Source: Caldibacillus debilis DSM 16016
Lineage (GTDB): Bacteria; Bacillota; Bacilli; Bacillales; Caldibacillaceae
Direction of reading: 5' to 3'
NCBI RefSeq assembly: GCF_000383875.1
Contig: NZ_KB912891.1
Span: 1 to 64,000 of the forward strand
DNA length: 64,000 nt
Below, piece by piece: positions 1 to 64,000 of this stretch (positions within the stretch are counted from its first letter, which is position 1; every line of letters begins with the position of its first letter). Both the position numbers and the translations under genes were made by a program. The notes under the pieces are model-generated. The model worked only from the letters and a program-made list of their open reading frames with translations. It was not told where the DNA came from and made no database searches.

Positions 1-236
1 ATTTTTTGCCGGATGTCTTCGGATAAGGCATGTGCAGGTTTTCGCCCCCGGTTTTTGTGAATGACTCCGTTTTCATCCTCCTCAAGGACTCGTTTTTTGA
101 GGCGATAAACCTGACGAAGACTTAGCGATAACAATTCGGCAGCTTGTTTTCCCGTGATATACCCTTCGATCCATTGACTAATCACTTTGTAACGCTTCAA
201 TTCTTTTTTGCTCAATGGAATTCGCTCCTGTCTCAT
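1..236 (-). CDS. ISNCY-type transposase, N-terminal part (runs off the window)
   Basis: The minus-strand frame is open for 78 codons from an ATG at 236 to the window edge. It begins MRQERIPLSKKELKRY and contains a helix-turn-helix of the type GKQAAELLSLSLRQVYRLKK followed by a basic stretch HKNRGRKPAHALS. This arrangement is the N-terminal DNA-binding region of ISNCY/IS1202-like transposases. The catalytic domain lies outside the window, so integrity cannot be judged. The IS end is probably within the AT-rich bases just upstream of the start codon (about 236-300), but I could not fix the terminal inverted repeat without the other end. Family assignment rests on recalled similarity. Confidence 0.7.
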   Translation of the reverse strand, partial: MRQERIPLSKKELKRYKVISQWIEGYITGKQAAELLSLSLRQVYRLKKRVLEEDENGVIHKNRGRKPAHALSEDIRQK

Positions 237-367
237 ACTGACATTTTCACTGAAGCGTTACAATATGACAATATCACAGACGAACAACACCGGCAGCATG
301 CTTGCATTTACAAAATCTTAATCTAAATTTAGAATAGATTAATAGAATCTTTAAGGAGCGAATCCCG

Positions 368-661
368 ATGGAAAAAAATACATCCTGCGGCCGTCGGCCT
401 GTTCTGTTTCGCAAGAAAGCCGCAGCCGAATTCACACGGAAGAAAGCTGCCGACAGGGGAAGCGGCCTGGGCATGCCCCTTTTGGCAAACGCCGGTTTTC
501 CCGGCGAAGCCGTTTCCGGGACCGGCCGGGAACAAAGGGTTGACGGACGACCGGGCAATCGCGGGGAAGCAAGGTCCCATTTTCGGAAGGGCAGCGGGGA
601 AGCCGTCCACTCGCCGGCAGATGCGGCAAGTTTGCTAAAACAGCGGGAACGGGTTGGCTGA
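368..661 (+). CDS. Doubtful small ORF upstream of the TagB-like gene
   Basis: A 97-codon frame starts at an ATG that has a good AAGGAG ribosome site seven bases upstream, and it stops eight bases before the ATG of the next gene. The product would be basic, rich in Gly, Arg and Ala, with no recognisable domain or membrane segment. Its composition resembles translations of the GC-rich non-coding spacers elsewhere in the window. It may be a chance frame, a leader, or a translated coupling peptide. I list it only because of the ribosome site and its position. Confidence 0.2.
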   Translation: MEKNTSCGRRPVLFRKKAAAEFTRKKAADRGSGLGMPLLANAGFPGEAVSGTGREQRVDGRPGNRGEARSHFRKGSGEAVHSPADAASLLKQRERVG

Positions 662-668
662 AGCGGCG

Positions 669-1874
669 ATGGCAAGGGAGATCTTGATCGAAATCTACCT
701 GGCTTTTTTCAAAGCCGTTTTTGCCCTTTTCAAGTGGCTTCCCCTGCAAGAAAAGGTGACCTTTGTCGTATCCTTTAAAGCGAATCCCCTGGCGGTCTAT
801 AAAGAAATGGAACGGTTAAATTTCCCAGGAAAAGTGGTTTTCCTTTGCAAAGGAAACTGTTACCGCTCCGTGAAAAATACGGTGAAGGAAAAGGTTTACC
901 GAATCGAGTCGAACCATTTGTTCCATGAACTGGCTGGGATCTACCATCTCGCCACCTCAAAAGCGATCATCGTCGACAATTATTACGGTTTTTTGGCGGC
1001 GGCCTCCTTTAAAAAAGGGGTAGAGTGCATTCAGATTTGGCATGCCGCCGGGGCCGTGAAGACCTTCGGCTTGAAGGACAAGACGATCCGAAATCGGTCA
1101 AAGCGCGCGTTGAAAAGATTCAAAAAGGTTTACAAGCAATTTCATAAAGTGGTCGTCGGCTCGGAGGAATTCGGGAAAATATTCCAGGAAGCCTTCCAGC
1201 TTTCCGAAGCGAACATCCTGCCCACCGGCGTCCCGCGGACGGACTTTTTTTATGACCGGGAACGGCATGAAGAAATCCGGAAGGATTTTTACCGGAAATA
1301 TCCCGAATTAAAAGGAAAGAAAATCGTCTTGTACGCCCCCACTTACCGGGATTATGAGGAAGAAAGAGCTCTCTCCCTAGACGTCGGCCGTTTGTATGAA
1401 CGCTGGAAAGGGGAATACGCCCTGCTGATCCGGCTGCATCCCTCCGTACAAGACCGGCTGGATTTCGACGATTACAAAGGATTCGCCTACGATTTTTCCC
1501 GCTATCCGGAGATCAATGACCTGCTGGTAATCACCGATTATTTGGTTTCCGACTATTCTTCGGTTCCTTTTGAATATGCCATCCTGGAAAAGCCGATGGT
1601 CTTTTTCCCTTACGACCTGGAAAAATATGAAAGGGAAAGGGGCCTGTGGAAAAAATATGAGGAATTGGTTCCCGGGCCGATCGTCCGGTCCACGGAGGAG
1701 CTGATCGCCTGCATTGAGAACGATTCCTTTGACAGGGAAAAGATCAGGGCATTTAAAGAAACATGGAACGCCTATTCCCAAGGTTTTTCCAGCCGGAATC
1801 TCGTCCTGTACCTGTCCGATTCCCTGGCGCTCCCGCAAGTCCAGAAACGGGGCATGGAAACGACGCCGCTTTAA
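669..1874 (+). CDS. CDP-glycerol glycerophosphotransferase family protein, TagB-like
   Basis: The 401-residue protein belongs to the CDP-glycerol glycerophosphotransferase (Glyphos_transf) family, which adds glycerol phosphate units to undecaprenyl-linked wall teichoic acid precursors on the inner membrane face. Visible family hallmarks are QIWHAAGAVKTFG near residue 120, LYAPTYRDYEEE near 220, and VSDYSSVPFEYAILEKPMVFF near 295. Length matches the TagB primase (about 380 residues) rather than the longer TagF polymerase. A TTG at 654 in the same frame is an alternative start; neither has a strong ribosome site. tagO, which makes the first lipid-linked intermediate of the same pathway, lies about 1.1 kb downstream. 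TagB versus another family member is inference. Confidence 0.8.
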   Translation: MAREILIEIYLAFFKAVFALFKWLPLQEKVTFVVSFKANPLAVYKEMERLNFPGKVVFLCKGNCYRSVKNTVKEKVYRIESNHLFHELAGIYHLATSKAIIVDNYYGFLAAASFKKGVECIQIWHAAGAVKTFGLKDKTIRNRSKRALKRFKKVYKQFHKVVVGSEEFGKIFQEAFQLSEANILPTGVPRTDFFYDRERHEEIRKDFYRKYPELKGKKIVLYAPTYRDYEEERALSLDVGRLYERWKGEYALLIRLHPSVQDRLDFDDYKGFAYDFSRYPEINDLLVITDYLVSDYSSVPFEYAILEKPMVFFPYDLEKYERERGLWKKYEELVPGPIVRSTEELIACIENDSFDREKIRAFKETWNAYSQGFSSRNLVLYLSDSLALPQVQKRGMETTPL

Positions 1875-1894
1875 TAGTTTCCTCGGACGAAAAT

Positions 1895-1935
1895 CGCGGT
1901 TCCCTGTTTGACGTGGGGGGAGCCGCTTTTTTTTT
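1895..1935 (+). terminator. Intrinsic terminator after the TagB-like gene
   Basis: A GCGGTTCCC arm pairs with GGGAGCCGC (one G-U pair) and is followed by nine T residues, starting about 20 bases after the stop codon. Confidence 0.8.
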
Positions 1936-2965
1936 GAAATTTTCCATGCCGGCCAAGCTTGTCCGGCGAAAATGGGGCCGCCCCTTTGAAAACGGTCCAT
2001 GGTTGCCGTCCGATCGGATATTTTTTGCGCCAAACGTCCCGCTCTGTACAAGGCGAAAAGGACCATGGATGCTGGCCAAAGCTGGCGCAACCAAATGGGA
2101 CGGATACAAGATTCTTTTGCCCTGTGGCACCCGATTGGCCCATGCGCAAAGGAGATTTTCCCGTATGGAATGGAAAGCAGGGGACAAAACAACATGTTTA
2201 CGAAAGAAAAATATAAGTTTTGCCGGCGGCAGGCCTTTGCGCCTCCCGCTTTTTTTGATGGAAAGGAAAACGGCCGGGGACAGCTTTGTCGGGGTTCCAC
2301 AACCGTTCAACAAAATAGGACACGCGGGCTCCGGCTGGTATAAAAAACTGGGGCCAAGTTTGGTCGGACTTTTGACAAAAGTTCGAGAAAAGCGATGCGA
2401 TCGGTTTCCGTTCAAAAACCGTTCAAAAAAAGGGTTCCGATTTCAATTATACTAGTGAACGGGGACAGCATAGACGATGGGAACGGCGCGGATTTCTTTA
2501 TGGAGATAGCCGGAAGTATCGCCTCCGGACGAAAGGGGACGGAAATCAGAAAGGCGAACCACGGAAAGAGTTTGGTCGGCGGGGGGATTTTTTCCGCGGT
2601 GCCGGACCCGAAGGATGCGGTGTTGAAGATGACCTGAAAAGCAGGTGGAAAGCCTTCAACGGCACTTGACCCTAAGGATGCGGCGTTGAAGATGATCCGG
2701 CGGAAAGCATGAGCGAATCGGGGCCTATGATTAACAATGGATGCGGCGTTGAAGATGATCCGGACCGTGGCTGTTTGCGCGCAAGGTTGCACGAAAGCCT
2801 CGCGACGGAAGCCGGTCCGGGAGGCGGGGTATTTCCGATAAATAAATTCCAATCGCCATGTAACATAATCGTGGAAATTTCGTCAAAAAATGTTAGGATA
2901 GATAGGGAAAGATTTTCCGGTCGGCTGCTTCATTCCCTGATTAACGGCGCCGCCTTTAGGGAACA
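1936..2965. other. Long spacer without a convincing gene
   Basis: About 1 kb between the TagB-like gene and tagO. Open frames occur on both strands but have no ribosome sites, no domains, and overlap one another. The only structure I see is the three-copy 63-bp periodic repeat listed separately. The bases before the tagO promoter are more AT-rich. Confidence 0.6.
2611..2763. repeat. Three-copy short repeat with exact 63-bp period
   Basis: Three copies of a roughly 23-26 bp unit with core GGATGCGGCGTTGAAGAT (first copy has one C-to-T change) start at 2613, 2676 and 2739, exactly 63 bases apart. Intervening sequences of about 37-40 bases are unrelated. Copies 1 and 2 also share upstream bases (GACCC, then AAGGATG). 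The dimensions are CRISPR-like, but three degenerate copies without cas genes or a leader do not make a CRISPR array. Because 63 is a multiple of three, an overlapping minus-strand frame shows a 21-residue periodicity with the repeated peptide IIFNAAS, IIFNAAS, VIFNTAS. Confidence 0.75.
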
Positions 2966-2993
2966 TTGACTATAGGCAATATTGCGGTAAGAT
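2966..2993 (+). promoter_or_regulatory. Likely SigA promoter of tagO
   Basis: TTGACT, a 16-base spacer and TAAGAT lie about 45 bases before the tagO start codon. This matches the vegetative consensus closely enough to be the main tagO promoter. Confidence 0.55.
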
Positions 2994-3038
2994 AGATATA
3001 ACAGATTTTTTCCTTTCCTGTTTTAAGGAGGATCATTC

Positions 3039-4100
3039 ATGGCCCTTTCGTTTTTGGCAAGCTTCGTGATTTCATTGGTTTTGACGCCGTTCATGATATT
3101 CCTGGCCAAAAGATGGAAAATCGTTGACCGCCCGAACGAAAGAAAGGTGCATCAACATGAAATCCCGTTGCTGGGCGGCCTGGCGATCTATCTCGGTTTT
3201 TTGGTTTCCATCCTTTTTTTGCAGCCTTCCCATCCGGTCCATTTTCCGCTTTTGCTCGCCGGCCTCGTCATACTCATTACGGGGCTGATCGATGATAAAT
3301 ATTCCATCCCGGCGTGGCAAAAGCTGGCCGGCCAATTCATCGCCGCAACCATCATCATTTTTTTCGGCGACATTACCGTTACCTATATTAACGTTCCGTG
3401 GGGAGGCGTTTTGGAATTCGGCATCTTCAGCATTCCGATCACCTATTTATGGATCATCGGCGTGACGAATGCCATCAATTTGATCGACGGATTGGACGGC
3501 CTTTCCGCGGGCGTTTCCGCCATCGCCCTGCTCGCCATGAGCGGCATGGCCTTCATCATGGAAGATGCTTACGTTTTTTCCATGGCCGTTCTTCTCGTCG
3601 GCAGCATCCTCGGGTTTCTGCCTTACAATTTTTATCCGGCAAAGATCTTCATGGGCGACACAGGGGCCCTTTTTCTCGGTTTTATGATCTCCGTCTTGTC
3701 GTTGTTGGGATTTAAAAACATCACCTTCATTTCCTTCATTGTGCCGATACTGATTCTGGGGGTTCCGCTTTCAGATACGATCTTTGCGATCATCCGGCGG
3801 ATCGTCCACAAAAAGCCGATCAGCAAGCCGGACCGGTCCCATCTGCACCATTGCCTGCTGAATCTCGGCTTTACCCACCGGCAGACGGTGATCATCATTT
3901 ATGCCATCAGTTCCCTGTTTGCCCTGTTCGCGTTCATCTTCTCGATGACGACCGTTTGGGGATCGATCCTGCTGTTGGCCATCGTGATCGTTTCCCTCGA
4001 GATTTTCATTGAGAAAATCGGCCTCATCAGCCAGAGCTACAAGCCGCTATTAAGGATATTCGAAGGATTGCGGGATTTCGGCCGTTCCCGGAACCGGTAA
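3039..4100 (+). CDS. tagO: Undecaprenyl-phosphate GlcNAc-1-phosphate transferase TagO
   Basis: TagO transfers GlcNAc-1-phosphate from UDP-GlcNAc to undecaprenyl phosphate, the first committed step of wall teichoic acid synthesis, at the cytoplasmic membrane. The 353-residue protein is almost entirely hydrophobic, with about ten or eleven membrane segments. It carries the polyprenyl-phosphate hexosamine transferase signatures: GLIDDKYSIP near residue 85, NAINLIDGLDGLS near 145, FMGDTGALFLG near 205 and the loop histidines RSHLHH near 267. The ATG has an AAGGAGG site at the correct distance. It is monocistronic here, with its own promoter and terminator. Together with the TagB-like protein upstream and TagV downstream it accounts for several steps of teichoic acid synthesis and attachment. 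Confidence 0.95.
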   Translation: MALSFLASFVISLVLTPFMIFLAKRWKIVDRPNERKVHQHEIPLLGGLAIYLGFLVSILFLQPSHPVHFPLLLAGLVILITGLIDDKYSIPAWQKLAGQFIAATIIIFFGDITVTYINVPWGGVLEFGIFSIPITYLWIIGVTNAINLIDGLDGLSAGVSAIALLAMSGMAFIMEDAYVFSMAVLLVGSILGFLPYNFYPAKIFMGDTGALFLGFMISVLSLLGFKNITFISFIVPILILGVPLSDTIFAIIRRIVHKKPISKPDRSHLHHCLLNLGFTHRQTVIIIYAISSLFALFAFIFSMTTVWGSILLLAIVIVSLEIFIEKIGLISQSYKPLLRIFEGLRDFGRSRNR

Positions 4101-4222
4101 AGCCCGGTCGGCATACCGGGCAGGCAGGCGTGGGCGCGCCCGCCTCAAATAATGGTTTGCGGCGAACGCCCGATTTCGCCATGCATTCCTTCAGCAATTT
4201 TGGATTGAACCGATTCGGACAA

Positions 4223-4256
4223 GCTGCGGAAGATTTTTCCGCGGCTTTTTCTTTTT
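4223..4256 (+). terminator. Intrinsic terminator after tagO
   Basis: GCTGCGGAA pairs with TTCCGCGGC (one G-U pair) and runs into a T-rich tail. Confidence 0.8.
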
Positions 4257-4950
4257 TGGTCCTTTGTCAAATGTTGGGGTGGGGGCATACGGCCTTACCC
4301 CACATGGCCCCCGATTCTTTTATACTTGTATGTAAGCAGTATCCTGGTCCTTGCGGACCCGCGTCTCGCCGTAACAACCTTTGTTCATCCACTCATCTTG
4401 GACCTTGTCCATTTCCGTTTCCATGCCTTAAGAATGGGCCGCCCACTTTATGTTCCGCTCCCCTTCAAAACATCACCGTTGCCGATGGATGGGGATGTGC
4501 ACCGGGAAAGGACCGCAATTCCTGCAGCATGTTGCCTTTGCCTATGGCTAAAGATTTGCGCCGGGCAGGGCCCGCCGTCCTTAACGGGCAAAACATCGAT
4601 GCTGCCTGCGGGATGGGGCGTTGCATAGCGGGAAGGGCCAGGTCCTTGATACGCAGAATAGCCAACGGATAGAGCTGTACGTGGGCAAGGGATTGCTCTT
4701 CCTCATCTGGCAAACATGGAGTTTGCCAGTATGGTCCATTGGGAGTGGACACGCCCCGATCCGCCTCTTTCCGCTTTGCCTCTCGTGGCGGGGGGCGATG
4801 CCGTCCGCTGTCCTGAGAATTTTTGATCCGGAAAAAGTCAATGAGCGGAGGGCGTTTCCCGATCCGAATGCGCCCGCCCGGCTTCAGACACCGTCCGCAT
4901 CCCTTACTTGGCATCTGGAGAAGAAAAACGAAAAAATGGAAAAAAGTGTA
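4257..4950. other. Spacer upstream of the ABC transporter operon
   Basis: About 690 bases with no supportable gene. It contains a perfect 9-bp inverted repeat CTGGCAAAC / GTTTGCCAG at 4707-4729 with a five-base loop and no T tract, so it is not an obvious terminator. Overlapping frames on both strands have no ribosome sites or recognisable domains. Confidence 0.55.
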
Positions 4951-4980
4951 TTGACAGCCGATGTGTATTAAGCATATAAT
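4951..4980 (+). promoter_or_regulatory. SigA promoter of the ytr-like operon
   Basis: TTGACA at 4951-4956, an 18-base spacer and a perfect TATAAT at 4975-4980. The first operator repeat overlaps the spacer and the -10 box, as expected for a repressed promoter. Confidence 0.8.
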
Positions 4981-5047
4981 ACACATGAAGTGTATTACAC
5001 GCTTAATACATTTTTTATGCCGGCGGTGTATTAAGCTGTTAATACAC
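4963..5047. promoter_or_regulatory. Three GntR/YtrA-type operators
   Basis: Three inverted repeats share the form GTGTATTA-N6-TAATACAC, at 4963-4984, 4990-5010 (last arm one base shorter) and 5026-5047. The first covers the -10 region; the other two lie in the leader before the regulator gene. Arms and spacing are what one expects for a dimeric YtrA-subfamily repressor, and the adjacent gene encodes one, so autoregulation is the natural reading. Confidence 0.8.
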
Positions 5048-5090
5048 AAAGGACGGGATCCAGAAATCCAATCGACCGGGAGTTTTGCCA

Positions 5091-5498
5091 ATGACAGTGA
5101 ATTTCAATAATCGGGAACCGGTATATGTCCAAATCATCCGGTATTTCAAGGAACAGATCGCCAAAGGGGTTTTTGAGCCGGGGCAGGAAATCCCGTCCAG
5201 AAGGGAGCTTGCCCATTGGTTGAAGGTCAATCCAAATACGGTGCAAAGGGCGTATAAGGAAATGGAAAATCAAGGATTAATTTTTACCGAAGGAAATTTG
5301 CCAAGCCGAGTCACCAGGGACGAGAAAATTTTGCGGTCGGTGCGGGAGGAGCTCATAATGGAGGCGGTCCACGCCTTCGTATCCACCGTCCAATCGATCA
5401 ATGTCCCGGTCGAGGAGGCGGTCGCGCTGGTCAGGGAATTTTACGGGAAAACGGGAGAGAAAGAGGGGGACCGGAATGATCGAAGTGAAAAATATTAA
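5091..5498 (+). CDS. GntR family repressor, YtrA subfamily
   Basis: The 135-residue protein has an N-terminal winged helix (PVYVQIIRYFKEQIAKGVF, then RELAHWLKVNPNTVQRAYKEME, residues about 10-70) and only a short C-terminal helical tail, the size and layout of the YtrA subfamily of GntR regulators. Such proteins repress ABC transporter operons that respond to cell-wall-active compounds in Bacillus. The ATG at 5091 has a weak GGGAG site; a TTG two codons upstream is possible. Its end overlaps the ATPase start by 23 bases, indicating coupling. The three operator repeats ahead of it suggest autorepression. Inducer unknown. Confidence 0.88.
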   Translation: MTVNFNNREPVYVQIIRYFKEQIAKGVFEPGQEIPSRRELAHWLKVNPNTVQRAYKEMENQGLIFTEGNLPSRVTRDEKILRSVREELIMEAVHAFVSTVQSINVPVEEAVALVREFYGKTGEKEGDRNDRSEKY

Positions 5499-6165
5499 GA
5501 AAAAATTCGGCCGGAAACAGGTCCTGAAAGGGGTCAGCTTTACGGCGAAAAAGGGAGAGATCACCTGCCTGATCGGGGTCAACGGCGTCGGCAAAACGAC
5601 GATCCTGAAGGCGATCATGGGGCTCACCCCCTATTACGGAGGGGAGATCCTGATCAACGGGAAAAGGATCCATAAAGGGACCTATGAAAAAATCACCTTT
5701 ATCCCGGACGCCTTCATCATGCCGTCCTCCATGAAGATTTCCGAGGCGATGGCGTTTATGAAGGATTTTTATGCCGGCTGGAACGAGGAACGGGCAAGGG
5801 AGCTGCTCGAATTTTTCCGTTTGAAGGAAGAAGACCGGATCGCCAATCTGTCGAAAGGGAATATGGCGAAGGTCAACCTGCTTCTCGGGCTGGCCCTTGA
5901 CGCGGATTTTGTGCTGATGGATGAACCCTTTTCCGGCATCGACATTTTCACCAGGGAACAAATCGCCGAAGTGTTCACCAGCCATCTGATCGAGGATCGG
6001 GGCGTCATTATTACCACCCATGAAATCAATGATATCGAACATCTCATCGACAAGGCGGTCCTGTTGGATGAGGGCATCGTCGTCAAGGAGTTCGCCGTGG
6101 AAGAAATCCGCGAAAGGGAAGGAAAATCAGTCGTTGACGTGATGAGAGAGGTGTACCGGCCGTGA
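5476..6165 (+). CDS. ABC transporter ATP-binding protein, YtrB-like
   Basis: A 229-residue ABC ATPase. Walker A reads GVNGVGKTT near residue 37, the signature is the variant LSKGN near 133, Walker B is FVLMDEPFSGID near 157, and the switch histidine is in TTHEIND near 187. It should power the membrane protein encoded directly after it. The start overlaps the regulator gene; the ATG has a purine-rich site (GAGGGGG). The reduced signature (SKGN instead of SGGQ) is common in YtrB-type ATPases linked to GntR regulators. Substrate cannot be read from sequence; family context suggests envelope stress or peptide resistance. Confidence 0.9.
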   Translation: MIEVKNIKKKFGRKQVLKGVSFTAKKGEITCLIGVNGVGKTTILKAIMGLTPYYGGEILINGKRIHKGTYEKITFIPDAFIMPSSMKISEAMAFMKDFYAGWNEERARELLEFFRLKEEDRIANLSKGNMAKVNLLLGLALDADFVLMDEPFSGIDIFTREQIAEVFTSHLIEDRGVIITTHEINDIEHLIDKAVLLDEGIVVKEFAVEEIREREGKSVVDVMREVYRP

Positions 6166-6995
6166 ACAAATACTTGAAACTGCTCAATTTTGAACTGAAC
6201 CGTTTTTTTAAAATCTATTTGGTGCTGATCGTCCTGACCGTCGTTCTGCAAATGACCGCGGTCATCGTCGAGTGCAGGCAATATTTGAAGCAAGCCAATG
6301 AAATGATATATGGGATGAATGCATCGAAGGAACAGTTTTTGGCCGATTATGGACAAATGTCTTTCGTGCATATTGTTACGAACGGATGGTTTATGTGGTC
6401 GATCGCCATCTGCGCCGTTACGTTGATCATCTATGTCTTCTTCATCTGGTATCGGGATTGGTTTGCAAGGAACACGTTCGCCTACCGGCTTTTGACCCTC
6501 CCGACGGACAGGATCAATGTTTATTTGGCCAAAGCCACCGCCATCTTTCTGATGGTGCTCGGGCTCATTTCCCTGCAGCTGATCCTTTTTCCGGTTGAAC
6601 AAGGGATTTTCCGGGCGATGATCCCGGACGATTTCAGGCAAGATCTGTCCACGGCGGACATTATTACCTTCTCCAAATACTTGACCGTTTTATTCCCCGG
6701 GACGTTGATCGAATTTGTCGCTCGCTACGGCGCCGGATTGATGGTGGTCTTAGTCTTGTTTACCGCCATCTTGTTCGAACGGTGCTACCGGTTCAGAGGG
6801 ATCTTTTTCGGGGCCGGATACTGCGCCCTGGCCGCCGGCATCTTTCTATCGCCGATTTTGATCGAGATGTTCACGGAAAAAGTGTATTTATACCCGATTG
6901 AAAGGTTTTTTGCGGAAGTGGCCCTAGGGCTTTTCGTGTCCGGCATGTCGATTTTTATAAGCCGATTTCTATTAAACTACAAAATAAGGGTGTGA
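6162..6995 (+). CDS. Putative ABC-2-type permease subunit
   Basis: A 277-residue membrane protein with about six hydrophobic segments (near residues 15-35, 75-100, 120-140, 175-205, 210-235 and 245-270) and charged loops. It begins at a GTG overlapping the stop codon of the ATPase gene, so the two are translationally coupled and most likely form one transporter. I see no specific family motif beyond the general ABC-2 layout. An ABC exporter or a sensor-transporter of the Ytr type are both possible. Confidence 0.75.
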   Translation: MNKYLKLLNFELNRFFKIYLVLIVLTVVLQMTAVIVECRQYLKQANEMIYGMNASKEQFLADYGQMSFVHIVTNGWFMWSIAICAVTLIIYVFFIWYRDWFARNTFAYRLLTLPTDRINVYLAKATAIFLMVLGLISLQLILFPVEQGIFRAMIPDDFRQDLSTADIITFSKYLTVLFPGTLIEFVARYGAGLMVVLVLFTAILFERCYRFRGIFFGAGYCALAAGIFLSPILIEMFTEKVYLYPIERFFAEVALGLFVSGMSIFISRFLLNYKIRV

Positions 6996-7001
6996 CAGGG
7001 G

Positions 7002-8234
7002 ATGCATGTGAAAAAGTATTGGAGATTGATCCTCCTTGCGACGGTCATCGTTTTTTCGGTGGGTGTGTATTACGTTCAAGCCAAGATAGCGGCCGACCGC
7101 TTTCCCGATTTTGCGATCAGGAAGGTAAGCGGGGATGAAAGGGAGGCCGAGCCCATCTACATTGACGGCTTTTATAATGAAGGCAATAAGGAGGAGACCC
7201 TTTGGATCCGCGCCGGAGGATCGGAATATTGGCGGCAGCGGTCCTATTTCGATCGGTTGGAAGGGGGAAATTTTATCTCCTTCACCAAACATCTGCAGAA
7301 AAAATACCGGAATTTCATGCGGGGAAAGGAAGAGAACGACGCTTACTATTTTGAAGACCGGGATTTTGTCGGCTATGCCGCCATCGAAACGAATCTGCTC
7401 CGCGGTTATGAACCGACCGATTTTGCCTTTACCGTCGCCTGCCTGGACAAGAAAAGGAAGGACACGGTCTCATTCCGTCTGCCGGTTCCGGACAGGGAAC
7501 GGTACACGATGGTTTATGTGGAAAAGGTCCACGTCATGAACGGGGTGATGAAAGTCATAACGACCAATCAATCCTATAATTCTAATTCGATCGAGTCCCA
7601 TGTGTATACCATCGATTGGAAAAGGAAAAAGATGCTCAGTGACGAAACCGTTTTTTCCGTTTCCCAAAAAAACGGCGAGATGTTGGTTTATCCCGTGAGC
7701 TTTGACAGGACGAAGCTGGACCGGTATGTGGTGTTTTCAAAAAGAAGCTTGGAAGAAGTGCCGGAGAAAGATGAGGAAGGCGATATTACCACGCAGGAAA
7801 AAACCGTGGAATTGGCCGCCTATGACCTGGAAACCGGCGAACGGAAAAAGATCGGCCTTCCCGAAAAGACCATCGCGGAAGCGGAACCGGCCCTGGTCAG
7901 CGGCTCCACTCTTTATTTCCAAAAACTCGCGGAAAACGGCATCCAAATCATTGCTTATGACTTGGAAAAGGGAAAGATCATTTCCGATCGGGTGTTTGCG
8001 GTCCCGCGTTCGGAAAGAGACTCTTCTTTGCGAGACAGCATCATCAAATTGACGAACGAGAAGATTTATGTCGCCGTTCCCGATACGGATGCGAAAACCG
8101 GGAAAATCCTGATCGGCGATCTGAAATCGGGAAAAACCTTGTTTGAAGGAAGAATCGCCGCAAAAGAAGGGGAAGACCTTCCGAAAGGTTACCGTATTAC
8201 GCTTTTGGATCTTAATGTGGAAGGGTCGTTCTGA
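7002..8234 (+). CDS. Unknown membrane-anchored extracytoplasmic protein
   Basis: The 410-residue product starts with a single hydrophobic segment (residues about 7-24) that is either an uncleaved signal anchor or a signal peptide without a lipobox, followed by a soluble region. The soluble part shows recurring beta-strand blocks of the kind VYTIDWKRKKML, LAAYDLETGERKKIGL and IIAYDLEKGKII, reminiscent of a beta-propeller that may bind a ligand outside the membrane. It begins six bases after the permease gene and ends the operon, with a strong terminator about 200 bases later. I do not recognise the family. By position it could be a sensor or accessory subunit of the ABC transporter. Confidence 0.75.
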   Translation: MHVKKYWRLILLATVIVFSVGVYYVQAKIAADRFPDFAIRKVSGDEREAEPIYIDGFYNEGNKEETLWIRAGGSEYWRQRSYFDRLEGGNFISFTKHLQKKYRNFMRGKEENDAYYFEDRDFVGYAAIETNLLRGYEPTDFAFTVACLDKKRKDTVSFRLPVPDRERYTMVYVEKVHVMNGVMKVITTNQSYNSNSIESHVYTIDWKRKKMLSDETVFSVSQKNGEMLVYPVSFDRTKLDRYVVFSKRSLEEVPEKDEEGDITTQEKTVELAAYDLETGERKKIGLPEKTIAEAEPALVSGSTLYFQKLAENGIQIIAYDLEKGKIISDRVFAVPRSERDSSLRDSIIKLTNEKIYVAVPDTDAKTGKILIGDLKSGKTLFEGRIAAKEGEDLPKGYRITLLDLNVEGSF

Positions 8235-8430
8235 CCGCCGGGGGGAAAAGCGATCCGGTTTCGGACGGCCTGCCCCTTTCGGCCTTGCGGCGCTCGCCTC
8301 CATCCCGCGGCAAAAACCGCCCAAGTGCTGCGCTTCATCCGATGGAAACGGCAAATGAGACGGTTCCGGCGGAACGGGCGGCCGTCCGCCGGCCGAAGGG
8401 CAAAGGGAAGTTTTCTGGAGCAAGGGAAAA

Positions 8431-8464
8431 AGGAGCCGGAAACTTTGAAAGTTTCCGGCTCCTT
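8431..8464. terminator. Strong, probably bidirectional terminator
   Basis: A perfect inverted repeat AGGAGCCGGAAACTTT / AAAGTTTCCGGCTCCTT with a one-base centre, bounded by A-rich sequence on one side and CTTTG on the other. It lies between the ytr-like operon (+) and tagV (-) and may serve both strands. Confidence 0.8.
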
Positions 8465-8685
8465 TGCCGATTACGGTAAATGTTTCGGGAATCCAAGGAT
8501 CCGTCGCCGATTCTTTTGATCTGCGCCGGCTTTTTCCGGGATTTCCCTCCGGAAAACCGGAACGGATGCCCCGGCGGAAAGAACCCGTCCTTTTGGTTTA
8601 ACGGGTCCGTTGCGGGTTCCCCGGTTTAAGGCGTTCCAAATTTTTTATGTTTTTGGGGGGACCCTGGATCAGGCCTTTCCGAATT

Positions 8686-9690
8686 TTAATACTGCACCAA
8701 TTGGTCTTCGTCGGCGATGCCGAGATGTTCTTTCAGCTCCCGGGAGATCTCGGCGACGGACTCCTCATCGAGGTCGTAGTAATAAATATTGTCGAGATAC
8801 AGGTCTTTTCCTTCCAGCTTCAACGTTTCGATCGACCGTAAGGACCCGGCATATTTATGAAGGGCCACAAGGTTTTGGAACGTAAAGTTCGTGGTCAAGT
8901 TATCGCCCAAGCTGTTCAAAATGTCATCGTATTTCGTGATGGAAGAGATCGAGGCGCTTTTTTCGATGATCGCTTTTATGACTTGCTGCTGTCTTTGCCC
9001 CCTGCCGATGTCGCCCAGGGGATCTTGCTTCCGCATCCTGACATAGGCGAGGGCCTCCTCGCCGTTCAAGGTTTGCCGGCCGGCATGGATTGTAATGCGA
9101 TTTTTCCGGTCTTTGCTGTCCATTTCCGAGAAGGTTTTTTCCACATCAACGGTAATGCCGCCGATGGCATCGACGATATCCATGAAGGCTTCAAAATTCA
9201 ATTTGACGTAATAATCCACCGGCACGTCGAACAGTTCCTCGACCGTTTCAACGGCCAAATCCACGCCGCCCCAGAAATGGGCGTGATTGATCTTCGTTTC
9301 GTAATAGCCTGGAATATATACCCTGGAATCCCTTGGGATATGGACCATCTTGATCGTTTTGTCGTCCTTGTTGAAGGTGGCCAATATCAAAACATCGGAG
9401 CGGCTTTGTTTTTCCCCTTTCCGTTCATCCACCCCGATGAACAGGACGGAGAAATTGTCCTTTCCGGGGTAGACGGCTTCCACCCGCTTTTCCGATTTCT
9501 CGCCCCGTTCCAGCTGCTTATGGGCTTTGTTCGTTACGTTCGCGGCGAGGGTGGACAGGTAGATGCCGTAAGCCACGACGAGGATCAACAAGGCTGTCAG
9601 GGCATAGCCAAGCCAGCGCCACTTGCTTTTTTTCTTCTTCCTTCTTCCGGTTCTGCGATTTCCTCTCAATGCACGGGTTTCCTCGACCAT
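8686..9690 (-). CDS. tagV: LytR-CpsA-Psr (LCP) family wall teichoic acid ligase, TagV-like
   Basis: LCP proteins attach lipid-linked teichoic acid or other glycopolymers to peptidoglycan on the outer membrane face. The 334-residue protein has a very basic cytoplasmic N-terminus, one membrane segment at about 31-50, and the LCP catalytic domain from about 80 to 235. Pyrophosphate and lipid contact motifs are visible: FIGVDERKG, SRSDVLIL, HIPRDSRVYIP, and YVRMRKQDPLGDIGR. The neighbour yvyE and then degSU follow the B. subtilis order around yvhJ (tagV), which supports the TagV assignment over the paralogs TagT and TagU. It acts downstream of TagO and the TagB-like enzyme. Confidence 0.88.
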   Translation of the reverse strand: MVEETRALRGNRRTGRRKKKKSKWRWLGYALTALLILVVAYGIYLSTLAANVTNKAHKQLERGEKSEKRVEAVYPGKDNFSVLFIGVDERKGEKQSRSDVLILATFNKDDKTIKMVHIPRDSRVYIPGYYETKINHAHFWGGVDLAVETVEELFDVPVDYYVKLNFEAFMDIVDAIGGITVDVEKTFSEMDSKDRKNRITIHAGRQTLNGEEALAYVRMRKQDPLGDIGRGQRQQQVIKAIIEKSASISSITKYDDILNSLGDNLTTNFTFQNLVALHKYAGSLRSIETLKLEGKDLYLDNIYYYDLDEESVAEISRELKEHLGIADEDQLVQY

Positions 9691-9729
9691 ACTTTTTCCT
9701 CTTTCGCAAAAAATTCGGTACAGCGCCCA

Positions 9730-10377
9730 CTATTTCGGATTCACGATTTCCCTTTCCACATAATCGGTTTCGCCTTCGCTGATGAGCGCTTGCCCGTTCG
9801 TTTTCTCGGTCATCCATTGGCGGAAAACGTCCTGTTGTCCTTCCTCGACGTAAGTTTCAATTTCCACCCGGTCAAAATAGCGGATATCCTTTATCGGATA
9901 AGGTGAATTTCTCAATTCGTTTTCGATTTTCCCCAACCAGCTGTAATCGATGAAGGTGTGCATGATGCGCATCAATTTCCGTTCCACTACCCCGGCGGCG
10001 TCGATGCCCGACGATGCCGCCCGGCTGTAGGCCCGGACTAAACCGCCCGCCCCCAGTTTAATGCCGCCGAAATAACGGGTGACTACGACAACGGTATTTT
10101 TCAAGCGGCGCTTTTTCAGCACTTCCAGCATCGGGATTCCCGCCGTACCGCTCGGTTCGCCGTCGTCATTGGCCCTTTGGATCTGATCGTGTTCGCCGAT
10201 GATGAAGGCGGAGCAATTATGGGTGGCGTCCCAATGTTTCTTTTTGATGGTCTGCAAAAATTGATAGGCCTTTTCTTCGCTTTCCGCGCGATCGACGTAA
10301 GCGATGAAACGGGATTTCTGGATGACGATTTCGTCCGTCCCGAATCCTTTGACCGTATAGTAGCAGGAGAGCACCGA
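9730..10377 (-). CDS. yvyE: YvyE/YigZ family (IMPACT-type) protein
   Basis: A 215-residue protein of the UPF0029/IMPACT family, conserved next to degS in Bacillus; its biochemical role is not established. Family signatures are HWDATHNCSAFIIG, NDDGEPSGTAGIPML and TRYFGGIKLGAGGLVRAY, followed by a C-terminal DUF1949-type domain. I chose the GTG at 10377 because an AAGGGG site lies eight bases upstream and the family normally begins with a residue pair followed by CYYTVKG; the frame extends upstream without support. It lies head-to-tail with tagV and divergent from degS. Confidence 0.9.
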   Translation of the reverse strand, partial: SVLSCYYTVKGFGTDEIVIQKSRFIAYVDRAESEEKAYQFLQTIKKKHWDATHNCSAFIIGEHDQIQRANDDGEPSGTAGIPMLEVLKKRRLKNTVVVVTRYFGGIKLGAGGLVRAYSRAASSGIDAAGVVERKLMRIMHTFIDYSWLGKIENELRNSPYPIKDIRYFDRVEIETYVEEGQQDVFRQWMTEKTNGQALISEGETDYVEREIVNPK

Positions 10378-10824
10378 ATGTCCCCTTTCTGCAAATGCAA
10401 AAACGTACTTCAATTATTATAATTCTTCCTTCTGTTTCGCGCAATGAAGAAACGGGATCCTTTCATCCTTGCGGGCTGGGGAAGCGTTGCGGTTTTTTCC
10501 CCCGTCCGGTTCCGATTTTTTTCCCAGGAAAAAAAACCAGAAATAAAAAAATGAAGAAATTAATGGTAATATAAAGGGAGGGAATGCTCCCCGAATTGGG
10601 ACTTTCGGCCTACTGCGAGGGGTTAAACAAATGGCCGTTTTTCCTTTATTATAATAATACTAGTAATAATTTTATAAATAGAAAGTTTTCGGGATTGATC
10701 GCTTCTCCTGCCTTCGTCATCCTTCAACGGAAAAATGCATTTTTTTACCAATTATATAACAGATTTCGCTCGATGAAAAGGCGGCTTTTTTCTTCTTTCT
10801 TCTTTTTAAAGGGGAGTAACATCG
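10378..10824. other. Divergent intergenic region between yvyE and degS
   Basis: It contains an AT-rich block at about 10630-10680 (runs such as TTATTATAATAATAC) that probably holds the degS promoter, and A-rich tracts at 10525-10560. No single promoter stands out clearly. No gene is supported here. Confidence 0.45.
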
Positions 10825-11973
10825 ATGGGAACAAAATATTTGAATCCCAAAATCTTTGATGAAATTCTCGATAAAATGGTGCAGACCGTCGATAACAGCA
10901 AGAAGGAAATCATCTACATCGGGGAGCAATGCCGGAATGACTATCAATCCATCCTGGAAGAGTTGAACCGGGTAAAAACGATACTGCTGGAAACGATCCG
11001 GGAAGGGGATGAGCTGGAGAAAAAAGCCCGCCATGCAAGGAAAAGATTGGCGGAGGTCAGCCGTCAATTCAACAAATACACCGAAGAGGAAGTACGGGAG
11101 GCCTATGAATACGCCCATTCCCTGCAAGTGAAGTTGACCGTCACCCGGCAATTCGAAAAACAATTAAAGGAAAGACGGGATGAAATGGAAAGGCGGATCG
11201 CCGGATTAAAGGAGATGATCCAAAGGGCGGACAACCTTGTCTCCCAAGTCAATGTCGTCCAAAATTATTTGACCGGCGATTTGAAAAGTATTTCCGATTA
11301 CATCCATGACACGAGCGCCAGGCAGGAATTCGGCCTGAAAATTTTTGAAGCCCAAGAGGAGGAGCGGAAAAGGCTGTCCAGGGAGATTCACGACGGCCCG
11401 GCGCAAATGTTGGCCAATATGATGATGCGGGCGGATTTTATCGAAAAGATCTATACCCATAAAGGAATGGAAGAGGCTTTAAAAGAGATCAAGGAATTGC
11501 GGAAAAACGCCCGGGACGCCTTGTATGAAGTCCGCCACATCATTTACAATTTGCGCCCGATGGCATTGGACGATCTTGGGCTCGTCCCGGTTCTGAAAAA
11601 ATATTTGAACACCATTGAGGATTACCATAAAAAACCGAAGATCAACTTTGTTTACATCGGAAGCGAGGAAAGATTGCCGAGCAAAATGGAGGCGGCCGTC
11701 TTCCGCCTCATTCAGGAATCGGTGCAAAACGCCCTGAAGCATTCGGAAGCCGACACGATCGAAGTGAAACTGGAAATTACCGGCGGCAAAGTGAACGCGT
11801 TGGTTAAAGATGACGGAAAAGGATTCGACGTCAACCAAATCCAGCAGGGAACCTTCGGGATTTTGGGCATGAAAGAACGGGTGGAATTGCTGAACGGGAC
11901 ATTTCGGATCCAATCCAAAATCGGCGAAGGGACGACGGTTTTCATCGGGATCCCGATCAAAGAGGACGGATGA
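10825..11973 (+). CDS. degS: Two-component sensor histidine kinase DegS
   Basis: DegS is a soluble cytoplasmic kinase that phosphorylates DegU and controls degradative enzymes, motility, competence and biofilm genes. The 382-residue protein has a long N-terminal coiled-coil sensor (about 1-175), the HisKA_3 box with the phospho-acceptor His189 in REIHDGPAQ, matching the position in B. subtilis DegS, and a C-terminal HATPase with N box QESVQNALKHS and G boxes DDGKGF and GILGMKERV. No membrane segments are present, as expected. AAAGGGGAG precedes the ATG. degU follows after an unusually long 257-base gap. Confidence 0.97.
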   Translation: MGTKYLNPKIFDEILDKMVQTVDNSKKEIIYIGEQCRNDYQSILEELNRVKTILLETIREGDELEKKARHARKRLAEVSRQFNKYTEEEVREAYEYAHSLQVKLTVTRQFEKQLKERRDEMERRIAGLKEMIQRADNLVSQVNVVQNYLTGDLKSISDYIHDTSARQEFGLKIFEAQEEERKRLSREIHDGPAQMLANMMMRADFIEKIYTHKGMEEALKEIKELRKNARDALYEVRHIIYNLRPMALDDLGLVPVLKKYLNTIEDYHKKPKINFVYIGSEERLPSKMEAAVFRLIQESVQNALKHSEADTIEVKLEITGGKVNALVKDDGKGFDVNQIQQGTFGILGMKERVELLNGTFRIQSKIGEGTTVFIGIPIKEDG

Positions 11974-11988
11974 CGGCCCGCCTTCGAT

Positions 11989-12062
11989 CCGTCAAGGCTT
12001 GAAGGATTCGGGACGCTTCTTGGGATTTTATCCTTGACGCCCATGCCCCGATCCGTCAAGGA
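11989..12062 (+). promoter_or_regulatory. Competing hairpins between degS and degU
   Basis: CCTTGACG at 12032-12039 can pair either upstream with CGTCAAGG at 11990-11997 or downstream with CGTCAAGG at 12054-12061 (nine pairs including the flanking T and A). The two stems are mutually exclusive. There is no T tract, so this is not a simple terminator; it could act as an RNA processing or attenuation element that changes the DegS to DegU ratio, or be a protein-binding repeat. Confidence 0.45.
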
Positions 12063-12230
12063 TCAAGGGAATCCCCATCCGGACCGGTCCCGTCGCCCGG
12101 CAAGGATATCGGCAATTCTCCGGAAAGGGCAAACGCATTTTTACCCATCATTGCCACGGCATGACGGTCGAATATCAGTTGTCCGGCCATGGGCCGGGCA
12201 ACGCGAACGGTGCAAAGGGAGGGATCGATT

Positions 12231-12926
12231 TTGAAAACGAAAATCCTCATCATTGATGATCATCAATTGTATCGGGAAGGCATTAAAAGAATTTTGGAGT
12301 TCGAGGAAGGATTTGAAATTGTCGGCGAAGGGGAAGACGGGACCCAAGTCATGTCCCTCGTCCGCCGGCTGAAGCCGGATGTCGTCATTATGGATATCAA
12401 TATGCCGAATATGAACGGCATTGAAGCGACGAGAAACCTGGTGCGGACATTCCCCAATACGAAGGTCATCATCCTTTCGATCCATGACGACGAAACCTAT
12501 GTCTCCCACGCCTTGCAAACCGGTGCCAGCGGTTATCTTTTAAAGGAAATGGATGTCGAGGCGATGATCGAGGCGGTAAAGGTGGTGGCCGAAGGTGGGT
12601 GCTATCTTCACCCGAAGGTCACCAACAACCTGGTGAAGGAATATCGCCGGCTGATGGAAACGATCGTTAACAACAACCAGGGAAGCGGCCAGCGGCTGAA
12701 CAGTTATCATGTCCGCCGGCCGTACCATCTGTTGACGAGACGGGAATGCGAAGTTCTCCAATTGCTGGCGGAAGGAAAAAGCAACAAGAAGATCGGGGAA
12801 ATTTTGTACATCAGCGAAAAAACGGTAAAAAACCACGTTTCCAACATTTTGCAAAAGATGAATTGCGTCGACCGCACCCAGGCGGTTGTCGAGGCGATCA
12901 AACGGGGCTGGGTGGAAGTCGGATGA
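12231..12926 (+). CDS. degU: Response regulator DegU
   Basis: DegU is the DNA-binding partner of DegS. The 231-residue protein has a receiver domain with acidic pocket DD at 9-10, phospho-acceptor Asp55 in VVIMDINMP and the switch Lys in YLLKEMD, then a LuxR-type helix-turn-helix ([18 protein letters not shown] and [15 protein letters not shown]). I start it at TTG 12231, preceded by AAAGGGAGG; this aligns with B. subtilis DegU. It should influence fla/che, com and exoprotein genes, many of which surround it in this window. Confidence 0.97.
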
Positions 12927-12935
12927 TCGTTTTCC

Positions 12936-12970
12936 AGGACAGGCGCCGATGTGCCTGCCCGGTTTTTTTG
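12936..12970 (+). terminator. Intrinsic terminator after degU
   Basis: A short stem (ACAGGC paired with GCCTG) closes a GC-rich hairpin followed by seven T residues. Confidence 0.65.
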
Positions 12971-13081
12971 TCTGTAAAAATCACCGGAATAAGAAGGAGA
13001 AAGATGGCTGAAAGGGAATATTAAATAATGGGTTTTCGCACCCGGACGACAAACCGACAATTGACAAAGGGGGATGGTATC

Positions 13082-13924
13082 ATGAAAACGGCCATCGTTA
13101 CAGACAGCACCGCCTATATCCCGAAGGATATCCGGGAAAAATTGAGAATACACATGATTCCGTTAAGCGTTGTTTTCGGAAATGAAAGCTACCAGGAAGA
13201 AGTGGAGATTTCCATTGACGATTTTTATGAAAAAATCCGCCACTCGAAGGTTCTCCCGAAGACGACCCAGCCTTCGACGGGGATGTTTACGGAGTTGTTC
13301 GAAAGACTGGCCAAGGATTATGACGCGGTCATCAGCATCCATTTGTCCAGCGGGATCAGCGGGACATACCAGGGCGCCGTTACCGCCGGAAACATGGTCG
13401 ATTCGATTAAGGTTTATCCCTTTGACTCGGAAATCAGCTGCATGGCCCAGGGGCTGATCGCGATCGAAGCCGCGGAGATGGCGTTGAAAGGGGAGGAGCC
13501 GGAAACCATTCTGCGGCGGTTGGAGCAAATGCGGGCCAACATGCGGGCCTATTTCATGGTGGACGATTTGTCCCATCTGCAAAGGGGAGGCAGGCTTTCC
13601 GGAGCCCAGGCCCTGATCGGAAGCCTTTTGCAAGTGAAACCGATCCTCCATTTCCAAAACAAAGTCATTGTTCCTTTTGAGAAAGTCCGCACCCGGAAGA
13701 AGGCGGTCAGCCGGATTTTTGAGCTTTTCGGGGAGGATGCGAAAACGGGGCGGCCGATGAAGGCGGTGATCATCCATGGCAACAGGGAGGAAGAGGCATT
13801 GAAATGGAAAGAGGAATTGTCCGCCCTGTACCCCCATGTGGAATTTTGGATCAGTTATTTCGGCCCGGTGATCGCCACCCATCTGGGCGAGGGAGCCATG
13901 GGCCTGTGCTGGATCAAAGATTGA
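13082..13924 (+). CDS. fakBA: DegV family fatty acid-binding protein (YviA/FakB type)
   Basis: DegV-family proteins bind a fatty acid and present it to the FakA kinase to make acyl phosphate for phospholipid synthesis. The 280-residue protein begins MKTAIVTDSTAYIP, has the fatty-acid pocket motifs PKTTQPSTG and SSGISGTYQ, and the DDLSHLQRGGRLS segment typical of the family. B. subtilis has its yviA gene at this exact place, after degU and before comFA. The ATG at 13082 is preceded by AAAGGGGGATG at the right spacing; an in-frame start 54 bases upstream lacks a site. Confidence 0.92.
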   Translation: MKTAIVTDSTAYIPKDIREKLRIHMIPLSVVFGNESYQEEVEISIDDFYEKIRHSKVLPKTTQPSTGMFTELFERLAKDYDAVISIHLSSGISGTYQGAVTAGNMVDSIKVYPFDSEISCMAQGLIAIEAAEMALKGEEPETILRRLEQMRANMRAYFMVDDLSHLQRGGRLSGAQALIGSLLQVKPILHFQNKVIVPFEKVRTRKKAVSRIFELFGEDAKTGRPMKAVIIHGNREEEALKWKEELSALYPHVEFWISYFGPVIATHLGEGAMGLCWIKD

Positions 13925-14730
13925 GTTTTTATTTTCCGCTGAGGGAAGCATATCCGTTTTTCCCGCCGAATCTTTCTCTCCTTTGCTTAAGGGCTCCTTC
14001 TTCCGGAAGATCCATGCCCTTAGATGCGGCCGGAAGGTTTCGGACGGAGGAAACCGTTGTCCGCCGGCCGCGGCTTCCTGTCCGTATGCCGTGGCGGGAG
14101 GTTTTTCCTCTTTCGCGCCGTTTGACCGCATGCCTCGTGCCAAGCAGGCGATCGGAAAATGTCTTCGCTTTCTCTGTCAAGGCCGCCGGCTTGATGGGTT
14201 TCTGCTTCCGGATGGTGCGTCCATTATCGACCGCTTCTCATTTCCGGGATCTCCGGCCTTCCCGGGACTGCAGGTTTCCCTTTTCCGGGCGGATGGACTT
14301 CATCCCCGGACCTGCAGCCATCCCTTTTCCGGGGCTGATTTTTTCCGGAGGCTTTCCGTACCGGGCCTATGCGTTTTTGGCCGGTTCTTTGCCCGGATGC
14401 GGCCGATTTTCCTTCCGCCGGTCGACGGATCGTGGCCCGTTTTCCTCGCTGCGGTCCGAAAGCCTTTTTCCTGCCCGTCGGCAAGTTTTGTCCTCCGTTT
14501 CATTTTCCTCAAGGAAGGTCCGCCAGGGGTCGATTTTGCCGCTCTTTTCGTTCCCCGCGATCCGGAATGGACGATCCCGCCGGCTGCGCAAGAAGCCGTG
14601 CGGATCCTCAATCCCTCCATCCCTCCATCCGATCCGGGATGGTCCTCTTTTCCCTCTTCTTTTGATCCGAAAACCTTCATTCCCTCATTTCGTGTTGAAA
14701 ACTTCCGGATTTCCATATCGAACCGGGGTG
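13925..14730. other. Long GC-rich spacer before comFA
   Basis: About 800 bases between fakB and comFA. Frames remain open in several phases, including one continuous with comFA itself, but the translations are rich in Pro, Arg, Ser and Phe, lack ribosome sites and match no family I know. The + strand is strikingly rich in TTTTCC and CCGG words. I treat it as non-coding; the comFA promoter must lie here but I do not see a clear ComK box or SigA pair. Confidence 0.55.
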
Positions 14731-16239
14731 ATGGTCTTGCGCTTTTGCCTGGAGGACGGATTTCTCCGTCCGGAGCTCCTGTCGAAAACGAAAGGGGAAA
14801 CCGCTTTTTTCCGCATCGACGATTTGCGGGAGATCCCCGTGCGGGAGCGGGATGCTTCCTTTCCCTTTGACCGTTCCCTGCAGCTCCACCTGGCGGGGAA
14901 GAAACTGCTTCTCGAAGAGATTCCCTTTCCGTTGGCGCTCGTCCATTCCCATGCCGAAAGGGGCTATATCGCTTATGGAAAAGGGGTGGAAAGGCGGAGC
15001 GGAGGTTATTTTTGCCACCGGTGCCACAATGAAAATCCGCGCCTTTTCCACGTCTTCCCCTGCGCCCGCTGCCGAAGGGAATGCGCCTATTGCCGGCGAT
15101 GCCTGATGACGGGCAGGATCAGCCAATGCACTCCCCTTCTCGAATGGCGGGGGCCTGAACCTGCCGTTCCGTGCCGGGTGCAGTCCGCCTGGCAGGGGGA
15201 ATTACAGCCGGCCCAACGGGAAGCGGCCGGCCGGATTGTCCGGGCCATCGAGAAAAGGGAAGCGCTGATCGTTTGGGCGGTATGCGGGGCGGGAAAGACG
15301 GAGATGCTTTTTCCCGGCATCGGCCGGGCTTTGAAGGAAGGGATGCGGGTGGCGATTGCCACCCCGAGGACGGATGTGGTCTTTGAATTGGTCCCCCGTT
15401 TGAAACGGGCCTTTCCAACCGTTCCGGTCGCCGCCTTGTACGGCGGCAGCCAGGAACGGTTCCGCTTCGCCCCGCTCTCCGTTTCCACCACCCATCAGCT
15501 GCTCCGTTTTTACAAAGCCTTCGACGTGCTCATCATCGACGAAGTGGACGCCTTCCCCTTCTCCTGCGATGAAATGCTGCAAACCGCGGCGAACCGGGCA
15601 AAAAAGGACACGGGGGCGCAAATTTTTTTGACGGCGACCCCGAGCGAAAAATGGAAAAGGGAATGCCTCCGGGGATTGAGAAATTGTGTGATCTTGCCCG
15701 CCCGTTTTCACCGCCGTCCCCTTCCCGTTCCCCGTTTTGTTTGGTGCGGAAACTGGCGGAAGGCCATTCGGAAAGGGCAGCTCCCGGCCAAAGTGGCCGA
15801 TTGGGTGAGGGAACGGGTGCGGCGCGGCAAACGATGCCTCGTCTTTTTTCCCGATGTCGAGCGGATGGAGCAGGCGCTCCCGCTGTTTCTTTCCTTCTGC
15901 CCCGGCGCCTTGTCCGTCCACGCCAATGATCCGCAGCGGAAAGAAAAGGTGGAAAAAATGCGTAAGAAGGAAGTGCTTGTTTTGCTGACGACGACCATCC
16001 TCGAACGGGGCGTCACCTTCCCCGATATTGACGTGGCCGTAGTCGGAGCGGAGGACGATATTTTCACGGAAAGCGCCCTTGTCCAGATCTCCGGACGGGT
16101 GGGCAGGCATCCGGACTATCCGGACGGGGATGTCGTCTTTTTCCACTACGGGAAGACAAGGGCGATGATCGAAGCGAAAAAACACATCATGTGGATGAAC
16201 CGGGAAGCGGAAAAAAGAAAACTTTTGAGCCGATATTAA
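14731..16239 (+). CDS. comFA: Late competence DNA helicase ComFA
   Basis: ComFA is a membrane-associated ATP-dependent helicase/translocase that drives single-stranded DNA into the cell during transformation. The 502-residue protein has a four-cysteine zinc finger cluster (CHRCH near residue 95 through CAYCRRC), Walker A VCGAGKTEM near 185, DEAD-like Walker B IIDEVDAF near 269, motif III TATPS, and helicase C motifs TTTILERGVTF and QISGRVGR. The frame runs far upstream into fakB without support; I start at ATG 14731, where the conserved region begins, but the GTG just before it is equally possible. comFC follows after a short gap. Confidence 0.93.
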   Translation: MVLRFCLEDGFLRPELLSKTKGETAFFRIDDLREIPVRERDASFPFDRSLQLHLAGKKLLLEEIPFPLALVHSHAERGYIAYGKGVERRSGGYFCHRCHNENPRLFHVFPCARCRRECAYCRRCLMTGRISQCTPLLEWRGPEPAVPCRVQSAWQGELQPAQREAAGRIVRAIEKREALIVWAVCGAGKTEMLFPGIGRALKEGMRVAIATPRTDVVFELVPRLKRAFPTVPVAALYGGSQERFRFAPLSVSTTHQLLRFYKAFDVLIIDEVDAFPFSCDEMLQTAANRAKKDTGAQIFLTATPSEKWKRECLRGLRNCVILPARFHRRPLPVPRFVWCGNWRKAIRKGQLPAKVADWVRERVRRGKRCLVFFPDVERMEQALPLFLSFCPGALSVHANDPQRKEKVEKMRKKEVLVLLTTTILERGVTFPDIDVAVVGAEDDIFTESALVQISGRVGRHPDYPDGDVVFFHYGKTRAMIEAKKHIMWMNREAEKRKLLSRY

Positions 16240-16260
16240 TCGAAAAGGAGGAATCGGGAT

Positions 16261-16983
16261 TTGCCTTTCTTCCGGTCCTGCGATTGTTTGTTGTGCGGTT
16301 CTCCCTTCGTCCCGGATATCGGTTGGAACACCTTTTTCCTCGGAGAAGCGGAGGAGGAAGTTTGCCGGGAATGCCGGAAAAAACTCGTGAAACCGGAGGG
16401 GCCCCTTTGCCCCCTCTGCAGCAGGCCGTTAAATAAAGCCGGGGAAAAATACCGCTGGGGGAACCGGTGCCGGGATTGCCATTTTTGGGAAAAAAGCGCA
16501 AAATTCCGCGGCGTCCTGGAAAAAAATATTTCTCTTTACGAATACAACGGCTTCCTCCAAGAGGTTCTGTACCGGTTCAAATACCGTGGGGATTATAAAA
16601 TCGCCCGCGCCTTTTCCCGGGATCTGAAAAACGCGATGAAACGGCTTCCCTTCGATGCCGCCGTTCCGATCCCGTTGAGCGAAGAGAGGCTTTACGAGCG
16701 GGGATTTAATCAGGCGGAAGCGCTGATCGCCGAAGCCGGCCTTGAGCCGCTGCATGCCCTGACCCGGGTCCATTCGGAAAAACAGGCAAAGAAATCGAAA
16801 ACGGACCGAATCCTTCTTGCCGGAGTTTTTCAGCTCCATCCGGCATCCGGGGATGTCAAGGGAAAAACCCTTTTGCTGGTCGATGACGTTTATACGACCG
16901 GCTCCACCGTGCGCCATGCGGCGCGGGTGCTGAAAGAGGCCGGAGCCCAAAAAATCCTTTCCCTGACCGTGGCAAGAAGTTAA
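16261..16983 (+). CDS. comFC: Competence protein ComFC
   Basis: ComFC is a phosphoribosyltransferase-fold protein needed for DNA uptake, thought to work with ComFA. The 240-residue product has N-terminal zinc-binding cysteine pairs (CDCLLC, CRECRK, CPLC, CRDC) and a C-terminal PRTase loop LLVDDVYTTGST near residue 206. The start is TTG with an excellent AAAAGGAGG site. In B. subtilis comFB sits between comFA and comFC; here the gap is 21 bases, so comFB is absent. Confidence 0.94.
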   Translation: MPFFRSCDCLLCGSPFVPDIGWNTFFLGEAEEEVCRECRKKLVKPEGPLCPLCSRPLNKAGEKYRWGNRCRDCHFWEKSAKFRGVLEKNISLYEYNGFLQEVLYRFKYRGDYKIARAFSRDLKNAMKRLPFDAAVPIPLSEERLYERGFNQAEALIAEAGLEPLHALTRVHSEKQAKKSKTDRILLAGVFQLHPASGDVKGKTLLLVDDVYTTGSTVRHAARVLKEAGAQKILSLTVARS

Positions 16984-17132
16984 ATTGTTAAATTTTTTTC
17001 CAATTCCTGTTTTCTTTTTTTTATAATGGAAATGGACGGAATATTTTCCAGAGAGTATGCGCATGAACTTGGAATGTGAAATTATTTCCTTTCGTTTATC
17101 CGGAAAAAATGTTCGTCTGCGGGGGAGTGGAG

Positions 17133-17549
17133 ATGAATCTGTTGAATTGCCCGAAATGCGGCAAATTATTTGTGCAAAACGCCGGCCAGGAACTTTGCCG
17201 GGAATGCTTTTTGGAAGAGGAAGAGGCCTTCCAAAAAGTCAACAATTTTCTTCGCGACCGGAAAAACCGGATGGCTACGATGATGGATATCATTGAAAAC
17301 ACGGGTGTAAGCCAGGATCTCATCATCAAATTTATCCGGAAAGGGCGGATTCAGGTCATCCATTTTCCCAACCTGGCCTATCCTTGCAGCCGCTGCGGAA
17401 AATTGATCAGGAAAGGGAACCTGTGCGAGGATTGCATAAACGAGCTGCGCAATGATTTGGAAGTTTTTGAGAAGGAACGGGAGCGGCAGGAAAAGCTGCA
17501 TCTGAACACCTACTATATTAACAGGGGACCGGAAAACATGAAAAAATAA
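17133..17549 (+). CDS. yvyF: YvyF/TIGR03826 family flagellar operon zinc-finger protein
   Basis: A 138-residue protein with two CxxC pairs at the N-terminus (NCPKCGKLF and ELCREC) and two more near residue 87 onward (YPCSRCGKLI, LCEDC), separated by a helical region that resembles a small helix-turn-helix (NTGVSQDLIIKFIRKGRI). It is conserved beside flgM in Bacillaceae; B. subtilis YvyF lies at the same place and has been linked to regulation of flagellar genes. The ATG at 17133 has GGGGGAG upstream; an earlier in-frame ATG lacks a site. Confidence 0.85.
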   Translation: MNLLNCPKCGKLFVQNAGQELCRECFLEEEEAFQKVNNFLRDRKNRMATMMDIIENTGVSQDLIIKFIRKGRIQVIHFPNLAYPCSRCGKLIRKGNLCEDCINELRNDLEVFEKERERQEKLHLNTYYINRGPENMKK

Positions 17550-17914
17550 CGGGGACGGCGTCGGCGGGATCTGGCCTTCGAAAGATCATTGGCGGTTTTG
17601 CGGAAGACCGGTTGAAAGCGATTCCGAAGCCGCCTTTTATTTTTGGGGGGCCTGCGGGGCCCCGGGAAATTCCTGTCCGCCGGGCCTCGATTTCAAAAGA
17701 ATCCCGGTTTTAAAAAGCCCGCCGGCAGGCCTCCGCTGCGGCATTCGGATCCTGACGGCGAAGTCCGAACGGGAATTCACATGGCGCAGCCAGAGGAAAT
17801 CCGAAACGGAGGATGACCTTCCTGCCAAAACGGGCCCTTGCAGCACCCCCTTCTTCCGGGCCGGGAAGGATTCGCCCGCGGGCGGGCCGGTTGAAATCGG
17901 AAGAAAAGAACCAT
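17550..17914. other. Spacer with likely terminator between yvyF and flgM
   Basis: A hairpin closing with GGCGG / CCGCC at about 17591-17633 and followed by TTTTATTTTT probably terminates the comF-yvyF transcript. The remaining bases are GC-rich and show no gene. Confidence 0.55.
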
Positions 17915-17941
17915 TAAACATTGGGATGATGATGACGATAT
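17915..17941 (+). promoter_or_regulatory. SigD promoter of the flgM operon
   Basis: TAAA, a 15-base spacer, then GACGATAT: one mismatch from the SigD consensus TAAA-N15-GCCGATAT. It lies about 40 bases before flgM and should drive flgM through csrA, creating the known feedback in which SigD makes its own anti-sigma factor. Confidence 0.8.
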
Positions 17942-17984
17942 ATATGCTAGATGAACGGAGCGGAAATGAAAGAGAGGGTTGGAT

Positions 17985-18248
17985 ATGAAAATCGATCCAT
18001 TCGGTCCGACCGGAATTCACCCTTACAAACAGCCTTATCCCAGGGCCTTATCGGCCAATCATAAAAAAACGAAGGACCGGCTGGAAATCTCCAGCGAAGC
18101 GATAAAGCTGCAGCAACACTCCTCGGTGATCGCCGACCGGAAAAAGAAGGTTTCCGAAATCAGGAGCCAAATCGAGAGCGGGACGTACAAGATCGATGAA
18201 AAGGAACTGGCCAAGGCGATCTTTCGTTATTATTTCGGCGATCGCTGA
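17985..18248 (+). CDS. flgM: Anti-sigma-D factor FlgM
   Basis: FlgM binds SigD and holds late flagellar genes off until the hook-basal body is complete. The 87-residue protein begins MKIDPFGPTGIHPY, has the conserved RLEISSEAIKLQ segment near residue 28-40, and the C-terminal SigD-binding helices ending with KIDEKELAKAIFRYYFG. The ATG at 17985 has GAGAGGG upstream. First gene of the SigD operon, with flgN 32 bases on. Confidence 0.93.
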   Translation: MKIDPFGPTGIHPYKQPYPRALSANHKKTKDRLEISSEAIKLQQHSSVIADRKKKVSEIRSQIESGTYKIDEKELAKAIFRYYFGDR

Positions 18249-18280
18249 GCCGATCAACATTTTCCCGGGAGGTGAAGGGG

Positions 18281-18760
18281 ATGGACGTGCAAGGGATCAT
18301 CGACATATTGGCCAAACAAACGAGGATCTATGAAAAACTTTTCCAGCTGGCGAAGGAAAAAACGGAAGCCATCAAAGTGAACGATATCGATACCCTCAAC
18401 CGGATCACCGAACAGGAACAAGTCCATGTGGCCGAGCTGCAACGATTGGAATCGGAACGGGCGGGACAGATGGAAAAGACGGCCGGAGGAAACGGTTCCC
18501 TGACGCTGTCGGAATTGTTGCAAAAGGCGGATGAAAAGGACTTGCTGCAAAAGACGGCGGAGGAATTAACCGACATTTTGAAGAAATTGAAAGAAGCGAA
18601 TGAATTGAACCAGGAGCTTTTGTATCATTCCTTGCAGTTCATCCACTTTTCGTTAAGCCTCATCCAGCCGGGCGAACCGGCATCCGGATACGGTCCGGGA
18701 GGGAACCATAAGGCGCCCGAAAGACGGCAAAGCAAACCGTTGCTCAACACGAAAGTGTAA
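18281..18760 (+). CDS. flgN: Flagellar export chaperone FlgN
   Basis: FlgN keeps the hook-filament junction proteins FlgK and FlgL unfolded and delivers them to the export gate. The 159-residue protein is almost wholly helical with a coiled-coil pattern and the FlgN-family core (ELNQELLYHSLQFIHFSL) near residues 110-127; the C-terminal tail is polar and probably disordered. ATG 18281 follows GGGAGG. It lies directly before flgK, its main client, as in B. subtilis (yvyG). Confidence 0.88.
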   Translation: MDVQGIIDILAKQTRIYEKLFQLAKEKTEAIKVNDIDTLNRITEQEQVHVAELQRLESERAGQMEKTAGGNGSLTLSELLQKADEKDLLQKTAEELTDILKKLKEANELNQELLYHSLQFIHFSLSLIQPGEPASGYGPGGNHKAPERRQSKPLLNTKV

Positions 18761-18786
18761 ATGATCAGGAACGGAGGAAAAGGAAG

Positions 18787-20355
18787 ATGATTCCCACATT
18801 CCACGGTTTAGAGACGGCAAAAAGGGGAATTTCGACCCAGCAATCCGCTTTATTTACCGTCGCCCATAATATCGCCAATGCCAATACCGTCGGTTATTCG
18901 AGGCAGCGGGTAAGTTTCACCCCGACGAATCCTTATCCGGGAACCGGGCTCAACCGGCCGGAGATCCCCGGGCAAATCGGGACGGGGGTAACGGCGGGAA
19001 AAATCGAAAGGATCCGCGACGCCTTCCTCGATCGCCAATACCGCCTGGAATCCAATAAACTCGGCTATTACGCCACGCTGGCGGATTCTTTGGGAAAAAT
19101 TGAGGAGATCATGAACGAGCCGTCGGAAAGCGGCCTCCATTCGGTGATGGAGAAGTTCTGGAAGGCCCTGCAGGATTTGGCGAACCATACGGAGAACACC
19201 GGCGCCCGCGAAGTCGTTGCCTCCACCGGGGAGATGCTCGCGGAAACGATCAACTACTATTACAATTCTTTGGTCCGGATGAAAAATGAAATCGGAAATC
19301 AAATCTCCGTCAAAACGAAGGAAATCAATACCCTCCTTTCCCAAATCGATCAGCTGAACAAACAGATCGCAAGCATCGAGCCGAGCGGCCAGTTGCCCAA
19401 CGATCTGTATGACCGCCGGGATTTGCTCGTTGACCAGCTTTCTTCCTTGGTCAACATCAAAGTGAAGACCGTCGTTCCGAAAAATTACGGAAAGGCCGAT
19501 CCTTCGGCGGTCGGGGTCTATCAAATCGAACTCGTCAAAAACGACGGTTCTTCCTACGCGCCGCCGGTTTATCTCATCCACGCCGACCCGGCTTCCGGCA
19601 GGACCGCCGTCAATGAGGTCAAGGTGCTGGATGAAAACGGGCAGTCCGAATCCCTGTCGGGAAGCGTGCAGACGGTCATGGTCGGGGAGCAAAGTTTGCC
19701 GGATTTCTCCTTCCTTGGGGAATTGGGGGCCTTGATCGAGAGCTTCGGCTATCAGGACAGCGGCCAAGTGAAAGGGATTTATCCGGAAATGATTCAAAAA
19801 CTGCACAATTTCACTTTGGCCTTCGCCAATGAATTCAATGCCGTCCATCAGGCCGGATACAGCTTGGGAGGAACCGCCCCGTCCGGTCTGGACTTCTTTG
19901 TATTCGACAGCGCCAATCCGGCGGGAACGATCCGGGTCAGCCAAACGATCTTGGATGATACGGGCAAAATCGCCGCCGGGCTGAATTCCGGCGATTCCGG
20001 GGACAACGGGAACGCCGCCCTCCTTGCGGCCATCAAATCGAAGAACTTTAGCGATTATATTACGAAGGCCCAACTGCCTCCCAACATGAATGGAACCATC
20101 GATTCCTATTATGCCGGCATCATCGGCAAATTGGGCGTCGATGCCCAAAACGCCATAAAAGACCGGGACAACGTCCAGGTCTTGGTCGATTCGGTCGATT
20201 ACAACCGGAAATCGATCAGCTCCGTTTCCCTGGATGAGGAAATGACGAACATGATCACGTTCCAGCATGCCTATAACGCTTCGGCAAGGATCATCACGGT
20301 CATTGACGAAATGATCGATAAAATCATCAACGGCATGGGCATCGTGGGACGCTGA
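18787..20355 (+). CDS. flgK: Flagellar hook-associated protein 1 (FlgK)
   Basis: FlgK forms the first of two rings joining hook and filament. The 522-residue protein starts with the flagellar rod/hook signature (FHGLETAKRGISTQQSAL, then NTVGYSRQRV) and ends with the typical C-terminal helix (LDEEMTNMITFQHAYNASARIITVIDEMIDKIINGMG). The central domain is variable. GGAGG precedes the ATG. A long minus-strand frame lies inside this gene but mirrors its codon bias and is not real. Confidence 0.96.
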   Translation: MIPTFHGLETAKRGISTQQSALFTVAHNIANANTVGYSRQRVSFTPTNPYPGTGLNRPEIPGQIGTGVTAGKIERIRDAFLDRQYRLESNKLGYYATLADSLGKIEEIMNEPSESGLHSVMEKFWKALQDLANHTENTGAREVVASTGEMLAETINYYYNSLVRMKNEIGNQISVKTKEINTLLSQIDQLNKQIASIEPSGQLPNDLYDRRDLLVDQLSSLVNIKVKTVVPKNYGKADPSAVGVYQIELVKNDGSSYAPPVYLIHADPASGRTAVNEVKVLDENGQSESLSGSVQTVMVGEQSLPDFSFLGELGALIESFGYQDSGQVKGIYPEMIQKLHNFTLAFANEFNAVHQAGYSLGGTAPSGLDFFVFDSANPAGTIRVSQTILDDTGKIAAGLNSGDSGDNGNAALLAAIKSKNFSDYITKAQLPPNMNGTIDSYYAGIIGKLGVDAQNAIKDRDNVQVLVDSVDYNRKSISSVSLDEEMTNMITFQHAYNASARIITVIDEMIDKIINGMGIVGR

Positions 20356-20460
20356 TGAAAGGAAAATAAAAGGCAGTCCTGGCGGCGGGCGCACATCGCC
20401 GCCCGCCGGAAGGGGCGATAAGGATTTTCAGAGAATTCGAGGATCAAGGTGGTGAACGCG

Positions 20461-21327
20461 ATGCGGGTAACCCAATCCATGTTATCCCATAATATGATCC
20501 GGAACCTGTCGACGAGCTATAAGCGACTGGAAAAACTGCAAAATCAGCTGCTGACCCAGAAGAAAATTACCCGTCCGTCCGACGACCCGGTCGTGGCGAT
20601 GCTCGGTTTGAGCTACCGGACGGATGTGAACCGTATTGAGCAGTATCAAAGAAACATCGGCGAGGTTACCAACTGGTTGGACACGACCGATGCCGCCCTG
20701 GAAGAGGCCGTCCAGGTGCTGCAGCGAATCCGGGAACTGACGGTGCAGGCGGCCAACGGGACGTATGAAGAAAATCAAAGGGGCTTCATCGGGAAAGAGA
20801 TCGAGCAGCTGAAGGAGCAGCTCTTGCTGATCGGGGACACGGATATCGCCGGAAAATATATTTTTAACGGATCGAAAACAAATGTGCGGCCGAACGGGAC
20901 GTTTGCGACGGGGGATATTGAAATTGAAGTCTTTAACGGCATCCGGATGAAGGTGAACACGGATGGGCAGGCCCTTTTCGGGGATCTGTTCACCGGCACG
21001 GGCGTCCTTCAACGGCTGATCAATGATCTGAACGATCCCGCGGTTCCGGACGACCAGCTGGACGACTATATCGGTGAGGTCCAATCGGTCATCGACCGTT
21101 TCCTGGCGGAGCGGGCCAACATCGGCGCCAAGCAAAACCGCGTCGAGCTGATGAAGGATCGCTTGTCGAAGCAGGAGGTCTTCGCCAAGGACGTTTTGTC
21201 CGCGAACGAAGATGTGGACGTGGAAAAGGTGATCGTGGAACTGACGACCCAGGAATCCGTCCATCGGGCGGCCCTTGCCGTCGGTGCCCGCATCATCCAG
21301 CCGACCCTCGTCGATTTCCTGAATTAA
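20461..21327 (+). CDS. flgL: Flagellar hook-associated protein 3 (FlgL)
   Basis: FlgL is the second junction protein between hook and filament. The 288-residue protein shares flagellin-like N- and C-terminal helices: MRVTQSMLSHNMIRNL, RIRELTVQAANGTY, and QESVHRAALAVGARIIQPTLVDFL at the end. ATG 20461 has AAGGTGGTG upstream. A GC-rich hairpin at about 20381-20407 precedes the gene without a T tract, and a true terminator follows the gene. Confidence 0.95.
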   Translation: MRVTQSMLSHNMIRNLSTSYKRLEKLQNQLLTQKKITRPSDDPVVAMLGLSYRTDVNRIEQYQRNIGEVTNWLDTTDAALEEAVQVLQRIRELTVQAANGTYEENQRGFIGKEIEQLKEQLLLIGDTDIAGKYIFNGSKTNVRPNGTFATGDIEIEVFNGIRMKVNTDGQALFGDLFTGTGVLQRLINDLNDPAVPDDQLDDYIGEVQSVIDRFLAERANIGAKQNRVELMKDRLSKQEVFAKDVLSANEDVDVEKVIVELTTQESVHRAALAVGARIIQPTLVDFLN

Positions 21328-21355
21328 GCTATTCCATCGCGGATAGCTTTTTTCT
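21326..21355 (+). terminator. Intrinsic terminator after flgL
   Basis: AAGCTAT pairs with ATAGCTT across a loop and is followed by a T run. Since yviE-fliW-csrA follow, this may be partial, or those genes may have their own promoter. Confidence 0.75.
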
Positions 21356-21719
21356 TTATGTGCCTGTCCCGATTTTTTGCTTGCAGGGGCAAAATATTTG
21401 TGGTCAAAGGTGCCTGATAAACCCCGCGCCGTGGTTTAAGGCCCCCTTTTTATCCCGCCGGTCGAGGGAACCGAATGGAAGCGCGGCGGCTGAAAAGGGC
21501 ATGGGAGTGCGGGCGATTGGTTTGACTGAATTTTTTCCCGCCGCAGGATGATCGGCAAAAAAAGAGAAGGCTCAGAAAATAAAAGTTCCCACGGACTTGC
21601 CAGAAGGAAGGCCTTCTCTTGCGCAAGATTCATCAAAATTTTTTTCAAGGATTTCGCGAATGCGATTGACCGCTTTTCATTTTTCATGATCCGTGACACA
21701 ATGAACGGGAGGGAAAGGG
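21356..21719. other. Spacer between flgL and yviE
   Basis: No gene supported. An 11-base arm AAGAGAAGGCT near 21560 is nearly complementary to GGCCTTCTCTT near 21611, forming a hairpin with a large loop. I could not identify a clear promoter for yviE. Confidence 0.45.
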
Positions 21720-22292
21720 ATGCGGCTTCCGCAAATCCGGATGGAATCCGTGATGGCCAGGATCGGCCTGGTGCGGGAAAAACCGGTCCAGTCCATCGAA
21801 CAGCCGAAGGCGATCGTTACGATCCGGCAGCCGAAAGCCATCTTGGAAATCGAAACGGAAAAGGGAAAACTCGTCATCGATCAAACGCAGGCTTGGGAAG
21901 ACCGGAATTTGCAAAATATTTTGCGGACGAACGAAATGTATGTGGAGAAAGCCTATCAGGAATGGCTGAAAAACATCGCCCGAAGAAGGGATCAGGGCGA
22001 TGAACTGATGCGGATCGAAAACGGGGGAAATCCGATCGCCAGACAGGCGGTCGAAAACAGCGAAGGGGAGGAAAAACGGTTCAATGTCGGCTGGGTGCCT
22101 TCCTTTTTCAGCGTCAAATTCCATTATAAACCGGCGAAGGTGCATATCCGTGCCGTGCCGCAAAAGCCGGTGATCGAGGCGCTGCCGCGAAAACCCGTTC
22201 ATACGTACATCCCGGGAGAGGTCCGCGTGTATATGGAGCGCTGGCCTTCGTTAAAAATTGATTTCGTCCATCTGTTCGACGAAAAGGTATAG
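21720..22292 (+). CDS. yviE: YviE (DUF6470 family) flagellar-cluster protein
   Basis: A 190-residue protein conserved between flgL and fliW in Bacillus; function not established. It begins MRLPQIRMESVMARIGL and carries the family features of beta-rich N-terminus (IVTIRQPKAILEIE) and a basic, beta-rich C-terminus (VKFHYKPAKVHIRA, YIPGEVRVYMERWPS). No signal peptide or membrane segment. GGGAGG precedes the ATG, and fliW follows after 12 bases. Confidence 0.85.
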   Translation: MRLPQIRMESVMARIGLVREKPVQSIEQPKAIVTIRQPKAILEIETEKGKLVIDQTQAWEDRNLQNILRTNEMYVEKAYQEWLKNIARRRDQGDELMRIENGGNPIARQAVENSEGEEKRFNVGWVPSFFSVKFHYKPAKVHIRAVPQKPVIEALPRKPVHTYIPGEVRVYMERWPSLKIDFVHLFDEKV

Positions 22293-22304
22293 AGGGTGAA
22301 ACCC

Positions 22305-22760
22305 ATGAAAATTAAAACGAAATACTTTGACGAAATAGACATTGATGAAAAGGATATGATCACTTTTGAAAACGGGATCCCCGGATTTTGGGAAGAAACG
22401 AGGTTTGTGATTCTCCCGTTTACGGACGACGGGCTTTTTGAAATCATGCAATCGGTCGCGACGCCGGAACTCGCCTTTGTCATCACCGATCCTTTCTTCT
22501 TTTTTAAAGACTATGCGTTTGATTTGGAAGATGCGGCGGCGGAACAGCTGGGGATCGAAAGGCCGGAAGACGTAAAGGTTTCCGTGATCCTGACGGTCCA
22601 TGATCCCTTCGAAAACACGACCGCTAACCTGCAGGCTCCCGTCGTCATCAACCGGAAAAACCGCAAGGCGAAACAGGTCGTTTTGAACAATGTCCCCTAT
22701 ACCACCAAGCATCCGCTGTTTCCGAAAAAGGGTGCCGATGCCGGCGGAGGGGTGAAATGA
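22305..22760 (+). CDS. fliW: Flagellar assembly factor FliW
   Basis: FliW binds cytoplasmic flagellin or, when flagellin has been secreted, binds CsrA and relieves its block on hag translation. The 151-residue protein shows the family core [23 protein letters not shown] and [14 protein letters not shown] 22305 is preceded by AGAGGGTG; an in-frame GTG nine bases upstream is less likely. Its TGA overlaps the csrA start, so the antagonist and its target are translationally coupled. Confidence 0.95.
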
Positions 22761-22987
22761 TGCTCGTATTAACCAGAAAAAACGGCCAATCGATCCAGAT
22801 CGGGGAAAACATCCGCATTACTATCCTGGACGTCCAAGGGGAACAGGTAAAAATCGGCATCGAGGCGCCGAAATCGCTGGAGATCTACCGGAGTGAAATT
22901 TACGAACAGATTCAAGCGGAAAACCGGCTGGCGGGCAGCCTTACCCCAGGCCTTTTGGACCTGGTAAAAAAGTCCTATAAAAATTAA
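22760..22987 (+). CDS. csrA: Carbon storage regulator CsrA
   Basis: CsrA is a small homodimeric RNA-binding protein that blocks the hag ribosome binding site. The 75-residue protein begins [23 protein letters not shown] and has the five-strand core with the RNA-binding [13 protein letters not shown] segment. I place the start on the second of two ATGs, which sits seven bases after GGAGGGG; a start one codon earlier is possible. The gene overlaps fliW and is followed by hag, whose leader carries matching binding sites. Confidence 0.95.
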
Positions 22988-23006
22988 AAAATTTGTCTGT
23001 TTCCAT

Positions 23007-23033
23007 TAAAACTTTTCCCTCGCTTTCCGATAT
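23007..23033 (+). promoter_or_regulatory. SigD promoter of hag
   Basis: TAAA, a 15-base spacer, then TCCGATAT: seven of eight -10 bases match the SigD consensus with ideal spacing, about 100 bases before the flagellin start codon. Confidence 0.88.
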
Positions 23034-23087
23034 AAAGGATGCAACGGTTTACGAGGGCGGCCGACCTCAAAACCCGTTTACCAAAGC

Positions 23088-23120
23088 GTTCACAAGGATG
23101 TGAACAAAAAAATTCAAGGA
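23088..23120 (+). promoter_or_regulatory. CsrA-binding leader of hag
   Basis: A perfect six-pair hairpin GTTCAC / GTGAAC at 23088-23105 presents AAGGAT in its loop, the ideal CsrA target (GGA in a hairpin loop). A second GGA-rich site overlaps the ribosome site AAGGAGG just before the start codon. This two-site layout is the one by which CsrA blocks hag translation in B. subtilis. Confidence 0.85.
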
Positions 23121-23130
23121 GGAATCGGTA

Positions 23131-23967
23131 ATGAGAATCAACCATAACATTTCGGCGTTGAACACCTATCGCCAACTCTCTTTCAACAACACCCAAACGG
23201 CGAAAAACCTTGAAAAACTTTCTTCCGGTTACCGGATCAACCGCGCCGGCGACGACGCCGCTGGTCTCGCCATCTCTGAAAAAATGCGCGGGCAAATCCG
23301 CGGCCTGGAAATGGCGACGAAAAACGCCCAAGACGGCATCAGCCTGATCCAAACGGCGGAAGGCGCTTTGAATGAAACCCACGCGATCCTGCAACGGATT
23401 CGTGAACTGGCCGTGCAAGCCGCCAACGACACGAACACCGACAACGACCGTAAGGAACTGCAAAAAGAAGTGGACCAATTGATTGCAGAAATCGACCGCA
23501 TCGCCGATACGACCCAATTTAACACCAAAAATCTGTTGAACGGCTCAGGAACCGGAATAGTATTCCATATCGGAGCGAATAGCGCCCAAAGTGTGACTTT
23601 GGATATTTCTAGCATGAAAGCCAAAGCTTTAGGTTTGCAAACGAGCGGCGCCAGCGGCCTTCAAAACTTAAAAATTGATACTCAAGCAGATGCTGATGCT
23701 GCGATCTCAACCATTGACACCGCTATTGACACAGTTTCTTCCGAACGGGCGAAACTCGGGGCCATGCAAAACCGTCTGGAACACACCATCAATAATTTGG
23801 GCACAGCCGCTGAAAACTTGACGGCTGCCGAATCCCGGATCCGTGACGTGGATATGGCAAAAGAAATGATGGAATTCACCAAGAACAGCATCCTGACCCA
23901 AGCCGCGCAAGCGATGCTGGCCCAAGCCAACCAATTGCCCCAAGGCGTCCTGCAATTGTTGCGCTAA
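23131..23967 (+). CDS. hag: Flagellin (Hag)
   Basis: The filament subunit, 278 residues, short compared with B. subtilis Hag (about 304). The D0/D1 ends are highly conserved: [51 protein letters not shown] at the front and [15 protein letters not shown] to [13 protein letters not shown] at the back. The central region is brief and Ser/Thr-rich, a plausible target for the Maf/pseudaminic acid machinery encoded downstream. Codon choice differs between the strongly biased ends and the more AT-rich centre (about 23545-23735). The gene is monocistronic with its own SigD promoter, CsrA-controlled leader and terminator. Confidence 0.98.
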
Positions 23968-23977
23968 TCGGCAAACG

Positions 23978-24015
23978 AGAGACTTCGAAGTCAATTCTTC
24001 GGAGTCTCTTTTTCT
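23978..24015 (+). terminator. Intrinsic terminator after hag
   Basis: AGAGACTTCGAAG pairs with CTTCGGAGTCTCT (one mismatch) around a six-base loop and ends in a T run. Confidence 0.92.
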
Positions 24016-24131
24016 TTGCTTGCGGATGTAACGCCGGCCTGCGGGGGAATTTACAGGTCCGGCATAGGCGCAGATCTGCGGATGGGACCGGGCGGGAGCA
24101 GCCGCTTTCCCGAATCATACCAATGACTGGG

Positions 24132-24158
24132 ACGGCCGTGAAACAACGGCCGCTTTTT
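24132..24158 (+). terminator. Second terminator-like hairpin downstream of hag
   Basis: ACGGCCGT and ACGGCCG form a stem with a short loop, followed by CTTTTT. It may reinforce termination after the very highly transcribed hag gene. Confidence 0.65.
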
Positions 24159-24218
24159 CATGGAAGGGAAATTGGAAATTTTCAAAGTATGAGTAAAATA
24201 TTTGTGGGCAAAATTTAG

Positions 24219-24279
24219 CCCTTCAATAGGTGAGCGATCGAAGACGCCCTTTTCAAGTAGGTGTGCGATCGAAGACGCT
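24219..24279. repeat. Two tandem copies of a 31-bp repeat
   Basis: Two adjacent units share the core GCGATCGAAGACGC preceded by TTCAA and AGGTG, with starts 31 bases apart. In the second unit the core is flanked by bases that extend it as a partial palindrome ending CGCTCA. Confidence 0.7.
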
Positions 24280-24385
24280 CATCCAATGAAGGGGGAACCC
24301 TGCATAAGCGAGTCGGGTAAAGAAGAATTCATGAAAAAGGGGCTGACTTGGCAGAATAAATAAGACAACTGAAGGAGCAAAAACC

Positions 24386-24529
24386 ATGGAGTATCAAGAA
24401 TATCCGGATATCCAAACGATTGAAAAGATTGCTTGGAAGGAAATGGCGGGGATTTTTTCAACCATCATGAAAAGAAAACGGATTTCTCCGCATCATTATA
24501 TTCACTGTACCTTTTCTGTTTTTTGTTAA
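24386..24529 (+). CDS. Possible 47-residue ORF
   Basis: An ATG preceded by GAAGGAGC at a good distance opens a frame of 47 codons ending in TAA. It starts MEYQEYPDIQTIEKIAWKEM and ends with an aromatic and cysteine-containing tail. No family is recognised; it could be the surviving start of a decayed gene, since the area is full of repeat and transposon debris. Confidence 0.3.
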   Translation: MEYQEYPDIQTIEKIAWKEMAGIFSTIMKRKRISPHHYIHCTFSVFC

Positions 24530-24545
24530 CCTGTTAGTGGCATCG

Positions 24546-24911
24546 ATGTTGGACAAACGGCAGCGGATGTCGGACACGGGAAAGGATGATGGACATTTTT
24601 TGCCCGATGATGGACGTTTTTTCCCGGATGATGGACATTTTTTCTGTGATGTTGGACAAATTTTTTTCCATGTTGGACAAAAAATTTCAAATGATGGACA
24701 TTTTTTTGAAAATGTTGGACAGTCCCATGCGGTGTTGGACGTTTTTTCTCAGATGTTGGACGATCCGGTTATAATGTTGGACAGTCAGCCGGGAAAGGCG
24801 GACGGAATGTTGAACGAATTCCTCCAGATGTTGAACAAAAAGGATCCATTCTTGAACATTTGGCAAAAAATGTCGAACATTGTGCTTTGGATGTGGAACG
24901 ATCCGGAGATG
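24546..24911. repeat. 21-bp minisatellite, 17 units
   Basis: Units begin with ATG-WTG-GAC (later units AAC) and are often followed by ATTTTTT. Starts are at 24546, 24567, 24586, 24607, 24628, 24649, 24670, 24691, 24712, 24732, 24753, 24774, 24807, 24828, 24849, 24870 and 24891. Thirteen of sixteen intervals are exactly 21; the exceptions are 19, 20 and 33, which together keep the reading frame of the outer units. In the unit frame each repeat encodes a heptad M-[LMS]-[DN]-x-x-x-x. A continuous frame from GTG 24537 to 24968 runs through it but changes phase in the middle units. No ribosome site supports translation, so I list it as a repeat, not a gene. Confidence 0.85.
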
Positions 24912-25131
24912 AAGAATAGAAAAATATCGAACATTCCGGTCCGGGAATCCATGAATATTGAAATGTAGAACAATAAAACTTCCTTGTTGGTCGAAACCAT
25001 GTAATTTGAACAATAGACCTTCCGGTCCATGGCCAGCCGGAAATGTCGGTTCCCCGGACATCCGTCTTACTCGCGGATGTCCCTGGAAATGATCAATTGC
25101 GGGGAGCCGACCGGCCGGACATAGGCGCCGG

Positions 25132-25597
25132 TAAAAAATTGCCGACATGCGCTTGACTCAATCGTTGGAAGACCAAGGGATTGACACCACCGGAATGCGT
25201 CCGATGGGAAGCGCGAAAGGAACGATGAGCGTGTTTGCCAAAAGGCTGAAAAATGGTCGCAGCTGGGTGGAAAAGGGGCAAGTGCCATGTTCACCGGAAT
25301 GGTGGCCTATTTGGATCAATTGGCATGAATAACGCTGTTTGGAAGAGTGGAAAGATGGACAGAAAGCGAGGAAGAAAAGAACCTGCCGAAACATTTTCTT
25401 GAAAAGGTGGAGAAGTCACAAGAGACAACCTCACGATCTTAAAAAACAAGGCAGATACGCCCACATATAAAGCGCTGAAAGCACTGTCCGGTTTTTAAAA
25501 ACGCGGAATATTGACCAAGGAGAGAACCCTGAACGTTTGTATCCGTTTTATATTCCCGGCACGGGGTTAAAAAAATGCCCACATACGCTTGACTCAA
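25132..25597. repeat. Pair of 30-bp direct repeats flanking transposase debris
   Basis: Copies at 25132-25161 and 25568-25597 match at 27 of 30 positions and share CGCTTGACTCAA. The second copy lies where the right end of an ISLre2-type element would be, 70 bases after the transposase stop; the first abuts the truncated transposase fragment. This suggests nested or recombined insertion-sequence ends. Confidence 0.65.
25147..25498 (+). pseudogene. Decayed UPF0236/ISLre2 transposase, C-terminal fragment
   Basis: Reading in three phases recovers the C-terminus of an ISLre2-type (UPF0236) transposase: first MRPMGSAKGTMSVFAKRLKN and SWVEKG, then after a frameshift MFTGMVAYLDQLA, an in-frame TGA, LFGRVERWTESEEEKNLPKH, and after another shift LKNKADTPTYKALKALSGF and a stop. 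The N-terminal two-thirds is missing. At least two frameshifts and one nonsense codon make it inactive. The order of motifs is from recalled family members. Confidence 0.75.
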
Positions 25598-25615
25598 ACA
25601 TTTTCAAAAAACGGA

Positions 25616-25665
25616 TTGACAGTGAGAATTATTCTCATTATCATTATAAATGAGAATGGTTCTCA
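25616..25665 (+). promoter_or_regulatory. Iron-regulated promoter with two Fur boxes
   Basis: TTGACA at 25616, a 17-base spacer and TATCAT at 25639-25644. A perfect 7-1-7 palindrome TGAGAATTATTCTCA covers the spacer (25623-25637) and a second TGAGAATGGTTCTCA lies just downstream (25651-25665). Both fit the Bacillus Fur consensus, so the siderophore operon that follows should be repressed in iron-replete cells. Confidence 0.92.
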
Positions 25666-25710
25666 TTTTTATTTGCCGACATTTCTTCCGGAAGAAAGCG
25701 AACGAAGCCT

Positions 25711-26667
25711 ATGAACAAAATCGTTTTGCTCCTTTCGATGCTGATCTTGTCCGCCGCCTCGCTTTTTATCGGCGTGTCGGATGTCGGCATCAAGGATGTC
25801 TTTCATTTGTCGGGGGAACAAAAGGAAATCTTGCTGATCAGCCGCCTTCCCCGTCTGCTGAGCATTGTCGTCGCCGGCGCAGGCTTGAGCATCGCCGGCC
25901 TCATCATGCAGCAATTGAGCAGGAACAAATTCGTGTCTCCGACGACGGCGGGAACGATGGATTTTGCCAAATTGGGGATCTTGATCGCTTTGCTGGTCTT
26001 TTCCCGATCCGGCCCTTTTTTAAAAATGGCGGTCGCCTTTCTGTTCGCCCTTTTGGGCACCTACTTGTTCATGAAAATCGTGGACAATATCAAGTTCAAA
26101 GATCCCGTTTTCATCCCCCTCGTCGGGCTGATGCTGGGGAACATCGTCAGTTCCATCTCCACCTTCTTTGCCTACCGGTATGATTTGATCCAAAATATTT
26201 CATCTTGGCTGATCGGCGATTTTTCCAACGTGATCAAAAGCAGATACGAACTGATTTTCATCAGCGTGCCCCTGGTCATGCTCGCCTATTTGTATGCGAA
26301 CCGTTTTACGATCGCCGGCATGGGGGAAGACTTTTCCAAAAACCTTGGCTTAAACTACAAAAACGTTGTCCGTCTCGGATTGGTGATCGTCGCTTTCATT
26401 ACATCGTCGGTCATTATCACCGTCGGCGTCATTCCGTTTTTGGGCCTCATCGTTCCGAACTTGGTTTCCATCTACCGCGGCGACCATTTGAAACGAAGCC
26501 TGCCCGAAACGGCGTTATTCGGATCCGTGTTTCTATTGGCCTGCGACATCCTGGGGAGATTAATCATCTATCCCTATGAAATTCCGATTCATTTGACGGT
26601 TGGCGTGATCGGCAGCGGCATCTTCATCTATTTGCTGTTAAGGAGTAAAAGGAATGAAGCGGCTTAA
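25711..26667 (+). CDS. yclN: Petrobactin-type siderophore ABC permease YclN
   Basis: A 318-residue FecCD-family permease with about nine membrane segments. The RLPRLLSIVVAGAGLSIAGLIMQ motif near residue 45 and the GVIPFLGLIVPNLVSI coupling region near 245 identify the family. Segments such as GLIMQQLSRNKFVSPTTAGT match what I recall of B. subtilis YclN (FpbN), part of the petrobactin/ferric catecholate importer. It starts the Fur-controlled operon and overlaps the next permease gene by 14 bases. The start codon lacks a strong ribosome site. Confidence 0.9.
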   Translation: MNKIVLLLSMLILSAASLFIGVSDVGIKDVFHLSGEQKEILLISRLPRLLSIVVAGAGLSIAGLIMQQLSRNKFVSPTTAGTMDFAKLGILIALLVFSRSGPFLKMAVAFLFALLGTYLFMKIVDNIKFKDPVFIPLVGLMLGNIVSSISTFFAYRYDLIQNISSWLIGDFSNVIKSRYELIFISVPLVMLAYLYANRFTIAGMGEDFSKNLGLNYKNVVRLGLVIVAFITSSVIITVGVIPFLGLIVPNLVSIYRGDHLKRSLPETALFGSVFLLACDILGRLIIYPYEIPIHLTVGVIGSGIFIYLLLRSKRNEAA

Positions 26668-27604
26668 AGGAAAAATCTGGCTGTTGGTTTTCTTGGCCGT
26701 CCTCCTCATCGCCCTGTTCCTCTTTTCCGGTTTGTCAGGGAATATTTCCTACATCCTGCCGCGGCGGGCCATGAAGATCGCGGCCATCATCCTCACGGGT
26801 GCTGCCGTCGCCTTTTCAACCGTCGTTTTCCAAACGATTACCCAAAACCGGATTTTGACGCCGAGCATCATGGGATTGGATGACTTGTACGTGTTATTGA
26901 ACACGGTCATCATCTTTCTTTTCGGTTCGACCCGGCTTACGATGATGGACCGGAACATTCAGTTTCTCCTCAATGCCGGCATCATGATTCTGTTTTCCGT
27001 CCTGATGTACCATTTCCTTTTTAAAAGGGAACAAAATATTTATTTCTTATTGCTCATCGGGTTCGTCGTCGGCACCTTTTTCGAAAGCTTCTCTTCCTTC
27101 ATGCAGGTGCTGATCGATCCGAATGAATTCCAAATCGTTCAAGACCGGATGTTCGCTTCCTTCAACAACCTTAACATCGACGTGCTTTATCTCGCCTCTG
27201 CGCTGTTTGCGGCGGCCGCCCTTTTCTCTGTCCGGGATTTGAAATATTTGGATGTCATGGCTTTGGGCCGCGACCATGCGATCAATTTGGGCGTCGATTT
27301 TGATGTGGCGGCCAGACGGTTCATGGTCATTGTGGCGGTTTTGACGAGCATTTCCACGGCCCTGGCCGGGCCCGTCACCTTTCTCGGTCTGCTCGTCGCA
27401 AACCTCTCCTATGAATATTTAAAAACCTATCGTCATCGGGAATTAATCTTGGGGGCGATCCTCATCAGCATCATCGCCCTCGTCGGCGGGCAATGGATCG
27501 TCGAGCGCGTTTTCGCCTTTTCCACCACTTTGAGCGTTATCATCAATTTCATCGGCGGCATCTATTTCATCTATCTTTTGCTGAAGGAGAATCGGTCATG
27601 GTAG
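26654..27604 (+). CDS. yclO: Siderophore ABC permease YclO
   Basis: The second FecCD-type permease, 316 residues with about nine membrane segments, forming a heterodimer with YclN. The segment FSTVVFQTITQNRILTPSIM near residue 57 and GPVTFLGLLVANLSY near 237 are diagnostic of the YclO side. Its ATG has TAAGGAG in the end of yclN. It overlaps the following ATPase gene by seven bases, so the three transporter genes are tightly coupled. Confidence 0.9.
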   Translation: MKRLKGKIWLLVFLAVLLIALFLFSGLSGNISYILPRRAMKIAAIILTGAAVAFSTVVFQTITQNRILTPSIMGLDDLYVLLNTVIIFLFGSTRLTMMDRNIQFLLNAGIMILFSVLMYHFLFKREQNIYFLLLIGFVVGTFFESFSSFMQVLIDPNEFQIVQDRMFASFNNLNIDVLYLASALFAAAALFSVRDLKYLDVMALGRDHAINLGVDFDVAARRFMVIVAVLTSISTALAGPVTFLGLLVANLSYEYLKTYRHRELILGAILISIIALVGGQWIVERVFAFSTTLSVIINFIGGIYFIYLLLKENRSW

Positions 27605-28356
27605 ATGTGCGGCATGTAACGAAACGGTTCGGTTCGAAAAAGGTCATTCGCGATGTTTCCGTCCGGATCCGGAAAGGGAAGATCACCTCTTTCATCGGCC
27701 CGAACGGCGCCGGAAAAAGCACGTTGCTGTCGATGATCAGCCGCCTCATTTTAAAAGATGAAGGGGAAATCCACATCGACGGCACGGAAATCAGCAAGCG
27801 AAAATCCCGGGATTTGGCCAAGAAAATTGCCATTTTGAAACAGGCGAATCACATTCAGTTGCGCTTGACCGTCCGGGAACTCGTTTCCTTCGGCCGCTTC
27901 CCTTACTCGCAAGGGCGGCTGACGCAAGAGGATTGGAAAAAAGTCGATCAGGCCATCCGCTATATGGATTTGGAAGAGATACAACACGAATATTTGCAAA
28001 ATTTGAGCGGCGGCCAGCGGCAGCGCGCCTTCATCGCCATGGTTATCGCGCAGGATACGGATTATATTCTGCTGGATGAACCGTTGAACAATTTGGATAT
28101 GAAACATTCCGTGCAAATCATGAAAACCTTGCGCCGCCTGGTGGATGAACAGGGGAAAACCGTCATTCTTGTCATCCATGACATCAATTTCGCTTCCATC
28201 TATTCCGATTACATCGTCGCCCTGAAAAACGGCGTCATCGTCAAGGAGGGGCCGGCGGACGAGATGATCGACCGCGACATCCTGCGGGAAGTATATGATA
28301 TGGATATTTCCATCGAAAACTATAAAAACTGCAAGATTTGTTTATATTTTACGTAA
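27598..28356 (+). CDS. yclP: Siderophore ABC transporter ATPase YclP
   Basis: The 252-residue ATPase of the importer: Walker A GPNGAGKSTL near residue 37, Q-loop LKQANH, signature LSGGQRQRAF near 138, Walker B ILLDEPLNNLD near 158 and switch HDIN near 192. I start at ATG 27598, preceded by GAAGGAG; the frame runs upstream into yclO without support. The size and sequence style are those of FepC/YclP iron-siderophore ATPases. Confidence 0.93.
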   Translation: MVDVRHVTKRFGSKKVIRDVSVRIRKGKITSFIGPNGAGKSTLLSMISRLILKDEGEIHIDGTEISKRKSRDLAKKIAILKQANHIQLRLTVRELVSFGRFPYSQGRLTQEDWKKVDQAIRYMDLEEIQHEYLQNLSGGQRQRAFIAMVIAQDTDYILLDEPLNNLDMKHSVQIMKTLRRLVDEQGKTVILVIHDINFASIYSDYIVALKNGVIVKEGPADEMIDRDILREVYDMDISIENYKNCKICLYFT

Positions 28357-28374
28357 AAAAATGGGAGGCAGGTC

Positions 28375-29325
28375 ATGATGAAAAAATACCGTTTCTTTCC
28401 GTTCCTTTTCCTTATCGTCCTGGGATTCATGATCACCGGCTGCGGGAAAGCGGATCAGAGTTCTTCCCAAGGCGATGAGAAAAAATCGGAAACGTTAACC
28501 ATCACCCATCCATTGGGAAAAACGAAGGTGGAAAAAAATCCGGAAAAGATCGTTGTCTTCGACTTCGGCATGTTGGATACGCTGGATCTGATGGGCATCG
28601 AAGTAACCGGCGTGCCCCAGGCCAACATCCCCCCCTATCTGGAAAAATATAAGGATAAAAAATATGTGAATGTCGGCAGCTTAAAAGAGCCGGATTTCGA
28701 AAAGATTGCGGAAATCGATCCCGATCTGATCATTATCTCCGGCAGGCAGTCCGACTTGTATGAAGAATTTACAAAACTTGGTCCGACCGTCTACATGGGC
28801 CTGGATACGTCCCGGTACCTCGATTCCTTTAAAGAAAACGTGCAAACGTTAGGAAAAATTTTCGACAAAGAAGCGTTTGTCAATGATGAAATCGCCAAGA
28901 TCGAAGAAAAAATCGCCCAGGTGAAAAAGAAGGCGGAAGAGGCCAATAAAAACGCGTTGATCCTTTTGGCCAATGAAGGAAAAGTGAGCGCGTTCGGACC
29001 GGGTTCCCGTTTCGGTTTGATCCACGATGTCCTCGGCTTTAAGCCCGTCGACCCGAATATCGAAGTATCCACCCACGGCCAAAGCGTTTCCTTCGAATAC
29101 ATTTTGGAAAAAAATCCGGATTACTTGTTCGTCGTCGACCGGACGGCCGTGGTCGGCGGAAAAACGAACGCGAAAGATACGGTGGAAAATGAATTGGTGA
29201 AAAAGACGAAAGCCTATCAGGAAGGCCATATCGTATATTTGGATCCGAACTTTTGGTACTTGTCCGGCGGCGGGTTAGTCTCCGTCCGGGAAATGATCGA
29301 GGAGGTCGAAAACAGCCTTCCGTAA
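28375..29325 (+). CDS. yclQ: Siderophore-binding lipoprotein YclQ
   Basis: The 316-residue substrate-binding protein of the system. It has a lipoprotein signal (hydrophobic residues 8-20, lipobox ITGC with Cys at about 22), a Ser/Lys-rich linker, and two periplasmic-binding (type III, TroA-like) lobes joined by a long helix. Blocks such as KIVVFDFGMLDTLDLMGI and DPDLIIISGRQSDLY are typical of YclQ/FatB petrobactin receptors. GGGAGG precedes the start. It closes the operon; a terminator follows about 190 bases later. Confidence 0.92.
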   Translation: MMKKYRFFPFLFLIVLGFMITGCGKADQSSSQGDEKKSETLTITHPLGKTKVEKNPEKIVVFDFGMLDTLDLMGIEVTGVPQANIPPYLEKYKDKKYVNVGSLKEPDFEKIAEIDPDLIIISGRQSDLYEEFTKLGPTVYMGLDTSRYLDSFKENVQTLGKIFDKEAFVNDEIAKIEEKIAQVKKKAEEANKNALILLANEGKVSAFGPGSRFGLIHDVLGFKPVDPNIEVSTHGQSVSFEYILEKNPDYLFVVDRTAVVGGKTNAKDTVENELVKKTKAYQEGHIVYLDPNFWYLSGGGLVSVREMIEEVENSLP

Positions 29326-29519
29326 ACTTAGTGAGAATCATTTGCGGCGGATCGGCGATGCGAGAACGCATGAAACCGCCGAAAACTAAGGATTCGCTGT
29401 CGTACGAAACGTTTTCTGTCGAACCGACGCGGAAGAAAAGCCCGGAAAATGAAAGGCAAGGGGCGAACCGCGGGCCGGGGAAGCCGGCCCTGCCCATGGC
29501 TTGCATGAAGGGAAATTCA

Positions 29520-29553
29520 GGCTGCTTTTGCTTACAAAGCAGCCCATTTTTTT
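29520..29553 (+). terminator. Intrinsic terminator downstream of yclQ
   Basis: GGCTGCTTT pairs perfectly with AAAGCAGCC around a seven-base loop and is followed by CATTTTTTT. Confidence 0.88.
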
Positions 29554-29987
29554 ATCTCCGCAAGGATAGGGAACGGCGGGCGGAAAAGCTCTTCCCTTGC
29601 ATTGCGTCGACCGGGAAAAGGAAAGGAGCTCCCGTTGGGAGGCGAATCCGAATGGCATCTTGCAGAACCCCGGCTGAAGGAACGGCCTCCGGGGCGTGCC
29701 GCCGATGAATCCGACCGGATGGGGCGGAAGCCCGGACAGGGGAGCAGGAATCCGGACCACAAAGAAGGAAACGGGCAAATTGTTCGACCGGGTCCTTACG
29801 CTTTGGCGATCTGCCGCCGATAAGCGGGAGACAGCGGGAGGCAAAGGCCGGGTTCGGTACGGGAAACCGGCCTCTCGGATCTTTTTCGGATGAATCCGGG
29901 AAAGGAGGGACGCCTTAGCCGGGAAAAATGGCGGAAAGCGCAATGTGCCTCCCGCCGGCCGGACCGGGCATCCCTGAAATCGAATCT
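29554..29987. other. Spacer before the flagellin glycosylation operon
   Basis: About 430 GC-rich bases, purine-rich on the + strand, with open frames but no ribosome site or recognisable product. I see no gene. Confidence 0.5.
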
Positions 29988-30016
29988 TTAAAATCGGCGG
30001 ATCCGGACGATATAAT
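29988..30016 (+). promoter_or_regulatory. Candidate promoter of the maf-pse operon
   Basis: TATAAT at 30011-30016 with TTAAAA 17 bases upstream gives a SigA-type promoter. The overlapping string GACGATAT (30006-30013) has seven of eight SigD -10 bases, but the matching TAAA sits 13 bases away rather than 15. Dual or SigD control would fit the gene content; the sequence alone cannot decide. Confidence 0.5.
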
Positions 30017-30046
30017 TAGTAAAAAGGAACTGTAAGGAGCATGGCG

Positions 30047-30628
30047 ATGCAATTCATCTTTCAGGATCAAGCGATTCATCTGCCGGAAAGGGATCCCGGC
30101 GCCGTCCGTCAATTCATGGAGCAAATCAATAAGGCCTTAAATGAAAACGGATTGGTATTCAGCCATTTTCTCGTCAGCGGGATGCCTTACTACGGGGATA
30201 TCTATTCGTTGGTTGACGAATATTGGAATAAAGAGCTGCCTGTCGAGATCGTGGGGATTACAGAAGAAGAATGGCTATCGGAAGCGAAAAGGGAAATCCT
30301 CGGCTACGTCGGCCGGGCGGCAGGGATTTTGCAAGAGCTTTCGCAAACCCTCTATTCCGGCGAATCCTCCCCTGCCGTATGGCGGCAGATGAGCGATCTG
30401 TCCGAAGGGATGGAGTATTTGCTGAAAATCTTTTCCAAAACGAGGATTTTGTCCAATCCGGATCCGATCATAAGCGGCATCCAATCGGTTTCGGGCCAGC
30501 TGGTTCAAGCGCTGGAAGCCCGGGACCTTGTCCTTTTGGCCGACTTGATCACCTATGAAATTTTGCCCCTGTTTCAGCAAATCAAGGAACGTTTGACAGC
30601 AGAGGAAGGTACCGATGTTAACGGATAA
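30047..30628 (+). CDS. Unknown protein overlapping maf
   Basis: A 193-residue acidic, mostly helical cytoplasmic protein with no signal peptide or membrane segment. It begins MQFIFQDQAIHLPERDP, and I see no domain I can name. The ATG at 30047 lies seven bases from AAGGAG; the ATG two codons earlier is too close. Its last 14 bases overlap the maf gene, so it is probably translated together with the flagellin glycosyltransferase. It may be an accessory or chaperone for that enzyme or for flagellin, but this is only positional inference. Confidence 0.8.
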   Translation: MQFIFQDQAIHLPERDPGAVRQFMEQINKALNENGLVFSHFLVSGMPYYGDIYSLVDEYWNKELPVEIVGITEEEWLSEAKREILGYVGRAAGILQELSQTLYSGESSPAVWRQMSDLSEGMEYLLKIFSKTRILSNPDPIISGIQSVSGQLVQALEARDLVLLADLITYEILPLFQQIKERLTAEEGTDVNG

Positions 30629-32483
30629 CCGGGTCTTTTTGAAGGAGAAAGCGAGCGGAATTTTAGAGCGCCTCGATGCCGTTTTCGATTCCGGACGGGT
30701 GGGCTGCGTCGAGGCAAAAAACGGGCAAAAGACGCTGCAAATCGAAAAAAACGGGCGGATGCTTCTGGTTCACAGCGGCTATGATCCCGGGAAGGAAGCC
30801 GCTATGATTATGGAAAGATTGAGGGGGAAACTGAAAGAAAAAGAGCCGGTCATTTTTATCGGCTTCGGCTTGGGCTATCATATCGACGCGATCGCCGAAA
30901 GGTTGTCGCCCCCCTGGTTTTCGGTCATCGAATTTTCTCCGGAAGTCTTAAAAGCGGCTTTATCCGTTTATGACATAAAAAAAAGGAAATTTTTCAAAGG
31001 GTTGAAGCATCTCCATTTGATCGAGAACGAGGAACAGATTTTGCCCGCCATCGTCCAAGATGTGGACGACGTCAACCGCCCGCCGCAGCTCGTCATATTG
31101 CCGAGCTACGAAAGGATTTTTAAAGAGGAGGTCGCCCGATACTTATCCGGGTTTCAGCAATATTTGAAAGAGAAAAAATCCCGGTATGTGACGACCCTCC
31201 ATTTCGAAAAAAGGTGGATAATCAACAGTCTGCAAAATTTCCCCTCTTTGTTGAAGACGCCGAATCTGCTGGCGGATTTTGACCGTTCCCTTTTCGAGAA
31301 CAAGCCTGCCGTCCTGGTTGCGGCCGGACCATCGCTAAATGAAGAATTCGACCACCTGAAAAGGATCAAAGAGGACCGATCCGCCTACATCTTTTCCGTC
31401 GGGTCGGCCATCAACGCCCTGATCGAGCACGGCATCTATCCCCATGCCGCCTTTACCTACGATCCGACGCCCCATAATCAATTCGTTTTTCAAAAATTGA
31501 AAGAAAAGGGGATTACAGAGATCCCGTTGGTGTTCGGTTCGAGCGTCGGCTTCGAAACGCTGAAGGATTATCCCGGGAAGATGGCCCATTTCATCACGAG
31601 CCAGGACTGGCTTTCCGCCTACACGCTGAAACACCGGGAACTTGCCGATATCGATATCGCGATGGATTCGCCCTCCATTGCCATCATCACCTTGCAGATT
31701 TTGGACCGGTTAAACTGCAACCCCATCCTTTTAGTGGGGCAAAATTTTTCCTTCCGCGAACGGAAACGCTATGCTTCCGGGATCGAATATGATATGGTTG
31801 ACAGCGAACTGGGCGAGAAAGAAATGGAAGGGACCTTTGAAACCGAATCTGTCGACGGCGGAAAAGTGCTGACCAACGAAGGGTACATGCAAATGAAAAA
31901 ATCGATGGAATACGTCCTCGAAGGGATGATAGGGAAGACGGTCTACAATACGACGAAAAAGGGGGCGAAAATCGAGCATACGATTTACCGGGAATTATCC
32001 TCCCTCGTTGACGAACTGCCGAAAAACGGGATCGTGCTGCCCTGGTTCACCGACGAGCGGCCGAATTACGATCTTGCCTTCATCGAAGAAAAATGGAAAA
32101 CCATCGTCTCCGAATCGGAAAGCATCGGAGAAAAGATTGATGAGATCCGAAAAATGACGGCAAAAATCGAGCAAACGCTGCAAATGCGCAAACTGCACAA
32201 AATGGAGCATTTGTATCAGTCGCTGGAAGGAAAGGTCAACGGCTTGCAGAACACCCTCGTCTACAAAATCTTCCTTCGTTCGATGACCCAATTTGAAACG
32301 GAAATTGCCTCCAAGGAAATTGCCGCCGTCCGGAACAGCGAGGATGCCATAAAAAAAGGGCAAACGGTCGTGAAGGAATACCGGCGGCTGGTGGACGCAT
32401 GGGAAGCCGCCTTCCGGACGGTCAAGGAGGAAATCAAGAAGATCGGCGGCGAGGTATTGGCCGAAGTCCAAAAAGTCGGGTAA
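30615..32483 (+). CDS. Maf-type flagellin glycosyltransferase (DUF115/MptE-like)
   Basis: Motility accessory factor (Maf) proteins transfer pseudaminic or related nonulosonic acids to flagellin before export. The 622-residue protein has an N-terminal region with a nucleotide-binding-like IFIGFGLGYHID motif (near residue 78) and the DUF115/MptE-like core from about 200 to 380, including PAVLVAAGPSLNEEF near 232, a GxGPSL-type motif, and NPILLVGQNFSF near 370. The C-terminal third is helical. In Geobacillus and Clostridium relatives Maf is the flagellin pseudaminyltransferase. It is followed directly by all six pse genes. An N-terminal overlap with the preceding gene implies coupling. Confidence 0.9.
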   Translation: MLTDNRVFLKEKASGILERLDAVFDSGRVGCVEAKNGQKTLQIEKNGRMLLVHSGYDPGKEAAMIMERLRGKLKEKEPVIFIGFGLGYHIDAIAERLSPPWFSVIEFSPEVLKAALSVYDIKKRKFFKGLKHLHLIENEEQILPAIVQDVDDVNRPPQLVILPSYERIFKEEVARYLSGFQQYLKEKKSRYVTTLHFEKRWIINSLQNFPSLLKTPNLLADFDRSLFENKPAVLVAAGPSLNEEFDHLKRIKEDRSAYIFSVGSAINALIEHGIYPHAAFTYDPTPHNQFVFQKLKEKGITEIPLVFGSSVGFETLKDYPGKMAHFITSQDWLSAYTLKHRELADIDIAMDSPSIAIITLQILDRLNCNPILLVGQNFSFRERKRYASGIEYDMVDSELGEKEMEGTFETESVDGGKVLTNEGYMQMKKSMEYVLEGMIGKTVYNTTKKGAKIEHTIYRELSSLVDELPKNGIVLPWFTDERPNYDLAFIEEKWKTIVSESESIGEKIDEIRKMTAKIEQTLQMRKLHKMEHLYQSLEGKVNGLQNTLVYKIFLRSMTQFETEIASKEIAAVRNSEDAIKKGQTVVKEYRRLVDAWEAAFRTVKEEIKKIGGEVLAEVQKVG

Positions 32484-32575
32484 AATGAAGCGGATGCCGA
32501 AGGATTTGGAATGGCCGGAGCCCAGCAGGATTTAAGATTTTTCACATCCTGTTGAACTCCTCCGGTATCAGGTGA

Positions 32576-33589
<1,014 letters not shown>

Positions 33590-33626
33590 GTGTGCATCTG
33601 TTTTTTCCGTTTGGGGAGATGAAGAG

Positions 33627-34808
33627 ATGGAACGGACAACATTCCGGCCGGTCAGGGAGAGCTATTTGCCCTATGGCCGGCAATGGATCGACGAGGAGGA
33701 TATCGAAGCGGTCGTCAAGGCATTGAAGGGGGATTTTCTCACGACCGGTCCCTACGTTTCCCGTTTTGAACGGGCGATCGCCGACTACGTCGGGGCAAAA
33801 TACGCCGTCGCTTTTTCCAACGGCACCGCGGCGCTGCACGGCGCCTGTTTTGCGGCGGGGATCGGGGAGGGAGACGAGGTCATCACCACCCCGATGACCT
33901 TTGCCGCCAGCGCAAATTGCGTCCTTTACCGGGGCGGTGTCCCCGTTTTCGCCGATATCGATGAGAAGACGTACAATATCGATCCCCAAAGCGTGGAAGA
34001 AAAGATCACGGAACGGACGAAAGCGATCATCCCGGTGGATTTCGCCGGACAGCCCGCCGATTTGGATCCGATTTTGGAAATCGCCGAAAAGCATCGCCTC
34101 GTCGTCATTGAAGATGCGGCCCACGCCCTGGGAGCGGTGTACAAGGGGAGAAAAGTCGGATCGATCAGCGATATGACGATGTTCAGCTTCCATCCGGTAA
34201 AACTGATCACGACGGGGGAAGGCGGAATCATTGTCACGAATAACGAAGAATACTACGAAAGGCTGCTCCAGTTCCGGACCCACGGGATCACCCGGGACCG
34301 GAGCAGGATGGCCGAAGACCACGGCCCGTGGTATTATGAGATGCAATTCCTCGGTTACAATTACCGCTTGACCGATATTCAGGCGGCATTGGGGCTCAGC
34401 CAGCTGAAAAAGATCGAAAAGTTCCTGGAGTTGCGGCGCCGGTATGCGGCCATGTACAATGATGCGTTCAAGGGGATGGATGAGCTCATCCTCCCGCATC
34501 AGCCGGAATGGGCCGAATCCGGCTGGCATCTGTATGTGATCCGGCTGAGACCGAAAAAACTCGCCGCATCCCGAAGGGAAATCTTTGAAGCGTTGCAACG
34601 GCAAAATATCGGGGTGAATGTCCATTACATCCCCGTTCATTATCAGCCGTATTACCGGAAGCTGGGGTATGACAAAGGGATCTGCCCGAAAGCGGAAAGG
34701 GTGTACGAAGAAATCCTCACCCTGCCCCTCTTTCCGGCCATGTCTGAGCAGGACGTCCGCGATGTCATCGAGGCGGTGAAAAGAACCGTCGGCCAATACC
34801 GGAAATAG
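33627..34808 (+). CDS. pseC: UDP-4-amino-4,6-dideoxy-AltNAc transaminase PseC
   Basis: PseC is the PLP-dependent aminotransferase of the second pseudaminic acid step. The 393-residue protein belongs to the DegT/DnrJ/EryC1/StrS family; the Schiff-base lysine is Lys192 in SFHPVKLITTGEGG, and the aspartate that holds the PLP nitrogen is in VVIEDAAHALGA near 163. GGGGAG precedes the ATG. It sits between pseB and pseF in a co-directional run. A long minus-strand frame opposite this gene is only a shadow. Confidence 0.94.
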   Translation: MERTTFRPVRESYLPYGRQWIDEEDIEAVVKALKGDFLTTGPYVSRFERAIADYVGAKYAVAFSNGTAALHGACFAAGIGEGDEVITTPMTFAASANCVLYRGGVPVFADIDEKTYNIDPQSVEEKITERTKAIIPVDFAGQPADLDPILEIAEKHRLVVIEDAAHALGAVYKGRKVGSISDMTMFSFHPVKLITTGEGGIIVTNNEEYYERLLQFRTHGITRDRSRMAEDHGPWYYEMQFLGYNYRLTDIQAALGLSQLKKIEKFLELRRRYAAMYNDAFKGMDELILPHQPEWAESGWHLYVIRLRPKKLAASRREIFEALQRQNIGVNVHYIPVHYQPYYRKLGYDKGICPKAERVYEEILTLPLFPAMSEQDVRDVIEAVKRTVGQYRK

Positions 34809-34820
34809 GATGATGCGAAG

Positions 34821-35552
34821 GTGAAAGTCACGGCGATTATTCAAGCCCGCACCGGTTCCACCCGGCTCCCCGGGAAGGTGTTGAAGAAAGTGCTGGGGAA
34901 ACCGCTGCTGGAATATCAGGTGGAAAGGGTAAAAAGGGCGAAGACGGTGGAGGCGGTCGTCGTCGCCACGACGGATAATGAACGGGATGACCCCATCGTC
35001 CGGCTTTGCCGGGAACTTTCCGTTCCCGTGTACCGCGGGCCGGAAGAAGACGTCTTGGCCCGTTATTATGAAGCGGCCGTCCGCTTTCATGCGGATCCCG
35101 TCGTCCGCCTGACGGCGGATTGCCCCATCATCGACCCGGCGGTCATCGACCGGGTGGTCGCCTGCTATGTACGGAATCAAGGGAAGTATGATTATGTGTC
35201 AAACACTTTGGAGCGGACCTATCCGCGGGGGATGGACACGGAAGTGGTCTCCTTCCGGGCGTTGAAACGGGCCTTTGAAGAGGCGAAGGATCCGGCCTCC
35301 CGGGAACATGTCACCGCCTATATTTATCGGCACCCGGACCGGTTCCGGATCGGGAATGTTTCCCATCCGGCGGATGAAAGCCGCCACCGGTGGACGGTGG
35401 ACACCGGGGAAGATTTTCTGCTCATTCAAAAGATCATCGAAAGACTGTATCCGGAAAATCCGTTGTTTACCATGGACGATGTCCTCCGGGTTTTAAGGGA
35501 AAACCCGGAATGGGCGGAAATAAACGCCCATGTCGAACAAAAGAAACTGTAG
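34821..35552 (+). CDS. pseF: Pseudaminic acid cytidylyltransferase PseF (SpsF-like)
   Basis: PseF activates pseudaminic acid with CTP to give CMP-Pse, the donor used by Maf. The 243-residue protein has the nucleotidyltransferase entry motif IIQARTGSTRLPGKVL at the N-terminus and LTADCPIIDP near residue 97, matching the SpsF/PseF cytidylyltransferase group. The start is GTG at 34821, with GCGAAGG upstream. It is 12 bases from pseC and 12 bases from the pseG start I selected. SpsF homologs in Bacillus are also used for spore coat sugars; the operon context decides for PseF. Confidence 0.88.
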   Translation: MKVTAIIQARTGSTRLPGKVLKKVLGKPLLEYQVERVKRAKTVEAVVVATTDNERDDPIVRLCRELSVPVYRGPEEDVLARYYEAAVRFHADPVVRLTADCPIIDPAVIDRVVACYVRNQGKYDYVSNTLERTYPRGMDTEVVSFRALKRAFEEAKDPASREHVTAYIYRHPDRFRIGNVSHPADESRHRWTVDTGEDFLLIQKIIERLYPENPLFTMDDVLRVLRENPEWAEINAHVEQKKL

Positions 35553-35564
35553 GTTGTGTTTTCC

Positions 35565-36635
35565 ATGAAGATCGTCTTTCGCGTGGATTCATCCTTCACC
35601 ATCGGTACGGGGCATGTCATGCGGTGTTTAACGCTGGCCGGCCAATTGCGACAGAGGAAAGCCGACAGCTTTTTTGTATGCAGGGAAATGGAGGGAAACG
35701 TCATTTCCCTGATCCGGGAACAGCATTTTCCCGTTTTCACCCTGCCGGAAGTGGAAGACCGTCGGGTTCTCCAATGGTATGAAAGGAACTGGGAACGGGA
35801 TGCCCGGGAAACCTTGTCCCTTTTGGAGCGGCATCTGGATTCGGCGGATTTTCTTGTCGTCGACCATTACGGCTTGGACGAAAAATGGGAATCCCGGATG
35901 AAGCCCTTCGCAAAGAAACTGATGGTGATCGATGATCTGGCCAACCGCAGGCATGACTGCGACATTCTCCTGGATCAGAATTATGTTTTTCGGTATCGGG
36001 AAAGGTACAAGGATTTGGTTCCGCCGGGATGCCGGCAGCTTTTGGGCCCCGGATACGCCTTGCTGCGGGAGGAATTTTTCCGTGCCCCCCGTAGGGTCCG
36101 TAACGGAGAAATCCGCAACATCCTTGTGTTTTTTGGCGGATCGGACCCGACCAACGAAACGGAAAAAGCGCTGGAGGCCCTGGTGCGGCTTGAGGATCCG
36201 CCAGCCGTTCATGTGGTGGTGGGGGCCGCCAACCCGAAGAAAAAGCGCATCGAGGAGATTTGCGGCAGCTATCCCCATCTTTTTTTCCATTGTCAAGTAT
36301 CTAACTTGGCGGAGCTGATGAACGAAGCGGATTTGGCGATCGGAGCGGGGGGAACGGCGACCTGGGAACGCTTGTTTTTGGGGCTCCCCGCTCTGATCGT
36401 GGTTGTGGCGGAAAACCAAAGGGAATTGGCGGAAGCCGTCAGCGCGTTCGGGGCGGCCGTGAATCTCGGCTGGAGCCGCGAAGTGACCCCGGAGAAGATC
36501 TTTCATGAGATCTCCCGGCTGAGGGAGGATCCCGAAAAAGTCCGGGCGATGGCGGAACGGGCAGGGGAACTTGCCGATCGGGACATGGTCAAGACTTATC
36601 CTGTATTGAAGGCGATGATGGGGGAAGGAAGATGA
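35565..36635 (+). CDS. pseG: UDP-2,4-diacetamido-2,4,6-trideoxy-altropyranose hydrolase PseG
   Basis: PseG removes UDP from the diacetylated sugar, giving the free sugar used by PseI. The 356-residue protein has a GT-B-like fold with the glycine-rich FTIGTGHVMRC loop (the catalytic His is in this loop in PseG), LVVDHYGLDEKW near 103, and the C-terminal nucleotide site IGAGGTATWERLFLGLP near 262. The ATG at 35565 seems better than the GTG three codons before. It overlaps pseH by four bases. Confidence 0.92.
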   Translation: MKIVFRVDSSFTIGTGHVMRCLTLAGQLRQRKADSFFVCREMEGNVISLIREQHFPVFTLPEVEDRRVLQWYERNWERDARETLSLLERHLDSADFLVVDHYGLDEKWESRMKPFAKKLMVIDDLANRRHDCDILLDQNYVFRYRERYKDLVPPGCRQLLGPGYALLREEFFRAPRRVRNGEIRNILVFFGGSDPTNETEKALEALVRLEDPPAVHVVVGAANPKKKRIEEICGSYPHLFFHCQVSNLAELMNEADLAIGAGGTATWERLFLGLPALIVVVAENQRELAEAVSAFGAAVNLGWSREVTPEKIFHEISRLREDPEKVRAMAERAGELADRDMVKTYPVLKAMMGEGR

Positions 36636-37189
36636 ACCTGCTGGCGCGCGCGAGATTGGTGGACATGGATGCTTCCCATCTCGAAATGGTGTTGAACTGG
36701 CGGAACCGGGAAGCGATCCGTTCGGTCATGTTCAACGACGGAATCATATCCATGGAAGAGCACAGGAAATGGTTTGAAAAAACGGCGCAGGATCCGCGGA
36801 CGATCGTAAAAATCTTCGCCTTTGACGATACCCCGATGGGGCTTGTGAATTTTACGGATATCGACAAAAGGAACGGCAAGTGCTATTGGGGATTCTACAT
36901 CGGCGACCCGGACGCCCCGAAGGGGGCGGGGACGATCATGGGCTACCTGGCGTTAAATTTTATCTTCGGTGAAGCCGGGATCCGGAAATTATGCGCGGAG
37001 ATTCTCCGTTCCAATGAGCGGAGCCTCCGTTACCACGAGCGGCTGGGGTTCCGGACGGAGGGGATTTTCAAGGAACACGTCCTGAAAAACGGCCGCTATG
37101 CGGACGTCGTCGCCATGGCGCTCTTTCAACGGGAGTGGCAGGATAAGCGAAGGGAGATCGAAAAATGGATCGGGGGATTGGGGCTATGA
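36632..37189 (+). CDS. pseH: UDP-4-amino-sugar N-acetyltransferase PseH
   Basis: PseH acetylates the 4-amino group of the PseC product using acetyl-CoA. The 185-residue protein is a GNAT enzyme with WGFYIGDPDAPKGAGTIMGY near residue 87 forming the acetyl-CoA region and EILRSNERSLRYHERLGF near 119 as motif B. Its start overlaps the pseG stop (ATGA) and its stop overlaps the pseI start, so the three are coupled. Confidence 0.93.
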   Translation: MNLLARARLVDMDASHLEMVLNWRNREAIRSVMFNDGIISMEEHRKWFEKTAQDPRTIVKIFAFDDTPMGLVNFTDIDKRNGKCYWGFYIGDPDAPKGAGTIMGYLALNFIFGEAGIRKLCAEILRSNERSLRYHERLGFRTEGIFKEHVLKNGRYADVVAMALFQREWQDKRREIEKWIGGLGL

Positions 37190-38238
37190 ACGAAATCGTC
37201 ATCGAAGGCAGAAAGATCGGGCCGGGACACAGACCGTTTATCATTGCCGAAATGTCGGGGAACCACAATCAATCGCTGGAACGGGCGCTGGCGATCGTCG
37301 AAGCCGCCGCCAAGGCCGGGGCGGACGCCCTGAAGATTCAAACCTATACGGCGGATACGATGACGTTAAATTTGGAAAATCCCGATTTTCGCATTGAGGA
37401 CAGTGAAAGCTTGTGGAAAGGGAATACCTTGTATCGGCTCTATCAGAAGGCCTATACCCCTTGGGAGTGGCACAAGCCCATCTTTGACCGGGCCCGGGAA
37501 TTGGGGATGATCCCTTTCAGCACGCCTTTTGACGAAACGGCCGTGGATTTTTTGGAAGAGCTGGATGTGCCGATGTACAAAATCGCCTCGTTTGAAAACA
37601 CGGATATTCCGCTCATTAAAAAGGTGGCTTCCACGGGGAAGCCGATGATCATTTCCACGGGGATGGCCACCGCCGCCGAACTGGATGAAACGGTCCGGAC
37701 GGCGAGGGAGGCCGGATGCAAAGATCTCATCCTATTAAAATGCACCAGCACCTATCCGGCCGACCCGGCGGATTCCAACCTGTTGACCATCCCCCATATG
37801 AAAGAGCTGTTTGACTGCCAGGTCGGTCTGTCGGATCATACGTTGGGGGTGGGGGTGGCGGTCGCGGCTGTCGCCCTGGGGGCGACGGTCATTGAAAAGC
37901 ATTTTACCTTATCGCGGGCCGAGGGCGGCGTGGATGCGGCGTTTTCCTTGGAACCGGAAGAAATGAAGGCCCTCGTTCTGGAAACGGAGAGGGCCTGGCG
38001 GTCGCTGGGACGGATCCATTACGGTCCGACGGAGAGGGAGCAGGCGTCATTGAAGTTCCGCAGGTCGATTTACGCGGCGGAAGACATCAAGGCGGGGGAA
38101 AAATTGACGCGGCAAAACATCCGGGTTATCCGGCCGGGGTACGGCTTGCCCCCGAAATATTATGAAATGCTCCTCGGAAAAGAATTGAAGCGGGATGTGA
38201 AAAAAGGAACGCCGTTAAGCTGGGAGCAGCTGTTGTAA
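37186..38238 (+). CDS. pseI: Pseudaminic acid synthase PseI
   Basis: PseI condenses the free diacetamido-trideoxy sugar with phosphoenolpyruvate to give pseudaminic acid. The 350-residue protein has a NeuB-type TIM barrel: IIAEMSGNHNQS near residue 17, LKIQTYTADTMT near 50, KIASFENTD, LLKCTSTYP and GLSDHTLGVGVAVAAVALGATVIEKHFT, then a C-terminal SAF (antifreeze-like) domain (RRSIYAAEDIKAGEKLT onward). I start at ATG 37186, which overlaps the pseH stop. It completes the pathway, so the operon is self-sufficient from UDP-GlcNAc to CMP-Pse. Confidence 0.95.
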   Translation: MNEIVIEGRKIGPGHRPFIIAEMSGNHNQSLERALAIVEAAAKAGADALKIQTYTADTMTLNLENPDFRIEDSESLWKGNTLYRLYQKAYTPWEWHKPIFDRARELGMIPFSTPFDETAVDFLEELDVPMYKIASFENTDIPLIKKVASTGKPMIISTGMATAAELDETVRTAREAGCKDLILLKCTSTYPADPADSNLLTIPHMKELFDCQVGLSDHTLGVGVAVAAVALGATVIEKHFTLSRAEGGVDAAFSLEPEEMKALVLETERAWRSLGRIHYGPTEREQASLKFRRSIYAAEDIKAGEKLTRQNIRVIRPGYGLPPKYYEMLLGKELKRDVKKGTPLSWEQLL

Positions 38239-38430
38239 GAGCGTTTTTCCGCCTGGGTTTTCCTCTTGATTTTCAGATACAGAAATTTTTTAAAAGCGAA
38301 AGGCCAAGCATTTTTCCAGAACTGTTCAGGATTGACGGAATCATTCACTGGCAATTTGTCCCCGGCCGCCGATTCCGGAGGCCGGATGATTTTTAACATG
38401 GCGGATCGTCAGAAAACGAAGGTGATCGAT

Positions 38431-39618
38431 TTGAATCAACGGCAAAAAACCATCGTCCTTTTGAATGGCCAAAGCCAATATCATGTGCTCCGGCATTTTA
38501 TTCAAGATTTGGCGGCGGCTTTCCAACAGCTTGGGTATCATGCGGAGATCGTGGATTTGCTTCGTCCCTCATGGCCGGCTGATTTGGAGAAAACGGTAAA
38601 GGAAAGGGATGTCCGCTTCTTTTTGTCCATGAATGCGATGGGCATCGACATAAAAATCGGGGAAACCGCCCTGTATGATTATTTGAACATTCCCCTGTTC
38701 GCATTTTTGGTTGATCATCCCATGTATCATCTTAACCGGCTGAACCGGGGCGTGAAAAACCTCATCGTTTCCTGCGTGGACCGAACCCATGTTGATTTTT
38801 TAAAAAGGTTTCTCAACGGTGAATATACAAAGGTGTTTATTCCCCATGGCGCCCCTTTCCGTCCCCATCCGGATTCCGGAAGATCCGTAGGAAAGAGGAA
38901 CATCGATATTTTCTTTGCGGGCACGGTTTTCAATCCCGATTCTTACCGGGAAAAGTGGTCCGCCGGAGGACGATCGATCGCCCGATTGTACGATGAAATC
39001 ATGGAAAGATATCTGTCGGGCCATGACCGGACGCTGATCATGGCAGCGGAAGACGTCTTTGAGGAACGGGGGATCGATACCGAGTATTTGAACCATTATC
39101 GATTCTGGGAGAATTTGGTGTATGTCGATTTGTATGTCCGCAACAAAAGGCGGCTGGATGTGATCCAACGTATATCCAAATTGGGATTGAGAATCGAAAT
39201 CTTCGGCAACGGCTGGGAGCCCTATTTGGATAGGCATCCTTCCGTCAAATTCTATCCCTCCCTTCCTTTTGAACGGGTCCAAGAAAAAATGGCGGATGCG
39301 AAAGTGGTTTTGAATATTTTGCCGAATTTTCACGAAGGCGGACATGAAAGAATCTTTTCCGCCATGTTGAACGGCGCGGTGTGTTTATCCAGCGGCAACA
39401 GCTATTTGCGGCGCGAGTTTCGAGAAGGGGAAGACATCCTTTTTTACGCGTTCGGTCAAGATCTGGAGGAAGTGTTAGGGGAATTTTTTAACGATGAGGA
39501 AAAAATGCAAAGGATCGCGGACAACGGCAGGAAAAAAGCCATGGAAAGGCATACTTGGCTGCAAAGGGCGGAAAAAATCCTGGAAACGGTCGAATATCAT
39601 ATGTTTTTCGTCCGTTGA
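38431..39618 (+). CDS. Glycosyltransferase, CgeB-like
   Basis: A GT-B type glycosyltransferase of about 395 residues. The C-terminal half carries the Glyco_trans_1_2/CgeB pattern: IEIFGNGWEPYLDRHPSVKF, ADAKVVLNILPNFHEGGHER and MLNGAVCLSSGNSYLRREF. No membrane segment. The frame extends upstream to 38266, but TTG 38431 has an AAGGTG site at the right distance and matches where similarity should begin; ATG 38398 is another candidate. It follows pseI by about 190 bases and is probably part of the flagellin glycosylation set, perhaps adding a second sugar or acting on another surface polymer. Confidence 0.8.
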   Translation: MNQRQKTIVLLNGQSQYHVLRHFIQDLAAAFQQLGYHAEIVDLLRPSWPADLEKTVKERDVRFFLSMNAMGIDIKIGETALYDYLNIPLFAFLVDHPMYHLNRLNRGVKNLIVSCVDRTHVDFLKRFLNGEYTKVFIPHGAPFRPHPDSGRSVGKRNIDIFFAGTVFNPDSYREKWSAGGRSIARLYDEIMERYLSGHDRTLIMAAEDVFEERGIDTEYLNHYRFWENLVYVDLYVRNKRRLDVIQRISKLGLRIEIFGNGWEPYLDRHPSVKFYPSLPFERVQEKMADAKVVLNILPNFHEGGHERIFSAMLNGAVCLSSGNSYLRREFREGEDILFYAFGQDLEEVLGEFFNDEEKMQRIADNGRKKAMERHTWLQRAEKILETVEYHMFFVR

Positions 39619-40160
39619 ATACGGGTTTTTCGAAAGACGGTTTATGGCGGGTTTTTCCTGAACGCGCTTCGGTTCGGCATATCCTTCGTGGGTCGAGGCG
39701 CCGAAAAGAAGGCATTTCGCCGGTTTCGAAGCAGATCGGGAGATGGCGCGGTGCGTCTTCAGATTAAAAATTTTTCAGGAAAAACTTGCATGTTTTCGGA
39801 AAGGACGGGGATCAGCCGTCCCCTCCTGCCCGATTCATGATTCAACTGCAAAAGCCGGGAAATTAAGGATAGGCAAATTTTTAAAAGATATCCCATCATT
39901 ATGCGATTGCAATGAAACCAAGGGCAGAAATAAACGGTAAAATAATACCGTTTTATTTTTTGCATCGATCGGATAATGTGGATCAACTCTCTGAGCGATC
40001 AACCGAATTTTTTCATGCGGAGACGTCATCGGTTAAAAAGAGACCGGTTTAGATATGCGGGGATTTACCGAGTATATACAGCTTCGATTTGAGGTGGTAA
40101 ATTAATATTGCCCGGAATAGACGACGGAAGTGAAAAAACAAAGATCGGAGAGGGAGTAAG
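39619..40160. other. Spacer with terminator after the glycosylation block
   Basis: AAACGGTA pairs with TACCGTTT at 39932-39952, followed by TATTTTTT, which makes a good terminator for the maf-pse transcript. The remainder is more AT-rich than other spacers and has no gene; the mazEF remnant begins at its end. Confidence 0.7.
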
Positions 40161-40401
40161 TTGGCCACGACGGTTCAAAATTGGGGAAATTCCCTGGCCA
40201 CCCGGATCCCAAAATATATTGCGGAACAAATAAAAATTGAAGAAGGTTCAAAAATTGAGATTGCGGCAGAAAATCAGTCAATAAAAATTATACCCCTTGA
40301 AGCGAAAAATGACGTTAGGCGAACTCCTGGCGAAAATCACTCCCGAGAACCGTCACGAAGAAATTGATTTTGGTCTCCCTCAAGGAAATGAGCTGATATA
40401 A
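40161..40401 (+). pseudogene. mazE: MazE-type antitoxin, frameshifted
   Basis: Starts at TTG with GAGAGGGAG upstream: MATTVQNWGNSLATRIPKYI, the AbrB/MazE swapped-hairpin DNA-binding domain, through IKIIPLEAK. The C-terminal toxin-binding part continues only in another phase (MTLGELLAKITPENRHEEID, then FGLPQGN), reached if one A is removed from the A5 run at 40305-40309. Unshifted, the frame ends early at 40367 after unrelated residues. In the restored phase the stop overlaps the mazF ATG (TAATG), the usual coupling of the pair. Since mazF is damaged too, I call it a pseudogene. Confidence 0.85.
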
Positions 40402-40729
40402 TGGAACCGAACGCGGCGATCTGGTTACGCCCACCCTTAATCCACAAGCCGGACATGAACAGGCAGGGGTTCGTGACTGCATTGTACTATCACCAAAGAA
40501 GTTTAACCGTTTGACAAGATTTGCTGCAGTCTGCCCCATCACCCGTAAACAAAAGGGCTATCTTTTTGAGTAGAGCTTCGTGACGGTTTAGCCGTTTATG
40601 GCGCAATCTTGCCGGATCAGTTCAAAAGCGTCGGTTGGAAAGCAAGACGGGAAGGCTCCGGACGAAACCGTCCGGGCGTGTTTAGACTTGATTTTCACCA
40701 TTTTAGGTGAAAGCTCCCGCCGCCGATGA
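40401..40729 (+). pseudogene. mazF: MazF-type endoribonuclease toxin, multiply disrupted
   Basis: Segments in different phases rebuild a MazF/PemK toxin: ERGDLVT-like start (GDLVTPTLNPQAGHEQAG), IVLSPKKFNRLTRFAAVCPI, TRKQKGYLFE then TAG, then in a second phase GLAVYGAILPDQFKSVGWKA, and finally KAPDETVRACLDLIFTILGE. The start codon is out of phase with the first block, one in-frame TAG interrupts the middle, and at least two more phase changes occur. Active MazF would cut single-stranded RNA at short sequences; this copy cannot make it. Confidence 0.85.
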
Positions 40730-40804
40730 AACCCAAGAAATCTTGCAATATGAAGCGGGTGCATCATGGTTATTTTCGTACGCTGAGCGGAACGTAAAAT
40801 AATT

Positions 40805-40932
40805 GGGCGTACCCCGCCGCCTGCGCTAAAGTTTAAAGGCGGCGGCCTCTGTTCCTTCCAGCGGACCTCAATTGTTGGATATGCCTGCGCCGATTTAAAG
40901 GGAGGGTACGCCCGGGCGGTCCTTTCCGCTGG
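40805..40932 (+). other. Possible structured RNA or element end upstream of osmC
   Basis: Three pairings can be seen: GGGCGTACCC (40805-40814) with GGGTACGCCC (40904-40913), the local hairpin CCGCCGCC (40814-40821) with GGCGGCGG (40839-40846), and CCAGCGGA (40858-40865) with TCCGCTGG (40925-40932). The first and third cross, so they would form a pseudoknot or alternate. No coding frame is supported. It may be a leader RNA of osmC, or the subterminal structure of a lost mobile element. Confidence 0.45.
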
Positions 40933-41091
40933 AGGGAAATTAACCCGATCAATTTTCTGATCCGTCCCCCTTTCTCTTCGTTTAGAAGCGGGGGAATCTT
41001 CTCGGATGACAATATATTTTGAAATAGAAACATATGCAACGGTAAAATAGGAATAAATGGATGATCTTTTTATTTATTTGAGGAGGAAACC

Positions 41092-41544
41092 ATGGCCGAA
41101 CATCATTTTCTCTTGAAAGCGGACTGGCACGGAGGCAGAAACAGCACCGGATTTATCGACGCGGGCGGGTTGAAGGCGGAAATCTCCATCCCGGAGGAAA
41201 TGGACGGACCGGGGGTCGGAACAAACCCGGATGAGATGCTGCTCGGCGCGGCAGCCACCTGCTATTTGATCACCCTCGCCGCCATGCTGGAACGGGCCAA
41301 GATCCCGGTCAGCCAATTGAAATTGGAATCGGAAGGGATCGTGGAAGTGGAACAGGGGGTGTTTACCTACAAAAAGATCATCCACCGGCCCAAAGTCACC
41401 TTGGCGGCGGAAGCGGACGGGAAAGATGTGGAAAAAGCCGGGCTTCTGTCGGAAAAGGCGGAGAAAAGCTGCATGATCTCCCGGGCGGTGCAGGGAAATG
41501 TGGAGATTCAGGTGGAAGCGGAAATCGGCGTGGAGGAAGGGTGA
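41092..41544 (+). CDS. OsmC/Ohr family peroxiredoxin-like protein
   Basis: A 150-residue OsmC-family protein, likely a thiol-dependent hydroperoxide reductase or lipid-binding relative in the cytoplasm. Family features are GTNPDEMLLGAAATCYLITLA near residue 43 (with the first Cys) and EKAEKSCMISRAVQGNVEI near 122 (with the second Cys), the pair that forms the redox centre. The lack of the N-terminal motif of true Ohr suggests the SACOL1771/YhfA-like subgroup. GAGGAGG precedes the ATG; a terminator follows. Confidence 0.88.
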   Translation: MAEHHFLLKADWHGGRNSTGFIDAGGLKAEISIPEEMDGPGVGTNPDEMLLGAAATCYLITLAAMLERAKIPVSQLKLESEGIVEVEQGVFTYKKIIHRPKVTLAAEADGKDVEKAGLLSEKAEKSCMISRAVQGNVEIQVEAEIGVEEG

Positions 41545-41667
41545 AACGAAAATCGGCACCGTTTCGGTTCATTGGGATCGATCCTTACAAAAAGGGAGTT
41601 CGTACATGAAGCGTCCCCTGGGTCCCCTGCCAAGCAAACATGGATAAAAGGCACATTGAAGATGAAG

Positions 41668-41697
41668 CGCCCCCTGTCAATCAGACGGGGGCATTTT
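41668..41697 (+). terminator. Intrinsic terminator after osmC
   Basis: GCCCCCTGTC pairs with GACGGGGGC around AATCA (one bulge), followed by ATTTTT. Confidence 0.85.
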
Positions 41698-41901
41698 TGG
41701 CAGCCTGGGTCCTATCTCATAAGTACTCAGGCTGTTCATTTCTTTTAGGAACATCGGCGGTCTAAAATCGATCCGACGGGCGAGCACCAGCCTTCCCTTC
41801 TTCGGCCGTGCGGGAAACGCTCCGTCTGCACGGAGAAAGAGGCTTGCCATGCAAGGATTCAAATATCAATCCGCTAAACTTTTAACCTATTTCCTCCACA
41901 G

Positions 41902-41959
41902 AAAAAACCCCGCCACCGCAGACAGATGAATGGCCCATTCTCCCTTCTGCGACGGGGGG
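41902..41959 (-). terminator. Minus-strand terminator after acyP
   Basis: On the minus strand CCCCGTCGCAG pairs imperfectly with CTGCGGTGGCGGGG, followed by six T residues. It serves the acylphosphatase gene. Confidence 0.8.
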
Positions 41960-41979
41960 ATCATGTCTTTCCGGACTTC

Positions 41980-42252
41980 TCAATATCTGATGCGGAAATC
42001 TTTGTAGCCCGCCTCTTCCTCTTTATACTCGATTTTCATGTCGGTGATCTTGATGAAGGGATTCAATCTTTTATTTAACGAATGGATGAAAGTCTCGATC
42101 TTTTCCTTCGTTCCTTCCACTTCCATTTCCACGGTGCCGTCCTCGTTATTGCGGACCCAGCCGTTGATCCCTTGTTCCAGCGCCTTTTGCATCACCGTGT
42201 AGCGGAAGCCGACGCCCTGCACCCTTCCGCTGACGATAATACGGGCATTCAT
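41980..42252 (-). CDS. acyP: Acylphosphatase
   Basis: Hydrolyses carboxyl-phosphate bonds such as acetyl phosphate or 1,3-bisphosphoglycerate. The 90-residue protein has the active-site loop SGRVQGVGFRYT near residue 8-19 (with the catalytic Arg) and GWVRNNEDGTVEMEVEG near 31-47 (with the catalytic Asn). The ATG at 42252 lies behind an excellent AGGAGG site; the longer frame has no such support. Divergent from the thioesterase gene. Confidence 0.95.
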   Translation of the reverse strand: MNARIIVSGRVQGVGFRYTVMQKALEQGINGWVRNNEDGTVEMEVEGTKEKIETFIHSLNKRLNPFIKITDMKIEYKEEEAGYKDFRIRY

Positions 42253-42417
42253 GGCATCTACCTCCTCGACCGTTTTCCACTTTCCCGGATTATTCGGCAA
42301 GCCGGCATTCCATAAACCTATCATAGCAAAACATCCGCATTTGTTAAATGGCTGAAGATTTTGCGCTTTCAAACAAAAGGATCGGGTGATATACTATTTG
42401 CCAAAGGAGGATGGAAA

Positions 42418-42900
42418 ATGGAAGAAATCGTGGCCCGGGCAGTGCAGGACGAATATGCGGACGAATTTTCCTGGTGTTATGGATGCGGCAGGTTGAATAC
42501 ACACGGCCATCATTTTCGCACAGGCTGGCAAGGGGAAAAAACGGTTACTTATTATACCCCCGAACCGGAGCATACGGCGGTTCCGGGATATGTATACGGC
42601 GGACTCATCGCGTCTTTTATCGATTGCCACAGCACCGGTTCGGCTTCCCTGGCTTTGCATCGGAAAAACGGCCGCCGGCTGGGTGATGGTTCCGAACCCC
42701 CGAGATTTGTGACCGCCTCGCTGAAGGTGGACTTTTTAAAACCGACGCCGATGGGCGTTCCGTTGAAAGCCGTCGGGACGGCGGAAGAAATCCATCCGAA
42801 AAAATGGAAAGTTTTGACGGAACTGTATGCCGGGGAAATGTTGTGCGCCAAGGGAGAAGTTATCACCGTCATCATGCCGGAGTCGTGGAGGAAAAAATAA
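42418..42900 (+). CDS. PaaI family hotdog-fold thioesterase
   Basis: A 160-residue single-domain hotdog protein. The N-terminal WCYGCGRLNTHGHHF motif and VPGYVYGGLIASFIDCHST near residue 55-73 (containing the catalytic helix) are typical of PaaI/DUF4442-like acyl-CoA thioesterases. GGAGG lies eight bases before the ATG. The acyl substrate cannot be predicted. Confidence 0.85.
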   Translation: MEEIVARAVQDEYADEFSWCYGCGRLNTHGHHFRTGWQGEKTVTYYTPEPEHTAVPGYVYGGLIASFIDCHSTGSASLALHRKNGRRLGDGSEPPRFVTASLKVDFLKPTPMGVPLKAVGTAEEIHPKKWKVLTELYAGEMLCAKGEVITVIMPESWRKK

Positions 42901-43253
42901 GCAAGAAGCACCGTTTTCCGAGTTTGGTACAGCCGGAACGTGATGGCATTCAAAACGTCAGCATTTCGCCCGTAACCCCCGTTCACTGCGAACAAATGGA
43001 ACGTCGGAACGATTGCGGCCGCGCACACCCACTATCTTGCTTTGCTTCATCCGGTGACAATCGCGCCAAGGTTTTCGCCCAAGAACGGGGCTTTTCTATT
43101 ATGGACAGCCTTCGCCGGAAAACAATTCAGGCGAGGTCCCGCGCCGCGCCGGAAACAACCGGTTCCCGAACCGGCATTCTTCATGATTCGGGCCGGGGAG
43201 GCCGGCGGTCCGGAAGCCCCATCCGGTTTTCCTGGCTGGCACGTTATGTATTG
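42901..43253. other. Convergent spacer, no gene seen
   Basis: About 350 bases between the thioesterase (+) and XRE (-) genes. Frames exist but without ribosome sites. A short inverted repeat CCGGTT / AACCGG lies at 43159-43174. Confidence 0.5.
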
Positions 43254-43592
43254 TTAAAATTTTTTCCATTCAAAAAGCATTTGCAGAAACTTTAAAACGA
43301 ACTTTTGTTCCTCGACGGATTTCGTTTGCAAAAACGTGATGATCTTGATCAGCGTGTAGTCCTTCGACTCGTTGTTCATTTCCATCGCCTGAAACAGCTG
43401 CTCCAAAGAAATGCCAAGGGCGTCGGCGATCTTTAGCATGCTGTTTAAGGTCGGATTTTTTTCCCCCCGTTCCAACTGGCCGATATAGGTTGCGTGAAGA
43501 TTGGCCAAGGATGCCAGATCCTCCTGGCTGAGTCCTTTTTCTTTGCGGAAATGCCGGATTCTTTCACCAACCATCTTCTGAATCTCGCTCAT
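43254..43592 (-). CDS. XRE family transcriptional regulator
   Basis: A 112-residue protein with an N-terminal XRE helix-turn-helix (GERIRHFRKEKGLSQEDLASLANLHATYIGQLERGEKNPTLNSMLKIADAL-type core, residues about 8-58) and a short helical C-terminus (EEQKFVLKFLQMLFEW) that probably dimerises. AGGAG lies seven bases before the second of two adjacent ATGs. It is divergent from the EAL gene and could regulate it; size and layout recall SinR-like or phage-type repressors, but I cannot name an ortholog. Confidence 0.85.
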   Translation of the reverse strand: MSEIQKMVGERIRHFRKEKGLSQEDLASLANLHATYIGQLERGEKNPTLNSMLKIADALGISLEQLFQAMEMNNESKDYTLIKIITFLQTKSVEEQKFVLKFLQMLFEWKKF

Positions 43593-43756
43593 CATACCAC
43601 TCCTAATGGATCGTAATTTTATGGAAGCACGAAAAGCTGTATTTTCAAGAGACTATTGATATTAATTTGAAAAATATATATACTTTACATGTAATTTACC
43701 GTATCGTTGAATTTTTTTCTAGGACTTTCGGCTTAGAAATTTGGGGGTATTTTCCA

Positions 43757-44476
43757 GTGGCGAAAAGAAATGGAAGAAGCATCCAATACATGATTGAAAA
43801 TAAAATGTTTAGTCATGTATTTCAGCCGATATACGACCTTCAGGAATGGGAAATTTTCGGATATGAAGCGCTCATCAGGACCAACCAGTTTCCGAATGCG
43901 GAGAGTTTTATTTTATTGGCGAGGCAATTGAATTATTTATATTTGTTGGACACGGCATCGATCCAGCTGGCGATCGAGTCGATCAAAATGTACAATATCA
44001 AGCTGTTCATCAATATTTTCCCATCCACATTGGTACACCCTCTATTTTCTCCCTTTTTGGAAATGCTAAACAGCTCGGTTCCGATCAAGCAAAACATCGT
44101 TTTTGAAATCAACGAAAGTGAAAAAATCTTCGATTACCGCCTGTTCAAAAAATCTGTGGAGCAGTTGAAAGAACTGAATTATTTGGTGGCCCTTGACGAT
44201 TTTGGGAAAAATGACAGCAGACCGGATAAAATCCTCGATTTGGAACCGAATTTCGTGAAATTGGATAAATCCCTTGCCAACCAGTTGAAAAAAAAGGAAG
44301 GCAATCAAAAAATCATCGAAAAGATCCTTGTCCATTGCGAAAGTAAAAAGAGCAAAGTCGTCCTGGAAGGGATTGAAAGGGAAGAGGATCTGGCAGCGGC
44401 CAAAGCCCTTGGGGTCCATTTCGGACAAGGCTACTTGCTGGGCGAGCCGGTGTTGTTAAAAGAAATTTACGATTGA
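43757..44476 (+). CDS. EAL domain cyclic di-GMP phosphodiesterase
   Basis: A stand-alone EAL protein of about 240 residues that should hydrolyse cyclic di-GMP to pGpG and favour motility. All main catalytic motifs are visible: EALIR near residue 37, NIFPS near 85, FEINES near 115, DDFGKND near 147, KLDKS near 165, EGIEREED near 203, and QGYLLGEP near the end. I start at GTG 43757, behind a GGGGG site; the frame extends to TTG 43667, adding a hydrophobic segment (IYRIVEFFSRTFGLEIWGYF) that could be a membrane anchor, so the longer form is possible. More AT-rich than its neighbours. Confidence 0.88.
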   Translation: MAKRNGRSIQYMIENKMFSHVFQPIYDLQEWEIFGYEALIRTNQFPNAESFILLARQLNYLYLLDTASIQLAIESIKMYNIKLFINIFPSTLVHPLFSPFLEMLNSSVPIKQNIVFEINESEKIFDYRLFKKSVEQLKELNYLVALDDFGKNDSRPDKILDLEPNFVKLDKSLANQLKKKEGNQKIIEKILVHCESKKSKVVLEGIEREEDLAAAKALGVHFGQGYLLGEPVLLKEIYD

Positions 44477-44655
44477 TCAAAAACGTTGGGCGAGCCGCCG
44501 AATTCCATACATAGGCACATCGCCGTGCGTCCTGGATTCCATCAATTTTGATGAAATCCTTTTTTTATGATTTAAGGAGATTGTGAACATTTTGTTGCAA
44601 TATTTCAAAGTTTTTGTGAAAATATGAGTATCAGATTTTACAAGGGGGAGACGCA

Positions 44656-46146
44656 ATGGGTGAAAACGGTTTAAAGCTGCTGGCGATTGGCGTTTATATG
44701 GTCGCCATGCTGATCATCGGCTGGTACGGCTACCGGAGGACGAAGGATTTGAGCGACTATATGCTCGGCGGACGTTCGTTGGGACCGGCCGTATCCGCAT
44801 TGAGCGCGGGGGCGGCCGACATGAGCGGCTGGCTGATGATGGGTTTCCCGGGGGCGGTATACGGCGCGGGCCTGTCCCAGGTTTGGATCGCCATCGGCTT
44901 GACGGTCGGCGCCTATTTGAACTGGCTGTTGGTGGCGCCCAGGCTCCGGGTTTATACGGAAGTGGCCAACAACTCGATTACGATCCCGTCCTTTTTCGAA
45001 AACCGCTTCAAAGATTCCACCTTGCTGCTTAGAATCGTGTCTTCATTGGTTATTTTAGTGTTTTTTACCTTTTACGTTTCTTCCGGGATTGTGGCCGGCG
45101 CTGTGTTTTTCGACAATACCTTCGATCTGAGCTACCATGCGGGCCTCATCATCCTCACTTCCGTCGTTTTTCTCTATACGCTGGCGGGGGGATTTTTGGC
45201 CGTGAGCTGGACGGATTTCGTCCAGGGACTGATCATGCTGTCCGCGCTGCTTTTGATCCCCTTGATCGCCTTTTTCCATACGGGAGGCGTCCAGGAGACC
45301 TTCGCCACCATTGAAAAAATCGATCCGGCACTGCTGAGCCTGTTCGGCGGAACGACGGCCGTCGGGATTGTTTCGTCATTGGCCTGGGGATTGGGCTATG
45401 TCGGCCAGCCGCATATTATCGTCCGCTTTATGGCGATCCAATCGGCGAAGGAAGTGAAAATCGCCCGGAGGATCGGGATCGGCTGGATGATTTTATGCCT
45501 CCTGGGCGCGACCTTTACCGCCCTGGCGGGAATCGCCTTTTATGAAAAAACCGGCTATGAGCTGTCAAACCCTGAAGCGGTTTTTATTGATCTTGGCCAA
45601 ATTTTGTTCCACCCGTTCATCGCCGGTTTGGTCTTATCCGCCGTCCTGGCGGCGATCATGAGCACGATCTCGTCCCAGCTGATCGTCACCTCCAGCGCGT
45701 TGACGGAGGATTTGTTTCGGCTTGTCAAACGCAATGTGACGGACAAGGAACTGGTCTTCCTCGGCCGTTTGTCCGTATTGATTGTCACGGTGGTCGCCGC
45801 GGCGATGGCATGGGTGCAAAGCGACACGATCTTGGCCCTTGTGGCCCATGCCTGGGCGGGATTCGGCGCCTCCTTCGGCCCGGTTGTCTTCCTCGGGCTG
45901 TTCTGGAAAAAGATGACCAACTGGGGGGCGATCGCCGGGATGGCCGCCGGGGCAATTACCGTCCTCGTTTGGCCGAACATTGATTTTCAATCATGGCTGG
46001 ATGATTTGTATGAAATGGTCCCCGGGTTTTTGCTGAATTTGGTCTTTATTTATATCGTCTCTTTATTGACATATAAGCCGAATGAACAAATTGAAAGCGA
46101 GTTTAAGGAAAGCCTCCGCCGCCTTCATGAATCGAAAGGGAATTGA
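44656..46146 (+). CDS. putP: Sodium/proline symporter PutP
   Basis: The 496-residue protein has about thirteen membrane segments and the sodium:solute symporter family signature. Segments such as DLSDYMLGGRSLGPAVSALSAGAADMSGWLMMG near residue 30-65, with the substrate and sodium contacts of PutP, and GLGYVGQPHIIVRFMAI near 255, identify it as a proline (PutP/OpuE-type) carrier. AAGGGGGAG precedes the ATG. It is monocistronic, with its own terminator. PutP versus the osmotic OpuE type cannot be separated by eye; no putBC catabolic genes lie nearby. Confidence 0.92.
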   Translation: MGENGLKLLAIGVYMVAMLIIGWYGYRRTKDLSDYMLGGRSLGPAVSALSAGAADMSGWLMMGFPGAVYGAGLSQVWIAIGLTVGAYLNWLLVAPRLRVYTEVANNSITIPSFFENRFKDSTLLLRIVSSLVILVFFTFYVSSGIVAGAVFFDNTFDLSYHAGLIILTSVVFLYTLAGGFLAVSWTDFVQGLIMLSALLLIPLIAFFHTGGVQETFATIEKIDPALLSLFGGTTAVGIVSSLAWGLGYVGQPHIIVRFMAIQSAKEVKIARRIGIGWMILCLLGATFTALAGIAFYEKTGYELSNPEAVFIDLGQILFHPFIAGLVLSAVLAAIMSTISSQLIVTSSALTEDLFRLVKRNVTDKELVFLGRLSVLIVTVVAAAMAWVQSDTILALVAHAWAGFGASFGPVVFLGLFWKKMTNWGAIAGMAAGAITVLVWPNIDFQSWLDDLYEMVPGFLLNLVFIYIVSLLTYKPNEQIESEFKESLRRLHESKGN

Positions 46147-46181
46147 GCCCGGGGAAACGAACCGATAGAGGGAGCATCATG

Positions 46182-46247
46182 AAAAAATGCTGCCTGAAAG
46201 GACGCCGTTCGCATATCGGTGAAATCCTTCCGGGCAGCATTTTTTCT
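46182..46247 (+). terminator. Intrinsic terminator after putP
   Basis: AAAAAATGCTGCC pairs with GGCAGCATTTTTT, with an inner AAGGA/TCCTT stem. Confidence 0.85.
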
Positions 46248-46554
46248 GAGGGAAAACGGGACCGCGATTTTTTAAAGGAAAACATCCGGGCGCTTTCGTT
46301 TTCCCGCAAGCCTTTCACGGCTCAACGGGCGGAGGAAAACAGCCCGGGGCGGTCCGTTGCCAAGGAAAAAGCGTGTTCTCGCGGATCGCCGCGGAGTTGG
46401 TCCAACGGTCATGGGATAAAGCATGGGCGGGGAAACCGGGACGGAAGTCCGGCGCCGGAACGCTTCCCCGCATGGATCGATGATCAGCGGACATCGGATC
46501 GGCATCGGACCGCCGGCGGACCGCCGTCCTGGCTTCGTCTCCGAATTTCCCCGT

Positions 46555-46647
46555 CCATCCATGTTTATTGATCGGTAGGAAAGTGGGATTCGCGGAACGA
46601 CGTGGTCGTTCCAAAATTCCATCCATGTTTATTGATCGGTATGAAAG
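46555..46647. repeat. 29-bp direct repeat at the nitroreductase 3' end
   Basis: A 29-base sequence containing ATGTTTATTGATCGGTA occurs at 46555 and again at 46619 with one mismatch. The second copy contains the last codons and stop of the nitroreductase gene, so the first is a duplicate of that gene end 64 bases further down on its strand. Confidence 0.8.
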
Positions 46648-47225
46648 GGTTGTCCGAAGGAACCTTCAAAAACCGACTCTTTCAACGGCCGGCGTCCTTT
46701 CGGAAACTCCCTTTCCTGCAAGTGTTCCGGGAGGTCTTCCTTCCTTCCCTGATATCCGATGGCAACCAATGCCTGGATGGCATATTCTTCGGGGATGTTC
46801 AACACTTCCCGCGCCTTTGCAAAATCGAAACCGGTCATCGGATGGGTGATCAACCCGTGTTTCATCGCCTGGATGGACAGATATCCCCAGGCCGCACCCG
46901 TATCGAAGGCGTGGGATACGATGTTTTTCCCATCTTCTTTCGTCTTGGATAATATGAGCACGAGAACCGGGGCTTTTTTGCACCAAAGCAAATTGAAGTC
47001 GCTGATGAAGGTATGAAATTTTTCCCGGTCTTCCTTCGTCCTGGCGATGATGAAGCGCCACGGCTGGCTGTTGTAAGCCGAGGGAGCCCAGCGGGCGGCT
47101 TCAAATAGGCTGAAGAGCAAATCTTCCGGGACTTCCTTTTCTTGAAAGGCCCGGGGCGACCATCTTTTGATAAATACTTCATCCACTTCGAATTCCGGGA
47201 CACGATGTTCCAAAATGTTTGCCAT
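46629..47225 (-). CDS. Nitroreductase family protein
   Basis: A 198-residue FMN-dependent nitroreductase-fold protein. The N-terminal FIKRWSPRAFQEKEVPEDLL supplies phosphate contacts to FMN, EAARWAPSAYNSQPWRFI near residue 43-60 is the family signature, and the C-terminal VAIGYQGRKEDLP closes the flavin site. It probably reduces quinones, nitroaromatics or similar substrates with NAD(P)H. AAGGAGG precedes the ATG on the minus strand. Confidence 0.92.
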   Translation of the reverse strand: MANILEHRVPEFEVDEVFIKRWSPRAFQEKEVPEDLLFSLFEAARWAPSAYNSQPWRFIIARTKEDREKFHTFISDFNLLWCKKAPVLVLILSKTKEDGKNIVSHAFDTGAAWGYLSIQAMKHGLITHPMTGFDFAKAREVLNIPEEYAIQALVAIGYQGRKEDLPEHLQEREFPKGRRPLKESVFEGSFGQPFHTDQ

Positions 47226-47587
47226 GATGCCAACCTCCTTGTAAAATGGCTGTCGTAATTATGATTTTAAATTTTAAATAGGAAAATGACAAAAAAATTG
47301 CATTTTAATGAAGAAATTTGTCCGATTCATTCGTACTGTATGGGGAAGGCGTAACCGGATCAGCCGGTTTTCGACAGGAATTGTCCGGATTCGCTTGTTT
47401 CCGTGACGGTCGGGGTTTTCGTCGCTTCGTCCCGATTGATGGAAAAAAAGCGGCAAGTTTTGCGGAAAAAGGGAGAAAACCGTTCCTCCTGGAAGATCCG
47501 TCCCAAACGGCGGACAGGAATTCCTCTTCATAAAATTTTCCCGTTTCCGCATGTTTGTGAACCACTAGGATAGAAAGGAAGAAAAGT
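47226..47587. other. Divergent region between nitroreductase and ydbS
   Basis: The first 100 bases are AT-rich and probably contain the nitroreductase promoter. The ydbS promoter should be near 47500-47570. No gene seen. Confidence 0.45.
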
Positions 47588-48295
47588 ATGGAAGCACAGC
47601 TCCCGGAACCTGGAAGACAGATTTCCAAAGATGCCGTAAAAGTTTGGATGATTTCTTCTTTTATCGGGAATTGCGTCGGGCTTCTCCTGCTCGGCGGCCT
47701 CATTTGGGCGGCCGGGCGTTACGGCTGGTATCCGTGGATCGGGCTTGTTTTCAAAATGATCTTCGTATTTTTGGTTCTTTATTTGCCTTACGACGTCTGG
47801 ATCGAACCGATTTACCGGCAAAAGACGTGGCGCTATGAGATCCATGATCAATTCATTCAATTGAAATATGGCGTGCTGGAAAAAAACCATTTCCTGATCC
47901 CGATGACGAAAATCCAATATGTGAACTTAAGACAGGGGCTGCTATTGCGGAAATACGGGCTGGCTGACATCACCGTCAAGACGATGGCCTCCGAACATGA
48001 AATCCCCGGGCTTCCCTTGGAGGAGGCCAAACAGCTGCGGATGCAGATCGCAAAACTTGCCGCCATCGCCGAGGAGGAAGAGGCGCTGGGAATTGACGGA
48101 AAAAGGCCGGTGGATGAAATCGCCGCGGCGGAAAACGGCGAAGGGGAGGCCGTCCCCGCCGCTTTCCAAAAGCCGGCGGAAGAAACGGCCGCACCGGAAA
48201 GGAAGGACAAGGAAAGGACGGAAGGGGACACGGATGCGGCGGATTCTGCCCTTCCTTCCGGAGGAGGGGATGCTGAAGATGTCCGTCATGGATGA
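47588..48295 (+). CDS. ydbS: YdbS-like bacterial PH domain membrane protein
   Basis: A 235-residue protein with two membrane segments (about 19-45 and 52-70), then a bPH2/DUF304 domain (YEIHDQFIQLKYGVLEKNHFLIPMTKIQYVNLRQG near 82-117), and a long acidic, low-complexity C-terminal tail not found in B. subtilis YdbS (159 residues). YdbS and YdbT form a pair of membrane proteins linked to envelope stress and resistance to bacteriocins in Bacillus. It overlaps ydbT by 26 bases. Confidence 0.85.
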   Translation: MEAQLPEPGRQISKDAVKVWMISSFIGNCVGLLLLGGLIWAAGRYGWYPWIGLVFKMIFVFLVLYLPYDVWIEPIYRQKTWRYEIHDQFIQLKYGVLEKNHFLIPMTKIQYVNLRQGLLLRKYGLADITVKTMASEHEIPGLPLEEAKQLRMQIAKLAAIAEEEEALGIDGKRPVDEIAAAENGEGEAVPAAFQKPAEETAAPERKDKERTEGDTDAADSALPSGGGDAEDVRHG

Positions 48296-49769
48296 GCGCA
48301 TCGCAGGGGCTCCCGGCTGGAAACGGCTTTCCCCCGCCTGGCTGTTTTTTTCCTTGGCAAATTTGGTGAAGGAATGGCTCATCCCCATCATCCTGTTCGT
48401 GATTAACAACTCGGACGGGTGGTGGATCAAAGCCATCAAGATTCTTTGTGTCCCCTTTTTCCTTATCCAGCTTATAGGCATTTTCCTGCAATGGAAAAAT
48501 TACAAATACCGGGTCACGGAAAAGGAGATCCGCATCATCAAGGGGAGTTTCGTCAAAGAGGAGAAGATCATTCCGGTCAAAAGGATCCAAAGCGTGGAGA
48601 AGGAAACCTCCTTCATCCACCGCTGGTTTTCGTTGACGTCGCTGAAAATTCACTTGGCAACCGGCGAAGAGGAGGTCTTCTCCCTGGAAGCGATCAAGGA
48701 AAAGGAAGCGGACGAAATCCTGAACCGGATCCGGGGAGACGGAAAAGGCACGGCGGATCCGGCGGCGGAAGCGGGCGGGAAGGGAATGCAGGGCGTTCCC
48801 GGTGCGAAAACGATTTTTGCCATGGCGCCGAAGGACATTTTCATCGCTTCCTTTACATCCTTCAGTTTTTTGGCTTTCGGCCCTTTCCTTGTTTCCCTGT
48901 ATTTGAACATCGATGAATATTTTCATTTGAGCGATCTGTTGGGCGATCTGCCGGTCCGGGTATGGGAATCGCTTGCCCGGTCCGTTCCGTTGCTCTTGCT
49001 GGGGGGCGCGGCCCTGATTGTGGTTTCCCTTCTTTTCGGCATCATCGTCACCTTTCTGCGCTACGGGAATTACCGGGTGGAATCGGACGGTAAGCGGATC
49101 GTCATCAAGAAAGGCCTTTTTAACGTGAGCGAACTGGCCGTTCCCGTTGAAAAAATCCGGGCGATAAAATGGAAGAAATATTTCCTGCGCAGTTTTTTGG
49201 GCATCACCGAAGTGAAGCTGGTGGCCATGGCGGGAAACGGGGAGGATTCGGAGACGAAATCCGCCGTCCTTTTCCCCTTTTTGCAGGAAAACCGGGCAAA
49301 GGAGCTTGTCCGGGAAATGTTCGGGATTCGGCTTTCGGAACCGATGGAAAAGCTGCCGGCGCGGGCCCTTGCCGTAAAGCTGCTGCGCCCGAACTATTTG
49401 TGGATCATTGCCGCCGTCGTGAATTTTTACCAATGGCCCGAATATTGGTACGCATCCGTCATTTTGCTGGTTTATATTCTCGTTCACCGGATTTTGTCCT
49501 TTTTCCGCTGCAGGTACAGATTGGAGGAAAACCACATCCAGCAGCAAGGCGGGGTGTGGACGGCGGAACTGATCTATCTGCCGGAACATCATATGGATGA
49601 AATGGTTTTAAAGACATCCTGGCTGCAGCGGCGATTCGGCCTCGCCACCGTGGAAATCCATATTCGCGCCAATCCTTCCGAAACGCTTTTGATCGAGGAC
49701 CTTCCGTGGGAAAAGGGAGCGGAGATTTTCCGCTGGTTCATGGAAAAAAGAAAAAGGCCGGCGGCTTGA
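48270..49769 (+). CDS. ydbT: YdbT-like protein with multiple bacterial PH domains
   Basis: The 499-residue partner of YdbS, with three repeated modules, each a pair of hydrophobic segments followed by a bPH2 (DUF304) domain: WKNYKYRVTEKEIRIIKGSF near 70, YGNYRVESDGKRIVIKKGLF near 270, and CRYRLEENHIQQQGGVW near 415. I start at ATG 48270, just after CGGAGGAGGGG inside the ydbS end; the frame runs upstream without support. Repeated modules point to internal duplication. Specific molecular function is unknown. Confidence 0.85.
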   Translation: MLKMSVMDERIAGAPGWKRLSPAWLFFSLANLVKEWLIPIILFVINNSDGWWIKAIKILCVPFFLIQLIGIFLQWKNYKYRVTEKEIRIIKGSFVKEEKIIPVKRIQSVEKETSFIHRWFSLTSLKIHLATGEEEVFSLEAIKEKEADEILNRIRGDGKGTADPAAEAGGKGMQGVPGAKTIFAMAPKDIFIASFTSFSFLAFGPFLVSLYLNIDEYFHLSDLLGDLPVRVWESLARSVPLLLLGGAALIVVSLLFGIIVTFLRYGNYRVESDGKRIVIKKGLFNVSELAVPVEKIRAIKWKKYFLRSFLGITEVKLVAMAGNGEDSETKSAVLFPFLQENRAKELVREMFGIRLSEPMEKLPARALAVKLLRPNYLWIIAAVVNFYQWPEYWYASVILLVYILVHRILSFFRCRYRLEENHIQQQGGVWTAELIYLPEHHMDEMVLKTSWLQRRFGLATVEIHIRANPSETLLIEDLPWEKGAEIFRWFMEKRKRPAA

Positions 49770-50193
49770 AAAGGTGAGCGGCTGAATCCTAATGCCGGTG
49801 GACCCACCCAATGCCGCGGGCCTTATCCGGGGGATTTGATGCCGTTTTACGGGAAATGGCGGAAGGGGACCGGAGGGGGCAGGGCTTTGCCTTTTCCGGA
49901 TACCGTCCGCCGGCCCGATCACCGGACGGGCTTGCGGATCGAAGATTCGCATGGATCGGATCGTTTTTGCGTTTTCTGCACTAGGGCGGCGACGGCGAGA
50001 AGCTGATTTTCGCCCGTTTCTTTTTTATGCCAATAAAAAAGGGCCCCGGTCAGCCGTCGGCTTGGCTTGCGAGGGCCTCCTTTTAAAATTCAATGGCGGG
50101 ACGTAAGTTTTGCGGTCTGAAGATCCGAATTTTTCCGGCAGGCGGAGGGGAGAATCCCCGTTGCGGCACCTTGGCCAACCCCCAAATTTCTTC
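49770..50193. other. Convergent spacer with minus-strand terminator
   Basis: About 420 GC-rich bases. A minus-strand hairpin at about 50035-50083, ending in GGGCCC and TTTTTT, probably terminates the GT8 gene. No gene seen. Confidence 0.5.
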
Positions 50194-51003
50194 TCAGAGC
50201 AGCCTTTCATATTCTTTGTAAAATTTCCCCAGTTCCCCTTTATACTTTTCCTGCCACGGCTTTTCCTTTCCGCAAAAATGGATGAACACGGTGTTTTTTT
50301 TCATCCAGTCCAGGTCGTATTTGAATTTCGGCAACAGTTTTCCCAGTTCGTAATATCTCGCGTCGTAATTGTAACGGTACGCGTCCACCGGCTTGATTTT
50401 GTCCCAGAAAAGGGCGTTCAGCACGTCCTGGTCCGGCAGGAACAAGAGGAGTTTGTTTTCCTCAATGAACCGGTAGATTTTTTGCATGTCCACGTTTTTC
50501 CGGATTTCCTGCAAATTCATCAGCAGCACGCCCGTGTTGAAATAGCCCTTCGCGTTCGGCGTCCCGAGCCGCAGCTTGTTGAAGGGCCTGGCCACTTTCG
50601 TCGTATGTTCGTGCTCGGCGGCGATGAAAAGGCAGCCGTCGAAATCCATTTCGTACAGTTCCTTGATCGGATTGATGACGACGATGTCGGGATCCAAATA
50701 GAGGATGCGGTCGATCTCCTCCGGCAAATAAAGGTGGGCGGCCAGCCGGTAATACATTTCCACGGTGTAATGGCGGAAGACCGGGGCGTCTTCGAATTGT
50801 TTCGGATCGACGGCGATCGGGTGCAGCCGCTGCCCTTTTCCTTCCACGAAATCCAGCAAATCTTTGATTTCTTCATCTTTAATATTGGAATACAGCAAAT
50901 AAATCGCGAATCGTTCCTGGCGGTTGTTTAAAAACAGGGAGTTGAGCATGACTTTCAAGGGGGGGATGTAGTTGGAATTTACGGTCACTAATATGTTCAA
51001 CAT
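50194..51003 (-). CDS. Family 8 glycosyltransferase
   Basis: A 269-residue GT-A enzyme of the GT8 (LgtC/GspA-like) family, likely transferring galactose or glucose from a UDP-sugar. The metal-binding DxD is DPD in RILYLDPDIVVINPI near residue 100, with AKGYFNTGVLLMNLQEI near 149 and the C-terminal HFCGKEKPW motif near 243. ATG 51003 has AAGGGTG upstream. It is transcribed against the flagellar genes. Being next to flaG-fliD it might glycosylate a flagellar or surface component, but GT8 enzymes have varied roles. Confidence 0.88.
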   Translation of the reverse strand: MLNILVTVNSNYIPPLKVMLNSLFLNNRQERFAIYLLYSNIKDEEIKDLLDFVEGKGQRLHPIAVDPKQFEDAPVFRHYTVEMYYRLAAHLYLPEEIDRILYLDPDIVVINPIKELYEMDFDGCLFIAAEHEHTTKVARPFNKLRLGTPNAKGYFNTGVLLMNLQEIRKNVDMQKIYRFIEENKLLLFLPDQDVLNALFWDKIKPVDAYRYNYDARYYELGKLLPKFKYDLDWMKKNTVFIHFCGKEKPWQEKYKGELGKFYKEYERLL

Positions 51004-51446
51004 TGGAAACACCCTTAAATTTCCGGATATGAATCTGTCATTTTAATATTAATGATTAATTTTTTTTCCTGCAAGAGCGGGAAAAAAGGGGGGTTTTCAG
51101 CCGCAGGCCTCCGCTGGTTCCCCTGACCGTTTGTCACCTGTTTTCCGCGAATCTTTTACTCCCGCAAAAGGGGGCGGACTCCTTTCGGGCTGCATGGCCG
51201 GCGGGCCGTCCCCCGGATCCCTTATGACGGGCCCTTCGGCATCAGGAGACCACCCCCGGCGGCCTTGGCTCCCGGCAAAAATTTTTCCCGCAACGAGATC
51301 CCTGTTCATGCCGCCCTTCTCCCGGCCCGGGGACGAGGGCGCCGGGCCGCCGCCGCCCCGGGAAGCCGCGGGCAGAACCGCCCGGCAAATCTTGTCCGTA
51401 ACATGTTACTCCGTCAAAAAGGATTAAATTCCGTTCCTTTCTTCCT
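51004..51446. other. Divergent region between GT8 and flaG
   Basis: AT-rich at 51030-51065 (probable GT8 promoter), then about 350 GC-rich bases with open frames lacking ribosome sites. No gene supported. Confidence 0.5.
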
Positions 51447-51472
51447 TAAATCCTTTACGCCCTTGCCGATAT
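51447..51472 (+). promoter_or_regulatory. SigD promoter of the flaG-fliDST operon
   Basis: TAAA, 14 bases, then a perfect GCCGATAT, about 40 bases before flaG. It places the filament cap and chaperone genes in the SigD regulon together with flgM and hag. Confidence 0.85.
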
Positions 51473-51510
51473 TAATAATAAAATCAGTCTCTTTTCAGGG
51501 GGAAGTCCAA

Positions 51511-51867
51511 ATGATTAACCGGGTGAGTTCGTCCTATTCGCTGGCTGCCCATAATCGCCCGCATCATTTTCAAAACGGGGTTGAAATAAAAGTCACCGGC
51601 ACTCGGGAACGGAATGAGGAAAACTTGACGGGCGATGTTTTGCCGAAAACGGAGCCGGCCGAATTGGTGGACAATCTGAACCGATTCCTGCGGCCGACCT
51701 ACGTCTCCATCCAATTCGAATTGCATGAGAAACTGAACGAATATTATGTGAAGATCGTGGATTCGGAAACGGGAGAAGTCATTAAAGAAATCCCTCCGAA
51801 AAAGCTGCTGGACATTTACGCTGCGCTTGTCGAACAGCTCGGTTTGATCATCGATGAAAAAATTTGA
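51511..51867 (+). CDS. flaG: FlaG family flagellar protein
   Basis: A 118-residue protein of the FlaG/YvyC family, conserved before fliD; it influences filament length in some bacteria. The variable N-terminus is followed by the FlaG core VSIQFELHEKLNEYYVKIVDSETGEVIKEIPPKKLLD-type pattern (residues about 68-104). ATG 51511 follows AGGGGGAAG. fliD starts a few bases after its stop. Confidence 0.9.
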   Translation: MINRVSSSYSLAAHNRPHHFQNGVEIKVTGTRERNEENLTGDVLPKTEPAELVDNLNRFLRPTYVSIQFELHEKLNEYYVKIVDSETGEVIKEIPPKKLLDIYAALVEQLGLIIDEKI

Positions 51868-51882
51868 TGCGGGGTGATGAAC

Positions 51883-53964
51883 GTGAACATGCGCATCAGC
51901 GGCCTTGTCAGCGGAATCGACGTCGACCAGATGGTCAAGGATCTGATGAAAGCCGAACGGATTCCGTTGAATAAACTCTATCAGCAAAAGCAATACCTGG
52001 AATGGCAGCGGGACGCTTACAGGGAAGTCAATTCCCTTCTCTTGTCGTTGAGGGATGCGGCCCTCAACCTGCGTTTGTCGCAGACGTTCAAGGGGAGGAA
52101 GGTCACTTCATCCAACGAAAACCTGGTCACCGCCACCGCCGCCGCAGGGGCGTCGAGCATTTCCTATACGATTCAAAAGGTCAGCCAATTGGCGTCGGCC
52201 GCCTACAAAATCAGCGCCGGTTCCCTTTCCAAATCCGCTTCGCAAAAGATTGATCCGGCCAAAAGCCTTTACGCCCAAATGGATTTGCTGGCCAATGGCG
52301 ACAAAATCGATTGGAAGATGGGCGGATATGTGAAAGAAACCATTTCCTTGGCGTCGCCGGCAAATACGGTCGAACTTTCCCATTTGGCCGGAAATGTCAA
52401 ATGGGATGCGGAATCGATCGAAAATATGGAAATCATTGTAAACGGGAAAACGTACCGAGTGGTGACCGACCCGGGGCAATTGAACGATCAGACGGTGTAT
52501 CTTGATTTGAGCGGGGAAAAGGCGAAGCTGCAATTTAACACCGCGATCCAAGGTTCCGTCCAAGCCGGCTACTTTGTCAACGAGCTGAAGAAGGAGTTTA
52601 CCGTCCCCCAAGGGGGAGGTTCCGTCTTTAGCCTGTCCCCCTATACGGAACTGACGGGAAACGTCATAACGGTGCGCGACAAGGACGGCAACGAAAAGAC
52701 CTTCACCGTTGTCACGGGCAAAGACGCCCCGGATGCGGGCGAAGTATTGTTCGATTCCGCAACCGGAAGATTGACCTTTTCCGAGTCTTTGGCGGAAGGT
52801 TCCGTCTTTTCCGTCGGCTATCAAACCCGCTATTTTTCCTTCGGTATCCAGACTTACAACGAGCAGGGGGAAGCGGTAAAGGACATCATCACCGTTGACG
52901 CCTCCGCCAGTTTGAACGTGATCATCAGCGAAATCAACAAATCCAGCGCGGGCGTCGTCGCCGTTTATGATTCCTTCACGGATCAAATCACGTTGACGAG
53001 GGCCAAAACGGGGAACTTTAACAACAATCCGGCCGAATACGGCGGCCAGGAAATCGTCACCATCGGCGCATTTTTGAACGATGTCTTGCAATTCGGCGGG
53101 GTTCTCGAATACGGCGGGGAAAACGCCAAGTTTATGATCAACGGGCTGGAAACGGAAAGATTCGCCAACAGTTTCACCATCGACGGGGTCACCTTCACGC
53201 TGAAAGGGACCTTCGATGCCGCCCAGACCGGATCGCCGGTTACGATCAGCGTGACGACCGATGTGGACGCCGTTTATGAAAATATTAAAGCCTTCGTGGA
53301 CAAGTACAATGAAATCATCACCAAGATCAACGCAAAACTGCTGGAAAAGCGTTACCGGGATTTCCCGCCCCTGACCGATGAGCAAAAGAAGGAAATGAAG
53401 GAGCAGGAGATTCAACTTTGGGAGGAAAAGGCGAAGAGCGGCTTATTGCGCAGCGATCCCATTCTGTCGGGCGCTTTGAACAGCTTCCGCCTCGCGCTGT
53501 ACGGGAAGGTGGAAAATGCCTCCGTCCCCGAAGAATACAAGTTTTTGTTTAACATCGGCATTACGACGTCGACGGATTATTCGGAACGGGGAATCTTGGT
53601 GATCGACGAGAAGAAATTGAAGGAGGCGATTGAGAAAAATCCCGATGCGGTTTACAATCTATTTGCCGCGACGGGACAAACCGATTCGGAAAAGGGAATC
53701 GCCCAGCGGTTGACCGATTCCGTCGACAGGGCGATGAACGCGATTTACGAAAAGGCCGGCAAGGCTTATTGGACGGAAGACCAGTATACGATCGGAAGGA
53801 TTTTGGATGATTTGAACGACCGGATCGACCGCTTCGAAGACCGGTTGATGAAAATCGAAGCCCGTTATTACCGGCAATTTACGGCGATGGAACAGGCGAT
53901 TTTGCGGTCCAACCAACAGTCCATGTATTTGATGCAGATGTTCGGCGGGTATTCCGCACAATGA
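51883..53964 (+). CDS. fliD: Flagellar filament cap protein FliD
   Basis: FliD caps the filament and folds exported flagellin at the tip. The 693-residue protein is considerably longer than B. subtilis FliD (about 498). The N-terminal MRISGLVSGIDVDQMVKDLMKAER and C-terminal FliD_C region (NEIITKINAKLLEKRY, GILVIDEKKLKEAIEKNPDAVYNLF) are canonical; the extra length is in the central surface-exposed domains. I start at GTG 51883, six bases after GGGGTG; ATG 51877 or 51889 are alternatives. The large exposed region may reflect variable filament tips or a modified filament. Confidence 0.93.
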   Translation: MNMRISGLVSGIDVDQMVKDLMKAERIPLNKLYQQKQYLEWQRDAYREVNSLLLSLRDAALNLRLSQTFKGRKVTSSNENLVTATAAAGASSISYTIQKVSQLASAAYKISAGSLSKSASQKIDPAKSLYAQMDLLANGDKIDWKMGGYVKETISLASPANTVELSHLAGNVKWDAESIENMEIIVNGKTYRVVTDPGQLNDQTVYLDLSGEKAKLQFNTAIQGSVQAGYFVNELKKEFTVPQGGGSVFSLSPYTELTGNVITVRDKDGNEKTFTVVTGKDAPDAGEVLFDSATGRLTFSESLAEGSVFSVGYQTRYFSFGIQTYNEQGEAVKDIITVDASASLNVIISEINKSSAGVVAVYDSFTDQITLTRAKTGNFNNNPAEYGGQEIVTIGAFLNDVLQFGGVLEYGGENAKFMINGLETERFANSFTIDGVTFTLKGTFDAAQTGSPVTISVTTDVDAVYENIKAFVDKYNEIITKINAKLLEKRYRDFPPLTDEQKKEMKEQEIQLWEEKAKSGLLRSDPILSGALNSFRLALYGKVENASVPEEYKFLFNIGITTSTDYSERGILVIDEKKLKEAIEKNPDAVYNLFAATGQTDSEKGIAQRLTDSVDRAMNAIYEKAGKAYWTEDQYTIGRILDDLNDRIDRFEDRLMKIEARYYRQFTAMEQAILRSNQQSMYLMQMFGGYSAQ

Positions 53965-54056
53965 AGGTGAGCCGGGTTTTCCCGTTCGGGCAAGCCGGGC
54001 AAATGTGGCGGCCGGACCGGAGACCGCAAATTAATTGATGTTGGAGGAGAATGGCA

Positions 54057-54458
54057 TTGTCAATCCAAAATCCGTATCAGGCGTATCAGGATAACGCGGT
54101 GACGACGGCTTCACCTGGCGAATTGACGTTGATGTTGTACAACGGTTGTTTGAAATTTATCGCCGCCGCCAAAGAGGCGATGAAAAAGAAGGATTATGCC
54201 GGGAAAAACACCAACCTGCAAAAGGCCCAGAACATCATCCGTGAGCTGATGGTCACTCTAAAACCGGAATATGAGGTTTCCAAAAACATGATGGCCATGT
54301 ACGACTATATTTACCGCCGGCTCCTGGAGGCCAACTTGAAAAACGATTTGGCCATCCTCGAGGAATGTGAGGGTTTCGTCACAGAATTCCGCGACGTCTG
54401 GAAGCAGGTCATCCAAATTAACCGGAAACAACAATATAAAGAAGGCGGACAAATCTGA
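54057..54458 (+). CDS. fliS: Flagellin-specific export chaperone FliS
   Basis: FliS binds the flagellin C-terminus and prevents cytoplasmic polymerisation. The 133-residue protein shows the family core NPYQAYQDNAV, PGELTLMLYNGCLKFI and YDYIYRRLLEANLKND. I start at TTG 54057, seven bases after GGAGGAG; the ATG two codons earlier is too close to the ribosome site. fliT begins directly after its stop codon. Confidence 0.95.
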   Translation: MSIQNPYQAYQDNAVTTASPGELTLMLYNGCLKFIAAAKEAMKKKDYAGKNTNLQKAQNIIRELMVTLKPEYEVSKNMMAMYDYIYRRLLEANLKNDLAILEECEGFVTEFRDVWKQVIQINRKQQYKEGGQI

Positions 54459-54806
54459 ATGGAACCGTTAAAACAGTTTTATTCCCTGACGGAGGCGTTC
54501 GTCGCGTTTTTGGAAAAACAAGGAAAAGAGGAACGCGATGTTACGATCGAACGGATCAACCGTTTTTTGGAGGAGCGGGAGGAACTGTTAAAAAGGATCG
54601 GCCCGCCCTTTACCGATGAGGATCGGGCGCTGGCGGAAAAAATACAGGCCCTGAATGAAAAATTAAACGATCTGCTGGTACGGGAAAAGGCCGCCATCCA
54701 GGAACAGCTGGACCAATTGAAGCGGCAAAAGGAATACCGGAAAAAATACCGGAACCCGTACCGTTCCCCCACGGCAGGGGGCGTGTTTTACGATAAGAAA
54801 AATTAA
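54459..54806 (+). CDS. fliT: Flagellar chaperone FliT
   Basis: A 115-residue, highly charged coiled-coil protein located directly after fliS, as fliT is in B. subtilis. FliT is the export chaperone for FliD. Sequence similarity in this family is low, so position, size and helical content are the main evidence. AAGGCGG lies before the ATG. The C-terminal tail is basic and Tyr-rich. Confidence 0.85.
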   Translation: MEPLKQFYSLTEAFVAFLEKQGKEERDVTIERINRFLEEREELLKRIGPPFTDEDRALAEKIQALNEKLNDLLVREKAAIQEQLDQLKRQKEYRKKYRNPYRSPTAGGVFYDKKN

Positions 54807-54819
54807 AGCGTTGCGGGAG

Positions 54820-54853
54820 AACCGCCGCCAAAGGAACGGCCGGCGGTTTTTCC
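54820..54853 (+). terminator. Intrinsic terminator after fliT
   Basis: AACCGCCG pairs with CGGCGGTT, extended by internal GC pairs, followed by a T run. Confidence 0.8.
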
Positions 54854-55077
54854 GTGCCCGCGAAAGCCCCTTCGGGTCTTCCGGTGCCTGAAAACGGACG
54901 GAATATGTCTTGCGGATTAAATTTCTAAAATAAATTTGTAACCATTATTTTCATTTCCCGGAAAAAACGTATAATGAATAATAAACACGGAATAAACACA
55001 GGAAGCGGCCGCGCGGGAATTTCTCGGGGGACGGGCACCGGAGTTTAAAGATCCGGCAAATTTTGCCGCAAAAAGCG

Positions 55078-55104
55078 AAAGGATTCCCGCGAAATTTGTC
55101 GAAT
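55078..55104 (+). promoter_or_regulatory. SigH-like promoter of hpf
   Basis: AAAGGATTC, an 11-base spacer and GTCGAAT match the SigH consensus (RnAGGAwWW-N11/12-RnnGAAT) with one mismatch. B. subtilis yvyD is also expressed from SigH and SigB promoters, so stationary-phase induction is expected here. Confidence 0.65.
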
Positions 55105-55138
55105 GATTTAAATAGAGTCTATTTAAGGAGGAACGTCT

Positions 55139-55681
55139 ATGAATTATAACATTCGCGGCGAAAATATCGAAGTGACTCCGGCTTTGCGGGACTACGCGGA
55201 AAAAAAGATTTCCAAATTGGAGCGTTATTTTACGGAAGTCCCGGATACGAACGTGTACGTAAATTTGAAGGTGTACAATGACAAATCGACGAAAGTGGAA
55301 GTAACGATCCCCCTTCCCAATCTCGTGCTGCGGGCGGAAGAAGTCAACGAGGATATGTATGCGGGGATTGATTTGATCGCAGATAAATTGGAACGGCAAA
55401 TCCGCAAGCATAAAACGAAAGTGAACCGCAAGCTTCGCGAAAAGGGCAGCGCGAAGGAAATGTTCGTAAACGTTTCTTCCGGGCCGAAGGAAGAAGAAAG
55501 CGAAATCGAAATCGTGCGAACGAAACGGTTCGACCTGAAACCGATGGACAGCGAAGAAGCGATTTTGCAAATGAATTTGCTCGGCCATAACTTCTTCGTC
55601 TTCACCGATGTCGAAACGAACAAACCGGCGGTCGTATACCGGAGAAAGGACGGAAAATACGGATTGATTGAAACCAATTGA
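55139..55681 (+). CDS. hpf: Long-form ribosome hibernation promoting factor HPF (YvyD)
   Basis: HPF binds the 30S decoding centre and dimerises 70S ribosomes into inactive 100S particles in stationary phase. The 180-residue protein has the N-terminal HPF/YfiA domain ([33 protein letters not shown]) and the C-terminal dimerisation domain of the long form ([27 protein letters not shown], then [12 protein letters not shown]). AAGGAGG precedes the ATG. In Bacillus secA normally follows closely; here a three-gene ywr block is inserted. Confidence 0.96.
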
Positions 55682-55806
55682 GGACGGTCCGGATTCGGCG
55701 GCTGGCCGCGCCCCGCATCCCTTCATCCCTTTCGGCGGACGGCTGCCGCCGGAGGAGGGTGGAACGTCCGGAACAAGAAAAACGGATAGTGCCATAGGCA
55801 GGTTCA

Positions 55807-55848
55807 AGCTGTTTCCCGTGCCGCTCGATGCCGGGAAACAGTTTTTTT
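55807..55848 (+). terminator. Intrinsic terminator after hpf
   Basis: CTGTTTCCCG pairs perfectly with CGGGAAACAG around a 13-base loop and is followed by seven T residues. Confidence 0.92.
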
Positions 55849-56210
55849 CAATCCGGATGTCCTGCATCAGGGTCTTGATTTTCTATACTTAAAAATTCCA
55901 TCGTTTGCCCGGCACGGCCTTGTGCCGGAGCCTGCGACGGGCCGGGAAACCGGGAATCCGGCCGCGTCCGGTTGCTGCGGAAGGGAAACCCCCGGAAGCG
56001 CTTGGCCGGGTCGCTGTTTCCGGAAGCTCAAGATTTCCGGACGCTCCTTTCCGGGTTCGACCGGCACGGTTTCGTTCCGAAGGCCGCGGGCTGGAATTTC
56101 TTGCGGTTTCACGGGCCTCGCCGCACCCATTTGAAAAAACGGATTCCGTCCGGCCGCTTCAACGGTGGATCGGCCGGCCGGAAAAATTGGAAAGGGAGAA
56201 GGTGGATGTA
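55849..56210. other. Spacer before ywrD
   Basis: GC-rich sequence in frame with ywrD for about 100 codons without a ribosome site or similarity; I regard it as the upstream untranslated and promoter region. No clear promoter recognised. Confidence 0.5.
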
Positions 56211-57812
56211 ATGGATTTCTTGCACTATCCTCACCCGTCCCGGAGAATGGCGGTGTTTGCGAAAAAAGGGATGGTCGCCGCTTCCCAGCCGCTGGCGGCT
56301 CAGGCGGGACTGGAGATTTTGAAAAAGGGAGGGAACGCCGTCGATGCGGCCATCGCCTCTGCAGCGGCCCTGACCGTCGTCGAACCGGCATCCAACGGCA
56401 TCGGCGGGGACGCCTTTGCCATCCTCTGGTACAAAGGGAGGCTGTACGGACTGAACGGCAGCGGCCCCTCTCCGAAGTCCATTTCCGTTGAAGCCGTCAA
56501 AGAACGGGGACATGAAAAAATGCCCGCCTTCGGGATCATCCCGGTTACGGTCCCCGGCGTGCCGAGATCCTGGGCGGCATTGTCGAAGCGGTTCGGCCGG
56601 CTTTCCCTTTCCGAAGTTTTGCAGCCGGCGATCCGATATGCGAGGGAAGGTTACCCGGTGAGCCCGGTATTGGCGAAAAATTGGCAGGCGGCCTATCGCC
56701 GTTACAGCTCTTTAAAAGGGCCGGAGTTTCAGCCCTGGTTCGACACCTTCACCCTTTCCGGGAAGCCGCCGCAGCCGGGGGAAGTCTGGGCCTCGCCGGA
56801 TCACGCCCGGACGCTGGAACTCATCGGGAAAACGGAAGGGGAAAGTTTTTACCGGGGGGAATTGGCGGAAAAAATCGACCAATTTTTCCGCAAACACGGG
56901 GGATTTTTATCCGGAGAAGATCTGGCGGATTTTTCGCCGGAATGGGTGGAACCGGTCAGCATCCCCTACCGGGGGTATCAAATCTGGGAACTGCCCCCGA
57001 ACGGCCAAGGGCTGGTCGCCCTCATGGCTTTAAATATCGTAAAGCAGTTCCCCTTGGAACGGATGGATGAAACGGAATGGTTCCACCACCAAATCGAAGC
57101 GCTGAAGCTTGCCTTCGCCGACGGGAAGGCCCAGATCACCGACCCGGCCTTTATGAAGACGGAAATCTCCCGCTGGCTGTCCGAGGAATATGCGAAAAAA
57201 CGGGCGGCGGAAGTCACCTCCTTCGCTTCCGAACCCGGGCCCGTTTCCGTACCGAAGGGCGGCACCGTCTATTTGGCAACCGCCGATGAAGAAGGGAATA
57301 TGGTTTCCTATATCCAAAGCAATTACATGGGATTCGGATCCGGGATCGTGATCCCGGGCACCGGCATCGCCATGCAGAACCGCGGGGCCGATTTTTCCCT
57401 CGACGAAGGGCATCCCAACGTCCTGATGCCGGGGAAGCGGACCTATCACACGATCATTCCCGGATTTTTGACAAAGGGAAAGGAGGCGGTCGGCCCCTTC
57501 GGGGTCATGGGCGGTTATATGCAGCCCCAAGGCCATATGCAGGTGGTCATGAATTTGTTGGATAAGCATCTCAATCCCCAGGCCGCGTTGGACGCCCCCC
57601 GCTGGCAGTGGCTGGAGGGGAAAAAGGTGGCGGTGGAACACGGTTTCCCGGAACATCTGGCGAAGGCGCTGGCCCGCAAGGGGCACCAGATCCAGGTTTT
57701 CCTCGAGTCCGATTCCTTCGGCCGCGGCCAGATCATCATCCGGAATCCGGAAACCGGCGTTTATGCGGGAGGAACCGAACCGAGGACGGACGGCATGATC
57801 GCCGTCTGGTAA
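56211..57812 (+). CDS. ywrD: Gamma-glutamyltransferase family protein YwrD
   Basis: A 533-residue Ntn-hydrolase of the GGT family. The N-terminal MVAASQPLAAQAGLEILKKGGNAVDAAIA and SNGIGGDAFAI blocks are typical. The expected processing/nucleophile threonine is Thr352 in PKGGTVYLATADEEGNM; most GGTs have Thr-His or Thr-Thr at this point, here it is Thr-Val-Tyr. VMGGYMQPQGHMQV near 470 is the late GGT signature. There is no signal peptide, unlike secreted Ggt, which fits YwrD. ATG 56211 lies after GGGAGAAGGTG. It is followed by the chromate-transporter pair, the same company as ywrD in B. subtilis. Substrate unknown. Confidence 0.88.
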   Translation: MDFLHYPHPSRRMAVFAKKGMVAASQPLAAQAGLEILKKGGNAVDAAIASAAALTVVEPASNGIGGDAFAILWYKGRLYGLNGSGPSPKSISVEAVKERGHEKMPAFGIIPVTVPGVPRSWAALSKRFGRLSLSEVLQPAIRYAREGYPVSPVLAKNWQAAYRRYSSLKGPEFQPWFDTFTLSGKPPQPGEVWASPDHARTLELIGKTEGESFYRGELAEKIDQFFRKHGGFLSGEDLADFSPEWVEPVSIPYRGYQIWELPPNGQGLVALMALNIVKQFPLERMDETEWFHHQIEALKLAFADGKAQITDPAFMKTEISRWLSEEYAKKRAAEVTSFASEPGPVSVPKGGTVYLATADEEGNMVSYIQSNYMGFGSGIVIPGTGIAMQNRGADFSLDEGHPNVLMPGKRTYHTIIPGFLTKGKEAVGPFGVMGGYMQPQGHMQVVMNLLDKHLNPQAALDAPRWQWLEGKKVAVEHGFPEHLAKALARKGHQIQVFLESDSFGRGQIIIRNPETGVYAGGTEPRTDGMIAVW

Positions 57813-57902
57813 GGCCGGAAGGGCCGGAGCGGAGCCCGCTGGCCGGGTCCAGCCGTTCCCATGGGGATAGGGTTATTTTTTTCGGTGGGCAGGTGTTTTT
57901 CA

Positions 57903-58463
57903 TTGAAGTATGTTCAAATTTTCATGGCTTTTTTCCGTTCGGGGATCCTGGGCTTCGGAGGGGGACCGAGCGCCATCCCCCTCGTTTATAAAGAAGTGGT
58001 GGAAAAATACCGCTGGATGAAGGATGAGGAATTTTCCGACGTGGTCGCCCTGGGGAACACGCTGCCCGGTCCGATCAACACAAAAATCGCCGGTTATATC
58101 GGTTACCGGGTGGGGGGATGGCCCGGGATGCTGATCGCCCTGTTCGCCTCCGTCGTCCCCACGGTCCTGCTGCTCATTATATTTTTAACGGGATTGGGCG
58201 CGTCGAAGGATAAACCGTGGGTGCAGGGGATGTCCGCGGCGGTGCTCCCGGTTGTTGCCGCCATGATGGCGGCTCTCGCCCTGGATTTTATGAAACAGGC
58301 GAAGTCCGCCATGACCTGGAAGGGCCTCATCCTGTTTACCGGGGGATCTTTCCTCGTTCTCCAGGTTTTCCGCTGGCATCCGGCGATATGGATCGCCGCG
58401 TTGCTGGCCTTTGCTTTCTTTTCCGGAACGGCGCGGGAACAGGAACAAGAAAAAGAACGGTAA
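57903..58463 (+). CDS. ywrB: Chromate transporter half-protein YwrB
   Basis: One half of a split CHR-type chromate efflux pump. The 186-residue protein has about five or six membrane segments, the N-terminal FFRSGILGFGGGPSAIPLV and the ALGNTLPGPINTKIAGYIGY motif that defines the family. I start at TTG 57903, preceded by AGGTG, which aligns with YwrB; the longer frame adds residues with no homology. It is followed after 12 bases by the second half. Confidence 0.9.
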   Translation: MKYVQIFMAFFRSGILGFGGGPSAIPLVYKEVVEKYRWMKDEEFSDVVALGNTLPGPINTKIAGYIGYRVGGWPGMLIALFASVVPTVLLLIIFLTGLGASKDKPWVQGMSAAVLPVVAAMMAALALDFMKQAKSAMTWKGLILFTGGSFLVLQVFRWHPAIWIAALLAFAFFSGTAREQEQEKER

Positions 58464-58475
58464 AAGGTGAAAAGC

Positions 58476-59006
58476 ATGATCTACTGGCAAATTTTCCTCG
58501 CATTTTTTATTCCCGGTATCTTCGGCTACGGGGGAGGACCATCGTCGATTCCGCTCGTGGAAGCGGAAGTGGTCGACCGTTATCATTGGATGACGAGCAG
58601 GGAATTCAGCGAAATGCTGGCGATCGCCAACGCTTTGCCCGGTCCGATCGCGACGAAAATGGCCGGGTATATCGGCTACATGCAGGGGGGCATCCTCGGC
58701 TTATTGGTTGCCTTGTTTGCCACCATCGCTCCGTCGCTCCTGCTGATGATCGCTCTGTTAAGCCTGCTTTTAAGGCATAAGGATTCGCCCCGGGTGAAAA
58801 AGATGAGCGTCTTCGTCCGCCCGGCCATTGCCGTTTTGATCGGAATCTTGGCTTTCGAATTCGCCTTTGAGTCCGCGGAAAAAATCGGCGGCTGGAAAAC
58901 TTTCGTCCTCGCCGCTGTCAGTTTTTATTTGCTGGAAAAGAAAAAAATCCACCCGCTGTATGTCATCGCGGGCGCATTGCTTTACGGGGCCTTCTTCCTG
59001 TCCTGA
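58476..59006 (+). CDS. ywrA: Chromate transporter half-protein YwrA
   Basis: The second CHR half, 176 residues with about five or six membrane segments and the same motifs in slightly changed form (FFIPGIFGYGGGPSSIPLV, AIANALPGPIATKMAGYIGY). The two halves presumably form a heterodimer with opposite membrane topology, extruding chromate or a similar oxyanion. ATG 58476 follows AAAAGGTG. Last gene of the ywr block. Confidence 0.9.
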   Translation: MIYWQIFLAFFIPGIFGYGGGPSSIPLVEAEVVDRYHWMTSREFSEMLAIANALPGPIATKMAGYIGYMQGGILGLLVALFATIAPSLLLMIALLSLLLRHKDSPRVKKMSVFVRPAIAVLIGILAFEFAFESAEKIGGWKTFVLAAVSFYLLEKKKIHPLYVIAGALLYGAFFLS

Positions 59007-59176
59007 GGGAAATGATTTTGCCGGCGGCAGCCGAAAGCCTGTCCGATTTTTGCGCGAATTTTCCGTCGGCCGCAAAGTCCCGCCCGCCGGGCGTAAAATT
59101 CCCGGAAAATCGGCGGATCGAAGGGCCGCCGTTTATTCTTCCGGCGGTCTTCGGGGCCGGGCCCGCGCCTTGCAAG

Positions 59177-59205
59177 TTGTCAGCATGGTTTGATAGTGTT
59201 AAGAT
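59177..59205 (+). promoter_or_regulatory. SigA promoter of secA
   Basis: TTGTCA, a 17-base spacer and TAAGAT, about 90 bases before the secA start codon. Confidence 0.65.
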
Positions 59206-59294
59206 TGATAAATGAAGAGTGAAGCCATTGGAAGGAATCTTTTGATTGGCCGAAGGGTTGCAATCAAAAGATGCCGACAAAGGAGCGTTGAGAA

Positions 59295-61808
59295 ATGGCA
59301 GGCATTTTAACTAAACTATTCGACCTGAACAAACGGGAACTGAAAAGATTGGAAAAGATCGCCGATCAGATCGACGCCCTTTCCGGCGAGATGAAACGGC
59401 TGCCGGATTCGGCGTTGAAGGCGAAAACCGACGAGTTCAAAAACCGGCTCGCCAAGGGCGAAACCCTTGATGACCTGTTGGTGGAAGCCTACGCCGTCGT
59501 CCGGGAAGCTTCCCGGCGCGTTCTTGGATTATATCCCTTTAAAGTGCAATTGATGGGCGCCGTTGTTTTGCACGAAGGAAACATCGCCGAGATGAAAACC
59601 GGGGAAGGGAAGACCCTGACCTCCACCATGCCGGTCTATTTGAACGCCTTGACGGGCGAGGGCGTCCATGTGGTGACGGTCAACGACTATCTGGCGAAAC
59701 GGGACGCGACGGAAATGGGGAAGATTTACGAATTCCTCGGCCTTTCCGTCGGTTTAAATTTGCCGGAAATGAGCCGGGAAGAAAAACAAAAAGCCTATCA
59801 GGCGGACGTCACCTACGGAACGAACAATGAGTTCGGCTTCGACTACCTCCGCGATAACATGGTCTTGTACAAAGAACATATGGTGCAGCGGCCGCTGAAT
59901 TACGCGATCATCGACGAAGTCGACTCGATCTTGATCGACGAAGCCCGCACCCCGCTGATCATTTCCGGTTCGGCGAAAAAATCGAACGAATTGTACATTC
60001 AGGCCAACGCCTTCGTCCGCACGTTGAAAAAAGACGTGGACTTCACCTTGGACGAAAAAACGAAAACCGTCCAGCTGACGGAAGAAGGAATCAACAAGGC
60101 GGAACGGGCCTTCGGCATCGACAACCTTTTCGACATCAATCACGTCACCCTGAACCATCATATCAATCAGGCGCTGAGGGCCAATTACATCATGCAAAGG
60201 GACGTCGATTATGTGGTTCAAGACGGCGAGATCATCATCGTCGATCCCTTCACCGGGCGCCTGATGAAAGGGCGGAGATACAGCGACGGCCTCCATCAGG
60301 CGATCGAGGCGAAGGAAGGGGTCCCGATCCAAAACGAAAGCATGACCTTGGCGACGATCACCTTCCAAAACTATTTCCGGATGTATAAAAAGCTGGCGGG
60401 GATGACCGGTACGGCCAAAACGGAAGAGGAAGAATTCCGGAACATTTACAATATGAACGTCGTCGTCATCCCGACGAACAAGCCGGTCATCCGGGAAGAC
60501 CGCCCGGATTTGATCTACGCCACGATGGAAGGGAAATTTAAGGCGGTCGTGGAAGACATCGCCCGCCGCCATGCCAAAGGGCAGCCCGTCCTCGTCGGCA
60601 CCGTCGCCATCGAGACTTCGGAATTGCTTTCGAAGATGCTGACGAAACGCGGGATCAAGCACAATGTTTTGAATGCGAAAAACCATGCCCGGGAAGCGGA
60701 AATCATCGCCCAGGCCGGACAAAAAGGGGCGGTGACGATCGCCACGAACATGGCCGGCCGCGGTACGGACATCAAGCTGGGCGAAGGCGTGAAAGAATTG
60801 GGCGGATTGGCGGTCATCGGGACGGAACGCCATGAAAGCCGCCGGATCGACAATCAGCTCCGCGGCCGTTCCGGCCGTCAGGGGGATCCCGGCGTCACCC
60901 AATTTTACCTGTCTTTGGAAGACGAGCTGATGCGCCGCTTCGGTTCCGACAGCATCAAAGGAATGATGCAGCGCTTCGGCATGGACGACAGCCAGCCGAT
61001 CCAAAGCAAGATGGTGTCCAAGGCCGTCGAATCCGCGCAAAAACGGGTGGAAGGCAACAACTTCGACGCCCGCAAGCAGCTGCTGCAATATGACGATGTC
61101 ATCCGCCAGCAGCGGGAAATCATTTACAAACAGCGGTATGAAGTGATCACTTCCGACAATTTGCGGGATATTATCGAAGAGATGATCCTGACGGTCATTA
61201 AGCGCCACGTGCAGGATTTCGCCAACGAAAACGCCGATCCGGAAGATTGGAATCTGGAAGGCCTGGTCGATTACGTCAGCGCCAATCTCCTTCCGGAAAA
61301 CGACGTGACCGTGGATGACTTAAAAGGCAAAGAACCGGAAGAAATGGTCCGATTCATTTTCGACAAAGTCAAGATGCGCTACGATGAAAAGGAACAGCAA
61401 TTGGGACCGGAAAAAATGCGGGAATTTGAAAAAGTCATCACCTTGCGGGCCGTCGACTCCAAATGGATGGACCATATCGACGCGATGGACCAGCTGCGCC
61501 AGGGCATCCATCTGCGGGCGTACGGGCAAATCGACCCGCTGAGGGAGTATCAACAGGAAGGTTTCCAAATGTTTGAAAGCATGATCGAGGCCATCGAGGA
61601 AGACGTGGCGAAATATATCATGAAAGCGGAGATCGTCAGCAACCTGAAGCGGGAAGAAGTGGCGAAAGGCCAGGCGGTCATCCCGAAATCCGACGGGGAA
61701 AAGCCGAAGCAAAAACCGATACGGAAAACGGTGCATATCGGCCGCAACGACCCGTGTTTTTGCGGAAGCGGGAAAAAATATAAGCATTGCCACGGAAAGA
61801 CGGTTTAA
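59295..61808 (+). CDS. secA: Preprotein translocase ATPase SecA
   Basis: SecA drives post-translational protein export through SecYEG. The 837-residue protein has all domains in order: NBD1 with Walker A MKTGEGKT near residue 100 and Walker [17 protein letters not shown] near 205, the preprotein crosslinking domain, NBD2 with [11 protein letters not shown] near 493 and [11 protein letters not shown] near 525, the helical scaffold and wing, and the C-terminal zinc-binding tail [25 protein letters not shown] lies before the ATG. A terminator follows. prfB is normally adjacent, as here. Confidence 0.98.
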
Positions 61809-61884
61809 TCGGAAGGGGGCTTTGTTTGCCGGCTCGTTCGGCGGGCCGTACCGCCGCGAAGGGCCGGTTTGATCGGAAGGATCG

Positions 61885-61916
61885 CCTCTCCATAAGGAAT
61901 GGAGAGGATTTTTTTC
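61885..61916 (+). terminator. Intrinsic terminator after secA
   Basis: CCTCTCCAT pairs perfectly with ATGGAGAGG around a five-base loop and is followed by seven T residues. Confidence 0.92.
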
Positions 61917-62469
61917 CGGGAAACACGGGCCGGGCTTCCCGGACGGCCGCCCGCGGATTTTCCGGCGCTTTCCGCCGGGGCGGGCGCTTTCCCTTTTGGC
62001 TGCGTTTCGCCCCTTCCTCGCGCAACGGATCGTTTTCGGATGATCGCCGGCTTGATATGCCGGGATGGGGGAGCCATGCAAACGCGGGCCTTGTGCCTGA
62101 ACCTTTGCCCGTCTGCAACGGTTTCCCCGCAGGACTCCTTCGGCCCGGTTCAACGCCGCCCCCGGTCATTGGCAAAAAGGGCCGTCAGGTTCTGTGGGAA
62201 CCCTTGCTTTTCCCGGGCTTCCGGATTTGGGACGGACCGATCGCTCAAAGATGAAAAAATTGCCCGGGCCGCATCGGACGGCCCGGCATTTTCATTCTTT
62301 GCATAAGGGATGTTCGACTTGGAGAAAAATTTTTACAGCAGAAAAGAAAATTAACCATCCGGAAAAACGCCCGGCACCGCAGAAAGCCGGCCGCCATCGC
62401 ATCCGGCGGAGGCATCCGGCGGAGGCTGCCGAAATCTTGGCCTGGCCATCCGATGAAAAAGCCTTGAAC
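61917..62469. other. Long spacer between secA and prfB
   Basis: About 550 bases. A second terminator-like hairpin (TGCCCGGGCCG paired with CGGCCCGGCA at 62261-62288, followed by TTTTC) lies in the middle. No gene supported. Confidence 0.55.
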
Positions 62470-62499
62470 TTGACGGATAAATCCATATACTAGGATAAT
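62470..62499 (+). promoter_or_regulatory. Candidate prfB promoter
   Basis: TTGACG, an 18-base spacer and GATAAT, about 215 bases before the prfB start. Reasonable SigA match, but the leader would be long. Confidence 0.4.
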
Positions 62500-62714
62500 G
62501 GGATAAAGATGGCCCCGCGGAGAGGGTTCGTCCGTCTTTTTTTGGGAAAACGACTCCTTCAATTCCGCGGATTTTGTCCGGTTATTTCCCGGAAAATATT
62601 TTTTCCTGCGACAAGTGCCGACAAAGGGCCCTTCCGGACCCGGAAATCGGTCGGGTTTCATCCGGAAGGAAAGGGGATTTTTTGTAAAACCTATTCCAAA
62701 ATGAGGTGAAGAAG

Positions 62715-63816
62715 ATGGAACTGTTTGAAATCAGGCAGGAATTGGAAAAAACCGCTAAGCGATTAGCGGATTTCAGGGGGTCTCTTTGACTTACAGGGCA
62801 AAGAAGCGAAGATCGCCCAACTGGAAGAAAAAATGCTGGCCCCCGGATTTTGGGATGACCAGAGGAAGGCCCAGGAAGTCATCAATGAATTGAACGGGTT
62901 AAAGGACCAAGTCCAGACTTTCACTTCCTTGGAAAAGGCCTACGAAGATCTGGAGCTCGCCTACGAGCTCGTAAAGGAAGAGGAAGACAAGGAATTGAAG
63001 GAAGAGCTGGAAGCGGATCTCAAACAGTTGAAAACGAAATTAAACGAATTCGAATTGCAATTGCTTTTGAGCGGGCCTTACGACAAAAACAACGCCATAT
63101 TGGAACTCCACCCCGGCGCCGGGGGAACCGAATCCCAAGACTGGGGCGCGATGCTTTTGCGGATGTATACGCGCTGGGCGGAGAAGAAAGGCTTCAAAGT
63201 CGAGACCCTGGATTATCTGCCCGGCGACGAGGCGGGGATCAAAAGCGTCACCTTGTTGATCAAAGGGCGCAACGCTTACGGTTATTTGAAAGCGGAAAAA
63301 GGCGTCCACCGGCTCGTCCGCATCTCGCCTTTCGACGCCTCCGGACGGCGGCACACCTCCTTTGTTTCCTGCGAAGTCATGCCGGAATTCGATGAGGACA
63401 TTCAAATCGAAATCCGTCCGGAAGAGCTGAAGATCGATACGTACCGTTCCAGCGGGGCCGGCGGGCAGCACGTGAACACCACCGATTCGGCGGTGCGCAT
63501 CACCCACCTGCCGACGGGCATCGTCGTCACCTGCCAGTCGGAACGTTCGCAGATCCAAAACCGGGAAAAGGCGTTGAACATGTTGAAAGGGAAGCTCTAT
63601 CAGCGGAAATTGGAAGAGCAGGAAAGGCAGCTGAATGAACTGCGGGGAGAACAGAAGGAAATCGGATGGGGGAACCAAATCCGTTCCTATGTTTTCCATC
63701 CTTATTCCCTTGTGAAAGATCACCGCACCAACGTGGAAACGGGGAACATCCAAAGCGTAATGGACGGTGAAATCGATTTGTTCATTGACGCCTATCTGCG
63801 TTCGCAGCTCGGTTAA
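62715..63816 (+). CDS. prfB: Peptide chain release factor 2 (programmed +1 frameshift)
   Basis: RF2 recognises UGA and UAA and releases the finished peptide. Translation starts at ATG 62715 (GAGGTGAAG upstream), reads 24 codons to CTT, meets TGA at 62787-62789, and shifts +1 to continue with GAC from 62788, giving 366 residues, the same length as B. subtilis RF2. The shift site is the classic CTT-TGA-C with an internal Shine-Dalgarno-like AGGGGG three bases before CTTTGA's preceding codon. Codon-recognition motif SPF lies in [11 protein letters not shown], and the catalytic GGQ in [11 protein letters not shown]. Confidence 0.97.
62775..62790 (+). promoter_or_regulatory. RF2 autoregulatory frameshift site
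   Basis: AGGGGG, TCT, CTT, TGA, C in order: an internal ribosome-binding-like hexamer, slippery CTT and in-frame TGA. When RF2 is low the ribosome pauses at TGA and slips forward, making more RF2. Confidence 0.95.
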
Positions 63817-63837
63817 AATCTTCAAGATTTCGGAAAC

Positions 63838-63862
63838 AGGGGAAATTTTTCCCCTTTTTTCT
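63838..63862 (+). terminator. Intrinsic terminator after prfB
   Basis: AGGGGAAA pairs with TTTCCCCT around a very short loop, followed by a T run. Confidence 0.85.
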
Positions 63863-63903
63863 TTTCCGGACCTGTTTTCAATTTTGGTTAAGGGGTTTTC
63901 GCC

Positions 63904-64000
63904 ATGAAGGGAAAGAAAAGGAGAAGAGAGGAAAATTCCCGGAAGGGGAAGTGGATGGGCTGGGCCGACGTCCTGATCGGTTCGGCGATTATCGCCGTGG
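63904..64000 (+). CDS. yvjA: Start of a YitT family membrane protein, YvjA-like (partial)
   Basis: The first 32 codons are in the window: a basic N-terminus (MKGKKRRREENSRKGKW) followed by the start of a hydrophobic segment (WADVLIGSAIIAV). In B. subtilis yvjA, a DUF161/YitT-type membrane protein, follows prfB, and this opening fits that family. The rest is outside the window, and no strong ribosome site is visible. Confidence 0.6.
   Translation, partial: MKGKKRRREENSRKGKWMGWADVLIGSAIIAV

Follow-up and report, generated by a model that had tools for sequence, protein, structure and literature searches.

Dispersed repeats in bacterial genomes usually raise the question of whether they are debris or are doing something. 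Iteron arrays of plasmid origins are direct repeats of about two helical turns, and the CsrA-sequestering RNAs of the CsrB/RsmZ type carry many GGA motifs in a row. REPINs are thought to be mobile through the RAYT transposase, which is supplied in trans, according to the account given in PMC3116915. The STAR elements of Staphylococcus, as described in PMC3532100, are repeats of a GC-rich motif of 14 bp, T(G/A/T)TGTTG(G/T)GGCCC(C/A), with a spacing of at least 40 bp, and the three loci listed in that paper have 0-7 units.

Here we describe an array of short direct repeats in the genome of Caldibacillus debilis DSM 16016, found in a stretch of 64,000 nucleotides at the start of contig NZ_KB912891.1 (hereafter the window), together with its homologues elsewhere in the same genome. 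In our preferred reading, to which we give a probability of about 0.5, the window array belongs to a family of non-coding elements of ~0.4 kb that is specific to the lineage and dispersed over mostly intergenic sites; the elements would carry phased protein sites, and the latest wave of them would have been borne by an insertion sequence (IS). The features of the window that bear on this reading are as follows.

23131-23967, + strand: hag (flagellin), a neighbour only
24184-25602, + strand: remnant of a UPF0236 (ISLre2-type) IS, with the array nested inside
24184-24210, + strand: left imperfect terminal inverted repeat of the IS remnant, matching the right one in 20 of 27 columns
24386-24526, + strand: remnant similar to the N-terminus of the transposase, at 40% over 25 aa compared with further IS copies of the genome
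24537-24968, + strand: open reading frame (ORF) of 143 aa over the array, judged spurious
24546-24911, + strand: the array, 17 units ATG[AT][TC]G[GA]AC at ~21 bp, located by motif scans
24586-24720, + strand: best-conserved block, i.e. units 3-9 with T-tract spacers (117.9 bits with profile R1, see below)
24912-24972, + strand: decayed 3' continuation of the array, with units at 24924 and 24955/24963
25147-25329, + strand: UPF0236 transposase C-terminus fragment (PF06782, E 2.1e-8, above the cut-off)
25576-25602, - strand: right imperfect terminal inverted repeat of the IS remnant
62296-62385, - strand: strongly decayed second array copy, between secA-like and prfB-like ORFs (R1, E 1e-8 in the window search)

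The units of the window array start at 24546, 24567, 24586, 24607, 24628, 24649, 24670, 24691, 24712 (units 1-9), 24732, 24753, 24774, 24807, 24828, 24849, 24870 and 24891 (units 10-17), of which units 1-14 were recovered by a scan allowing 1 mismatch. Direct reading bears out the initial annotation, which had counted 17 units between 24546 and 24911 with 13 of the 16 spacings equal to 21 bp; the remaining spacings of 19, 20 and 33 sum to 72 and thus, as had also been claimed, to a multiple of three. The 3' limit set by that annotation stands less well, as decayed units are found further downstream. A pattern of two consecutive units with at most 2 mismatches has 10 matches in the window, while shuffled sequences give an expectation of 0.00. 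Tandem Repeats Finder (TRF), on the other hand, detects the array only in pieces (24585-24681), and differences between the spacers are the presumed reason.

A nucleotide search with the window array as the query revealed homologous arrays at 38 sites of the genome. This search returned 41 rows, three of which are not counted as copies: C1:322575 and C2:69901 are parts of neighbouring copies, and C35:110069 is only 23 bp long. In the 3.06-Mb genome there are 60 exact matches to the two-unit pattern (37 and 23 on the two strands), and none to the same pattern read backwards. With a profile of the best-conserved 135 bp, termed R1, for which 34 copies were used, four weak relicts were detected in addition (E 1.3e-5 or better), one of them being the strongly decayed second copy in the window. 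The ORFs on the two sides of this copy, at 59295-61808 and 62833-63816, we take from their sequences to be secA-like and prfB-like, respectively. The spacing series of the window array, i.e. 21, 19, six times 21, 20, 21, 21, 33, 21, then ~42 and 33, is common to the full-length copies with small differences, and some of the other copies have lost recognisable units. Furthermore, comparing spacers at equivalent units of different copies gives a mean identity of 0.63, versus 0.38 for different units within one copy. As both the spacings and the spacers are shared unit by unit, the copies must come from a single ordered array; the odd spacings are thus old, and the gaps of 19, 20 and 33 bp are inherited.

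The arrays lie mostly between genes, 32 of the 38 copies being clear of genes predicted with a home-made gene caller, and the other six (L011, L013, L015, L157, L158 and L167) overlapping or touching a predicted ORF by 1-294 bp at places where the start codons are uncertain. Ordinary Pfam families were found in 19 of the 20 neighbour genes tested, among them spermidine synthase, SpoVR, arginase, MCP and ABC transporter, so that the neighbours, judged by these assignments, are unrelated household genes; the orientation of the arrays relative to them is mixed. At L009 (contig 1, 95605-97732), a single gene with a NERD domain (L009:3402-4340) lies between two arrays of the same orientation. The initial annotation had considered such an array unusual beside hag; the array itself is real, and there is nothing specific to hag about it, with 37 further copies elsewhere in the genome. 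Moreover, no array is present in the stretches examined around the hag genes of three relatives, each of which contains just one or two isolated units. Because of these two observations, the nearness of the window array to hag looks incidental. Just before a set of ABC-transporter-like genes (25711 onward), which we presume to be of the iron type, the window also contains a palindromic stretch rich in gagaat/attctc (25618-25672), which to our eye resembles Fur boxes.

The conservation varies along the array, the 5' third being the most conserved (mean identity 0.78, vs 0.67 and 0.63 in the other thirds). Among younger copies the nearest neighbours often agree across the thirds of the array, while among older ones they often differ, and there may have been partial gene conversion, i.e. 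mosaic exchange, between arrays. The tree and the parsimony counts given below include 30 of the 38 copies, eight truncated or poorly aligned ones having been omitted; alignments A1 and A2 hold 31 and 34 of the 38 copies, respectively.

The window copy lies within the remnant of an IS whose UPF0236 protein we take to be the ISLre2 transposase. The C-terminal fragment of this protein matches the NCBIfam ISLre2 model weakly (E 0.026, far below the cut-off), and the N-terminus-like remnant has neither a Pfam match above the cut-off nor an NCBIfam match of its own. In the left part of the IS remnant a 31-bp unit is repeated 2.1 times according to TRF (24218-24278), and several UPF0236 elements, mostly broken, are present on contigs 36, 37 and 40 of the genome, with split matches and a stop in 2 of 11 rows. 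The sister copy on contig 38 shares both the array and its flanks with the window copy, at 93% over ~0.95 kb. DNA resembling this IS was found beside or around seven of the 38 copies, namely the window copy, L028, L011, L015, L010, L022 and L033, although at L033 and L022 part of the IS-like DNA resembles a separate IS copy adjoining the array. A single clade of the 30-copy tree comprises exactly these seven copies, which suggests that the latest wave of spread was tied to this ISLre2-type IS. None of this IS sequence was placed by the IS searches near the remaining 31 copies. The close pairs L012/L013 (92%) and L014/L017 (90%) share the array alone, and since they have neither common flanks nor a detected IS, the spread of these older pairs is left unexplained. 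The ends of the close pairs without an IS are somewhat variable, and show no terminal inverted repeats by eye.

As the spacers are homologous between copies, they provide an internal control for the motif. Over the 38 copies the mean pairwise difference is 0.246 in the cores vs 0.424 in the spacers, and within the core it is lowest at the ATG, the G after it and the AC. We compared 12 close pairs without common copies, ten of which are sisters in the 30-copy tree; the other two, L014/L017 and L011/L015, are close without being sisters. The ratio of the tight-core distance to the spacer distance is below 1 in all 12 pairs, with a pooled value of 0.31 (CI 0.23-0.40), and it is 0.24 (0.16-0.32) in the six youngest close pairs. 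With the masks slid by 9-18 columns the ratio becomes 1.17-1.87, and with a slide of 3 or 6 columns, where the core is still overlapped, it is 0.58-0.65. When matched for base, 76 core changes were seen vs 234 expected. Parsimony on the 30-copy tree gives a ratio of changes per site, tight-core over spacer positions, of 0.35 (CI 0.27-0.44) for terminal branches and of 0.18 (0.08-0.31) for internal ones. An earlier pair count that included the ragged ends of the arrays gave a weaker contrast (54/702 vs 236/1609, seven pairs pooled), and in that count the pair L010/L022 showed no contrast between cores and spacers. The method by which the copies were found should have little influence on young pairs, because a divergence of ~10% would not hide them. 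The ATGnnGnAC core thus changes about 3-4 times more slowly than the spacers in close pairs, and seems to be constrained in resident copies. The most economical interpretation is that the motif is important in resident copies; decay does occur in some of the copies, as seen in the relicts. As the constraint is stronger on internal branches, the motif may have a part in spreading as well, and the constraint could also act on RNA or have a cause other than binding.

The unit starts are in a shared helical phase, with R 0.857 for a turn of 10.5 bp and P ~0.02-0.03 under random placement of the breaks, this being a weak test made post hoc, whereas their agreement with one reading frame is at the chance level (P 0.35). 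Taken together, the core constraint and the helical phase favour a predicted protein that would bind along one face of the DNA, one of the two possibilities that the initial annotation had raised for the 21-bp period, although the binder itself is a putative protein. An alternative view of the core as a near-palindrome (ATGTTGAACAT) was dropped, as conservation is loose at offsets 9 and 10. In the preferred reading, each element is a fixed, ordered series of ~17-20 ATGnnGnAC motifs, mostly one every 21 bp, i.e. every two helical turns, with T-tract spacers in the 5' half. The cores would be the sites of a sequence-specific DNA-binding protein lined up on one face of the DNA, and each element would function as a multi-site platform, possibly for chromosome organisation, silencing or a similar process. 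The family would have grown by several waves of duplication, the latest of which, including the window copy, would have travelled in or beside ISLre2-type insertion sequences.

The same observations bear on several other explanations. That the array codes for a repetitive protein, the other possibility raised initially, or that the family consists of genes for such proteins or small peptides with heptads M-[ML]-D-x4, now partly decayed, seems to us barely credible. The 143-aa ORF at 24537-24968 is indeed present, but all + frames carry a stop within the array in 23 of the 27 copies examined. Two of the remaining four were counted over 152-156 bp only, and the other two are the window copy and its sister C38:129028-129407, the only ones among the 27 with an open + frame across a full-length array. 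A - frame without a stop was found in nine of the 27, over 152-291 bp only in eight of them, the ninth being the sister copy. A 45-codon inner frame (M-M-D-I-F...) is open in 26 of the 38 copies, which agrees with chance, as 22.4 (95% range 16-28) would be expected from simulated mutation of the consensus at the observed rate; the reverse frames of the same block, for which there is no null, are open in 23, 18 and 5 of the 38. In addition, the divergence of the block at codon positions 1, 2 and 3 is 0.27, 0.23 and 0.21, without an excess at the third, the 19 and 20 bp spacings shared between copies disrupt the heptad frame, and a Pfam search of the ORFs returned nothing above the cut-off over the array. 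The array is thus non-coding, and not a protein gene. Hardly more plausible is a neutral minisatellite made by slippage and devoid of function. It would account for the tandem units and for the extra partial duplication at the end of at least one copy (L013), yet the irregular spacings and the spacers recur at many unlinked sites, and the cores are constrained. Local slippage, which the initial annotation had kept as its fallback, does not apply, since the odd spacings recur in other copies.

An RNA element is somewhat easier to entertain, though still improbable: the arrays would be transcribed, and the motif would bind a protein or pair with RNA. A CsrA-type sponge was considered because hag and an ORF at 22757-22987, which we take to be csrA-like, are neighbours of the window copy, and each copy has ~17-20 units, most of them with a GGA; the + strand of the window copy alone also folds better than its shuffles (z -2.97, none of 100 shuffles as good), while the - strand does not (z -1.05). 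The sponge was rejected, because the middle G of the GGA is replaced by A in 150 of the 537 units counted and is among the most variable core positions. Nor is there a conserved RNA fold in the family, the RNAalifold consensus for 31 of the 38 copies (366 columns) reaching only -3.75 kcal/mol with 19 pairs, of which six show at least one change on both sides. Rfam gave no family at the gathering score over 24000-25800, and the sole CRISPR match there (25545-25573) is outside the array and below the cut-off. The main rival of the preferred reading is a selfish, non-autonomous mobile element, in which the 21-bp units would bind a transposase acting in trans and the resident copies would have no host function. 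We regard this as a real possibility, if a clearly less probable one than a family of host protein sites. It fits the dispersal of the copies in clades with relicts, the tie of the latest clade to the ISLre2-type element, and the fact that the constraint is strongest on internal branches (0.18). Against it, the resident copies of such an element should decay equally in core and spacer, yet the ratio in the six youngest pairs is 0.24; moreover, the close pairs without an IS have variable ends with no terminal inverted repeats seen, and most copies have none of this IS sequence placed nearby.

The best reading of the taxonomic distribution is that the family is lineage-specific. The evidence for it comes from one genome, and in the collection the genus is represented by this genome alone. 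The exact two-unit pattern is present in only one of the 397 genomes of the order, namely its own, while profile R1 has weak matches in seven other genomes of the family, two of which are 80% and 87% complete. The best of these matches has an E of 0.0057 (18.1 bits), compared to 5.5e-35 (120.8 bits) in the own genome, and there are 7-23 matches per genome at E up to 1. The interval between speE and what we presume, from the B. subtilis order, to be a penicillin-binding-protein gene is 1,243 bp here vs 334 and 332 bp in two relatives with the same gene order (between aligned anchor residues), and the intergenic DNA of these two relatives shows no array by eye, as an 'empty' site. The heptad variant with serine, MSDK (ATGTCNGAYAAR x3), has no match in 150 genomes of the order.

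In a wider search, the exact two-unit pattern was found in at least 119 stretches of the GTDB collection; among the matches listed, the 80 inspected (L038-L117) are by eye mostly chance matches or other repeats. In Bacteroidales UBA5515, the loci L039, L087 and L109 have units like ATGATGGACATAAAT / ATGATGGACATATTT at 21 bp, with a reversed unit upstream in L039 and a near-match of it in L087; this dispersed repeat is apparently unrelated to the window family, despite a strikingly similar unit. Dispersed repeats of a heptamer type (TTCGATGTTGGACGTTCGATGTTCGATGTTGGACGTTC) are seen in deltaproteobacterial MAGs (L053, L054, L098, L107 and similar loci), at several loci in some genomes. A three-unit pattern matched 19 stretches in viral contigs, none of which is a comparable array; one viral locus, L175 (IMGVR_UViG_3300020000_000033), has a cluster of motifs like ATGACGGACA that face either way and are spaced by 10, 11 and 21 bp. 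No array match was obtained in 72,556 plasmid records or in phage records, and searches of open-licence papers brought up no title or abstract that describes this array family.

What makes the family informative is that one genome offers about forty homologous copies in which a motif is kept while the spacers between drift. With a host protein as the reader of the arrays, they would constitute a system of binding on the scale of the chromosome that is confined to one lineage; with a transposase as the reader, they would be a mobile element consisting of little else than binding sites. More speculatively, the roughly forty elements, with several hundred phased copies of the motif, might form a network maintained by the host, in which a dedicated, as yet only predicted protein would bridge or coat the chromosome, organising or silencing it, and which would have grown by repeat dispersal, partly IS-borne; we think this rather unlikely as it stands, and put it forward tentatively.

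Set beside the known systems, the family differs from plasmid iterons in having dozens of dispersed copies in one genome and no match among the plasmid records. Unlike CsrB/RsmZ, it is a multicopy DNA family in which GGA is not conserved and there are no conserved hairpins, and unlike in a CRISPR array, its spacers recur between loci. It resembles MITE-type IS derivatives in that the window array has a terminal inverted repeat on either side and little of the transposase left, the sister copy being alike, but the IS searches placed such sequence near only seven of the 38 copies, and no inverted repeats are seen at the ends of the arrays themselves. With REPINs and REP sequences it shares the character of a multicopy extragenic family with conserved short motifs; however, a REPIN, as described in PMC3116915, consists of two palindromic repeats in inverted order, whereas the elements here have ~17-20 direct repeats and no inverted pair. 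The STAR elements, to the extent covered by PMC3532100, likewise consist of a short motif repeated directly, with spacers, at scattered intergenic sites, and show evidence of maintenance; as for the present family, their function and mode of propagation are not known. The core of the window family is ATGnnGnAC, often followed by A/T-rich spacers, unlike the STAR motif, and its spacers are common unit by unit across loci (0.63 vs 0.38), whereas those of STAR are described as locus-specific (PMC3532100). In general form, the STAR elements as portrayed in that paper are the nearest described kind (PMC3532100).
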